Below, in pieces: positions 1-37,740 of a stretch of DNA of 37,740 nucleotides. The stretch comes from a virus. Below the pieces are notes generated by a model that saw only the letters and a list, made by a program, of their open reading frames with translations, was not told where the DNA came from and did not search any database. The first letter of the stretch is position 1. Every line of letters begins with the position of its first letter. A program made the translations under genes and the position numbers. The stretch covers positions 1-37,740 of IMG/VR virus record IMGVR_UViG_3300035188_000491. One strand, 5' to 3'.

Positions 1-110
1 CACCCTTCCCGCCCCCTCCGACGCCTCCGAGGGCCCTTTCCGCTCGATTGCGTGGCATCCACACCCCGCTTCCAGATCCCCCACTTCCACCCATCCACCC
101 GGAGGGTCCT
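1..110. other. GC-rich non-coding left end
   Basis: C-rich sequence with no convincing reading frame. Together with the hairpins at 111-215 it makes up the roughly 300-base gene-free left end. Bases 1-21 resemble the last 21 bases of the window (37720-37740) at 19 of 21 positions, in direct orientation. This could be the junction of a circular assembly or an imperfect terminal repeat. Low-complexity C runs make the match less decisive than the count suggests. Confidence 0.5.
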
Positions 111-176
111 GAAAAACCGCCGCCGAGCGCGGGGCGTCTTGAAACGCCCCCGCAGCGTCTCGGCGTTGCGGTTTTT
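111..176. terminator. Bidirectional intrinsic terminator
   Basis: A long imperfect inverted repeat: the left arm at about 112-136 starts AAAAACCGC and the right arm at about 144-176 ends GCGGTTTTT, around a CTTGAAA loop. The GC-rich stem is flanked by an A run on one side and a T run on the other, so each strand ends in a U tract. It would stop leftward transcription leaving the primase-helicase gene and insulate the rightward gene at 313. Confidence 0.8.
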
Positions 177-180
177 AACT

Positions 181-215
181 CCCTAGAAGAGGGAGTGACA
201 AGACTCCCTCTAGGG
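181..215. other. Hairpin upstream of rightward gene
   Basis: The left arm CCCTAGAAGAGGGAGT (181-196) pairs with ACTCCCTCTAGGG (203-215) around a six-base loop, with a three-base bulge. The 3' arm runs into GGGAGG, a Shine-Dalgarno-like sequence, so in a rightward RNA the hairpin could hide the ribosome site of the gene starting near 230-313. No U tract follows, so it is not an obvious terminator. Confidence 0.5.
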
Positions 216-312
216 AGGTAGAGGGATCTATGCTAACTTTCTGGGGTGCGCTGCAAAATCAACATTCGTTTATCTTGACCGTGAATCGTGCAAGACGCAT
301 TCTGTTCCTGCT

Positions 313-924
313 ATGGGTTATCTGGAGAATGGTTCCACGCTTCGGTCGATGTTCCGGCTGATGCCCCCGCAACGCCACGATGCCGACCCGGATCGATCCG
401 AGGTTCTGGCCTACATAAAGGACAACCTGAGGTGTGAGCTTGGCCGGGCGATCCGTGCGTTCAATTCGATGCGGAACAAGAAGTCGCAGGTCCTTGTGTA
501 TGACATGGTCCATCGGCAGTGGCGTGGGTGTGACTGGGTGCCGATGGAGGATGAGGACAAGGTGTCGCTGCTCCTGAAGACCATCAACGATCTGAAGCGT
601 GATGTCGCGTATCTGAAGACCTCGGTGAAGAAGCACGAGCGCCTGCTTGGCCAACTGGAGCGGAAGCGGTCGCGCAAACGCGATAGGGAGGAGGAGGATG
701 AGACTGTGGAGCCGGCCTCCGATCCCCAACAGCAAGAAGCCGCTCCCCCCGAGAAGGAGGAAGCGGCTGATGGAGAGGATTGGTTCAAGGCTATGCGCGA
801 TGCCCTCGACGATAGGCCGGAGGCTTCGGCTCCTTCAGTTGAGCCCCCGTCATCACCATCGGGTTCCACTGGTCCCACACGATTCCGTTGGGAGAGTGCT
901 GAAGGTTTAGTGCCGATGCCGTGA
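313..924 (+). CDS. Hypothetical protein with central coiled coil and acidic tail
   Basis: Not recognised. The protein has 203 residues from ATG313, a basic folded-looking first 95 residues, a heptad-like stretch at about 95-125 (LLKTINDLKRDVAYLK), a highly charged KR/E segment and a proline/serine-rich acidic tail. The frame stays open upstream to 214 and reads plausibly protein-like just before ATG313 (for example TFVYLDRE), while ATG313 has no Shine-Dalgarno. The true start may therefore be upstream, at a non-ATG codon after the GGAGG at 214-218. Its last 134 bases overlap the end of the convergent primase-helicase gene; both frames look coding there. It is one of only six rightward genes in the window. 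Confidence 0.7.
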   Translation: MGYLENGSTLRSMFRLMPPQRHDADPDRSEVLAYIKDNLRCELGRAIRAFNSMRNKKSQVLVYDMVHRQWRGCDWVPMEDEDKVSLLLKTINDLKRDVAYLKTSVKKHERLLGQLERKRSRKRDREEEDETVEPASDPQQQEAAPPEKEEAADGEDWFKAMRDALDDRPEASAPSVEPPSSPSGSTGPTRFRWESAEGLVPMP

Positions 925-2572
925 GCCTTGATCCCCGCTTGCAAAAGGCCAGTTGGAAGCGTCGAGGCTTTGATTGGCCTACTTCTGCCAGTACCGCGAT
1001 CTCCCGCGCCCAGTTGGCGAGCTCGCTGGATCCGAATCCGGCGTGTGCGAGTTCCATGGTGGTGAGGGGCTCGCCGTCCTTGCGCTGGGCCTTGGAGATG
1101 TGGTGCATCCAGATCCAAGCGACCTTGGTCTGGTGGAGGATGGGCTGGAGCTTGTTGCGGAGGAACACGCTGACCTCGCCTTGGTCCGACAAATCTCCCC
1201 CGAAGTAGGAGAAGAGCGGGTCGCCGATGATGAGGTCGAGCTTGGATCGGGTGATGAAGCGTGTAGCGTAGGACAGGAATGCGTCCCCGGTGCGGACGGA
1301 TTCGGTGCGGAAGTGGAGGTTTTCCTGGAGGGTGCGGATGTCATCGGTGGGCATTTTGAGCCCTTTGATGACGCCCTTGAAGGCTTCGGCCAGGTCGCCC
1401 TTGTCGTTCTCGGCTTGGACGATCCCGATGCGGAGCGGGCGGACGGGGGCGATGCCGAAGAAGTCTTTGCCGAGTGCCCAGCGGATGACGATCTGCATCA
1501 TCAGTGATGACTTCCCGATGCCGGTGCCCCCGGAGATGATCATGGATGAGCCCCGGGTGAGCCACCGTTTACCGATGAGGTTGTCGGGATCGTTGTCCTC
1601 ATCGAAGTGGAGCAGGTCTTTGACGGTGACGATGGTGGCCTTGTCGTCGGCGGTCTCGCGGTCGCTGAGCCAATCGGCCCATGACTCTGGACCGATCTGA
1701 GTGGCGATCAGGCGTTGGGGACAGCCGTTGCGGAATGCGCCTGGGAGGCGGGAGAACCGTGCGGGGTTCTTGTTCTTGGGATCGATGCCGGGGATGAGGT
1801 TGTAGATGAGATCCCGGCGGGCTTCCCATTCCTTTCGGTCTGGTGCATCGACTCTGACCCATGCGTGGATGGACTTGCCGCCGCTGTCGATGAGGGCGGA
1901 GATGGGCATGCCGGTGTCGCGGAGGGCCTTCTCCTGTTCGGTTTTGGGGCGTTCGTCCATCTCGACGAGGACATGGCGGTAGGCGGACACGTCGTTGTCG
2001 GATCCGCTGTAGAGGTTGGGCTTGAACGGGTTGATCCGGACGAAGACGCCGCGTCGTTCGGGTCCGAGGATCCCGGCGCCGGGTTCGTCATGGCGGGCGA
2101 GCCATTCCTCGCGGGGGATGAACGACCCGCTGGACAGTGGCCTACCGTCCTCTTCGGAGACGTTGTCGCAGATGCAGACGGTTTCGCCCTGGGCGAAGCA
2201 GGCTTCGAGGAAGCGCCGGAACTCTGATGCGCCGGTGGGCGTGGCTACCGGAGCTGGTCGCTTGAAGGTCACGCGGGTGATGTCGAGCGGTTGGGTGGGG
2301 CGATGGTCCGAGGTGTTGGCCAGGTGCCCGCGTGGCTTGTCGTGGGGCTTCTCGTCGGCTTGGCGGATCTTATGGAGCAGCTCGCGGTCGGTCCATGGCG
2401 GCTGGCAGGAGCGGTTCCAGTCCGAGAGGAGCGTGAAGACGTCGGTTGTGGAAAGGCCGAAGCCGTGGACGAGTCCCACGGCGGCGGTGTAGGTCTGTGA
2501 ATGTCCTCCGGATCCGGAGATGGCTGGCGGAACCTTGGCAAGCCAGAGCGCCGCTCGTTGGAGCGTTGTCAT
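791..2572 (-). CDS. AEP-type primase fused to RecA-fold (RepA-like) helicase
   Basis: This 593-residue protein probably primes and unwinds phage DNA. Residues 1-75 resemble the helical PriCT-type region of primases (GFGLSTTDVF, DWNR, WTDRELLHKI). Residues 175-300 carry an archaeo-eukaryotic primase core: VLVEMDE at 201-207 for metal binding, SGGKSIHAWVRV at 230-241 with the family's histidine, and ARFSRLPGAFRNG at 271-283. A RecA-like ATPase follows, with Walker A GGTGIGKSS at 348-356, Walker B in LDLIIGDPLF and a WMHHISK sensor segment. It is the last leftward gene, after a string of small genes, and ends inside the convergent gene at 313-924. No DNA polymerase was found nearby, so it probably serves host polymerase. 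ATG2572 has no strong Shine-Dalgarno. Confidence 0.85.
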   Translation of the reverse strand: MTTLQRAALWLAKVPPAISGSGGHSQTYTAAVGLVHGFGLSTTDVFTLLSDWNRSCQPPWTDRELLHKIRQADEKPHDKPRGHLANTSDHRPTQPLDITRVTFKRPAPVATPTGASEFRRFLEACFAQGETVCICDNVSEEDGRPLSSGSFIPREEWLARHDEPGAGILGPERRGVFVRINPFKPNLYSGSDNDVSAYRHVLVEMDERPKTEQEKALRDTGMPISALIDSGGKSIHAWVRVDAPDRKEWEARRDLIYNLIPGIDPKNKNPARFSRLPGAFRNGCPQRLIATQIGPESWADWLSDRETADDKATIVTVKDLLHFDEDNDPDNLIGKRWLTRGSSMIISGGTGIGKSSLMMQIVIRWALGKDFFGIAPVRPLRIGIVQAENDKGDLAEAFKGVIKGLKMPTDDIRTLQENLHFRTESVRTGDAFLSYATRFITRSKLDLIIGDPLFSYFGGDLSDQGEVSVFLRNKLQPILHQTKVAWIWMHHISKAQRKDGEPLTTMELAHAGFGSSELANWAREIAVLAEVGQSKPRRFQLAFCKRGSRLTASALNLQHSPNGIVWDQWNPMVMTGAQLKEPKPPAYRRGHRA

Positions 2573-2599
2573 GTCGTTGATTCGTTGCTGGTTGGCCTA

Positions 2600-2779
2600 C
2601 TACTTGAGTGGCCTGAAGATGCGGTTGAACTCTTCGGTATTGCGTACGTAGAGAGCGCCCCTGCGTTCGTAGATGGTCACGGAGCGTCGGGTTTCACCTA
2701 GGCGATATTGTCCGTGCCCGAGGACTGTGACGACCACGGCAGGGTTGTGGATGTTGACGAACTGTCGATCGGTTTCCAT
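2600..2779 (-). CDS. Small hypothetical protein
   Basis: Not recognised. It has 59 residues from ATG2779, or 71 from ATG2815. The body reads METDRQFVNIHNPAVVVTVL and continues with alternating strands, like a small beta-rich protein. It overlaps the end of the upstream small gene (2698-2976) by 82-118 bases in another frame. The upstream frame loses protein character at about the point where this one gains it, so a frameshift or a recent gene fusion/fission is possible. It lies 27 bases upstream of the primase-helicase gene. Confidence 0.5.
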   Translation of the reverse strand: METDRQFVNIHNPAVVVTVLGHGQYRLGETRRSVTIYERRGALYVRNTEEFNRIFRPLK

Positions 2780-2976
2780 GTGAAGTGGGTTTTCTTGGTT
2801 GGGTAGCTGATCCATCCCTTGGCGATTCCGTAGGCGATGAGGCGTGGAGCGTCATCTAGGATGCGGCGGTTTTCCAGTGTGAAGGCGGATCGTTCGGCGT
2901 TGGACATGGGTCCGGGTTTGGAGTTGGTTTCGAGGCGAGCCTCGTACCATGGTTGTTCGCGGCGCGGTGTTTTCAT
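2698..2976 (-). CDS. Small hypothetical protein
   Basis: Not recognised; 92 residues. The start is fixed by an ATGA overlap with the preceding gene at 2973. The first 68 residues look normal (arginine-rich N-terminus, then a helix such as SAFTLENRRILDDAPRLIAY). The last 20 are low-complexity S/T, coincide with the next gene and look like out-of-frame translation. The functional protein may end earlier or continue by frameshifting into the 2600-2779 frame. Confidence 0.55.
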   Translation of the reverse strand: MKTPRREQPWYEARLETNSKPGPMSNAERSAFTLENRRILDDAPRLIAYGIAKGWISYPTKKTHFTWKPIDSSSTSTTLPWSSQSSGTDNIA

Positions 2977-3245
2977 TGGTTGGGTGTGATCCGAGAGAGG
3001 ATGCAGTTACAGTAGGATCCTTTGGTTTTGGCGTTGCATTTGGGGTGATGGATGGGGCTGGCCAGGATGTGGTCGCTGAGTTCCTTGGTCAGCGCGATGA
3101 GTTGTTGGATGCGGATTGATGCCTCGAAGCAGACGGCGTTTGAGGCACCGTCTTCGGACTGGATTTCGGACGCGAGGATGTTGAGGGCCACAACGAGGTG
3201 GTGGCTGGATGAGTGGTGCATAGGAATCGAAGGAAGTGTCCCCAT
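2973..3245 (-). CDS. Small hypothetical protein with C-terminal cysteines
   Basis: Not recognised. It has 90 residues from ATG3245 or 82 from ATG3221; neither start has a good Shine-Dalgarno. The middle is helical (LVVALNILASEIQ, IRIQQLIALTKELSDHIL), as in many phage 'ILASEI' small proteins. The C-terminus has a HHPKCNAKTKGSYCNC segment that could bind zinc. It overlaps the next gene by ATGA, so translation is probably coupled. A gap of 73 bases separates it from the upstream HTH gene. Confidence 0.65.
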   Translation of the reverse strand: MGTLPSIPMHHSSSHHLVVALNILASEIQSEDGASNAVCFEASIRIQQLIALTKELSDHILASPIHHPKCNAKTKGSYCNCILSRITPNQ

Positions 3246-3318
3246 GATTTGAATCCCAGTTTGGTGGCGTGTCGTTGGAGTGTGTTGAGTGAGGTGTAAT
3301 CGATTTGGAATGAGGTGG

Positions 3319-3693
3319 TTACGAGGAGGAGAGATTGATGTGGTGTTGGCATTTTGGGCATGTGATGGATTTGGAGAATGGTTTGACTGGTATTCCGAGC
3401 CATTGGCAGAGGCTGGTGAATGATTTTCTTCCGTAGTTCCTGAACTTGTATGGGGCTAATTTGTTTTCCTCGATGGCGAGCATGGCTGCGAAACGGTCGG
3501 TGATATCGAGGGCTTTGAGGATTGATCGGTTGCGTTGTGACAGGCCGTGATCCCATCGGGATTGGTTGCGGTGAGCTTCCACTATTTGGCCTACTCGTTG
3601 TTTTGTGAATCCGAGTTCGCGGGAGATTTGTGTGTATGAGTATCCTTTTGTTCTGAGTTCGGACACCTTGACGATGGCATCTGAGGTTTTCAT
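3319..3693 (-). CDS. HTH protein with RNA polymerase alpha-CTD-like domain and zinc knuckle
   Basis: This 124-residue protein is a probable transcription regulator. Residues 18-42 (YSYTQISRELGFTKQRVGQI) match the helix-turn-helix of sigma-70 region 4. Residues 51-101 resemble the C-terminal domain of the RNA polymerase alpha subunit: LSQRNRSILKALDI, then NKLAPYKFRNYGRKS (the helix-hairpin-helix 'N-[FY]-G-R-K-S' signature), then a closing helix with WLGI. A CPKC pair at 112-115 followed by HH could bind zinc. The ATG at 3693 is fixed by an ATGA overlap with the upstream HTH gene. The domain reading is by eye and needs a profile search. The protein could bind promoters or contact host RNA polymerase. 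Confidence 0.65.
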   Translation of the reverse strand: MKTSDAIVKVSELRTKGYSYTQISRELGFTKQRVGQIVEAHRNQSRWDHGLSQRNRSILKALDITDRFAAMLAIEENKLAPYKFRNYGRKSFTSLCQWLGIPVKPFSKSITCPKCQHHINLSSS

Positions 3694-3887
3694 TTGTGTT
3701 TGTACTTGCTTGGGAATTTGACGTTGTTGCGGATGTACCACAGTACGGAGTTCGAGAGGTTGTATTTCTTTGAGAGTTCCAGATAGGAGATTGTTGGATG
3801 TTCCTTGAGGATCATTGCCCGGATGTGGTCGGGGACTTTGGCGAATCGACGTTCGCCTGGGCGGCATTCTGGGAGGACGGGTTTCAT
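3690..3887 (-). CDS. Small helix-turn-helix protein
   Basis: This basic protein has 65 residues. Residues 28-56 (HPTISYLELSKKYNLSNSVLWYI) fit a helix-turn-helix, with the second helix NSVLWYIRNN as recognition helix. It overlaps both neighbours by ATGA, which fixes the start at 3887 and suggests co-translation with the alpha-CTD-like protein downstream. It probably binds DNA; its target is unknown. An alternative is a Trp-repressor-type or transposase-type HTH. Confidence 0.65.
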   Translation of the reverse strand: MKPVLPECRPGERRFAKVPDHIRAMILKEHPTISYLELSKKYNLSNSVLWYIRNNVKFPSKYKHK

Positions 3888-4096
3888 ATCTTCTCCGTCA
3901 GTGATCTCAGATATCGGTTCCGCTCTTTGGGTTTGACGTTGATGAGGTATTGGATTGCGCCACAGGCGTTAATGCTGGCGGTGTGTTCCCAATGCTCTTT
4001 GTCAAAGTAATTTGCTACACTTCCAGATGTGACAACGATTCGCCCGGTCTTCCGGTGCTTGAAGACGAATGCAACAGGGTCGATGGGGGTGTTCAC
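3884..4096 (-). CDS. Small hypothetical phage protein
   Basis: It has 70 residues and starts at GTG4096, which overlaps the upstream stop (GTGA). It reads VAFVFKHRKTGRIVVTSGSV followed by ANYFDKEHWEHTASI and a helical end (AIQYLIN). I have the impression of similar small proteins in environmental phages but know no function. It is the distal member of the run of genes joined by GTGA junctions. Confidence 0.6.
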   Translation of the reverse strand: MNTPIDPVAFVFKHRKTGRIVVTSGSVANYFDKEHWEHTASINACGAIQYLINVKPKERNRYLRSLTEKI

Positions 4097-4242
4097 GGCT
4101 TCTCCTTCCTTCTCAATTTCCCCAGCCAGTCGAGCAGCGGACCGATCTCTTGGATCAGCACGACCAGGACGATCAACAGTCCGAATGCCGTTGCGGCGAA
4201 TGTGAGCAGGAGGATGATACCGATGGTTGCGAATACGCTCAC
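4093..4242 (-). CDS. Small single-membrane-segment protein
   Basis: It has 49 residues from GTG4242. One strong transmembrane segment lies at about 5-33 (TIGIILLLTFAATAFGLLIV), followed by a basic C-terminus (KLRRKEKP), so the C-terminus probably faces the cytoplasm. The start is chosen from the GTGA overlap with the upstream gene and the AAGGAGG-like site seven bases before it; a longer frame to 4338 is only the other frame of the neighbour. Function unknown. Confidence 0.65.
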   Translation of the reverse strand: MSVFATIGIILLLTFAATAFGLLIVLVVLIQEIGPLLDWLGKLRRKEKP

Positions 4243-4556
4243 AGCTTGTCCTCCTTGGCTTTGTACCACTTTGCTTTTACGTCTGCGCTCAACGCAATCC
4301 AGTCGCAATACTCCATTGAGTCTTCGGGCATCAACCATGCGTTCAGCATCGCATCCCCCGCTTCCTCCAACCGCTTGATGCGGTCTTGAGCCACGTTGAG
4401 TTCGCGTTCGAGTTGTTCAATGGTTCTATTGGCCCACCACTCTCTTTCATTTTTTGGAATGACCGAAGACATGATTTGATTGCGAAGTTCTTCTCGTGGC
4501 GTCGCGTTGCACGGTGTATCGCTAACCATTTTGTTGGTGTCACCAATATGGTTCAC
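4239..4556 (-). CDS. TPRTDA/RIKRLEEA-family small coiled-coil protein
   Basis: It has 105 residues from GTG4556, which overlaps the upstream stop. An inner ATG at 4526 gives the MVSDTP start seen in its relatives. Central helix: EQLERELNVAQDRIKRLEEA, a short coiled coil. It ends WYKAKEDKL, with the last residues encoded by the Shine-Dalgarno of the next gene. It belongs with 5184-5456, 5453-6064 and 6061-6357, which share the RELN and RIKRLEEA blocks at DNA level. Function unknown; oligomerisation or protein binding is likely. Confidence 0.7.
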   Translation of the reverse strand: MNHIGDTNKMVSDTPCNATPREELRNQIMSSVIPKNEREWWANRTIEQLERELNVAQDRIKRLEEAGDAMLNAWLMPEDSMEYCDWIALSADVKAKWYKAKEDKL

Positions 4557-4981
4557 GGCTTTGCCTCCTGAAAGTTGGGGCTACAGTTCCGGCGCAGCCA
4601 ATCGGACTGAGCATTCCAAGCCGCATCCCAATCCGCATTCCAAGCCGCAGCCCAAGCCGCAGCCCAAGCCGCATCCCGAGCCGCATCCCGAGCCGCAGCC
4701 CGATCCGCATCCCAAGCCGCAGCACGCTCCGCAACATCCAGCGCGGCAACACTACGCGGGTCGGACATCAGATGCTGGACCTGCCGAGCGCACCACACCG
4801 CGAACAATCGCAGCTCCTTATTGGTCAGCACTCCATTTTGAGTAGCCACCCATAGCAGCCATTCAGGCTTCAGCTTGTTCCACGCATCTTGCATGGATTC
4901 GCAATTCGCGAGGGCCCAGTCTCGACCATCCTTGCAAGCACTATGCTTGTCGCAAAACCGCTCAATAGTCATGTCGCTCAC
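4553..4981 (-). CDS. AAW-repeat protein (Imm5-like, tentative)
   Basis: It has 142 residues from ATG4981. The N-terminal domain (MTIERFCDKHSACKDGRDWA ... LRLFAVWCARQVQHLMSDPR) is followed at about 87-127 by tandem four-residue repeats of the type AAWD/AAWA, encoded by a 12-base DNA repeat at 4612-4735. The combination of a cysteine-containing helical head and Ala/Trp repeats recalls Imm5-type putative immunity proteins; that is an impression from memory, not a search. The C-terminus EAKP is set by the shared junction box. Repeat number could change readily by slippage. Confidence 0.65.
   Translation of the reverse strand: MSDMTIERFCDKHSACKDGRDWALANCESMQDAWNKLKPEWLLWVATQNGVLTNKELRLFAVWCARQVQHLMSDPRSVAALDVAERAAAWDADRAAARDAARDAAWAAAWAAAWNADWDAAWNAQSDWLRRNCSPNFQEAKP
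4612..4735. repeat. 12-base tandem repeats inside AAW-repeat gene
   Basis: On the plus strand the unit is close to CCAAGCCGCATC/G, repeated about ten times with drift (Ccc AAG/AAT/GAG/GAT CCGCA). Each unit encodes Ala-Ala-Trp-Asp/Asn/Ala/Arg on the minus strand. It is a coding minisatellite, not a CRISPR array, because no distinct spacers exist. Confidence 0.85.
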
Positions 4982-5187
4982 GGCTTTGCCTCCTTGGCTT
5001 CAGTGTAAAAGGTGATGCTGATTGATGCGTAAAGAATGAACGGCTTACCGCACTTATCACATTCACGGTCCGACGGGGTTTCGTCGGCATCACCGCTCGA
5101 TGTGTCGGCTTGGTACCTATATCCGCAATGCGGGCAGATGATGTCGCAGTCATCCATTTGATCGCCGGGTTTAAAGTCGTTGCTCAC
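4978..5187 (-). CDS. Small zinc-ribbon protein
   Basis: It has 69 residues from GTG5187 (GTGA overlap with the upstream stop, AAGGAGG seven bases before). Two CxxC knuckles, CPHCGY at about 19-24 and CDKCGK at about 43-48, form a zinc ribbon, preceded by an acidic DQMDDCD stretch. It ends FYTEAKEAKP, where the last residues come from the shared junction box. It could bind nucleic acid or protein; function unknown. A longer frame upstream of GTG5187 is discarded because it is the other frame of the neighbour. Confidence 0.75.
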   Translation of the reverse strand: MSNDFKPGDQMDDCDIICPHCGYRYQADTSSGDADETPSDRECDKCGKPFILYASISITFYTEAKEAKP

Positions 5188-5456
5188 AGCTTTGCCTCCT
5201 TGGCTTTGAACCAGTTCTCGGATGCGCTCTGGCAAACTTTGCAAAGACCATAGCATCCACACCCGCATCCAAGTTTTTTTTCGACTGCATCCCCCGCAGC
5301 CTCCAACCGTATTATCCTATCAACCAGATCAAGAGTGTGAATATCAAGCTTCCTGTACATCCCACACGCTCGGTTAAGTTCACGTTCGATGTCCTGAGCT
5401 ACTTTTCGTAGATCATCAATGCTATACGTAGCATCCGTCCTCGGTGTTTCGCTCAC
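5184..5456 (-). CDS. TPRTDA/RIKRLEEA-family small protein with cysteine cluster
   Basis: It has 90 residues from GTG5456. It starts MSETPRTDATYS, has a helix with DIERELNRACG, a degenerate coil block (DRIIRLEAAGDAV) and then a cysteine-rich insert (CGCGCYGLCKVC) not present in its relatives. It ends WFKAKEAKL on the junction box. The insert may bind zinc. Same cassette family as 4239-4556; function unknown. Confidence 0.7.
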   Translation of the reverse strand: MSETPRTDATYSIDDLRKVAQDIERELNRACGMYRKLDIHTLDLVDRIIRLEAAGDAVEKKLGCGCGCYGLCKVCQSASENWFKAKEAKL

Positions 5457-6064
5457 GGCTTTGCCTCCTTGGCTTCAAGTGCTTCTGCCGCTTTGTCGAT
5501 TGCGTACCAGCAAGCGTCTATCATTGCTCGCTCGTTGTTGTCTCGGTTCCAGTATTCTCGAATGGACTCAAGCGCCTCCTCCAACCGCTTGATGCGGTCT
5601 TGAAGCCGCAGGTTCTCCTTCTGTAGGTCCAAGACAATGCTATAGGTCAATGCTGCATCTCCAGCATCCAACCGCTTGATGCGCTGCTTGACAGCCACGA
5701 TCCAGTCTGGAACGTCTCTCCCAGATTCGCATCCAGTCAGTTCGCAAAGGATCCGCTCCGCAGCGGCGTTGCCACGGTTAAGAGCTTCGATGCGCTCGTT
5801 GGCCGCGTTGAGTTCGCGTTCGATGCGTTTCATCTCACCAGCTAGGTCGTACATCGTAGCGTCAGGCTCGAAGTACGCAGCATCCGTCCTCGGTGTATCG
5901 CTGACCATTTTGTTGGCTTCAGGCTTATCCCGCCAGTGGCAGGTATGAACGCCTATTCGATGGCCTGGAAAAGGACCAGTACCTTCGTCATGCCAGCAAA
6001 TGCATTCCGCGTCTGTCGCATGGAGTGCTTTGCAGTCATTGGTTTTGTAGTAGTATTGCTTCAC
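5453..6064 (-). CDS. Composite cassette protein: cysteine head fused to TPRTDA coiled coil
   Basis: It has 203 residues from GTG6064 (GTGA overlap, AAGGAGG before it). Residues 1-52 form one module (KQYYYKTNDC, ECICWHDEGTGPF, HTCHWRD). MVSDTPRTDAAYF then begins a second module that matches the start of other cassettes, followed by a long coil with RIERELNAANERI and three RIKRL-type blocks. It ends EALEAKEAKP. This looks like two or more cassettes joined in frame. The inner ATG could also serve as a separate start, but it has no Shine-Dalgarno. Function unknown. Confidence 0.7.
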   Translation of the reverse strand: MKQYYYKTNDCKALHATDAECICWHDEGTGPFPGHRIGVHTCHWRDKPEANKMVSDTPRTDAAYFEPDATMYDLAGEMKRIERELNAANERIEALNRGNAAAERILCELTGCESGRDVPDWIVAVKQRIKRLDAGDAALTYSIVLDLQKENLRLQDRIKRLEEALESIREYWNRDNNERAMIDACWYAIDKAAEALEAKEAKP

Positions 6065-6357
6065 GGCTTTGCCTCCTTGGCTTTGTTCCATGCTTCAATT
6101 TCTGACAACATTAAGGCCGCAGCAGCACCGGGAGTTATTTTACTTCCCGCCTCCTCCAACCGTTTGATGCGCCCTTGAAGATCGCGGATCTTGGCGCACT
6201 GTGCATCGGCCATCCATTGCTCGCGCATGATGCGAAGCACCTCGGCTGCTGTCTCCGTAGGCTTCAAATGCTCGGCTACAGTGATGCGTCCATCGGCGTG
6301 GATGGTTAGTAATTCCGCATTACACTTTTTGCTATCAAGGATGATTGTATCGCTCAT
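6061..6357 (-). CDS. RIKRLEEA-family small protein
   Basis: It has 98 residues from ATG6357, fixed by an ATGA overlap with the upstream gene. The N-terminal half is unlike the other cassettes (MSDTIILDSKKCNAELLTI, TAAEVLRIMREQW). The C-terminal half carries the shared coil (LQGRIKRLEEAGSKI) and ends WNKAKEAKP. This mixture of a private head and a common tail supports exchange between cassettes. Function unknown. Confidence 0.7.
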   Translation of the reverse strand: MSDTIILDSKKCNAELLTIHADGRITVAEHLKPTETAAEVLRIMREQWMADAQCAKIRDLQGRIKRLEEAGSKITPGAAAALMLSEIEAWNKAKEAKP

Positions 6358-6542
6358 TTGCACTCCTTCCATTTGAACTGCGGTTTACCATTAGTGTCAG
6401 CCACCCACTCGGCATGGCCTTTTAGCACGGCTTCTTTTTGCATATTATCCATTCCGGTATTGATTCCACATAGGTTTGTTATTGTGCATGCAAAGATAAC
6501 CAAGACGACGCATGGAATTATTAACGGTTCATATTCTTTCAT
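6354..6542 (-). CDS. Small membrane protein
   Basis: It has 62 residues. A single hydrophobic segment lies at about 6-26 (PLIIPCVVLVIFACTITNLC), followed by a hydrophilic tail (KGHAEWVADTNGKPQFKW). ATGA overlaps on both sides fix its limits. The tail, on the far side of the membrane if the N-terminus is inside, is too short for an enzyme. Function unknown. Confidence 0.65.
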   Translation of the reverse strand: MKEYEPLIIPCVVLVIFACTITNLCGINTGMDNMQKEAVLKGHAEWVADTNGKPQFKWKECK

Positions 6543-6862
6543 TTCGCCTCCCTCGCTTTGAGCATTGCGTCGGCCACTGCGTATGCATCTTCGGCCGCTT
6601 TATTCCATGCATCTTTGCCTTCGTAATAGCCAACATCGACTGATTGTCCTGCTAGATTCCCCTGCAACGCAGCCGCCGCGAAGTAGTCGCGATTTGATTT
6701 GCGGATCATGTCATCCAGCCAATCTGTACCGCTCTCCGGAACGCGCAGTTTGATCGCAGCGTATTGACGCAGGGTCATTCCGAAGTGGTCAGCATTGTTA
6801 CCTTCGGGATGATACCCCATCGGAAACGCCGGTCCTCCGTCGTTGATTGGTGTATTGTTCAC
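6539..6862 (-). CDS. DGGPAFP-family phage protein
   Basis: It has 107 residues from GTG6862 (GTGA overlap with the upstream stop). It contains the recurring phage pattern NDGGPAFP ... GMTLRQYAA ... DYFAAAALQG ... AYAVADAMLKAREAK, which I know as a common small protein of unknown function in tailed phages. The order and spacing are typical, except that the GMTLR and FAAAALQG motifs are separated by an extra 20-residue segment. It lies in the cassette array and its C-terminus runs into the next ribosome site. Confidence 0.75.
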   Translation of the reverse strand: MNNTPINDGGPAFPMGYHPEGNNADHFGMTLRQYAAIKLRVPESGTDWLDDMIRKSNRDYFAAAALQGNLAGQSVDVGYYEGKDAWNKAAEDAYAVADAMLKAREAK

Positions 6863-7107
6863 GGCTTTGCCTCCTTCTCGAACGTCGCATAGACGTACCC
6901 ATTGGTGGGTGTGTTGAGCTTCTTGGTGTACACGATCCAGATGTTGCTCTTGGTTCCGTCGTTGAGGACGCTCCATCCGTCGCCCGCTGTTTGAATTAAC
7001 ACTCGCGGGTCGGGGTTCATGTTCTGGCGATAGAGGGCGAACTGACCGAGTGCCAGGATGCACCAGCCTAGGATCGTCAAGCTTTCGCCAAGGGTGGGGT
7101 GTTTCAT
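6859..7107 (-). CDS. Small membrane-anchored protein
   Basis: It has 82 residues. A hydrophobic N-terminal segment lies at about 8-26 (ESLTILGWCILALGQFALY), then an exposed domain of about 55 residues (VLIQTAGDGWSVLNDGTKSN, IWIVYTKK). It ends EKEAKP in a junction box. The ATG overlaps the preceding stop. The domain may lie in the periplasm. Function unknown. Confidence 0.65.
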   Translation of the reverse strand: MKHPTLGESLTILGWCILALGQFALYRQNMNPDPRVLIQTAGDGWSVLNDGTKSNIWIVYTKKLNTPTNGYVYATFEKEAKP

Positions 7108-7340
7108 TTGGATGCCTCCAGTTCTTGGATTCGCTTGTTTTGGCGAACAGTTAAATCAACCAGTGCCGACATCCGATCTGCGACCTCATTCAGTAAAAAA
7201 CAGATAATCACTTTGTCATCATTTGAGATTGGCTTTGACTCCGTATACTCAGTGATAACACGCAAAGCGAGTACTAGATCGCTGGTTGAATTAGGCTTTA
7301 GTGATCGTTTCTTGGACTTTTTTTTGGTCATTTGGTTCAT
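7104..7340 (-). CDS. Small basic protein with C-terminal coil
   Basis: It has 78 residues from ATG7340, fixed by an ATGA overlap with the RuvC-like gene. The start is strongly basic (MTKKKSKKRSLKPN), then there is a helical body (LVLALRVITEYTE, DKVIICFLLNEVADRMSALV) and a terminal coil (RQNKRIQELEASK). It could bind nucleic acid. Not recognised. Confidence 0.6.
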   Translation of the reverse strand: MNQMTKKKSKKRSLKPNSTSDLVLALRVITEYTESKPISNDDKVIICFLLNEVADRMSALVDLTVRQNKRIQELEASK

Positions 7341-7795
7341 CGTCCACCTCCGAGTACGTAGTGGAGAATGAGAAGCGCATCCGCGTTGCCGAGGGTGACA
7401 TCGAGGTGCGGGTACAGTTCCTGGGCCTTGGCCTTCAGCTTTCGCTTCCACTCAGGACCAGTCGCGCATGCCTTGCGCCCGCCGAGGCCGAGGGGTTCCT
7501 GCCAGACCTTGGGCTCGACGCGGTGGAGCGCGTAGCCGGCGGCGTAGGCCAGTCCTTGGATGATGCCGTAGTTCTCGTGAAGCGTGGCCACTGCTGAGGC
7601 AGGGGTCAGCTTTGACACGAACTTGGGGACCTTCTCGATCCACAGGTGGGAGTCGGCCAGCTTGAAGCCGCTTAGTAGTTGCGCCATATCCGGTAAGGAT
7701 TCGGGCATTGGGAACAGGAGTATCCCGTCCTTGGTGTGGACAGCGAACCCGCCTTTCACGCCGGGGTCACATGCGATTACGATTCGATTGCTCAT
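7337..7795 (-). CDS. RuvC-like Holliday-junction resolvase
   Basis: This 152-residue protein is close to the usual length for a RuvC-fold nuclease. IVIACDPGVKGG gives Asp10, LWIEKVP gives Glu54, and GNADALLIL near the C-terminus gives Asp139, the acidic triad of the RNase H fold. It would cut four-way junctions made by the phage recombination genes and may trim branched DNA before packaging. It is followed by the small cassette genes and overlapped at its start by a tiny membrane-protein gene. Confidence 0.82.
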   Translation of the reverse strand: MSNRIVIACDPGVKGGFAVHTKDGILLFPMPESLPDMAQLLSGFKLADSHLWIEKVPKFVSKLTPASAVATLHENYGIIQGLAYAAGYALHRVEPKVWQEPLGLGGRKACATGPEWKRKLKAKAQELYPHLDVTLGNADALLILHYVLGGGR

Positions 7796-7907
7796 TGGTT
7801 GTGGTTTTCTGGGACTTGATGGTGAGAGTGTGGCCTACGTAGATACCTGCGATCACGCAGAGGGGCATCAGCACGGCCATGGAGACGATTGTCAGGGCGG
7901 TGTTCAT
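7767..7907 (-). CDS. Tiny single-segment membrane protein
   Basis: It has 46 residues. The ATG at 7907 overlaps the helicase stop (ATGA) and the stop lies 29 bases inside the RuvC-like gene. A single hydrophobic segment (ALTIVSMAVLMPLCVIAGIY) is followed by a polar tail. The overlap structure at its start is the same as for its neighbours, which supports a real gene. Function unknown. Confidence 0.6.
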   Translation of the reverse strand: MNTALTIVSMAVLMPLCVIAGIYVGHTLTIKSQKTTTNEQSNRNRM

Positions 7908-9025
7908 GTGATCGCGCATCCGAGTTCCTTGTAGCACTTGATGCGTTTCTTCGAGTGAGCGATCGCCATGGGATGGAAGTTGTCCATGAAATCGTAGATC
8001 ATCGCGTGATCCTTCCCCGGCGCACGGCGCAGCGCACGGCTGGCCCGCTGGATCGTCTTCTGGGCGCTTCGACCTCCGGACACCATGACCAGCGTGTGGA
8101 CGTTGGGAAGATCTAGGCCCTCATCGGCCAGAGAAGTGGCGATCATCTTGGTGATCCTCCCAGCCTTGAAGTCATCCATGGCCTGCTTACGAAGCGACTT
8201 CTTCATCTTGGAGTGGACGAGTACGGATCCCTCTATCATGCGGGCGTATTCCTCGCCGAGCGTCACTCTGGGAACGAGCACCAGCGTAGGACCGTGTGAG
8301 CAGTTGGCGAACATGATAGCCATCGCGTTCCGAGCCATGTTCTCGCAGATACCGATCTCGGTGATCGCTTCCCAGGCGCACATGGCACGGAGTTCCTCGT
8401 GGCGGATCCGCATGTAGCGTTTGCGCTCGTTGAAGAGCTTCTCGATGCGATCGTTGATCCGATCCTCCAAGAATCGGTCAGAGGCGCTGGAAAGGTGGAC
8501 GGTTGCGTGGGCCAGAACTCCTTGGAGTTCCTCGCGCTTGATCTCGAAATGGGCATCGCGGAACAGCTTACGGAGTTCTTGGTTCCGCTGCGGATCATCG
8601 CACCACGGCGTTGCGTCGAAGCCGAAGACAGATCCTGGGCATGACTCGATGATCTTCCGCCACGTGGTTGCTGGCGCATGCTTGGCTTCATCCACGATCA
8701 GGACAGCCTTCTTGGAGAAATCGACGCTCTCGTGCGGGCACCGGACTTCGACGCGGGTCGGATCCACGCCCACGGCATTGAGGGATGCGACAGCCTGCTG
8801 ACAGGTCTCGCGGGTGGGAGCGAGCCATCCGAAGCTGATTCCGGGAACCTTGTCGGAGGCGTACTTAATGATCGAGGAAGCGATGAGTGTCTTGCCGCTT
8901 CCTGCGGGTGCGATGATGAGTCCGCCACCAGCACTGTGTATGGCCCACTCGACTGCCCGCTGCTGGTAAGGGCGCAACAGAAACGCTTGCGCTCGCGTGG
9001 TTTCGGATGAATCTTTGGTGTGCAT
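7904..9025 (-). CDS. SF2 DEAD/DEAH-type DNA helicase
   Basis: It has 373 residues, with motif I APAGSGKT at 39-46, motif II VDEAK at 111-115 (lysine where DEAH has histidine), a FGFDATPW motif III-like segment and motif VI QRASRALRRAPGK near the C-terminus, preceded by TSLADEGLDLP. This is the compact phage type of superfamily 2 helicase (UvsW/RadD/type-III-res-like). Expected roles are branch migration or replication restart together with the RecE/RecT proteins and the resolvase. It starts the segment downstream of the hairpin at 9070-9097. Confidence 0.85.
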   Translation of the reverse strand: MHTKDSSETTRAQAFLLRPYQQRAVEWAIHSAGGGLIIAPAGSGKTLIASSIIKYASDKVPGISFGWLAPTRETCQQAVASLNAVGVDPTRVEVRCPHESVDFSKKAVLIVDEAKHAPATTWRKIIESCPGSVFGFDATPWCDDPQRNQELRKLFRDAHFEIKREELQGVLAHATVHLSSASDRFLEDRINDRIEKLFNERKRYMRIRHEELRAMCAWEAITEIGICENMARNAMAIMFANCSHGPTLVLVPRVTLGEEYARMIEGSVLVHSKMKKSLRKQAMDDFKAGRITKMIATSLADEGLDLPNVHTLVMVSGGRSAQKTIQRASRALRRAPGKDHAMIYDFMDNFHPMAIAHSKKRIKCYKELGCAIT

Positions 9026-9069
9026 AGCGTGTCGTTGCGCTTTGTTGGTTTAAGGACTACTCGTTGACA

Positions 9070-9107
9070 CCCCCCGGAGCTTGCACACTCCGGGGGGCTT
9101 TGTTTTG
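9070..9107 (+). terminator. Strong hairpin with U tract on the plus strand
   Basis: A perfect ten-base stem, CCCCCCGGAG (9070-9079) with CTCCGGGGGG (9088-9097), and an eight-base loop are followed on the plus strand by CTTTGTTTTG. By shape it stops rightward RNA, yet all genes around it read leftward. On the leftward RNA the same hairpin sits between the SSB-like and helicase genes without a U tract, and may act as an mRNA stability or processing element. Confidence 0.7.
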
Positions 9108-9113
9108 TGGGGG

Positions 9114-9530
9114 TTAGATGTCGTTGTCGGAGGGCAGCTTCTTCATCCGACGAACCCGGAGGCTGGTCTGTTCCACACCTTGCTTGTCGGTGTACTTCTC
9201 CTCTTCGATGACGATGCCCATGCCGAGCCCGACGAAGCCTTGGAGGAACCGTTGGAAGGCTCCTCCGATGCTAAAATCGAACTCGGCTCCATCGTCGATG
9301 TTCGCATCGGTGGCGCTGATGAGCATCTGAATCCGCCACATCATGGTGTCCTTGAGGGTGAAGCGGTCGATGATTGTCTCTCCCTCGGCACTCTTGTATC
9401 GGAGGACGACGACGGGGTTGCCGTGCTTGTCGAGCCCATCGTCCTTGGCGGACTGGATGACGACGGTGTACTCCCCGGGGCCGGGGAACGGCTTCACTTC
9501 TGCTTGGCTGCGATCGACTTTGAATTTCAT
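9114..9530 (-). CDS. DUF669-type single-strand DNA-binding protein
   Basis: This 138-residue protein matches the DUF669 pattern: an N-terminal PGPGEYTVVIQSAK strand pair, VVVLRYKSAEG, a helix-strand segment around MMWRIQMLISATD, and a C-terminal half with LGMGIVIEEEKY. It ends in an acidic-leaning KKLPSDNDI tail, as in many ssDNA-binding proteins. It lies directly after the RecE-like nuclease, as DUF669 proteins usually do, and would protect or present ssDNA for the annealase. A strong hairpin follows the gene. Confidence 0.75.
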   Translation of the reverse strand: MKFKVDRSQAEVKPFPGPGEYTVVIQSAKDDGLDKHGNPVVVLRYKSAEGETIIDRFTLKDTMMWRIQMLISATDANIDDGAEFDFSIGGAFQRFLQGFVGLGMGIVIEEEKYTDKQGVEQTSLRVRRMKKLPSDNDI

Positions 9531-9548
9531 GTGGTGTTGTTGGTGTTG

Positions 9549-10334
9549 TTACTGTTGGTCGGACTGACGAGCCGCCCACGCGGGCAGCGAGAGGGATTGA
9601 ATGCCTGACGAGTAGCAGGGCCACGAGTTGAGCTGTTGGCATTCGACGAACGTGCGGAGTTGCTCCTCGATGATGCTGTGACCGAGGTCGATGGCCGGCT
9701 GATCGAGTTCGTAGCAGGCCACTCCGTAGGGTTCTTCCTTCTCGATGGCGATGAAGACGAAGCGATTGATGCCTGTGATGCGCTGGTACCACGCGGCTTG
9801 AACGTGATAGCGGAACTGGGCGCATGACTTCCCGAATGCCACTGGCGATGCGTCCTGGGTGGTTTTGACATCGACGATGTAGTCCTTGCCGAGACCGTCG
9901 ATGCGGGCTTTGACCTTCACGCCGTCCCAAGTGTCGAAGAAAGAGACTTCGGTCTGGATGTTGTGGAGAAATGCGGCAGCGGCGGGGTGGGCGTGAACCG
10001 CTGCGGCGGCTCCGGTGATGTTGTCCCATTGCTCTTGGTTGAGCGTGGTGCGACCGGACGACAGGACAGCCTCGTAGGCAGCTTTTCCTTCCTTGGTGCG
10101 CCGATCGCCCGAGAACGCGGTGTAGGTGGCCGCGAACAGGTCGGGTTCGAGGATGGCCATGTGAACGGCGGTGCCGAACTCAAGGGCGGGCGACGACTCG
10201 TCCTTGGTCCTGCCGTCCTGCCATGCGCGGAAGTGGGCGGGCGACCGCCGGAACTGATCGAGGCCGGACTTGGAGAGTGCCTTGGTGCCGTGGTAGATGG
10301 CCGCCGGCATTCCGTGGATTACCTCGGCGCTCAC
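9549..10334 (-). CDS. RecE/YqaJ-like PD-(D/E)XK exonuclease
   Basis: It has 261 residues from GTG10334 (GTGA overlap with the upstream gene). It opens with the typical MPAAIYHGTKALSKSGLDQF segment of exodeoxyribonuclease VIII-type PDDEXK proteins. LEFGTAVHMAILEP holds the conserved histidine, and VKARIDGL followed by YIVDVKTT gives the Asp and D-x-K catalytic residues. It would resect double-stranded ends 5' to 3' and hand the 3' strand to the RecT-like annealase encoded two genes upstream. Confidence 0.85.
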   Translation of the reverse strand: MSAEVIHGMPAAIYHGTKALSKSGLDQFRRSPAHFRAWQDGRTKDESSPALEFGTAVHMAILEPDLFAATYTAFSGDRRTKEGKAAYEAVLSSGRTTLNQEQWDNITGAAAAVHAHPAAAAFLHNIQTEVSFFDTWDGVKVKARIDGLGKDYIVDVKTTQDASPVAFGKSCAQFRYHVQAAWYQRITGINRFVFIAIEKEEPYGVACYELDQPAIDLGHSIIEEQLRTFVECQQLNSWPCYSSGIQSLSLPAWAARQSDQQ

Positions 10335-10930
10335 TGGGCACCTCCGTTGATATCGACAGGCCACTCACCGGCTTCCACCTTAGACCAGAAGGCCCTTGCA
10401 ATCGCCTCGTCGCCACGGGCAAGTCGCAGGTACTCGGTACGCTTCTCCTGCCTAACCTTGGCGTTGTACGCTTGTTGGCGCACCTCGCTGTATTTCTCAA
10501 GGCACTCGTCGCGCACCTTGTTAAACTCAGTGTCGTCTTGAAAGAACTCCGTGAACTTGGCCGCTTTGTCATCGCTCTTGCTGACACCAATCCACGCGAC
10601 CTCGACGGTGGCTTCCGATGCTGAGATCTTCAGGTCTTCTCGGTTGTAATTGACCTTTTCGATTTTCACCAAGCCCTCCAGAGCAGCCAAAGCCTTAGCC
10701 TCGTCCATCCAACCAAAGTCGGTCACATTGTAATTCTGCCGCAGGCGGAACACCTTGATCGCCTCCGCAGGCTTCTGATACCCGCGCCACTCGGAGCGAC
10801 GGAGCGCCTCGCTCAGGGTGATCGGTGGTTGAATGTTCCGGTCGATGGCTTCAAGCCGGATGGAGTCGTTGAGGTCTTCGTTGGAGAGACCGAGTATCTC
10901 AGTGTCGGTCAGTTGATTGAATGATTTCAC
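10331..10930 (-). CDS. Hypothetical protein of the recombination module
   Basis: It has 199 residues and sits between RecT-like and RecE-like genes with GTGA/ATGA overlaps, so it is co-translated with them. Not recognised. It is mostly helical and acidic at first (DTEILGLSNEDLNDSIRLEA), with a middle strand-rich part (SEATVEVAWIGVSKS) and a charged C-terminal helix (EVRQQAYNAKVRQEKRTEYL). It could be an accessory factor for the nuclease-annealase pair. Whether the position means more than synteny is unknown. Confidence 0.65.
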   Translation of the reverse strand: MKSFNQLTDTEILGLSNEDLNDSIRLEAIDRNIQPPITLSEALRRSEWRGYQKPAEAIKVFRLRQNYNVTDFGWMDEAKALAALEGLVKIEKVNYNREDLKISASEATVEVAWIGVSKSDDKAAKFTEFFQDDTEFNKVRDECLEKYSEVRQQAYNAKVRQEKRTEYLRLARGDEAIARAFWSKVEAGEWPVDINGGAQ

Positions 10931-11709
10931 GGCTGCACCTCCGCGTTCACGATCTCGGGAGTCACGATCACGGGCAGCTTGCTCAGGATGAGGTCAGGCT
11001 TGCTGATGTACTTGCTGGCGAATGCGTCTTCCAGGTCGCGGAAGGTCTGGCCTTCCTTGATGCGACCGGCTTTCAGCAGCAGCGCGTTCACATCTTCCTC
11101 GCGGGACTCGAACAGTTCTTCGAGCTTGGCAACGAGATCGAACGCCTTGGTAGGCGTGACAGCGACCTCGGAAGCGGCGGGCTGGAAGTCCTCGGTCTCC
11201 TCCGGGGTGTAGATACCGGCGACGACCTCCGGAGCCAGCATACGGATCGCTTTGCTGATGCACCGGGCGCGGAGCATGGCTCCCGGATCCTTGACCCACC
11301 CGGAACCCGGCTTGGCGGGGAGCAGGCCAGCGAGCTTGGCGTCCTCGGTCGTGAAACCGATCTCGCACTCGTTGCCGTCGTACTTCCAGACAGCGACTGC
11401 CGCCTTGGTGTCGAACTGCTTCCACACCACCTTACCACCGCGGGCGCGGTAGCCGGCCAGCATGGCATCGGAGCGCATGCTGAGTGAGCCGTTGATGATG
11501 TGGTACTCGCGCTTGAAATCGAACGGGGTCTTCTTTTCGGCGGCGCACTGCCACGCGATGAGTTTGCCCTGTTCGACCTTGGTGCATCCGAGCATGCCGG
11601 ATGATGCTATCCACTCGCCCATCTTCTCGATGGCGGTGATGGGGTCTGCGATTTTGCTGTACATCTCTGCGGATGGATCAGCGGTTGTCGTTGCGATTGC
11701 GTTGTTCAT
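10927..11709 (-). CDS. RecT-like single-strand annealing protein
   Basis: It has 260 residues from ATG11709, fixed by an ATGA overlap with the HTH gene. The core fits the RecT family: KKTPFDFKREYHIINGSLSM, then DAMLAGYRARGG, then WVKDPGAMLRARCISKAIRM followed by LAPEVVAGIYTPEE, the usual 'R..A...R...P....G.Y..EE' block. It would pair complementary single strands during recombination-dependent replication and end joining. Partners: RecE-like nuclease, DUF669 SSB-like protein and RuvC-like resolvase. Confidence 0.8.
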   Translation of the reverse strand: MNNAIATTTADPSAEMYSKIADPITAIEKMGEWIASSGMLGCTKVEQGKLIAWQCAAEKKTPFDFKREYHIINGSLSMRSDAMLAGYRARGGKVVWKQFDTKAAVAVWKYDGNECEIGFTTEDAKLAGLLPAKPGSGWVKDPGAMLRARCISKAIRMLAPEVVAGIYTPEETEDFQPAASEVAVTPTKAFDLVAKLEELFESREEDVNALLLKAGRIKEGQTFRDLEDAFASKYISKPDLILSKLPVIVTPEIVNAEVQP

Positions 11710-11879
11710 TTGCTGTTGTTTCTGAGGAGTTGTTCGACTACGTCGGAGCGGACACGGATCGTGCGCTTCGTTGCTCTCATGGCTGGAAGCCGACCATCCC
11801 TGATCCATCGACGCACCGTCTCGGGATGAGTCCCGAGCGCCTGTGCGATCTCTTTGATCGAGAGTAGTTTTACGCTCAC
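11706..11879 (-). CDS. MerR/excisionase-type helix-turn-helix protein
   Basis: It has 57 residues from GTG11879. SIKEIAQALGTHPETVRRWI is a classic HTH_17 (excisionase-family) motif, followed by DGRLPAMRATKRTIRVRSDVVEQLL, the wing. No Shine-Dalgarno precedes the GTG; a TTG at 11915 is an alternative. It is the first gene after the structural block and heads the recombination operon, so it may autoregulate that operon. No integrase is present, so a role in excision is unlikely. Confidence 0.75.
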   Translation of the reverse strand: MSVKLLSIKEIAQALGTHPETVRRWIRDGRLPAMRATKRTIRVRSDVVEQLLRNNSK

Positions 11880-11940
11880 GGACCAAAGAATGGACCGTGT
11901 TGCCGAGAGTTGCAAACTTTTTCTTGAGAAATTATTTCTC
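11880..11940 (-). promoter_or_regulatory. Possible promoter/operator for the recombination operon
   Basis: This is the only clear break in the leftward gene string between 9.1 and 25 kb that precedes a regulator. On the minus strand it holds GAGAAATAATTTCTC (11926-11940), a palindrome with 7-base arms around one base; TTGCAA with CATTCT 17 bases later as a weak -35/-10 pair; and two GGTCC copies 12 bases apart. If that promoter is used, the mRNA would start almost at the GTG, so translation would be leaderless. The palindrome overlaps the preceding stop codon. Confidence 0.4.
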
Positions 11941-14505
11941 GGTCTCGTCTTCGCCTGTGTACCGGCGGAGAGCGGCTAGCTGCGAGGGCTGTGGAAGCTC
12001 TGCAATTCTGGCCATTTCATTGAAGAAATCGCGTCTGGAGCGCATTCCGCTGACGCCTGCGCCCTTGGCGATCGCCTTGGAGACGAGTGCGTAGGTTCCG
12101 AGATCGGCCAATGAGCTGAGCATCTCCAGAACACCGCTCCCGCCCATTCCTGCGGCAATTTGGACCGGCAATCCGGCTGCTTTTCGCGTTGCACGTTCAA
12201 ATGCAGCACCACGAACGGTTGATCCTGCTTGGCCTGCTGCCTCGCGGGCCTCTTCCATCACGCGAAAGCCCGGAATGAACGTCTTTTCGATGTCCGAAAG
12301 CAGCTTGGGACCAAGGATTCGTTCAATACGGTCTCGCTCAGTCGGGTCTGCGAGAATGCCGACGGCTCCAGTGGCTGCCCCGCGTCGTCCACCGCGCACT
12401 TCGAGCAGCAAATCCTCGATCTCACGGGCACGGATAGAATCGAGAGTCTCTTTTGCCATTTTCGAGCCTCCTACGGCGCGTTTCTGGAGAGCAGAGATGA
12501 CCGAATCAACGGTGGCGACATCCGGAAGCGTCTGAACGGCCCTGGAGGCGACCGCAAAGCCAGCAGGAGTCTCGGTATTGAGAAGCTGAACGATCTTTTC
12601 AGGACCAACCTTCTCGGCGTTCTCAAGTCCGGTGACAAACCGCACGAATCGCTTGAGTTCCTGAGTGGTTCCGAACCCGAGCTTGGCCAACCCGCCAGGA
12701 CTCTGCTGCTCGATGTTGTTCAGATCGCTTGCGAGCTGGCGAAGGTTCAGTTCTCTGGTCTCGGGATTGAGCGAGCGATCGACAATTCCAGATCTCGTGA
12801 TGTCGGCCAGCTTCTTGGAGTCTGGGACACCCTGAGTGCCAGCCGCTTTGAGGTCATCAAGGAGCGTGATGGCGTTCTGGAACGCTGGAGTCTCGACACC
12901 CTGCTTGGCGACACGGCCACGGATGGACTCAGCCATCTGAGCAGTCTCCATGCGCTCAGGCTTGAATGCTTGAGCGACCCCGAATTCGTCGAATCGTGGC
13001 CTGAAGCTTGCAACGAACTTGTTCGCGGTCTTCAGATCATCAGCGATCTGCTGCCCGAATGCGGCGGGTGCCTGAGAGTCGATTGTCTCGGTGATTCGAT
13101 TGGCCACCCTTCGCAGTGCGGTCTGAGCTTTTGTTCCGAACGCTTGACCCGCGTAGTCTGCGGCATCGTAGAGGTTCTCTCGGATGGCTCGAAGCTCGTT
13201 GAGCGATGCTGGATTCTGGTTCTCAAGTACAGCCTGCAAACGTGCGAAGTACGGAGTGAACTGAGAACTTTGCGCTCCGCTTGATAGCTGCGGATACTCG
13301 GCGAGAACGTTCAACACCTCGTCCTGAACCGAATTGCTCGTCGCAGAAGGCTTGGTGTACAGCGTGAAAGCGGGCTGGTTTTCAACTGCTTTGGTAGGCT
13401 GGTAAAGTTCGTCGCGGCGAACTCTGTAAGCGTTTCGAGCATCATCAAACATCGATTCCGCCTCTCGGCCCATCGCGGCAGACTGAAACGGCTGCACTCC
13501 GCCCGCTTTGATCCCACCGGCCATGGTTTCTAGATCGATGCGCTTGCGGAACTCGTTCTCAGCCTCTGAGAGCGATTCCTGAAGCAGACTCTTTTGGGCT
13601 CCGGTGCGAGCTTTCTCGACTGCGTTGCGAGCGGTGTTCACCGCATCCGCCTCATTGGCCAATCTCTCGATGGATGCCGGATCCATGTTGCTCATGGTAG
13701 AAGCAACGCGGCGAACGATGTCTGGATACGTCTCAGCGGGCATGCCGGAAACACCAACCACTGCACGAGTGATTGCCTCGGCCTGCTGATTGAGTCGCTC
13801 CTTGAGTGCTTGGCTTCCGGTCTGAGCAGCAACACGGGATTCGAGACCAGCCAGCTCGGGGAATGCTTGGCCTACAGTGGCCTCCACTCCGGGTCCGATT
13901 CGCTCGATGTCTTCAGCCCTTGAAACGCCTCTTGAGAAGAACCTTCCAAGGTTTCTTCCAAATCCTCCTACGGATTCCGCAATGGCGGGTCCAAGTGCTG
14001 ACACGCCAGCTTCTCTGGCACCGGATTTGAATCCCTCAACCTTTCCTTCTGCTGCCCCTCCAAGCAGGCCAGTCAAAGCGGATGTTCCAATCGTATATCC
14101 GGGAGCGCCCTTGAACATCGGCGCGGCACCGCGAACGGTCGCTCCGACAATCTGACCAGGGCGATATTCCCGACCTTCGGCCACTTTCTCAAACGTCTGA
14201 GCACCGGCTTCGCCGGCACCCGCAGCTCCTGCTCCAACTCCCATCATCACAGGGATGCTGGCACCTCCGGTCGCAATACCTGCGGCAAGTGGAACACCGT
14301 AGCGGATAAACGCAGCATTTTGTTCGGGAGAAACACCCTCTGAATCAAACATTCCAGGAGCGTTTTTACCCGCATACGCTTCTTCAACATCCGCAAACGT
14401 CTTCGGCTTTTCTTGGCCCGATGCTTCCGCCTCCAGCCGAGCGAGTTCCCGCTCAATCTCGGCCATGCGAGCCAGCGCGGCCTCACGAGTTAGTCGATTT
14501 TCCAT
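11932..14505 (-). CDS. Large internal virion (ejection) protein
   Basis: This is the longest protein of the window, 857 residues and mostly helical. A coiled N-terminus (LARMAEIERELARLEAEASG) is followed by a glycine/alanine-rich hydrophobic stretch at about 70-110 (AAGIATGGASIPVMMGVGAG), then long amphipathic helices, and another Gly/Ala hydrophobic region near 770-810. The position after gp11/12/13-like genes matches T7 gp15/gp16, the core proteins ejected through the cell envelope. I see no lysozyme or transglycosylase motif. The assignment rests on order, size and composition, not on sequence similarity. Confidence 0.6.
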   Translation of the reverse strand: MENRLTREAALARMAEIERELARLEAEASGQEKPKTFADVEEAYAGKNAPGMFDSEGVSPEQNAAFIRYGVPLAAGIATGGASIPVMMGVGAGAAGAGEAGAQTFEKVAEGREYRPGQIVGATVRGAAPMFKGAPGYTIGTSALTGLLGGAAEGKVEGFKSGAREAGVSALGPAIAESVGGFGRNLGRFFSRGVSRAEDIERIGPGVEATVGQAFPELAGLESRVAAQTGSQALKERLNQQAEAITRAVVGVSGMPAETYPDIVRRVASTMSNMDPASIERLANEADAVNTARNAVEKARTGAQKSLLQESLSEAENEFRKRIDLETMAGGIKAGGVQPFQSAAMGREAESMFDDARNAYRVRRDELYQPTKAVENQPAFTLYTKPSATSNSVQDEVLNVLAEYPQLSSGAQSSQFTPYFARLQAVLENQNPASLNELRAIRENLYDAADYAGQAFGTKAQTALRRVANRITETIDSQAPAAFGQQIADDLKTANKFVASFRPRFDEFGVAQAFKPERMETAQMAESIRGRVAKQGVETPAFQNAITLLDDLKAAGTQGVPDSKKLADITRSGIVDRSLNPETRELNLRQLASDLNNIEQQSPGGLAKLGFGTTQELKRFVRFVTGLENAEKVGPEKIVQLLNTETPAGFAVASRAVQTLPDVATVDSVISALQKRAVGGSKMAKETLDSIRAREIEDLLLEVRGGRRGAATGAVGILADPTERDRIERILGPKLLSDIEKTFIPGFRVMEEAREAAGQAGSTVRGAAFERATRKAAGLPVQIAAGMGGSGVLEMLSSLADLGTYALVSKAIAKGAGVSGMRSRRDFFNEMARIAELPQPSQLAALRRYTGEDETEK

Positions 14506-14510
14506 GGTGA

Positions 14511-16061
14511 TTATCGGTTGGCAGAAGGGGCGTTGGTGAGAGCGGAACGAAGCATGTTCAGCTCATCGCGGAGCTGCTTGATCTGAGCGTTATTTTTTGT
14601 AGCTACACCAGCAGGAGCAGCCACAGCACCCTGAGCGCCTGACGTATACGATCGAACACCGAACGTAGGCCGGATCTCTTGGTAGTTCTTCTTCAGACCA
14701 GAAACCCTTTGGATGAGTCGTGGATCTATCGATTTTCCAGCATCGATGTAAATTCCGATCGGATCCTGATCCTGCAATCGATCGATGTACTGGATCGCAC
14801 GATTCAAGAAGTCCTTGTCCGAAGGAGAACCCCAAGACAATGAAGTACTTGCCTCTTCACCGGCAGTGAGTGACGCGCCAAACAGAGCTTTTCGAGGCCC
14901 TTGTTTGAACGACTCGTATTCAGCCTTTAAGGCTCTGGCGAGTTCACGCTCATCGTCGTTTGCGAAGAACTTGGACCCCTTGGTGTTCAACTGATCGGCG
15001 ATGTATCCAAAGTTGTTGTCAGAGAACTTCTTGAGACCACCAGGAGTCGCCGCAACGCGAGCGATGAGGCTGGCAACTCGATTCGCGTCAGCCAGTGATT
15101 CTGTGTAAGTCTTGATACCCTTAAGCTCTTCGGAAGTGGGTCCAGGACCAGTGCCGGTTGCAGCTTGGAACTTCGGACTCTTGATGAGGTAGTCAGGAAG
15201 GTACGGAGACAGCTTGTACAGCTTCACTGGATCGCGCTCTTCGACCGGTCCATTGAGGATGTTTGTGGCCTCAACGACCGCATTCTCCTGAGCCAACTTG
15301 TTCTTTTCCGTAACACTCTTCTGGAGGTCTTTGTTGGCCCGCGCATTCAATCCCTTGTAAGCACTAAGAGGGAGGTTTTGAATCGACTGTTCGTTGTAAC
15401 CCTTGAAAGCCTCAAGATCAGGGTTCTGATTGAATAGCTCGATGGCCGCGTCCCTGTCTGCTGCCTGTCTGATCTCTTGAGGATAGATCGACTGAGCCTT
15501 GATGCGAGCCTGATACGCCAAAGCCGAAAGCTCTCCGGGTGTTTCATTACCGCGCAGCTGAACGTTTGAGCCCTCGAGGAACTGACGGTTTTCCTCGGCA
15601 TTGATATCACGAGTCTGAGTGAGTTCAGCGCCTCGACGAGCCAGCTCGGCTTGAGCCTCAGAAGCAGATATCTGGAACGCAGGGTCAGCTTGAGACTCGA
15701 AAGGCCCCATTCCTCCATATCCGTACAGCTTGCCTTGGGTTGCAGCGACATCTCGACGAACTCTCTTCTTATTGAAGTCGGCCATCTTCTCCTCAAGCGT
15801 GGCACCTTGCAGTTGGCCCACTCCTGACTGAAGCGCGTTGATCATCAACTGACGCTCCATTGCTCGCTGCTCATCCCGCTTCTGAAGTTCCTCTTGCAGC
15901 AATGCCTGACGAGCCCTGTTCCGCTCACGGATCTGCTCGTTGGTTCCGGTGAACTCGCCAGCGAGACCGCCGGTGAGCATGGTCAGGCCCTTGAGGAACG
16001 GATTGATCCGCCGTGAAGCGGCGGCTTCGAGATCAACCGAGTAGTTTTGCGGTGTAGCCAT
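14511..16061 (-). CDS. Internal virion protein, helical
   Basis: This 516-residue protein is charged and helical, with a coiled region at about 45-80 (RERNRARQALLQEELQKRDE, then QRAMERQLMINAL) and repeated helix-rich segments to the end (NNAQIKQLRDELNMLRSAL). The N-terminal INPFLKGLTMLTGGLAGEF is mildly hydrophobic. It lies between the proline-rich protein and the 857-residue protein. By position it matches T7 gp15-type core proteins. Six bases separate it from the next gene. No enzymatic motif seen. Confidence 0.55.
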   Translation of the reverse strand: MATPQNYSVDLEAAASRRINPFLKGLTMLTGGLAGEFTGTNEQIRERNRARQALLQEELQKRDEQRAMERQLMINALQSGVGQLQGATLEEKMADFNKKRVRRDVAATQGKLYGYGGMGPFESQADPAFQISASEAQAELARRGAELTQTRDINAEENRQFLEGSNVQLRGNETPGELSALAYQARIKAQSIYPQEIRQAADRDAAIELFNQNPDLEAFKGYNEQSIQNLPLSAYKGLNARANKDLQKSVTEKNKLAQENAVVEATNILNGPVEERDPVKLYKLSPYLPDYLIKSPKFQAATGTGPGPTSEELKGIKTYTESLADANRVASLIARVAATPGGLKKFSDNNFGYIADQLNTKGSKFFANDDERELARALKAEYESFKQGPRKALFGASLTAGEEASTSLSWGSPSDKDFLNRAIQYIDRLQDQDPIGIYIDAGKSIDPRLIQRVSGLKKNYQEIRPTFGVRSYTSGAQGAVAAPAGVATKNNAQIKQLRDELNMLRSALTNAPSANR

Positions 16062-16067
16062 AGATCG

Positions 16068-17276
16068 TTAGCTGAGTTCGTTGAGGATGGATCGACGGGC
16101 CATGCGCCCGCCCATGCTCCGCATCGCGGCTGCGAGGATCTCCTCGGGATCGTAGTTGATATCTCGGAAGCTCCTGAGAAGGGCCTCCGGAGCCCGGCGG
16201 GTATCGGTGGGAATGGTGGTGAGTTCGGGGAACGGGGTGACCGTGATCGGTCTGTTGGTGATCGACGGTCCGGTCAGCGGAGGCCGCGTGAACGTGGGTT
16301 CGATGAACTGAAAAGGAGTGAATGTTTCCGGCTCTCCTCTCGTTCGAGTGGTAGGCTGTCTGACTACGACGTATTCAGTCTTTTTCTCGGCAGGTGGTGT
16401 AGTGGTCTCCGTCTTGGTAGGCGGAGTCGTGACGACAGGTGGCTTTGTATCGACCGGGATCGTTACGTTGACTGGATCGGTCTCGAAACGTGGGCCAACG
16501 AGAGGGGTGTCTGGGAGTTTGGTTGCAGGGCCAAATCCCGTTTCCCAATCATAAACCCTGCCGTCATTATCTACGAAATAGTCCCCAATTTTAACTCCAG
16601 GCATGTTAGGCACAGGAGTTCCATATTCCATTCCGAAATATGGCGAATCTGGATTGGTGACAACCTTTCTTCCGCCACCGCCTCCACCCGGAACAACGGC
16701 TGTGCCCCACGGAGAGGTAGTCTGCTTCGCTGTTTGCTGACTTGTGACTTGTTCATCTGGACCAGGCAAATAGACGACACCGATTCCCGTGGAGGGATCA
16801 TATTCTCCAGGCTTGTATGACACCTGCCCTGTCGATGGAGAGGTTGTGGTCGTCTTGGTGGGTGTTGATGTTGCAACACCGCCTCCTGTTGCAGGTTGAG
16901 TCCTGTTGAAGCCACCGCCCAAGTTGTCGAAACCTCCTCCGCCTCCGGTGGCCATGGTGGTAGGGCGTTCGTAATAGCTCATCGGATCTACCGGAGGCTC
17001 GGCGTATCCGGAAGGCGTGACAGGCCCGAAGATGGTGGGACGCATCGGCCTTCTGAGATTCACCGCTGCCGGCGACTCAGTAACCACGGGCTCAGGAGGA
17101 AGGGTCAGCGCAACCGGTGGCTGAAGGTCTTCCAACGCAAGCAGATACCGCTCGAACGGAGAGATAGGTTCCGTCGGATACGATCCGATGAACTCAACCG
17201 TCGTGTCTGGTTCCTTCCCTTTGACCCCGTAGGTCTGCTCGGTCAGCGTGTCGAGTGGCGTTCCGATTTCAGCCAT
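16068..17276 (-). CDS. Proline/threonine-rich virion-associated protein
   Basis: It has 402 residues, with low-complexity Pro/Thr segments (TSTPTKTTTTSPSTG, TKPPVVTTPPTKTETTTPP), glycine runs (GGGGG at two places) and a short folded-looking centre around KIGDYFVDNDGRVYDWETGF. The C-terminus RSFRDINYDPEEILAAAMRS is helical. Most of the chain must be disordered. Its place inside the internal-virion block suggests a virion protein that threads through a narrow channel. Not recognised. Confidence 0.55.
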   Translation of the reverse strand: MAEIGTPLDTLTEQTYGVKGKEPDTTVEFIGSYPTEPISPFERYLLALEDLQPPVALTLPPEPVVTESPAAVNLRRPMRPTIFGPVTPSGYAEPPVDPMSYYERPTTMATGGGGGFDNLGGGFNRTQPATGGGVATSTPTKTTTTSPSTGQVSYKPGEYDPSTGIGVVYLPGPDEQVTSQQTAKQTTSPWGTAVVPGGGGGGRKVVTNPDSPYFGMEYGTPVPNMPGVKIGDYFVDNDGRVYDWETGFGPATKLPDTPLVGPRFETDPVNVTIPVDTKPPVVTTPPTKTETTTPPAEKKTEYVVVRQPTTRTRGEPETFTPFQFIEPTFTRPPLTGPSITNRPITVTPFPELTTIPTDTRRAPEALLRSFRDINYDPEEILAAAMRSMGGRMARRSILNELS

Positions 17277-17279
17277 AGA

Positions 17280-18470
17280 TCAGCCTCCTAGATTGAAACC
17301 GCCTCTACCATACGCAGATCCAAGATTTGCGATGCCTCCGGTGAGTCCGCTGATCATGGCCAGCGGAGACCCTGCCTGCGATGCTTGGAACTGGTTCTGG
17401 GCGTTCGTAAGAGCGAAGTTGGATCCCATCTGCATGAGCTGCCCCGGCGACGCCATCTGAGGGCCTTGCAAGAGCTGAGGAGCTGCGAACGGAGAAGCGC
17501 CCTGCTGGAGACCTCCGAGCTGAGCGGCTTGCGAAACGATCGGCTGGAGTCCCAAGGCGGACTGGATGTTGGCGATGTTCTGCTGGCCCACATTCTGCCG
17601 CTGCTGCTGCTGAGCCATCTGGCCAGCGAAAGTCTGCTGCGCCGCCGTATTCCGCTGTCCGGTGGCAGCGAGGATGTTCTGGAACGCCTCCTGAGCCTGT
17701 CGATTGGCGACATCGCTCGTGGTCTGACCGCTCTGGAGTAGGCCAAGAGCTTGCTGACGGCGTTGAACATCCGCGTTGGAGATCGCCTCGTTGACGGCGC
17801 GGGCCTCGCGGAATGCGGAGAGGTTGCCGAGGATGTTGCCGGTGGCGGTTCCACGAGCGCGAGCGGCCTGTTCTGCGGCTCGCATCATGGCGGGATCGAG
17901 TGTTCCGGCTTGGGCGAGACCGGCGGCGATCTGGCGTTCAAGATCGCTTCGCATCTGGGCGGCGGAGCCGGTATCACGCGGGCCGGTAGGCATTCCGACA
18001 CGCTCGTAGGTGGGCGCTTCAGGAACGGCTTGTGCCTCCTGAGCAGCTCCCTGCCTCATGTCCTCCAAGAATTTTTCGTAGAGCCCGAAGCGAGTGGGAT
18101 CTAGGGCTTCGAGTTCAGCGCGGCGCTGACGGGCAAATGCTTGGCCAAGATTTCTGCCACCACCCACATCTTGTGTGGATGCCTGAAGTTGAAGTTTGGC
18201 CAGCTCGGGAGCTATCCGAGCGAGTTCAAGGGCGGTTTGGCGACTGAGATCAACGTCGCCGCTTCCGGTAAAATCGTAAGCTCTCGTGATGGGCTGGCCG
18301 GACGCATCGAGCCTAGGATTGCCCTCCTTATCGAGGACGATGTAGCTGCCTTTCTGGCCCATGCGGCCAGCAAGTTCCAGTTCCCGAATGATCGGGAAGG
18401 TTTCCATTTGGGCGTACACGGCTTCCCGGTTCGCCGCCGCCATGTCTGGTGCCCTGTATGTTCCACCCAT
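17280..18470 (-). CDS. Gln/Ala-rich internal virion protein (gp14-like position)
   Basis: It has 396 residues; helical, rich in Gln and Ala from about 200 on (QMAQQQQRQNVGQQNIANIQ), ending in a glycine-rich tail (GSAYGRGGFNLGG). A mildly hydrophobic stretch lies near LAMISGLTGGIANLG. In T7 order this slot (after the gp13-like gene) holds gp14, which forms the outer-membrane pore at ejection. Sequence similarity to gp14 cannot be claimed by eye. Confidence 0.55.
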   Translation of the reverse strand: MGGTYRAPDMAAANREAVYAQMETFPIIRELELAGRMGQKGSYIVLDKEGNPRLDASGQPITRAYDFTGSGDVDLSRQTALELARIAPELAKLQLQASTQDVGGGRNLGQAFARQRRAELEALDPTRFGLYEKFLEDMRQGAAQEAQAVPEAPTYERVGMPTGPRDTGSAAQMRSDLERQIAAGLAQAGTLDPAMMRAAEQAARARGTATGNILGNLSAFREARAVNEAISNADVQRRQQALGLLQSGQTTSDVANRQAQEAFQNILAATGQRNTAAQQTFAGQMAQQQQRQNVGQQNIANIQSALGLQPIVSQAAQLGGLQQGASPFAAPQLLQGPQMASPGQLMQMGSNFALTNAQNQFQASQAGSPLAMISGLTGGIANLGSAYGRGGFNLGG

Positions 18471-18471
18471 A

Positions 18472-18879
18472 TCAAATCCTGTTCATCAGAAGTGTGTGAT
18501 ACCGCTGAAAATCGTACAAACGGGAAACGCCTTTCCGCACCCCTCCCAGCTTGGTGACCTGCGGCGGGCACATGTTCTTCATGGCCAACCACAGGGTTTG
18601 CACCGCCAACGGCTTGGTTGTCGCCACCATCTCGATCCATGCGATGTGGCCGTCTGGATAGTCGGCGTAGATGTCTTCCGCCTGTTCCGCAGAGTGCAGG
18701 AACCGAACGGCTCCTACTCCACAGCATTCGCCATTCTCATCCTGAACGATCCCGATCTGTTTCTTGGCGTTGAAGATGCCGATCCAGTTGAGGATCTGGT
18801 CATTGTTCCACGTGGAACAAGTGGGCCACTTCTCCTTCAGCAGCTTGGCAGCGGCGATGATGGTGGGGTGCGGCGTCAT
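18472..18879 (-). CDS. Small GNAT-like protein (T7 gp13-like position)
   Basis: It has 135 residues: an N-terminal helix pair (TIIAAAKLLKEKW, NDQILNWIGIF), a strand pair with IGIVQDENGECCGVGAVRFL, then HIAWIEMVATTKPLAVQTLW and a basic C-terminus (GGVRKGVSRLYDF). This is the layout of small GNAT acetyltransferase-like proteins found between tail-nozzle and core genes of T7-like podoviruses (gp13), where the fold is kept but acetyl transfer is not established. It overlaps the tail-nozzle gene by four bases. Confidence 0.55.
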   Translation of the reverse strand: MTPHPTIIAAAKLLKEKWPTCSTWNNDQILNWIGIFNAKKQIGIVQDENGECCGVGAVRFLHSAEQAEDIYADYPDGHIAWIEMVATTKPLAVQTLWLAMKNMCPPQVTKLGGVRKGVSRLYDFQRYHTLLMNRI

Positions 18880-20834
18880 TGCTGTGGCCGCACGGAATCA
18901 ACGAACCCGGACAGGATCGTGGACTGAAGGCTCAGTCGGCTTCCGTTTGTGGTGTTGATCTTGAACTGGATGGTGTTCCAGCGTCCACGGCTGATGAGGT
19001 TGTATGCAGCCAAGTACTTCTGGGTATTAGGAATGCTGATGGCTGGATCGATGCTTGTGAACGATCCGCTCATGTTGGTGGAGAACGAGAGCGCGGCACC
19101 GATGCTCGAGGTGTACGGGTTATCGAGCGCAATCTGGATGCTGTATCCGATCTTGTCGGGGATCGGTTCACCGAGGTTGTACGCCTTGGTGATGACCGAT
19201 GATTCGTAGGCGCTGCCGCCGTCGAGGTAGGCCGAGCTGGATATGGGGCTGAGGCGGGTGTTGGGCAGGTAGTCGTTGAAGGACCAGACCTGGCCAGCGC
19301 CGTCGCTCAGCGAGATGATTTCGCCGGCGAACATGAGGACAGGCCCGAACTCGGAGAATGCGGTAGGGATGAAGTCGTTGACCTGCCAGTTGTCCCAGTA
19401 GCCGAGCCACGAGCGGGCCAGTGAATGATAGACGATGACCGCGTTGTTGCGGATGAAAGCGCCTTCCATTTCGAGGTCTGATCCAGATTCCAGTAGCAGC
19501 GCGGACTCGTTCTCAAGGCCAACGGAGAATGGCCCGCTTGTGATAAACGGGACCGCGAGCAGATAGCGGTTGTTCCAGAAGACCCCGTCGCACAGTTCGA
19601 GCTTGGTCTTGTCGATGCGACTGATGAGGTCGTTGATCGGGCTGGAGAGCGCGAGGCCGACGCTGGTCTGGGTGCCCGCTTGGATCTGAGCCATCGAGCG
19701 GATGCCGTCGCGGGACAGGAAGAAGACGTCGGCACCCACGGCTGCGATGGACCGGTGCGAGGAGCATCCGATGTTCCCGCTGATGATGGAGATGATCCAG
19801 TCGGCGGGATCCTGCGTAGGATCGGCGTCCACGCTCCAGATGGAGCGTTCCTTGAAGACGAGCAGCTTGTACCCGAACCACGAGTAGAGGCCACGGATAG
19901 GATCGCCGTCGCCGCCAACGCGGATTGATCCGAGCGGATCCCACGTTTCACCGTCGAGGATGTCCGAGAAGAAGAGTGTGTCCGGGGGGTTGGAGGTATC
20001 TGCTGACGCGCACCAGAGTTGATTGGTGTGGGTGGTGAGGTAGAGCGGTTTGCCCGGGGGAGTGAGAGAAACGTATGCGACCGCGTGAGCGCCGCCGCCA
20101 CCGCTGATGTTGACCGTTGGAGCCGTGATGTAACCGCTGCCAGGGTTGGTGATGTTGATGGCGACCAAGTTGCCATCGTTGGCCACGATGGCGGTGGCGG
20201 TGGCGGTCGTTCCGCTTGGAGGAGCGGAGATGGTGACAGTAGGGATGTTGGATAGGTTCGATCCCTGATTGATGACATCGATGCGGCTGATCTTGCCGGC
20301 GACCACTGAAGAGTTGGCGTTGGCGCTGGTGATGTACTTCAGTGATCCGATGCCGTCCGAGTAGAACAGTTTGTCGTTGAGCTGCGCGAAATAGACGTAG
20401 GTCGCCAGCGAGCTGATCGTTGAGCCTGCGATCTGGTTGTACGAGATGCCCGGGGAACCGTAGTACAGGCTCTGGACGGATGTGTTTCGGTCGTTGACTG
20501 CGATGACCAGACGTTCGGATGTGGCCGTGTCGAAGTAGAATCCGGAGATGACCTCTGCGTTGGTCGGGAGATTGGATCCGAAGTAGGATGTCGTTGATTC
20601 CCAAGCGGTGACGACATCTTCCCAGTTGGATGAGAGAGCGTTTCCGGAGAGCGAGATGGTCCCGAGGCGCGTGACGAGGTTGCCGAAGTCGTCGTAGTCC
20701 ATGTTGATGGCCGACTCCATGCTCGTGGCAGGAATGGCATCTGGACGAGTGGCGGAGATGACACCGGTGGAGAAGCCATTGCTTCCATCCAGAAGCATCT
20801 GGTCATCGAGCGCGTCTGTGGATTGGAATGGCAT
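18876..20834 (-). CDS. Tail nozzle protein, T7 gp12 / tubular protein B-like
   Basis: It has 652 residues. The start SAINMDYDDFGNLVTRLGTI is the usual 'N.d.d..G.l.tR.G' opening of podovirus tail-nozzle or stabilisation proteins. Beta-propeller-like repeats follow (YFAQLNDKLFYSDGIGSLKY, LLVFKERSIWSV, DVFFLSRDGIRSM). An inserted Ig-like or fibronectin-like segment at about 175-255 contains IPTVTISAPPSGTTATATA. It would form the tip of the short tail. It overlaps the tail-tube gene by a single base (TAATG). Confidence 0.75.
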   Translation of the reverse strand: MPFQSTDALDDQMLLDGSNGFSTGVISATRPDAIPATSMESAINMDYDDFGNLVTRLGTISLSGNALSSNWEDVVTAWESTTSYFGSNLPTNAEVISGFYFDTATSERLVIAVNDRNTSVQSLYYGSPGISYNQIAGSTISSLATYVYFAQLNDKLFYSDGIGSLKYITSANANSSVVAGKISRIDVINQGSNLSNIPTVTISAPPSGTTATATAIVANDGNLVAINITNPGSGYITAPTVNISGGGGAHAVAYVSLTPPGKPLYLTTHTNQLWCASADTSNPPDTLFFSDILDGETWDPLGSIRVGGDGDPIRGLYSWFGYKLLVFKERSIWSVDADPTQDPADWIISIISGNIGCSSHRSIAAVGADVFFLSRDGIRSMAQIQAGTQTSVGLALSSPINDLISRIDKTKLELCDGVFWNNRYLLAVPFITSGPFSVGLENESALLLESGSDLEMEGAFIRNNAVIVYHSLARSWLGYWDNWQVNDFIPTAFSEFGPVLMFAGEIISLSDGAGQVWSFNDYLPNTRLSPISSSAYLDGGSAYESSVITKAYNLGEPIPDKIGYSIQIALDNPYTSSIGAALSFSTNMSGSFTSIDPAISIPNTQKYLAAYNLISRGRWNTIQFKINTTNGSRLSLQSTILSGFVDSVRPQQ

Positions 20835-21595
20835 TAGAGGATGTCCTGGAACGTGTAGTCGTAGAGGCTATCCGGGATGATGCGGCTGATCTGCTGCTGC
20901 TGTCCTCGCTCCATGTCCTTCATGATGGAGACCTGAGCAGCGCCCTCTTGGAACTTGGCCTGTGCCTTGCCGTACTGGCGGGAGTATTCGAGGAGATCGC
21001 CTTCGGTGTAGGCCATGAGGGCGTTCTCGACACCGCGAAGCTCGAAGTTGGTGTCGTTGGATATGGTTGTCGCCTCACCGAACTGCCGCATCTGCGACTG
21101 TTTCTTTCCGAGGATGAACAGGGTGCCGTCGGTGTTGGGCGTGGGTACGAGCTTGATGCGAGGGACACCGGCCTCGCCGTAGGAGACACCGAGAACGCGA
21201 GCCCAGTTGACGAAGTTGCCCGGGGTGGACTTGCGGCTATCGACGTTGTTCCAGGTGTTGGGATCGAGCTGGAAGAACGAGACCCATTCTGAGGATGGAA
21301 CCTCGATGCCGTCGGTCTCGCCGGTGATGGTGAAACGCGAAGCGACCGGGAAGTCGAGGAACATGTTGTAACCGGTCCCGGAGGTGTACGTGGCGGTGAC
21401 GTAGTCCGAGATGGTGACGAGTTCTTGGCCGTTGGTGACGGCTGTGGAGACGACGCCGAGGGTATCGTTCCAGAGGCACGAGTCCCAGATCATCGAGTAG
21501 CGACGGATGCAGAACTTCTTGGCCAACGCGAGCGTGGCTGCGTCGGTGAAGGAGAGCTTGTCGCAAGCCGCTTGGGCTACTTCAGATGGTTTCAT
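20834..21595 (-). CDS. Tail tubular protein A-like (T7 gp11-type) head-tail connector
   Basis: It has 253 residues. A helical N-terminus (VAQAACDKLSFTDAATLALA, KFCIRRYSMIWDSCLW), then a strand-rich middle (RFTITGETDGIEVP, RIKLVPTPNTDG) and a C-terminal helix (ALMAYTEGDLLEYSRQYGKA) give the layout of gp11-type gatekeeper proteins that join portal and nozzle. Immediately followed by the nozzle gene, as in T7-like phages. It overlaps the fibre gene upstream by four bases. Confidence 0.7.
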   Translation of the reverse strand: MKPSEVAQAACDKLSFTDAATLALAKKFCIRRYSMIWDSCLWNDTLGVVSTAVTNGQELVTISDYVTATYTSGTGYNMFLDFPVASRFTITGETDGIEVPSSEWVSFFQLDPNTWNNVDSRKSTPGNFVNWARVLGVSYGEAGVPRIKLVPTPNTDGTLFILGKKQSQMRQFGEATTISNDTNFELRGVENALMAYTEGDLLEYSRQYGKAQAKFQEGAAQVSIMKDMERGQQQQISRIIPDSLYDYTFQDIL

Positions 21596-22926
21596 GTGTA
21601 CTCGATCAGTTCAAAGTGGACCTTGGCCTGAAACGTCGTTCCCGTTTGACCGAAGTATGAAGGATTCGGGTTGGCTGCAATGGTGACGTTTTGTGAGGAG
21701 CCAACGGTGATCCAGATCTTGAACGTGTGGCTTGATGCCGTTGATGTGAAGACGGCTTCTGCGCCGACATTAACCGGGGAAGCATTTCCTCCGTAACAGC
21801 TTCCGACTCCAAGGACATCTGCTGCTGCATACGGGCTTTTCACGATGCCTGCGTAGAGGTATCCATCATTTGTCAACTGAGCAGGTATCGAGATCCTGAT
21901 GAGAGCCTTGTTCCCGACAGTTTTTGGGGTCCAAGTGTAGGTCCAATCAGCAGTCGATCCGCTCTGTTGGATTGCGGTTCCTGTTCCACTTGTGATGGCG
22001 CTTACCTGTCCAACCGTGGACGTTTTGACGATGTCTTCGGAGTAGGTGAACTTGACGACGCTGAGCGTTGAAACGGCGGCAGTCTTGAGAGCGTTGGATG
22101 CCGCTGAATCCCTGAGCAGGACGGTGTCCGCATCGACCGGCGTGGTCTTGGACGGCAGGTTGTTGATGGCGACCGTGCCGGCGGTGACGGTGAGCGAATC
22201 GCCCGAGGCGTTTCCGATGGTGGTGTTCCCGTTGACTGCCAGGTCTCCGCTGAGCGTGGTGTTGCCTGTGACTCCGAGTGTTCCTCCGACGGTGGCGGCA
22301 TTGGTGACACCCAAGCTGTCGAGAGTGGAAGCGCCGGTGACCGTGAGGCTTCCTAGGGTAGAGAGTCCGGTGACACCGAGCGTGGTGCCCACGGTGGCGG
22401 CTCCGGTGACATTGGCGCTGGCCAACGTTGATAGACCGCTGACGTTGAGGGTGCTGCCCATTCCGACCGCACCGGTGAGCGTGGAAGCGCCTGTGACGGA
22501 GAGGGTGCCAGGAACGGTGATGCCACCAGAGAATGTGACGGTGCCGGTGATTCCGAGGTTGCCTCCGACGGTGACGTTTCCGCTGGTCGATAGGGAGCTG
22601 AGAGAGGTGGCACCGGTGACAGTGAGGGTGCCCGCGACAGCGGTGTTACCGGTGGCTGAATCGACCGTGACCTTGTTGGTTGCGACGGTGAAATCGCCGG
22701 CCACATTGACGGCGGTGGTGGAGACCTGAAGCGCGGAATCGTGGCCACCGCCATCTGAGATGGACTTGAGAGATGATGTGACCGAAGCGTTGTCGGCGGT
22801 CTTGAGTAGGCCAGTGTAGGTGCTGGCTACGGTACTGCCTGTGAGTGGGGTGCCCATATCAGTTTCGTTGTCTGTTCCTGTAAGTTGACCTGATCTTCCA
22901 TTGGTCCCTGTAATTGCCAACGACAT
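21592..22926 (-). CDS. Repeat-rich tail fibre protein
   Basis: It has 444 residues from ATG22926, or 421 from ATG22857. Residues 90-260 are imperfect repeats of about 20 residues of the type V-T-G-A-S-T-L-x-S-L-x-V-T-G, expected to fold as a beta helix or triple-stranded fibre shaft. The C-terminal 180 residues are non-repetitive (VKFTYSEDIVK, KIWITVGSSQNVTIAAN) and likely form the tip that binds the cell. The upstream start overlaps the previous gene by 68 bases; the inner ATG directly follows that gene's stop. Confidence 0.7.
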   Translation of the reverse strand: MSLAITGTNGRSGQLTGTDNETDMGTPLTGSTVASTYTGLLKTADNASVTSSLKSISDGGGHDSALQVSTTAVNVAGDFTVATNKVTVDSATGNTAVAGTLTVTGATSLSSLSTSGNVTVGGNLGITGTVTFSGGITVPGTLSVTGASTLTGAVGMGSTLNVSGLSTLASANVTGAATVGTTLGVTGLSTLGSLTVTGASTLDSLGVTNAATVGGTLGVTGNTTLSGDLAVNGNTTIGNASGDSLTVTAGTVAINNLPSKTTPVDADTVLLRDSAASNALKTAAVSTLSVVKFTYSEDIVKTSTVGQVSAITSGTGTAIQQSGSTADWTYTWTPKTVGNKALIRISIPAQLTNDGYLYAGIVKSPYAAADVLGVGSCYGGNASPVNVGAEAVFTSTASSHTFKIWITVGSSQNVTIAANPNPSYFGQTGTTFQAKVHFELIEYT

Positions 22927-23551
22927 TCTTGGCGTCGGCGACTACGGGCGTGGTTTGCGAAGCCGCTATGACGGCTGCGGCCAATGTTTCGGGTGAGAGC
23001 GGGGTGTACGGGGTGACATCGCCAGCGAGAACTCCGATGGCGGTTGTGGATCCCGATGTGGTGAAGCTGACGATCGTGTCACCGTCGAGATCAACGATAG
23101 CGCCGAGGGTGGTAGGTCCGACCGTGAACGTGGCCGAAGTGGTTCCGACGGCATTGAGTGCGCCCGGAAGATCGGAAGGGCCGACGGTGAATGTGAACGT
23201 GCAATCACCGATAGCTGAAACGACGAGTTGGAGGAGTGACGGCCCTACGGTAAACGTGACGGGTGAATCGCCGGTGATGTTGCGGCCTGCGGCGACATTG
23301 ACCGGATCGAGCGTGAATTGAGCGCCCACGAACGTGAACGCTGACATGGCACCGCTCTGGTACGGGAGGATCCAGGCGGATGGGCTGAGATGTCCGTATG
23401 GGATACCTGCTAGTTCTGACGAGATCCCTTCTCCGACGCTTTGGTTCCTGAGATCGGTGCGTCCCCACATGGAACGCAACGTCCCAGGGTCACCACCTAT
23501 TTGTCTGAGTGGTAACTGGCAGAGGATCGTCGTGTTCTGTTTGAGCGCCAT
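22859..23551 (-). CDS. Appendage protein with TFTVGP repeats
   Basis: It has 230 residues. Residues 85-175 contain at least three imperfect repeats of about 27-30 residues, each with a strand ending TFTVGP (PVTFTVGPS, TFTFTVGPS, SATFTVGPT) plus a degenerate one (IVSFTTSGS). A short linker (LSPETLAAAVIAAS) follows. It lies between fibre genes and is probably a tail appendage or baseplate-like part. The last 20 residues overlap the start of the next gene and are rich in Arg/Asn. Confidence 0.6.
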   Translation of the reverse strand: MALKQNTTILCQLPLRQIGGDPGTLRSMWGRTDLRNQSVGEGISSELAGIPYGHLSPSAWILPYQSGAMSAFTFVGAQFTLDPVNVAAGRNITGDSPVTFTVGPSLLQLVVSAIGDCTFTFTVGPSDLPGALNAVGTTSATFTVGPTTLGAIVDLDGDTIVSFTTSGSTTAIGVLAGDVTPYTPLSPETLAAAVIAASQTTPVVADAKNVVGNYRDQWKIRSTYRNRQRN

Positions 23552-23554
23552 GGA

Positions 23555-24439
23555 TCATCCCCAACCGAACTCGACTGCGCCGTAGAAGTTGGTACTGGCG
23601 GCGGTGGCGGCACCGGCGAAGTAGAGCCAAACGAGGCAAGCGCCATCGACGACTCGCGGGAGGCTTGGCAACTGGTTTAGGAGATCACGCTCGGCAGCGA
23701 CTGATGCCGTGGTGATCGGCAGAGTCAGGAGAGGGCGAGCGAGGCAGAGCGCACCGGCACCGGCACCGGAGGAAGCAGAGAATGTGACGCTGGCCACGTT
23801 GGAGACTCCGGTGTCTCCGGAAGCGAGCGGCAGGAACGGGCCGTAGTTATTCGCGGCGGTGCCCGAGTGGGAGATGTGGCCCACGATGGCGGAGGCAGTC
23901 ATGGCCACGGTCACCGGGAGCGAGCGTCCAGCGGTGGGCGTGGTGTTGGAGTAGCTCAGGCTGATGTTGTGGGCGGTGGCACCGGCGGCGGTGGTCTGGA
24001 CCCAGAACAGGCGGCATCCAGCACCGTTGGTGTAACGAAGTGTGGGTGTGCCGGTGAGGGTCTGAAGCGTTGCCGACGCGGTGGAGATACTCGGCCAGTA
24101 GCCCTGGAGATCGACCAGCATCAGTTGGGCTGGAACGCCTGTGGCGACGGCGGTGACAGACGAAACGTTGAGGATGTGCTTGGTGTCGGTGCTGACGTTG
24201 CCGCCGTTGCGAAGCCCGAAGATCTGGGTGCCGTTGCCGGTGGTTTCGTCGCACGATCTCCAGGCCAGAGCGGTGCCTGCCCACGCATTGGCGATCGGTG
24301 TGCCTGCGAGTCCCGAGAAATCGTACCATCGACCGGCGGTGTAGGCGGCTGCACCGGTGATCTTGTTCCAGTCGTTGCGGATGAATTTGCCGCTGTTCGT
24401 GATCTCGTTGACGAGATCGTCCATTGAAGAGAAGCCCAT
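23555..24439 (-). CDS. Tail appendage protein, paralogue of next upstream gene
   Basis: It has 294 residues. It shares with the gene at 24441-25301 the start MGF, AGRWYD, GTPIANAW against GIPVYQAY, TKHILNVS against TKHLFAIS, TPTLRYTNGAG against ATLPRYTDGEG, PFLPLASGDTGV against SFIPLANGDTGI, and the end EFGWG against QFTWN. The two are therefore a tandem duplication with strong divergence. It is beta-rich, with no catalytic motif. It probably forms part of the adsorption apparatus. Confidence 0.65.
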   Translation of the reverse strand: MGFSSMDDLVNEITNSGKFIRNDWNKITGAAAYTAGRWYDFSGLAGTPIANAWAGTALAWRSCDETTGNGTQIFGLRNGGNVSTDTKHILNVSSVTAVATGVPAQLMLVDLQGYWPSISTASATLQTLTGTPTLRYTNGAGCRLFWVQTTAAGATAHNISLSYSNTTPTAGRSLPVTVAMTASAIVGHISHSGTAANNYGPFLPLASGDTGVSNVASVTFSASSGAGAGALCLARPLLTLPITTASVAAERDLLNQLPSLPRVVDGACLVWLYFAGAATAASTNFYGAVEFGWG

Positions 24440-24440
24440 G

Positions 24441-25301
24441 TCAGTTCCAGGTGAATTGGACGAACCCTCTCAGTGGAGCGGGTGTTCCGGTTGTGTTGTT
24501 GAGTATGATGAGGTTGAGGTAGGCGTTGTTCTGAACCTGTACGCAGTTGGCTTTCTGCGTGAAGAACACGGTTTCCGCCTCGGTGTTCTGCTCGCGAACA
24601 ACATGAGTGGCAAGCGGTTTGACCAGAACGATGTGGCAGAAACCACCCATGGCTGTGTTGCAGGTCACTTGCTCGATGCTGCGGATGCCGGTGTCACCGT
24701 TGGCCAACGGGATGAAGGACGAAATGGATCCGGTGCCGAGAGAGCTGTTCGATGCGTTGACGATGCCTCCGATCGTTGTCAGTGAGATGATTCCGAACGT
24801 GGTCGATCGGTTGGAGACACCCTTGCTGTTTGTGTATGTGACCGTGACGGTTCCGTTGCCGGTCATTGGAGCGGCGACAACGAAGTAGGCTTGGACTCCT
24901 TCTCCGTCGGTGTAACGGGGTAGTGTGGCCGACTGAATCATGTCTTGGGCATCCAGCGTGTCCATGTCCACGAGTGGGTAGAACAGAAGGTAATCGGCCA
25001 GAATGATGGTCAGCGGAACGGACGATGTGGATGTTCCTGCCGAGATGGCGAACAAGTGTTTGGTCTGTCCGCTTGCAGGTGTTGGTCCGGTGTAGATGCC
25101 ACGATTGGCTGACCCGGAGATCTGGGTGGCCTCGTATTGTGCTCCGACGTAGGCTTGATAGACGGGGATACCAGCACCTACGGAACCGTCATACCATCGG
25201 CCTGCTGTACCAGATGGAAGGGATGTCTTGAAGAAGAACGACTGCCAGGATTGTCCGTCCTGAGTTGCCTGTGCCAGTGGTAGTATGCCGTTGAAACCCA
25301 T
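24441..25301 (-). CDS. Tail appendage protein, paralogue of downstream gene
   Basis: It has 286 residues and is homologous over its whole length to 23555-24439, with conserved AGRWYD, KHLFAIS, LPRYTDGEG, PLANGDTGI and a C-terminal FVQFTWN. It is beta-rich and ends in the same aromatic pattern. The start overlaps the stop of the small zinc-ribbon gene (TAATG). Two diverged copies in a row suggest a hetero-oligomeric appendage or an alternative receptor binder. Confidence 0.65.
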   Translation of the reverse strand: MGFNGILPLAQATQDGQSWQSFFFKTSLPSGTAGRWYDGSVGAGIPVYQAYVGAQYEATQISGSANRGIYTGPTPASGQTKHLFAISAGTSTSSVPLTIILADYLLFYPLVDMDTLDAQDMIQSATLPRYTDGEGVQAYFVVAAPMTGNGTVTVTYTNSKGVSNRSTTFGIISLTTIGGIVNASNSSLGTGSISSFIPLANGDTGIRSIEQVTCNTAMGGFCHIVLVKPLATHVVREQNTEAETVFFTQKANCVQVQNNAYLNLIILNNTTGTPAPLRGFVQFTWN

Positions 25302-25441
25302 TATTCCTCGATTTGTTCAGGGGGGTTTCGCGGGACTAGGTCGGCGTGTGGAACTCCGTCTGGATGCTCTTCGCAGGTGTGCGGCGCATCCTCTTCTGTC
25401 GGCCACAACTGCCGCAGGCAATGGGGGCAGTAATAATCCAC
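25301..25441 (-). CDS. Tiny zinc-ribbon-like protein
   Basis: It has 46 residues from GTG25441 and a TAA that overlaps the next ATG. It reads DYYCPHCLRQLWPTEEDAPH then TCEEHPDG, so CxxC and C-x2-H could bind zinc; the rest is acidic and proline-rich. Another frame from ATG25443 is open for 35 codons but looks basic and unstructured. The TAATG junction supports the GTG frame. Confidence 0.65.
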   Translation of the reverse strand: MDYYCPHCLRQLWPTEEDAPHTCEEHPDGVPHADLVPRNPPEQIEE

Positions 25442-25445
25442 ATGA

Positions 25446-25886
25446 TCAATCGACGGTGACTGTGAGGGCACCGGCGGCGAACTGGGGTTGAATACCGTTG
25501 GATACGGAAAGGGATGATGTGAGAGCGCCCTTGAAGATGAGGTTTCCTGAGCCTGACAGATCGGTGCCGATGCCGAAGTGGGTGAGGGTGTTGCTGCCGC
25601 CGGTGCATTGAGCGAACTGGACGAGAGCGGTGTTGCTGATGGTGGAAGTGGTCAGGGTGAACCCGGATCCGGAGCGGGCCACGGCAACGCGGGCGTAGCC
25701 GGTGTAGCTGGCCTCGTTGGTGGTCTGGTTGCCTGACTCGCCCGGGTCGGCGGTGTGGAGGCTGATGTAGAACGATCCTGCGGAGGTGGATCCTCGCAGA
25801 CCACCGGCGTTGCCGATGTGCGCGAAATCGACGTTGAGGAAGATGAGCTCGAGGAGATCCGCCTCGGCGGCGTTGGTCATTGACAT
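25446..25886 (-). CDS. Small virion or appendage protein
   Basis: It has 146 residues. ELIFLNVDFAHIGN, then GSFYISLHTADPGES and ASYTGYARVAVAR followed by THFGIGTDLSGSG: this is a known phage pattern ('SLHTADPGE...SYTGYARV') of unknown function next to lysis and fibre genes. It is beta-rich with a C-terminal strand FAAGALTVTVD. Start chosen at ATG25886. Confidence 0.7.
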   Translation of the reverse strand: MSMTNAAEADLLELIFLNVDFAHIGNAGGLRGSTSAGSFYISLHTADPGESGNQTTNEASYTGYARVAVARSGSGFTLTTSTISNTALVQFAQCTGGSNTLTHFGIGTDLSGSGNLIFKGALTSSLSVSNGIQPQFAAGALTVTVD

Positions 25887-25905
25887 GGTGAGGCTTGGCT
25901 AGGTG

Positions 25906-26130
25906 TTACTTTGGGAGAGCGTACCAACCGGCGGGAATGATGACTGTGGAGGGGCCGACGAGCTTCTGGTTTTTGTCGAAGCTGTAGACGCTGGCCTTGG
26001 TGGGTTTGGCCAGCATCACCGGGTCACCGCTTGGGACTAGGACCACCGTCGTCCGGCAGCCCAGGGAGGCCGTCAATGCGGCGGCGCAGGCGATCCTTGA
26101 GATCAGTCGGTGCTTTTCCATGGGCGACAT
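25906..26130 (-). CDS. Small lipoprotein-like protein
   Basis: It has 74 residues from ATG26130. A basic start (MEKHRLISR), a hydrophobic core (IACAAALTASLG) and a cysteine form a lipoprotein-type signal, though the lipobox (SLGC) is imperfect. The mature part (TTVVLVPSGDPVM then STVIIPAGWYALPK) resembles a small protein often found beside phage holins. It overlaps the preceding 26024-26194 gene by 107 bases in another frame, an arrangement reminiscent of overlapping spanin genes. Its role is inferred. Confidence 0.6.
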   Translation of the reverse strand: MSPMEKHRLISRIACAAALTASLGCRTTVVLVPSGDPVMLAKPTKASVYSFDKNQKLVGPSTVIIPAGWYALPK

Positions 26131-26194
26131 CGGGTGGCGGTGTTTCTCGGAGCCAGTCCAGGAGGGCCTTGACGATCTGGTAGATCCAGTTCAC
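26024..26194 (-). CDS. Small amphipathic protein overlapping the lipoprotein gene
   Basis: It has 56 residues from GTG26194 (GTGA overlap with the holin-like gene). It starts NWIYQIVKALLDWLRE, an amphipathic or short membrane-seeking helix, then a proline linker and a basic helix (LKDRLRRRIDGL). Most of its length overlaps the lipoprotein gene in another frame. The pairing and the order after two holin-like genes point to a lysis function, but it lacks the long periplasmic coil of a normal inner-membrane spanin. Confidence 0.6.
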   Translation of the reverse strand: MNWIYQIVKALLDWLRETPPPDVAHGKAPTDLKDRLRRRIDGLPGLPDDGGPSPKR

Positions 26195-26373
26195 TCGGGC
26201 TTCTTGTCGGCATCGCGGGCGGCGATCAGGCCGGCACCGGCGGTGATGGCGGCGATGGTCGCGGCGATGTCGAAGTTGGTGGCGGGATCGTTGTCGAGCG
26301 CGGCGGTGAGAGCGCCGCCGACGGCGACGAGGATGGCACCGATGCCGGCGAGGGTGGTCTTGAAGTTTTTCAT
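26191..26373 (-). CDS. Holin-like protein, two membrane segments
   Basis: It has 60 residues from ATG26373 (ATGA overlap). The first segment is TLAGIGAILVAVGGALTAAL, then a short polar DNDPATN link, a second segment IAATIAAITAGAGLIAA and the charged tail RDADKKPE. This is the layout of small class II holins. Next to a second membrane protein of similar size, so the two may be holin and antiholin. Confidence 0.6.
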   Translation of the reverse strand: MKNFKTTLAGIGAILVAVGGALTAALDNDPATNFDIAATIAAITAGAGLIAARDADKKPE

Positions 26374-26546
26374 TTCTTGATGGCTTTGTAGAGTGCGACT
26401 GCTGCGGCTATGAAGGCGAGGATTGCGGTTCCAAGTTGGAACCACTCGGTAAGTTGGGGGATGAGGCTGACAAGTCCGGCGGTGGTGGCCATGGCGAGTG
26501 AGACGCCGAGGCCGCTGCCGCCATTGGATGTGTCGGGCGGTTGCAT
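26370..26546 (-). CDS. Holin-like or antiholin-like membrane protein
   Basis: It has 58 residues from ATG26546, sharing one base with the upstream stop. A glycine/serine-rich start, a first hydrophobic stretch (VSLAMATTAGLVSLI), a second (GTAILAFIAAAVALY) and a lysine tail (KAIKK) make it a candidate holin. It precedes the other small membrane protein with an ATGA overlap. Confidence 0.6.
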   Translation of the reverse strand: MQPPDTSNGGSGLGVSLAMATTAGLVSLIPQLTEWFQLGTAILAFIAAAVALYKAIKK

Positions 26547-26707
26547 CACTCAGACTTGGGTTTCTGGGCGGCGATGACGGCTTGTTCGATGATGTCAAAG
26601 AGCGGAAGGCCAATCCTCATGTTGTGGACGTTGGTGGCCTTCATCGCAATTTCGACGAGTTGGGCAAGCTGATTGGCCTGCTCTTTGGTGATGATGATTT
26701 CGACCAT
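26546..26707 (-). CDS. Small hypothetical protein
   Basis: It has 53 residues from ATG26707. Helix-rich: VEIIITKEQANQLAQLVEIA, AMKATNVHNMRIG, FDIIEQAVIAAQK. It is a common small phage protein type without known function. It lies between the 110-residue gene and the holin-like pair. Confidence 0.6.
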   Translation of the reverse strand: MVEIIITKEQANQLAQLVEIAMKATNVHNMRIGLPLFDIIEQAVIAAQKPKSE

Positions 26708-26708
26708 A

Positions 26709-27041
26709 TCACTTGGCAACGGTTGCGGCGGCCCACGGCAGCGCAGGAGCAACGACCGGCGGATTGACCTGATCAGCGATCTGCTTGTTCACGTTCGCTT
26801 CGATGGCGGTCTTGTTGACGCCGCTGTTGAAGCACCATCCGAGAACCTGATCCTGCGTGAGGTTGGGGTACGGCGTGAACGAACCGCTGGGCGGAGCGAA
26901 CGAGGCGCTGCCGTAGCAGGTGCCGTTGTAGGTGCTATTGGTGCCGTTGCACCTCCAGTCGGCGGTGATGACGACGTTGGTTTTATCACCTTCGGTCGGC
27001 TTGACCAACAGGCGTTCGATGATCCAAGAGAGGGTAATCAT
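26709..27041 (-). CDS. Conserved phage protein (WTIE/NGT...YG type)
   Basis: It has 110 residues from ATG27041. ITLSWIIERLLVKPTEGDK, then NVVITADWRCNG, YNGTCYGSASF, PYPNLTQDQVLGW and a C-terminal NPPVVAPALPW. I recognise this pattern as a widespread small phage family (I believe DUF7936) located near fibre genes, of unknown function. The start at 27041 follows the upstream stop closely; an upstream start at 27083 would overlap it. Confidence 0.7.
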   Translation of the reverse strand: MITLSWIIERLLVKPTEGDKTNVVITADWRCNGTNSTYNGTCYGSASFAPPSGSFTPYPNLTQDQVLGWCFNSGVNKTAIEANVNKQIADQVNPPVVAPALPWAAATVAK

Positions 27042-27045
27042 GGGA

Positions 27046-27756
27046 TTAGGCGAGAGTGATGTTGGCGACACGGGTTGTGCCATCAGATCCGCGATAGCTG
27101 AAGCGGAGCTGGGTGTTGCTGGTGGCGGTCATTGTAAGCTCACCGTTGGTTGTGAGTGTTGCTGGAGTAGTGGTCGAGGCCAACAGAATCAACCGCCCGC
27201 TCGTGTCGAGCGTCATCGCTTGAGTCGCCCCATTCCAAACCGCAAACCGATTTACTCCAGAAGGAACACCCCCCACGCCCAGCCCCGTGGAGTTCAGGGT
27301 CATGGCGGTGGATCCGCCTACGGACCATGTGTGGACGCCGGTCGAATCAGTTCGATATCGCTCGACGTTGTTGGTGTAAATCTGAATAGTGTTTGTGGCA
27401 TTTGAACCAGCCACAGAATTGGTGCTTCCTCCAAATTCAAGCTGAAATCCATCATCCAATCGGATGTTGCCGCTGGCCACTTGAAACACCGCAACGGGAG
27501 TTGCCGTCTTGACACCCACCCGATTGTTCACCGAATCCACCTTCAGGGTGCTGGTATCCACCGTCAGATCGCCGGTGATGGTGGCGCTGGCGAGGGTAGC
27601 CGTACCACCCGCTCCGAGGATCTGGTTGGAGGTGATCTTCTTGGTGGTGCCGCTCGCCGCCATGGTCGTGTCAGAGACATCGACAATGGGCAGGACATCC
27701 ACCGCTGGATCGACGGTCGTGATCGCCGTCAGGGCTGTAATCTTGGTGTCAGGCAT
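27046..27756 (-). CDS. Fibre or head-decoration-like structural protein
   Basis: It has 236 residues. The opening PDTKITALTAITTVDPAVDV and DVLPIVDVSDTTMAASGTTK is the usual start of phage appendage proteins. A repeat-like beta region (ATLASATITGDLTVDTSTL) and a C-terminal beta stretch follow. The middle reads like fibre shaft (GVHTWSVGGSTAMTLNSTGL). Probably a trimeric fibre that attaches through its N-terminus. Its composition resembles the fibre at 21592-22926. Confidence 0.65.
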   Translation of the reverse strand: MPDTKITALTAITTVDPAVDVLPIVDVSDTTMAASGTTKKITSNQILGAGGTATLASATITGDLTVDTSTLKVDSVNNRVGVKTATPVAVFQVASGNIRLDDGFQLEFGGSTNSVAGSNATNTIQIYTNNVERYRTDSTGVHTWSVGGSTAMTLNSTGLGVGGVPSGVNRFAVWNGATQAMTLDTSGRLILLASTTTPATLTTNGELTMTATSNTQLRFSYRGSDGTTRVANITLA

Positions 27757-27759
27757 GGG

Positions 27760-27990
27760 TCAGTTGGATTGGATTTGAAGTTTGAAGCCGTTCTCTTTGA
27801 GCAGGAAATCGTTGTTCTCCAGGTCGAGATGGTCGGCGGTGCCGAAGGTGAAAACGATCTTGCTCGCATCTTCCAGCAGGACGAAAAAGTCGTCCTCCTG
27901 AAGCAGGTCTCGGCGCAGGACGGGAAGGTCGTTAGGGGTGACATTGCCACCCCCGTTCGATACCAGTCGTGTGCCGAGAGCGAGTGTCAC
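27760..27990 (-). CDS. Small virion-associated protein
   Basis: It has 76 residues from GTG27990 (GTGA overlap). The body LPVLRRDLLQEDDFFVLLED followed by FGTADHLDLENNDFLLKENG looks like repeated strand-turn units with acidic turns. Not recognised. Co-translated with the 88-residue gene upstream. Confidence 0.6.
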   Translation of the reverse strand: MTLALGTRLVSNGGGNVTPNDLPVLRRDLLQEDDFFVLLEDASKIVFTFGTADHLDLENNDFLLKENGFKLQIQSN

Positions 27991-28253
27991 GATTGAATCA
28001 CGCCATTGAACGAGATCACCTGACCGCTGGAAATCTGGAAGCTCGTGATCGGTCCCGGCAGCGTAATGCCAGCAGGGATGGTCGCCGTGGACCAAGCTCC
28101 GCTGATACCATTTCCGGAGATCGAGCTGAATGTGGTGGGGGCGATGGTGGTGATGGCCACGAATGGGCCATTCGTCAGCGTGGTGGCGGTCACGAGCTGG
28201 AAACCTCCCTGCCCCATCGAATACTCGATCGCCTGATTGGCTACGTCGCTCAT
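27987..28253 (-). CDS. Small structural protein
   Basis: It has 88 residues. GGFQLVTATTLTNGPFVAIT, then SSISGNGISGAWSTA and ITLPGPITSFQISSGQVISF: beta-rich, of the type found as head-decoration or tail-associated small proteins. Overlaps both neighbours by four bases. Confidence 0.65.
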   Translation of the reverse strand: MSDVANQAIEYSMGQGGFQLVTATTLTNGPFVAITTIAPTTFSSISGNGISGAWSTATIPAGITLPGPITSFQISSGQVISFNGVIQS

Positions 28254-28504
28254 ATGTCCCAGATCTTACGGATTTGATTCTTGGTGAAAGTGCTCTCGAA
28301 GCGGGATCCTTGTCGGTCTTCCAACCGACTGAATCCCTTCTTCACATGGTCCTTGAGTTCGGCCTCGCGAGCAAAGCCGGTGACCCCGAAACGGGCCACC
28401 GGTTGTCGCATCCACCGCTTACCATCAAGGACAACAGAGTCGGTACCCATCGGAGCGATATGCTCAATGGACTTGCCATTGTTCTCGAAGGTGTAGATCG
28501 GCAT
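28250..28504 (-). CDS. Small hypothetical head-region protein
   Basis: It has 84 residues from ATG28504, four bases after the upstream stop. PIYTFENNGKSIEHIAPMGT, then LDGKRWMRQPVAR and a basic C-terminus (FESTFTKNQIRKIW). Proteins starting 'PxYxFE...G' with a small beta domain occur next to capsid genes in other phages. Function unknown. Confidence 0.6.
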   Translation of the reverse strand: MPIYTFENNGKSIEHIAPMGTDSVVLDGKRWMRQPVARFGVTGFAREAELKDHVKKGFSRLEDRQGSRFESTFTKNQIRKIWDI

Positions 28505-28505
28505 A

Positions 28506-28901
28506 TCAGGAACCCATTTCGCTGTCGTACTCCTCGACCATCTCCCGCATACCCTTCTCGTCCATCGGCTCCTTGTTGGACATGGACTTCTCTTCCTTGT
28601 TCTCGTACTCGGCGGGCATGCCGTTGACGCTGCGGATTTCGATGTAGGCTTCTCCGCCATCGAGCTTCTTGAGGATACCGCGAACATCGTCCAAAACCAC
28701 TTCATCACCGACCTCGGGCGTGGCCTGCTGGCCATCTTCCATGTCGGTGGACAGGGCTTCGACCGGAATAGAAATCATGGGCGCATTGTTGTCGGCTTCT
28801 TCGCATCCGCAAGCGGAATGAGAAGAGGGGGCACCACCTTTACGATGATGCCCCCTCGGGCCGACGGCAATCACCATGATGGTGGCCGTTTTGGGTCGCA
28901 T
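28506..28901 (-). CDS. Small head-region protein, acidic C-terminus
   Basis: It has 131 residues from ATG28901, just after the capsid stop; ATG28778 would give 90 residues. The N-terminal 40 residues are basic with a CGCEE motif. The rest is acidic, with a small beta domain (VGDEVVLDDVRGILKKLDGG, EAYIEIRSVNG) and a charged tail (EEKSMSNKEPMDEKG). Not recognised. Confidence 0.6.
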   Translation of the reverse strand: MRPKTATIMVIAVGPRGHHRKGGAPSSHSACGCEEADNNAPMISIPVEALSTDMEDGQQATPEVGDEVVLDDVRGILKKLDGGEAYIEIRSVNGMPAEYENKEEKSMSNKEPMDEKGMREMVEEYDSEMGS

Positions 28902-28902
28902 G

Positions 28903-30060
28903 TTACAGCGTGGTCGAGGTCTTGGTCCGATGCACCAGGTACCACACCGGGTTGCCGGTCGAGCTGGTATTACCAGCGGCCAGACGCAACGTGGCGAAGT
29001 ACAGCTTCACGCCGACGGTGACGAGCTGGTTCAGCGGATCCGACTTGTCGGGGGTGTCGGTGATCACAATCTTCGGGGACAACGGATCATCACCGGTCAG
29101 AGCAGGGATACCGAACGACTCGTTACCGAAGAAGAACGAGGCGATGATGTCCTTGGTGGCAGCAACGCCGCCGCCATTGGAGCTGGTCTGATTAACGAAC
29201 TCATCGGCAGCGGTGCCGGAGCCGGTGCTGACGAACGAGTTGGTCTGAATGACCACGCGGCAACCGTAGATGGAGCCAACCTCGCCCTTGTAGAACGGCT
29301 GGCCCTTGTTGCCGTAATTGGAGGCGTTCAACCAGTCGCTGTCGCGCATCAGGTCGCGGGCCACGCGGGGGTCGGTGGCCAGGACGTAGCCGCCGTTGAT
29401 CAGCGGGGCGCGGTTGCGCTTCAGGCGGGTCATGGAGTCGAGGACAGCGGATGCCGTCATCGTGGTGTTGGCAGCGGTCGTATCGGTGTTCAGCGCAGAG
29501 AAGGTCTGCGTGGTCAGCGTGGCGGGGTTACCGTACACCTTGATACCACCGGAACCGGCAGCGGTGTTACAGGCGTCCGAGTTGTCGAACGTACCACTAC
29601 CCTCGGCAGCAGTACCAAGAACCGAAGTTCCCGAGGCCAACGAGAGGTTGGAACCAATCAGGGTGTTGCGGATCACCGAGTCCACCCAGAGGGCCATGTC
29701 CAGACCGGAGGTCTTGGTGGCCTGCTGCATGGAGTTGAACAGGTCGGTGGCGCGGAGGATGTCGGTGAGGCCGATGACCTGACCGTACTGCGAGAGCGAC
29801 TTGCTCAGGCTGTTGAGGGCCAGAGCGCGGTAGTTGGCAGCAGCGATGGCCGTACCTTCGGAGCTGATGGTCTGAACACTGCCAATGCTCGGCGGTCCGA
29901 AACGGAACATCGAGATGGCCTTGTTACCATTGTTCTTGGGGATCGGAGCCTTCATGGCGAACTGATCCAGGATGGTCTCCTGCTGAACGATGGAGAGCAG
30001 CTCCTTGCTGAAGTAGTTCTGGAACTGGCTCGTGAGCGTGGTTGAAGTAGTAACTGGCAT
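28903..30060 (-). CDS. Major capsid protein, N4-gp56-like
   Basis: It has 385 residues. The N-terminal arm (TTLTSQFQNYFSKELLSIVQ) leads to a segment that fits the N4-gp56 capsid family: MFRFGPPSIGSVQTISSEGT, SKSLSQYGQVIGLTDILRAT, DMALWVDSVIRNTLIGSN. Later come PLINGGYVLATDPRVARDL and GSIYGCRVVIQTNSF, the loop-strand pair of HK97-fold capsids. Directly downstream of a scaffold-like gene. It forms the head shell. Confidence 0.8.
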   Translation of the reverse strand: MPVTTSTTLTSQFQNYFSKELLSIVQQETILDQFAMKAPIPKNNGNKAISMFRFGPPSIGSVQTISSEGTAIAAANYRALALNSLSKSLSQYGQVIGLTDILRATDLFNSMQQATKTSGLDMALWVDSVIRNTLIGSNLSLASGTSVLGTAAEGSGTFDNSDACNTAAGSGGIKVYGNPATLTTQTFSALNTDTTAANTTMTASAVLDSMTRLKRNRAPLINGGYVLATDPRVARDLMRDSDWLNASNYGNKGQPFYKGEVGSIYGCRVVIQTNSFVSTGSGTAADEFVNQTSSNGGGVAATKDIIASFFFGNESFGIPALTGDDPLSPKIVITDTPDKSDPLNQLVTVGVKLYFATLRLAAGNTSSTGNPVWYLVHRTKTSTTL

Positions 30061-30081
30061 ATTTGAGTTGTGGTTGTGCTA

Positions 30082-31029
30082 TCAGTCCGCTTCCCGATCG
30101 AACGCTCTGGACGCTTTCAACAGCGCCTCCCTCTGCTCCTTGAGAGATAGCTTGGAGAAATCCTTCTCCTCAGCCTTGAGCTGTCCTGCCGGGATGCTCT
30201 TACCGATAGCGGTCTTCTGCTGGAGCTTGTTGAGTTGTTCTTTCAGAGCCTTGTTCTCGGCCTCGATCGACTGTGCTTTGGCTGCTGAGTCTTGGAGCTT
30301 CATCAGTTCGACCGCATGGACGAGTCCATCCGGCATCGACTGCAACATGGGCACCCTCTGGAGCAATTCGACAGTACGCTTGTACTCGGCGCTGTTCTGA
30401 TCCTTCAACCAAGTCTCCTTTTCGGACAACCGGGCATACGAATCAGCCCATGCCTTTGCGAACTTCTCCTGCTGCGCCTTCTGCTGCCGTTCGGTTGCAG
30501 ACTTGCGGACTCCTTCGGCCTTGGCTCGCGCTGCCTTGGCCAACTGAGAATCGCCATCGGCCTCGAACTCCTTGGCCGCAGCCTCGTAGTCCTCCGCCGT
30601 GTAGCCCTTCTCATCGCGGAAAGAGTTGGTCTCCGCAGCCGTGGATTGCTCCCGCTGCTTGCCCCATTCCTCCCGCTCCCGCTTCAACGCTTCCTTCTCG
30701 GCTTTGATGGCCTCCTTCTCCGCGTTGATCTGCTCCCAGGTCTTGGCCTTTCGGTTCTGTTCCTGGGCGAACCTGCTCTTCTCCTTCTCAGCCTTCTGCT
30801 CGGTCTTCTTCTCGGCCTTCGCTTCTGGCTCTGGTTTGGTGCCTACCTCCTGCTCGCCACCATCGACCTCTTTGCCGGCGTTCCCCGCATCGGAGGACTC
30901 TTGCTCAACCGGAGCTGTCTCATTGGTTGTTGGAGACTGCTCCTTTGGTTGGCTGTCGATATCGACACCGGCATCGTAATCGTTGGCCAATGCGAGCATT
31001 GCATCGGCACTCAGTGTATCATCTGGCAT
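30082..31029 (-). CDS. Scaffold protein
   Basis: It has 315 residues, acidic at the start (LANDYDAGVDIDSQPKEQS), then a long uninterrupted charged coiled coil at about 75-190 (EKEAIKAEKEALKRERE, ERQQKAQQEKFAKAWA) and a basic C-terminus (KEQREALLKASRAF). High Glu/Lys/Gln content and position immediately upstream of the capsid gene are typical of scaffold proteins that guide head assembly and then leave. Confidence 0.78.
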   Translation of the reverse strand: MPDDTLSADAMLALANDYDAGVDIDSQPKEQSPTTNETAPVEQESSDAGNAGKEVDGGEQEVGTKPEPEAKAEKKTEQKAEKEKSRFAQEQNRKAKTWEQINAEKEAIKAEKEALKREREEWGKQREQSTAAETNSFRDEKGYTAEDYEAAAKEFEADGDSQLAKAARAKAEGVRKSATERQQKAQQEKFAKAWADSYARLSEKETWLKDQNSAEYKRTVELLQRVPMLQSMPDGLVHAVELMKLQDSAAKAQSIEAENKALKEQLNKLQQKTAIGKSIPAGQLKAEEKDFSKLSLKEQREALLKASRAFDREAD

Positions 31030-31084
31030 GTTGTGCTTTTACTCGTTTGCTGGCCCGCACAGACCAACAACCGCAACTTTGATC

Positions 31085-31408
31085 CTATGTGTTCGTGGCA
31101 GAATCCGGATCATCATCCTGCCCCGTAATTGATTCTTGGTCGGCCATCACTTCGATGACCTTCACAAGACTGGCCTGACCCATTGCAAAACCTGATGAGT
31201 ATTGCAAATGGTTTCGATCAGTTATGGCTGAAGCGTTCTGCATGAGAACGGTGTTCAGCAGGGCGTCCCGGAAGCGTTTGCCGGTATCGCTCTTGAAGAA
31301 AGTGTTCAGCGCATTGGCGTCTTCCTTGCGCCACGGAAGTGGATCGACCCACCGCTGATGCCGAGTGAACGTCCACGCGGCGCGGGCTCGTGCGATGAAG
31401 GAGATCAT
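31085..31408 (-). CDS. Small conserved head-region protein
   Basis: It has 107 residues from ATG31408, which shares a base with the upstream stop. It reads SFIARARAAWTFTRHQRWVD, then EDANALNTFFKSDTGKRFRD and HLQYSSGFAMGQASLVKVIE. A phage protein type I have the impression of seeing near scaffold genes; function unknown. Ends with acidic DDDPDSATNT. A gap of 55 bases separates it from the scaffold gene. Confidence 0.65.
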   Translation of the reverse strand: MISFIARARAAWTFTRHQRWVDPLPWRKEDANALNTFFKSDTGKRFRDALLNTVLMQNASAITDRNHLQYSSGFAMGQASLVKVIEVMADQESITGQDDDPDSATNT

Positions 31409-31569
31409 CACTTGCTTGCGGCCTTCTTCCGACCGGCGGCGGCGCGGCGCATGAACTCTGCGGCCCCGAGTTTCTTGCGACCGATCCACGCGGCGAGGGC
31501 CTTGGGATCATCGGCCCCTTCCTTACGGAGTTCGCTGGCCAGTTTGCTGAACTTGGATTTCTTCTTCAT
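31408..31569 (-). CDS. Small basic protein
   Basis: It has 53 residues from ATG31569. Very rich in Lys/Arg/Ala (MKKKSKFSKLASELRKEG, KKLGAAEFMRRAAAGRKKAA). It could bind DNA or the capsid interior. Start chosen because the upstream extension to 31641 overlaps the neighbouring gene and is low complexity. Confidence 0.6.
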   Translation of the reverse strand: MKKKSKFSKLASELRKEGADDPKALAAWIGRKKLGAAEFMRRAAAGRKKAASK

Positions 31570-31582
31570 GTTGGGAAATGGG

Positions 31583-31912
31583 TTAGCCCTCACCTCCGCT
31601 GAAGAGCGGTGATTCCTGGATCTCGTTGAGGTCGGCCACAACCGGCTTCTTGCGCTGGAACCGGATCTTCGGCGGCACTCCTTCCTCCAGCTTCTGCATG
31701 AGGATCGGCTCCGGTTCCGGTTCCTTGGGAGTGGTCGGCGCGATATTGATTTCGACGTGAGGTATCATGGCTTTCTTCGCCTCGAACTCGCCGCACCAGT
31801 CGTTGGCATTGAGGGTGGGCCAGCAACTGGGTCTTCCAGCGGGCGGGAACCTGCGGCAGGTCCCGTCCACACAATAGAACCGACAATCCTTACAGGTCAC
31901 GGTGATCATCAT
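31583..31912 (-). CDS. Cysteine-rich zinc-binding small protein
   Basis: It has 109 residues. The N-terminal 45 residues hold six cysteines in the pattern CKDCRFYCVDGTCRRFPP then PSCWP and DWCGEFEAKK, a phage zinc-knuckle type often seen near head genes. The rest is proline-rich and flexible (PTTPKEPEPEPILMQ). Starts three bases after the portal stop. Function unknown. Confidence 0.7.
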   Translation of the reverse strand: MMITVTCKDCRFYCVDGTCRRFPPAGRPSCWPTLNANDWCGEFEAKKAMIPHVEINIAPTTPKEPEPEPILMQKLEEGVPPKIRFQRKKPVVADLNEIQESPLFSGGEG

Positions 31913-31914
31913 CC

Positions 31915-33801
31915 TTACATCATCGGCTGCTCAGCGACCGGAGCAGGGGGTTGCGGAGCGGACTGAGCCGCGAGCAATCCCGTGCTCTCGAAGAACTTCT
32001 GGATTTCCTTCCGCAGCTTCCGCGCCTCGTTCGTCGCCACCTGCTCGTAGCCCTGCAACAGGCTGTCGATCCGCTGCATGAAGGCGTTCTTGCTCACCGG
32101 GCTCATCACCTGGCCCTGCTGCATCGCCCCATTCAGGTACTGCATCAGCACCCCGATCCGGCCAGCAAAGTTCTGACCCGGTTTCGCAGGCACAGGTATG
32201 CCTACAAGCAATGTTGGGATCGTCTTGGTCTCGTCCTCCAGTTCGTCCTGCTGCTTCTGACCCGGATCCCGGAGCAGCCGCTTCACCAGACTCGGGTCGT
32301 CCAACTCCATGATGCTCTTGTCCAGCTCCACCTGATCCACCCAGGGCGAGTTCATGAACAACTGCTTCCGGTTGATGGCCTGCTGCACCATCATCTGTCG
32401 GCTCACCATGTCCATGCCGCCCTTCGGCTCCAGCTCATACTGATCGTGCAACGCAACCGGATCCGCCTCCAGCGAGTCCTCCGCGAACCGATACCTCAGA
32501 CTCTGGCTATCGTACTGCACGTACAATCCCCACGCCTGCCGGTACAGCTTGCCCAGCGCCATGCGGAACAGCCGCGCCCGAAGATCCCCGCTCTGCATCG
32601 CCTGCGCGTTGATGCTCTGGATCTCGGTCGCCGTCCGCCGATCGCTGCCACCGCTCATCACGCTGCCCATCGCGTAATCCGGGCTCCCGATCCGGTTCTC
32701 CGCCACCGCCCTGGTCTGGTTCAGCTCCTGATCGAAGCTCACCGGCGGCTGCGGCATCTGCACCGGCGCAACCCCGTAGGGTAGGATCTGACCGGGCTGG
32801 AACCTGAGATTGATGCTGTTCGGCAACTCCCGCTCCGCCCGAAACAACGGGCGATTGTACAGCGTCATCGCATCATGCTTGTGGTTCCACATCGAGGTCA
32901 TGGACAGCTCGAACGGAGCCAGAATCTCGCACACGCCACGCGGGCTGAACCAACCCTTGTCCTTGATCTCGTACGGGAAATCCACGAAGGGCAGTTGGCC
33001 ATGGTCATAGGGCAACTCCATGGGATCCCGCAGATCCAGATCCACCGCCGCCGGACTGTACAGATACACCTCCCATACCCCGTCATCCCGCTTCCGGTAC
33101 ACCTCCCACACGATCACCCCATCGGTGTTGCTCGTGTACGTGATGCCCTCGCGCAACTGCTTCGCATCATTCTCCTCCGCCGCCCCAGGGATATTGTCAT
33201 CCTCCTGCGGATTCCCGCGAATCTTCTCGATCGTCTTCGAGTCCGCCTTCCACCCGAACTGGCCAGCCATCCGCTTGTACGCATTGACGCTCATCGGCAT
33301 CACATGCACCGCCCAGTCCGCATCCTGCAAATCGGTGGTGTACGGCGGCACCACGAAATACATCGGGTCCACCGCCTCAAACCCCACCCGCTTATCCCCC
33401 GGATTCCAGAAACACTTCATCACCCCACGCCCACTCATCAGCGTGTAGTCCACCCACGAAAGCACCTCATCCACAAAGTTGGTCTTCTCCCGAATCTTGT
33501 AGTTGAACCAGTCCTCCGCGACCTTCGTGTACGCATTCAACTGCTGCCTCATCGGCACAAAGCTGGCCACGACATCCATCCCCAGCGCCTGCTGCAAGAA
33601 CAACGGCTTCAGCTTCTCGATCGCCGTATCGATCAGCGGCCAGTGCAGATCCGCCGCCTTCGGCCAGGGCTTGTTCGTCCGACGCAACCCATGGTGCCGC
33701 AACTCGTACCACCGAGTCTGCCGCAGCTCCCACGGGCTCCGCTGCTCGACCGCCATCACGATCTGCCCCTGCAAAGCACTCCGCTGTTTGTCACTCATCA
33801 T
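31915..33801 (-). CDS. Portal protein
   Basis: It has 628 residues from ATG33801, preceded by GAGGAGG. Helical N-terminus (QGQIVMAVEQRSPWELRQTR), then WPKAADLHWPLIDTAIEKLK and EDWFNYKIREKTNFVDEV with MSGRGVMKCFWNPGDKRVGF, the pattern of large podovirus portals, followed by an acidic insert with GNPQEDDNIPGAAEENDAKQ and a C-terminal helix region (FMQRIDSLLQGYEQVATNEA). It forms the twelve-subunit DNA channel. It follows the large terminase by 13 bases. Codons in this gene end in G more than those in the tail genes. Confidence 0.85.
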   Translation of the reverse strand: MMSDKQRSALQGQIVMAVEQRSPWELRQTRWYELRHHGLRRTNKPWPKAADLHWPLIDTAIEKLKPLFLQQALGMDVVASFVPMRQQLNAYTKVAEDWFNYKIREKTNFVDEVLSWVDYTLMSGRGVMKCFWNPGDKRVGFEAVDPMYFVVPPYTTDLQDADWAVHVMPMSVNAYKRMAGQFGWKADSKTIEKIRGNPQEDDNIPGAAEENDAKQLREGITYTSNTDGVIVWEVYRKRDDGVWEVYLYSPAAVDLDLRDPMELPYDHGQLPFVDFPYEIKDKGWFSPRGVCEILAPFELSMTSMWNHKHDAMTLYNRPLFRAERELPNSINLRFQPGQILPYGVAPVQMPQPPVSFDQELNQTRAVAENRIGSPDYAMGSVMSGGSDRRTATEIQSINAQAMQSGDLRARLFRMALGKLYRQAWGLYVQYDSQSLRYRFAEDSLEADPVALHDQYELEPKGGMDMVSRQMMVQQAINRKQLFMNSPWVDQVELDKSIMELDDPSLVKRLLRDPGQKQQDELEDETKTIPTLLVGIPVPAKPGQNFAGRIGVLMQYLNGAMQQGQVMSPVSKNAFMQRIDSLLQGYEQVATNEARKLRKEIQKFFESTGLLAAQSAPQPPAPVAEQPMM

Positions 33802-33814
33802 ATCTTGCCTCCTC

Positions 33815-35350
33815 TTATCCCCCCACCTCGCAACCCGCAAGCGCAACCCCCTCCGGCTCAATCGCACCCAACTCATCCTCCATCCGCTCCAAGAGACTCC
33901 GCCCATCCTCGCCGAGGGCCTTCAAATACTCGTCCATCCGCTTCCCGCCACCGCCACAGAAGGCCAATACCATCGCATCCGCCCGATCCGGACTGTTCAC
34001 CCCGCGAGCCCTCAACTCATCCTTCCCCTCCAGCGTCAACTTCCCCTTCCCGTTCGTCCGCACCTTCCGACTCACGAACTGCTGGAGCAATACCTCGTCC
34101 GTCCCCACCGGCCCCAGATTCACCTTCCCCTCCTCCACCATCCGCCCGAACTCAATCCACATCTCAGCCGCCCGATTCACAAACTGATCATCCCGTATGG
34201 CCCGCTCCCCGAAATTCACCCTCCGCACATCCCAACCCTCCGCCCTCAGAGCATCGCACATCACCACCCCCATCCCACCCACATCCGCATAGATATCCTC
34301 AGCCTTCAACTTCCACTTCCGGAACTCCGCGATGAACCGCCCCACACTCGCCATCGTGTCCTTGTCCCTCCAACGAACCAGCCCCTTCACCACGTTCCCC
34401 TGCCGCACCACCATCACGCTCTCATCCCCGCCAGCGCTGAAATCACACCCAGCCGTCAGCCGGTGCCCCTCCGTATCCTCCTTCGGCGGGCCACTCACCA
34501 CCCTCTGCCAGTCAGCCGTCCGCACCGCCGTCAAACTCCCGTCATCCTCCATAAACTCCGCGTAGATCATCGACCGCACCAGCGGATGACCCTCGCCCCA
34601 GCGGGCCATCTGCTCATCAATCCACTCCTTCCGGATATGCGGACAGTCATAAGCCGTCACCGTAAAAGTCTGCCACTTGCCATCATTCCTCCGAAACACT
34701 TCGTAGAAATACCCGCTGCTCCCACCAGGGCTGCTCATCAACAACGTCCGCGTCGGCTGGCACCGCTCCATCGACTGGAATATCCCGTCCGGAACCGCTT
34801 TCGCCTCGTCAACCACATACATCAAGTCCTGACTCGGACCCTGCACATGCCAGCCCTCCGCCTTCTCCGGGTTGCTCGCCGAAAACCCAATGCACCGACT
34901 CACCAGCTCCTGACCATCCACTTTCTTCGGATACACATACCGAATCTCCCCATCCTTGATCGAGAACCCATTCTCCTCACCTCCCAACCCATTGATCATC
35001 TTCCTCAAATGCGGCCACAACGCGTCGGCCACCTGCCGGTACACACCCGCCGTGCACACCACCAAACTCCCCGGCCAACGCAACATGTGCCAGACCACCG
35101 CGCTCGCGGCCACCATGCTCGTCTTCCCAGAACCATTCGCCGCCTTCAACGCCACCTTCGCATGCTTCTCGTTCAACGCACCCAACACCGCCTCCTGCCA
35201 AGGGTACACCTCACGTAGGCCAAGCATCATCTTAGGGAAGTTCTTCAGCTGCTGAGCCTCCTCCAACAGCTTCCGCTGCTTCCACGCAGGAATATGCGAG
35301 CCCATCCCCAACGAAGGGGATCGTTTGCGCTTGATTTGCTTGACAGGCAT
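33815..35350 (-). CDS. terL: Terminase large subunit
   Basis: It has 511 residues from ATG35350. ATPase: AANGSGKT at 70-77 (Walker A) and YVVDEAKAV at about 178-186 (Walker B and catalytic Glu), then LMSSPGG coupling motif. Nuclease: AGCDFSAGGDE (Asp at about 303), YADVGG (Asp at about 356) and SPDRADAMVLAF (Asp at about 455 and 458). It drives DNA packaging and cuts the genome. No Shine-Dalgarno precedes the ATG; G/C-run hairpins lie between it and the small-subunit gene. An upstream in-frame extension to 35563 is dismissed as the other frame of the small-subunit gene. Confidence 0.92.
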   Translation of the reverse strand: MPVKQIKRKRSPSLGMGSHIPAWKQRKLLEEAQQLKNFPKMMLGLREVYPWQEAVLGALNEKHAKVALKAANGSGKTSMVAASAVVWHMLRWPGSLVVCTAGVYRQVADALWPHLRKMINGLGGEENGFSIKDGEIRYVYPKKVDGQELVSRCIGFSASNPEKAEGWHVQGPSQDLMYVVDEAKAVPDGIFQSMERCQPTRTLLMSSPGGSSGYFYEVFRRNDGKWQTFTVTAYDCPHIRKEWIDEQMARWGEGHPLVRSMIYAEFMEDDGSLTAVRTADWQRVVSGPPKEDTEGHRLTAGCDFSAGGDESVMVVRQGNVVKGLVRWRDKDTMASVGRFIAEFRKWKLKAEDIYADVGGMGVVMCDALRAEGWDVRRVNFGERAIRDDQFVNRAAEMWIEFGRMVEEGKVNLGPVGTDEVLLQQFVSRKVRTNGKGKLTLEGKDELRARGVNSPDRADAMVLAFCGGGGKRMDEYLKALGEDGRSLLERMEDELGAIEPEGVALAGCEVGG

Positions 35351-35387
35351 AAAATTGAGGTCGGTGGGGGGAGGGGGTATACAGGTA

Positions 35388-35422
35388 ACACCCACCCCCC
35401 TCTTGGGGGTCCTAGTCCCCCC
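35388..35422 (-). other. Alternative G/C-run hairpins between terS and terL
   Basis: On the plus strand ACCCCCC-TCTT-GGGGGT (35394-35410) and GGGGG-TCCTAGT-CCCCCC (35405-35422) share the middle G run, so only one hairpin can form at a time in the leftward RNA. The region sits between terS and terL, where no Shine-Dalgarno is visible for terL. It could control the two subunits' ratio or be part of a packaging site. Confidence 0.45.
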
Positions 35423-35427
35423 GTGGT

Positions 35428-35889
35428 CTATTTGCTGCCCCCGAAGGCACCTAGTAGGGCACCGGAGACTGAGAGCTCCTTTCCATTTTTCCCGGTATGC
35501 TCGAGTTGAGCCCTGGCTACGTAGCCTCTCGTCCTCTCCAACAGCCATGCAGAGCCTTGCCATCCGGGACCGCAGGAGCGGACGACGGAAGTGAGGTCAT
35601 ACTCACCCCTAGTTTTCGCAGCATCGATCTCCTCCTTTCGTTCGGGGTATCGGAGCAAGTACTTGGCGAAGGTCTTATCCGTCATGCCCGCAAGGTGACA
35701 CAAGCGATCGAAAGGGATCCCGAGTGAAGCGCCGTCGAGGACCCGGTTCCAATCGGAAGGAGCAACCTCCTTGGGGGGAGGACCTTTTTTTAGTGTCTTC
35801 CGGACGGAAGAAATAGGTGTCCCCTTCGTTTTGCCCTCCTTTCCCTTAACCTGGACGATTGCAACGGCCTCGCTTTCCATGCCGCGCAT
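35428..35889 (-). CDS. terS: Terminase small subunit
   Basis: It has 153 residues from ATG35889, or 150 from ATG35880, which has better spacing from GGGGGGAG. The basic N-terminal tail (VKGKEGKTKGTPISSVRKTL) precedes a DNA-binding helix-turn-helix (PFDRLCHLAGMTDKTFAKYL), a helix (PERKEEIDAAKTRGEYDLTS) and an oligomerisation/peripheral part (GPGWQGSAWLLERTRGYVAR). It recognises the packaging site and loads the large subunit. First gene of the leftward string, divergent from the rightward operon. Confidence 0.8.
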   Translation of the reverse strand: MRGMESEAVAIVQVKGKEGKTKGTPISSVRKTLKKGPPPKEVAPSDWNRVLDGASLGIPFDRLCHLAGMTDKTFAKYLLRYPERKEEIDAAKTRGEYDLTSVVRSCGPGWQGSAWLLERTRGYVARAQLEHTGKNGKELSVSGALLGAFGGSK

Positions 35890-35932
35890 TCTCCCCCCAT
35901 TCTCCCCCTTGCAATCTTTTTGTTGCCGGGTG

Positions 35933-35961
35933 TTGACAAGCGCAGTCTCCTTTGGTTTACT
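35933..35961 (+). promoter_or_regulatory. Sigma-70-type promoter of the rightward operon
   Basis: TTGACA at 35933-35938, a 17-base spacer and TTTACT at 35956-35961 (4 of 6 to TATAAT). The expected start is about 35968, just before the palindrome at 35971. The -35 sequence read on the other strand (TTGTCA) may also serve a leftward promoter toward terS, though no good -10 is seen there. Confidence 0.65.
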
Positions 35962-35970
35962 TCACCCCGT

Positions 35971-35987
35971 GAACCGATGATCGGTTC
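35971..35987. promoter_or_regulatory. 17-base perfect palindrome, operator candidate
   Basis: GAACCGATGATCGGTTC: two 8-base arms around one central G, placed immediately after the predicted start of the rightward promoter. The position suits an operator for a dimeric repressor, possibly the HTH proteins at 3.3-3.9 kb. As RNA it would be a hairpin at the 5' end of the message. Confidence 0.6.
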
Positions 35988-35998
35988 CATCAAATCCT

Positions 35999-36103
35999 AT
36001 GCGTTCCCTCAAAAACCTCATTCAAGCGCTAGCCTTCCTAGTCGGCGCTTCAATCGTCATCGGCGCTCTGGCGCTCTGCTTCCTTCACCTGATCATCGGC
36101 TGA
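35999..36103 (+). CDS. Tiny membrane protein of the rightward operon
   Basis: It has 34 residues. Basic start (MRSLKNLI), then one hydrophobic segment (ALAFLVGASIVIGALALCFL) that fills the rest. First gene after the TTGACA promoter. It has no Shine-Dalgarno. Function unknown; small early membrane proteins of phages often act on the host envelope, but nothing here shows that. Confidence 0.55.
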   Translation: MRSLKNLIQALAFLVGASIVIGALALCFLHLIIG

Positions 36104-36112
36104 CCTAATCCC

Positions 36113-36487
36113 ATGAACTACCCTGAACAAATCCCCGCCACCTACGCCGCCGATTCCAGCCTCGACCGTGCCTATCGACTCGGATGGGACCATGGCCATG
36201 GAATCGCTTGCCATAATGTCCCGTCGATTGGCGATTCGATCGACCGTTCCGTTGATTGGATCGGACTTGGGAAAACCGTCACGCCGGAAAATATCGCAGA
36301 ATACCACGAATGCCTTTGCTACGCCGCCGAGTCCGGTTCCCGTGAGTATTCCCCCTTCGAATTCGTCGCCCATGAGTTTAACGAAAGCGAAGACTCCGAA
36401 TCGCTTTGGGAAGCTTTCGAGGCTGGCGTTTCCGATTCGATTCGGAACGATTTGAAGTCCTATTCCTACGCTGTCGAACCGGTTTGA
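36113..36487 (+). CDS. Acidic hypothetical protein
   Basis: It has 124 residues, acidic and aromatic (LDRAYRLGWDHGHGIACHNV, ESGSREYSPFEFVAHEFNES, DSESLWEAFEAGVSDS). Helical at the C-terminus. Not recognised. No Shine-Dalgarno before the ATG. Acidic, compact proteins of this kind can be DNA mimics, which is a guess only. Confidence 0.65.
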   Translation: MNYPEQIPATYAADSSLDRAYRLGWDHGHGIACHNVPSIGDSIDRSVDWIGLGKTVTPENIAEYHECLCYAAESGSREYSPFEFVAHEFNESEDSESLWEAFEAGVSDSIRNDLKSYSYAVEPV

Positions 36488-36524
36488 TTCCCCGCGCGAG
36501 CCTATCGGCAACGGTAGCCTCTGG

Positions 36525-36541
36525 CGGGCGATCACCGCCCG
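36525..36541 (+). other. Short hairpin between rightward genes
   Basis: CGGGCG (36525-36530) pairs with CGCCCG (36536-36541) around ATCAC, 13 bases before the next ATG. No T run follows, so it is not a typical terminator. It may affect translation of the next gene. Confidence 0.35.
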
Positions 36542-36554
36542 GATTCAAAATACT

Positions 36555-36992
36555 ATGACCACACAAGAAACCATCACAAAAGCGGGGCTTTGCAACCTGC
36601 TCCGTAAATTCGTCGCGCAACGCTCCGGCCTGGACTGGCGCAATTATGGGAACGATGCGGCGGGAATGCGTGCATTGCGTTCCGATAGAAACCAGATCCT
36701 GCGACACGGCCGCGACGCCCGCGCGCTGCTTTCGTTCGTCGAAAACTGGTCATCGATCCCCGTTGACTATCTCCTGACGGAGTTATCGGACGGGAAGCGG
36801 CTTTCGTTCGATCCTGCGCGCAACGCTATCGACTACTGCGCGGGGCAATATTTCCCGACTGAATACCGTGCGGCTGTTTGTCGTGCGCTTTCGTCTGCGC
36901 TTTGGCGTTATCACGTCAATCTTGGCACGTCCGACGTGCGCGCTTGGGCGGTCGAAACCTTTGGCCGTGGGATCGCTTCGCGTTGGTTCTGA
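36555..36992 (+). CDS. Hypothetical protein
   Basis: It has 145 residues, helical: KAGLCNLLRKFVAQRSGLDW, NYGNDAAGMRALRSDRNQIL, then HGRDARALLSFVENW and a cysteine-containing C-terminal half (YCAGQYFPTEYRAAVCRALS). The motif W-R-N-Y-G followed by an R-x-D-x-R helix recurs in environmental phages, as I recall, without known function. No Shine-Dalgarno; A-rich leader. Confidence 0.65.
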   Translation: MTTQETITKAGLCNLLRKFVAQRSGLDWRNYGNDAAGMRALRSDRNQILRHGRDARALLSFVENWSSIPVDYLLTELSDGKRLSFDPARNAIDYCAGQYFPTEYRAAVCRALSSALWRYHVNLGTSDVRAWAVETFGRGIASRWF

Positions 36993-37025
36993 GCCTGTCC
37001 AATTCACGAACAACAAAAACGACCT

Positions 37026-37262
37026 ATGCAAACACGATACAGTCTTCACGATACGTTCAACGATTACATCATCTCCCGCCACCGTACCCTCGAAGCTGCG
37101 GTGAAAGCCGATCTTTCCCACGCTCGGGCGGTGCGGCGGCGCAACGGTCCGACGTCATACATCCCCACTGAAATCCGGTGTGATGGGCGTCGACTGAACG
37201 ACGATCAGATGGAATCCGCGCAGGGGATCAGCCTGTGGATCCAGACTGGGGGTATCCGATGA
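37026..37262 (+). CDS. Small hypothetical protein
   Basis: It has 78 residues. The N-terminal half is basic (YIISRHRTLEAAVKADLSHA, RAVRRRNG), the end polar (DDQMESAQGISLWIQTGGIR). Not recognised. The stop overlaps the next ATG (ATGA). An A-rich leader replaces a Shine-Dalgarno. Confidence 0.6.
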   Translation: MQTRYSLHDTFNDYIISRHRTLEAAVKADLSHARAVRRRNGPTSYIPTEIRCDGRRLNDDQMESAQGISLWIQTGGIR

Positions 37263-37351
37263 CCGACCTTTTCCGCGCCGCCGGCTGGCTGCTCCTTGGT
37301 GCCCTTTGCGTTGCGGCCATGTTCGTCATCGCCCTTGCCGACCTAGCCTAG
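37259..37351 (+). CDS. Tiny membrane protein
   Basis: It has 30 residues (MTDLFRAAGWLLLGALCVAA then MFVIALADLA), one membrane segment. It overlaps the preceding stop by ATGA and is followed by a strong terminator, so it closes the rightward operon. Too short to assign. Confidence 0.55.
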   Translation: MTDLFRAAGWLLLGALCVAAMFVIALADLA

Positions 37352-37369
37352 CCTTCCCGTTTCCATCGC

Positions 37370-37402
37370 GCCCCGTAGGTTCACGCCTGCGGGGCTTTTT
37401 GT
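37370..37402 (+). terminator. Intrinsic terminator of the rightward operon
   Basis: GCCCCGTAGG (37370-37379) pairs with CCTGCGGGGC (37386-37395), one G-U pair, and is followed directly by TTTTTGTTT. It lies 19 bases after the last rightward stop codon. Confidence 0.88.
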
Positions 37403-37740
37403 TTCCTAGCGGGCCATGGATCCCCTTCCCGTTCGCCCCCCGCCCGCTTCCCCCTTCGCCCTTCGCCCTTCGCCCCCCGCGTCCAGGTCGCGCCCCCATC
37501 GAACGCTCGATGTCCTACCCCTCCACCCTCGCGCCAGGATCTCCCGCCCGCCCATACCCCATACGGAATTCGGAATTCGGAAATTAGAAATGCTAATGCC
37601 GTGGCACCGGATGATGGAGCGGGATCGAGTGGGCCAAAGATGGTGCGGGATGGAGCGGTTGGATGGAGCGGTTTTTGATCCCCCGTTTCCAGCCCCGCGG
37701 ACCCCGCCTACCGTCCTTCCACCCTTCCCCCCCCCACCGA
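37403..37740. other. Gene-free right end with short repeats
   Basis: 338 bases without a convincing gene. Contents: CCCTTCG three times in tandem (37452-37472), GGAATTC twice in tandem (37565-37578), then GATGGAGCGG at 37613, 37649 and 37662 with a one-mismatch copy at 37639, followed by a T run. The last 21 bases resemble bases 1-21. The GATGGAGCGG cluster could be a binding site for replication or packaging, or the low-complexity edge of an assembly. Confidence 0.55.
37613..37671. repeat. GATGGAGCGG direct-repeat cluster
   Basis: Three exact copies (37613-37622, 37649-37658, 37662-37671) and one copy with a single mismatch (GATGGTGCGG, 37639-37648). Same orientation, uneven spacing (26, 10, 13 bases). 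Followed by GTTTTTGATCC. Iteron-like, but the copy number is low. Confidence 0.6.

Follow-up and report, generated by a model that had tools for sequence, protein, structure and literature searches.

A junction-box cassette array of small genes in an uncultivated phage

We analyzed a 37,740-nucleotide stretch of DNA from an uncultivated phage (IMG/VR record IMGVR_UViG_3300035188_000491, positions 1-37,740; hereafter the window) and found a real cassette array, in which small genes are joined through a repeated junction (J) box and relatives gain, lose or replace cassettes with breakpoints at this box and at a second, in-gene coil (C) box. Based on these sequence comparisons, we propose, with a probability of about 0.78, that the small accessory genes of the array form an operon of fixed order whose members can be exchanged, and that it would be remodeled by short-homology recombination at the J and C boxes.

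The array comprises 12 small minus-strand genes located between a RuvC gene (7337-7795) and an HTH gene (3690-3887) and chained by 4-nt stop/start overlaps. With the HTH gene included, 13 consecutive genes follow the stop of the RuvC-like gene, each overlap is exactly 4 nt, and the array contains no intergenic space. The genes are as follows.

7337-7795, minus strand: RuvC-like Holliday junction resolvase, phrog_1770; marks the array start
7104-7340, minus strand: first gene past RuvC; relatives often carry family 0 (MSELAKK...) in its place
6859-7107, minus strand: cassette with a probable membrane segment; common to relatives L164, L166 and L168
6539-6862, minus strand: cassette, GGPAFP protein, phrog_2201
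6354-6542, minus strand: cassette, small protein with a probable membrane segment
6061-6357, minus strand: cassette whose N-module is paired elsewhere with at least 8 different C-modules
5453-6064, minus strand: cassette, long coiled-coil protein
5184-5456, minus strand: cassette with a SETPRTDA start and a Cys-rich C-module
4978-5187, minus strand: cassette, protein resembling a zinc ribbon, phrog_6504; matches to Pfam zinc ribbons fall below cut-off
4553-4981, minus strand: cassette, Ala/Trp-repeat protein, with homologues at two loci of the EEVQP dialect, L309 and L269
4239-4556, minus strand: cassette, coil protein; C-module (4237-4386) 94.7% identical in L203
4093-4242, minus strand: cassette, small membrane protein
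3884-4096, minus strand: cassette close to the array end; present in 18 RuvC-anchored arrays
3690-3887, minus strand: HTH gene; marks the array end

A sigma-70-type scan found one promoter-like site in the array against 3.0 expected, and we rejected the idea that each cassette has its own promoter or terminator, as the counts were at chance. Folds were predicted with moderate confidence for the products of 6061-6357 and 3884-4096, and neither predicted fold had relatives in the PDB. A PADLOC family search of the cargo returned one marginal coiled-coil match; the cargo may serve host takeover or counter-defence.

The J box (consensus GCCAAGGAGGCAAAGCCGTGA) occurs at seven window junctions with at most 4 mismatches, starting at 6859, 6061, 5453, 5184, 4978, 4553 and 4239, and an eighth copy is shortened.

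6859-6879, minus strand: J box, 2 mismatches
6061-6081, minus strand: J box, exact
5453-5473, minus strand: J box, exact
5184-5204, minus strand: J box, 1 mismatch
4978-4998, minus strand: J box, exact
4553-4573, minus strand: J box, 4 mismatches
4239-4259, minus strand: J box, 3 mismatches
4093-4107, minus strand: J box shorter by one codon, AAGGAGAAGCCGTGA

The sequence-only reading had described about ten genes strung on near-identical boxes. The box-linked array held up, but the box is present at just 7-8 of the 13 junctions, and the remaining junctions have other contexts, mostly ATGA. As that reading had stated, the box holds the upstream stop, a ribosome site and the downstream GTG start, and it encodes AKEAKP (seven junctions, three exact). 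There were no copies on the plus strand of the window, all boxes having the same orientation, and none in 15 composition-preserving shuffles. Conservation extends beyond the Shine-Dalgarno core and the start and stop: a GCC preceding the core is also retained, as is the spacer of 7 nt. Window J boxes share exact runs of 23-29 nt (29 identical bases in two copies), and J-box pairs drawn at random from different contigs have a median exact run of 12 nt. A search for a relaxed form of the box recovered at least 120 stretches in IMG/VR, whereas permuting the spacer left 4. Searching the literature for the motifs gave no match. RNA folding of three boxes was no better than that of shuffles (z -1.4, -1.0, +1.25), and we rejected an RNA hairpin in the J box. 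Junctions upstream of RuvC that appeared to carry the box proved to belong to second-site arrays in other phages or, in L163, to a cassette-type gene before the nuclease. Other phages use a second junction dialect with the tail EEVQP, which differs in both spacer and tail, and homologous cassettes end in the tail of their own phage set. These dialects caution that a conserved C-terminal peptide may reflect the junction, not protein function.

To measure turnover, we compared cassettes whose DNA identity was 95% or higher and asked if their neighbors across the junction were unrelated. Neighbors were unrelated at 38 of 90 J-box junctions versus 38 of 301 other junctions (p=5e-9), a comparison partly confounded by location because J boxes sit in the accessory array, and the J boxes also exceeded the ATG-type boxes of the same arrays (7/45, p=0.002). 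Some cassettes were 100% identical and yet had unrelated neighbors, and the 421 box-joined neighbors represented 366 distinct pairs. Homology blocks begin and end at boxes, both overall and against RuvC-anchored relatives chosen independently of the box. Array content is not identical among relatives, which differ by gain, loss and replacement of cassettes even where their RuvC is 95% identical, and scarless one-gene indels were observed. In L203, the identity of the shared C-module (94.7%) is far above that of the backbone (65-84%), so this module needs transfer. The proposal of cassette exchange thus stood as far as gain, loss and replacement at the J box and the coil are concerned, but free reordering did not: the order of co-occurring families was concordant in 372 comparisons and discordant in 1. 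Among 631 genes we found no repeated family, and indels were commoner than replacements among tightly bounded events. As order is nearly always fixed, exchange appears to be mostly in register, and most of it is not between arbitrary boxes.

The C box, CGCATCAAGCGGYTGGAGGAGGCGGGGGAT, is located inside many genes and encodes RIKRLEEAG with near-fixed synonymous codons (CGC...CGG). The common coil RIKRLEEA, which the first reading had also noted, occurs in intact form in three genes of the window, and a fourth gene (5184-5456) has a degenerate copy. The intact copies and a second near-fixed segment are as follows.

6142-6171, minus strand: C box encoding RIKRLEEAGS; breakpoint in L198 and L166
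5567-5596, minus strand: C box encoding RIKRLEEALE; breakpoint in L166
4353-4382, minus strand: C box encoding RIKRLEEAGD; breakpoint in L203
5880-5902, minus strand: N-terminal DNA segment encoding SDTPRTDA with near-fixed codons

We observed 238 combinations of N and C halves among 276 genes. The C box is predicted to lie at the end of a long helix. Hidden open reading frames that would start at the C box had a median length of 21 aa, and we rejected this idea. The view that chimeras arise solely by deletion between coil boxes was also unsupported, as parents were in deletion-compatible order in 12 cases versus 7.

The window also encodes candidate recombination functions, for which the sequence-only reading had named a RecE/RecT pair and a resolvase: an annealing protein, a nuclease and the RuvC-like resolvase listed above.

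10927-11886, minus strand: RecT-family annealing protein
10331-10930, minus strand: gene between RecT and the nuclease; in relatives replaced or missing, with no scar
9549-10334, minus strand: PD-(D/E)XK nuclease, family DUF3799

We propose that co-infecting relatives recombine at short homologies, mostly in register, with additional deletion between repeats. Because the box spans the last codons and the stop, together with a strong ribosome site and a GTG start that overlaps the stop, any crossover point within it would join an upstream gene scarlessly to a new downstream gene, ready for what we infer to be coupled translation; the C box would do likewise for protein halves, yielding chimeric proteins. 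The likely agents are the RecT-type annealing protein, the nuclease and the RuvC-like resolvase, and we infer both their role and the rate of exchange from sequence. The 23-29 nt exact runs among window J boxes are near the minimal pairing segment of Red-beta, 23-27 bp (PMC3945230). RecT was found in 7 of 11 other array-bearing records and was undetected in 4. A more far-reaching version, which we offer only tentatively, is that at least two lineage-specific DNA adapters are homogenised across cassettes and that annealing recombination keeps building proteins and operons from a shared pool. If so, the adapters themselves, beyond the cargo, would be selected for recombination.

A box shaped like an ideal coupled initiation site could instead be kept by translational convergence, with spacer and start held for best initiation, neighbors changed by illegitimate recombination and selection for intact genes, and no role for the box in recombination. 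Some translational selection is suggested by the spacer segment AGCC before GTGA, which is also seen at other junctions and in L068, an unrelated phage, and a role in translation initiation was proposed for the start-associated sequences of Cluster K mycobacteriophages (PMC3203893). We nonetheless consider this explanation improbable: the same Shine-Dalgarno core and start with a permuted spacer are rare in viruses, the two dialects differ in spacers and tails, J boxes show more turnover than the ATG-type boxes in their own arrays, and the coil box, although inside genes and away from any junction, keeps near-fixed codons and is a breakpoint. The conserved order, the lack of repeated families and the excess of indels would also be expected if arrays were subsets of a large ancestral ordered array, trimmed between direct repeats and with chimeras arising by coil-box deletion. 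This we judge quite unlikely, since 308 families at 60% imply an ancestor with hundreds of genes, the modules shared with L203 are far more alike than the backbone, and the chimera parents barely favor a deletion-compatible order.

Duplication and divergence of one gene family, of which box and coil would be conserved ends, would account for the features common to many cassettes, which begin with DTPRTDA, contain the coil and end in WxKAKEAKP. Given that the box also terminates proteins with no relation to one another (zinc ribbon, Ala/Trp repeat, membrane, GGPAFP), that other-dialect homologues have different ends, and that N and C halves assort in 238 combinations, this origin is very improbable. 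Least credible of all is chimeric assembly at short repeats; the relatives are all metagenome contigs and the box repeats are ~21-29 nt, but these are far below read length, 38 cassette pairs were found in at least two contigs, and misjoins predict neither conserved order, dependence on junction type nor dialects.

Judged from sequence, the array with its J and C boxes is a case of phage boundary-sequence mosaicism, in form like the start-associated sequences (SAS) of mycobacteriophages. Blocks are bounded by a short shared sequence, near-identical modules have unrelated neighbors, and a conserved, non-palindromic sequence with a Shine-Dalgarno core lies just upstream of starts of different families. 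In classical lambdoid phages, modules are exchanged at short shared flanks, the boundary or linker sequences. T4-type promoter early stem-loop (PeSL) mobile cassettes are reportedly small early genes flanked by repeated short elements linked to shuffling. PeSLs lie between genes and combine a promoter with a stem-loop, whereas the present genes leave no space between them, and the sigma-70-type scan and the folding of three boxes detected neither element. Integron cassettes likewise are small genes lacking promoters, arrayed with a boundary element that repeats, but here the genes overlap, order is conserved, no attC-type fold exceeded shuffles in the three boxes folded, and the tyrosine integrase family PF00589 had no match in the 37.7-kb record, which is possibly a fragment. 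A serine-recombinase invertible or shufflon system is equally unlike the array, as PF00239 is absent from the window record and the uniformly oriented boxes provide no inverted sites.

In Rad52-like recombinase mosaicism, modules also swap at short flanking shared sequences, and RecT-type proteins recombine short, diverged homologies (PMC3945230). Here, by contrast, one boundary sequence holding the whole translational junction is reused at most junctions and a second lies inside genes. The SAS and ESAS of Cluster K mycobacteriophages are short conserved repeats with a Shine-Dalgarno core just upstream of many small non-structural gene starts of various families in one phage group, with the upstream stop sometimes included; SAS is 13 bp (5'-GGGATAGGAGCCC), often with 17-bp inverted repeats (PMC3203893). 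The GGGATAGGAGCCC consensus was unmatched by the box consensus here. SAS was proposed to serve translation, has no in-gene partner box, and the passages covered report no cassette exchange at it (PMC3203893). The J box differs in that it always spans stop and start and that relatives differ at it. Domain shuffling in phage proteins similarly leaves fragments common to otherwise unrelated proteins through ongoing shuffling, with emphasis on receptor-binding proteins, endolysins and replication proteins (PMC10684548), whereas here tiny proteins recombine via one fixed ~30-nt DNA box.

These observations address the old question of how operons stay intact while phage accessory genes turn over fast. 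Two repeats, one at gene junctions and one between protein halves, would provide a concrete, testable path to scarless operon remodeling and the birth of new small proteins, and natural recombinants are already plentiful in public metagenomes. No array protein had a match in INPHARED, where the best identities were at most 28% for the capsid and at most 37% for RuvC. Scans aimed at the host led to no assignment. A scan of genome collections gave 11 box matches, and the one that was linked to an array is L160, a phage-like contig of 4 kb that had been binned with a Verrucomicrobiota MAG. Scanning 388 Verrucomicrobiota genomes added one further match, L241, in an ordinary-looking chromosomal context.

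Every window junction from the RuvC-like gene to the small HTH gene on the minus strand is a 4-nt overlap of stop and start. The row of small genes (cassettes) joined in this way, hereafter the array, is bounded by two genes.

7337-7795, minus strand: RuvC-like resolvase, start side of the array
3690-3887, minus strand: small HTH gene, end of the array

The sequence-only reading had described about ten small genes strung together here through nearly identical junction boxes. Its description of the shared boxes was correct, but their number was slightly overstated: the box GCCAAGGAGGCAAAGCCGTGA matched at seven window junctions with at most four mismatches (three exact), an eighth carries the box minus one codon (AAGGAGAAGCCGTGA), and the other junctions have different contexts, with ATGA predominating. 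We found no such box on the plus strand of the window or in composition-preserving shuffles. The upstream frame of the box reads A-K-E-A-K-P-stop, AAGGAGG lies seven bases 5' of the GTG, and the final four bases, GTGA, are start and stop at once.

Among IMG/VR stretches, 24 contain the 21-mer without mismatch and at least 120 a relaxed form (AAGGAGGCMAAGCYGTGA), compared with 4 for a control that kept the same Shine-Dalgarno sequence and start with the spacer letters permuted. A scan for the 21-base pattern over 257 Gb of bacterial and archaeal genomes gave 11 matches; one could be linked to an array, on a contig that resembles phage DNA and was binned with a Verrucomicrobiota MAG. Across the window and 139 fetched loci, 428 of 435 box-like junctions close an open frame 30 codons long or longer. 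We consider the junction box to be more than a ribosome site, with the caveat that the spacer part AGCC before GTGA is also present at other junctions.

Cassettes turn over at these boxes. When 600 cassette proteins were clustered at 60% identity, 421 box-joined neighbor pairs made up 366 distinct family pairs; more than one kind of neighbor was seen upstream for 58 of 67 families and downstream for 52 of 61 (families with the respective neighbor seen at least twice). A stricter test was limited to genes with a DNA identity of 95% or more, and neighbors counted as different only when BLASTP similarity was absent. Unrelated neighbors were then found across junction boxes for 21/48 families upstream and 17/42 downstream, compared with 2/49 and 5/53 at non-overlapping close junctions, 10/77 and 14/77 at other 4-nt overlaps, and 1/19 and 6/26 at ATG-type boxes. 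Fisher tests gave p = 5e-9 for junction boxes against all other junctions, a comparison partly confounded by array location, and p = 0.002 against ATG-type boxes, where this applies less. Furthermore, 100% DNA-identical cassettes from contigs of different metagenomes were flanked by unrelated neighbors.

For a direct test of breakpoints, we picked relatives via RuvC, independently of the box. Array content varied even at 95% RuvC identity, as expected from the earlier proposal that cassettes are gained, lost or replaced among relatives. Breakpoints had been predicted to fall in the box, and they did: between the window and relative L164, homology stops in a box at 6858 and restarts in a box at 4269, with 93% identity over the following 2.26 kb. 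Against relative L203, window positions 4237-4386 are 94.7% identical inside a backbone of 65-84%; this segment begins at a coil box, a DNA box inside genes that encodes RIKRLEEA(G), and stops in a junction box. Over all arrays, 1621 of 5219 alignment ends lay within 25 nt of a junction box (shifted control 655 ± 41, maximum 814) and 732 near a coil box (251 ± 27, maximum 340), but the counts contain redundancy, and differing neighbors would by themselves put some excess of ends at a conserved box, so we place more weight on the strict neighbor test and the individual cases.

The coil box splits genes into N- and C-modules, and its codons are nearly fixed. The first Arg of RIKRLEEAG is CGC in 75/79 cases and the second CGG in 71/79 (against 36% and 15% of the Arg codons of these phages overall), and the Gly is GGG in 55/79 (11% of Gly codons). 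In a further segment, SDTPRTDA, the Arg is AGG in 22/28 (9% of Arg codons). As three different Arg codons are favored, codon bias is ruled out as the cause. Divided at the coil box, 276 genes yielded 166 families of N-modules and 96 of C-modules, which occur in 238 combinations, and 47 of the 51 C families with at least two members were joined to more than one kind of N-module. The N-module of window gene 6061-6357 is paired with at least eight C-modules; in a predicted model of its protein (mean pLDDT 77), the coil box ends a 40-residue helix, with a linker and another helix after it, which makes it a natural border between modules.

Reordering of cassettes, also expected on the sequence-only reading, was not borne out. 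In the RuvC-anchored set, co-occurring families kept the same order in 436/437 pairs, and no family was repeated within one array among 631 genes. Comparisons of dissimilar arrays (Jaccard ≤0.5), which are not independent, were concordant in 372 cases and discordant in 1, and order was kept in 103/112 pairs of the box-selected set. Since order is kept, replacement, gain and loss of cassettes take place in register rather than by free shuffling. Pure deletion between repeats would leave the parents of chimeric genes in deletion-compatible order; this was so only 12 versus 7 times, and identity contrasts require transfer, so we rejected deletion as a sufficient cause. In some phages (L048, L220, L225, L236, L237, L239) the array, with the same cassettes, lies 2-4 kb upstream of RuvC, not downstream, at a second insertion site.

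A second set of virus contigs (L309, L269, L291, L260 and other loci) has small-gene arrays with a different box (GGAGGTGCAGCCGTGA) and the tail EEVQP; some of their cassettes are homologous to cassettes of the window's phage family. Among contigs with at least three boxes, 36/44 of the AKEAKP type lacked any EEVQP-type box and 14/16 of the EEVQP type lacked any AKEAKP-type box; fetching loci by one box or the other favors such a split, but the additional boxes per contig were unselected. Some cassettes have homologs in the two sets (for example ...QRAEAFLRTIGKW-), with the ending EEVQP in one set and KEAKP, EESK or ECK in the other. The C-terminal peptide thus tends to go with phage lineage and not with protein family, suggesting that junctions become homogenized within a lineage. 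Small genes with EVQP/EAQP ends also follow one another at similar junctions in an apparently unrelated phage of high GC (L068:3224-4281), so junction-box arrays may be more widespread.

The RuvC-like resolvase gene adjoins the array, and the window encodes two further candidates for the exchange machinery.

10927-11886, minus strand: RecT-family protein (PF03837, just above cut-off)
9549-10334, minus strand: PD-(D/E)XK nuclease

We propose that RecT-type annealing, the nuclease and the resolvase would exchange cassettes at the boxes. Exact shared runs of up to 29 nt among window junction boxes and 27 nt among coil boxes are consistent with this; according to De Paepe et al. (PMC3945230), Red-beta has minimal pairing segments of 23-27 bp, and proteins of this kind can recombine sequences that are short and diverged. 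However, the median exact run shared by randomly paired boxes of different contigs is only 12 nt, and in 4 of 11 array records no RecT was detected. No tyrosine or serine recombinase was found in the window record. The RecT/nuclease junction also shows scarless one-gene indels and replacements: the intervening gene (10331-10930) is missing or substituted in L163, L164, L172, L181 and L230, with scarless stop/start junctions.

Integrons, T4 stem-loop cassettes and invertase systems were each excluded by the features tested. In form, the system comes closest to the start-associated sequences known from Cluster K mycobacteriophages (PMC3203893); in process, to the boundary-sequence mosaicism that Rad52-like recombinases drive (PMC3945230). 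To our knowledge, no description exists of a repeated translational junction that unites the two and also has an in-gene partner box and dialects, and our literature text search for the box motifs found no paper on them.

The window cassettes encode zinc-ribbon-like, Ala/Trp-repeat, short membrane and coiled-coil proteins, and one belongs to phrog_2201, a family without known function. Because turnover is fast and the operon lies beside DNA-metabolism genes, we infer that the cargo may act in host interaction or counter-defense. The adjoining genes 4978-5187 (zinc-ribbon-like) and 5184-5456 (CGCGCYGLCKVC) encode small Cys-rich proteins for which metal binding is plausible. INPHARED relatives of the major capsid protein (28903-30060) are distant (<30%; the one named relative is a Paenibacillus podovirus), and by this measure the phage belongs to an uncultivated group. 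In the structural region (23555-25301), the neighboring genes 23555-24439 and 24441-25301 have similar starts (MGF..., AGRWYD), suggesting a tandem duplication.
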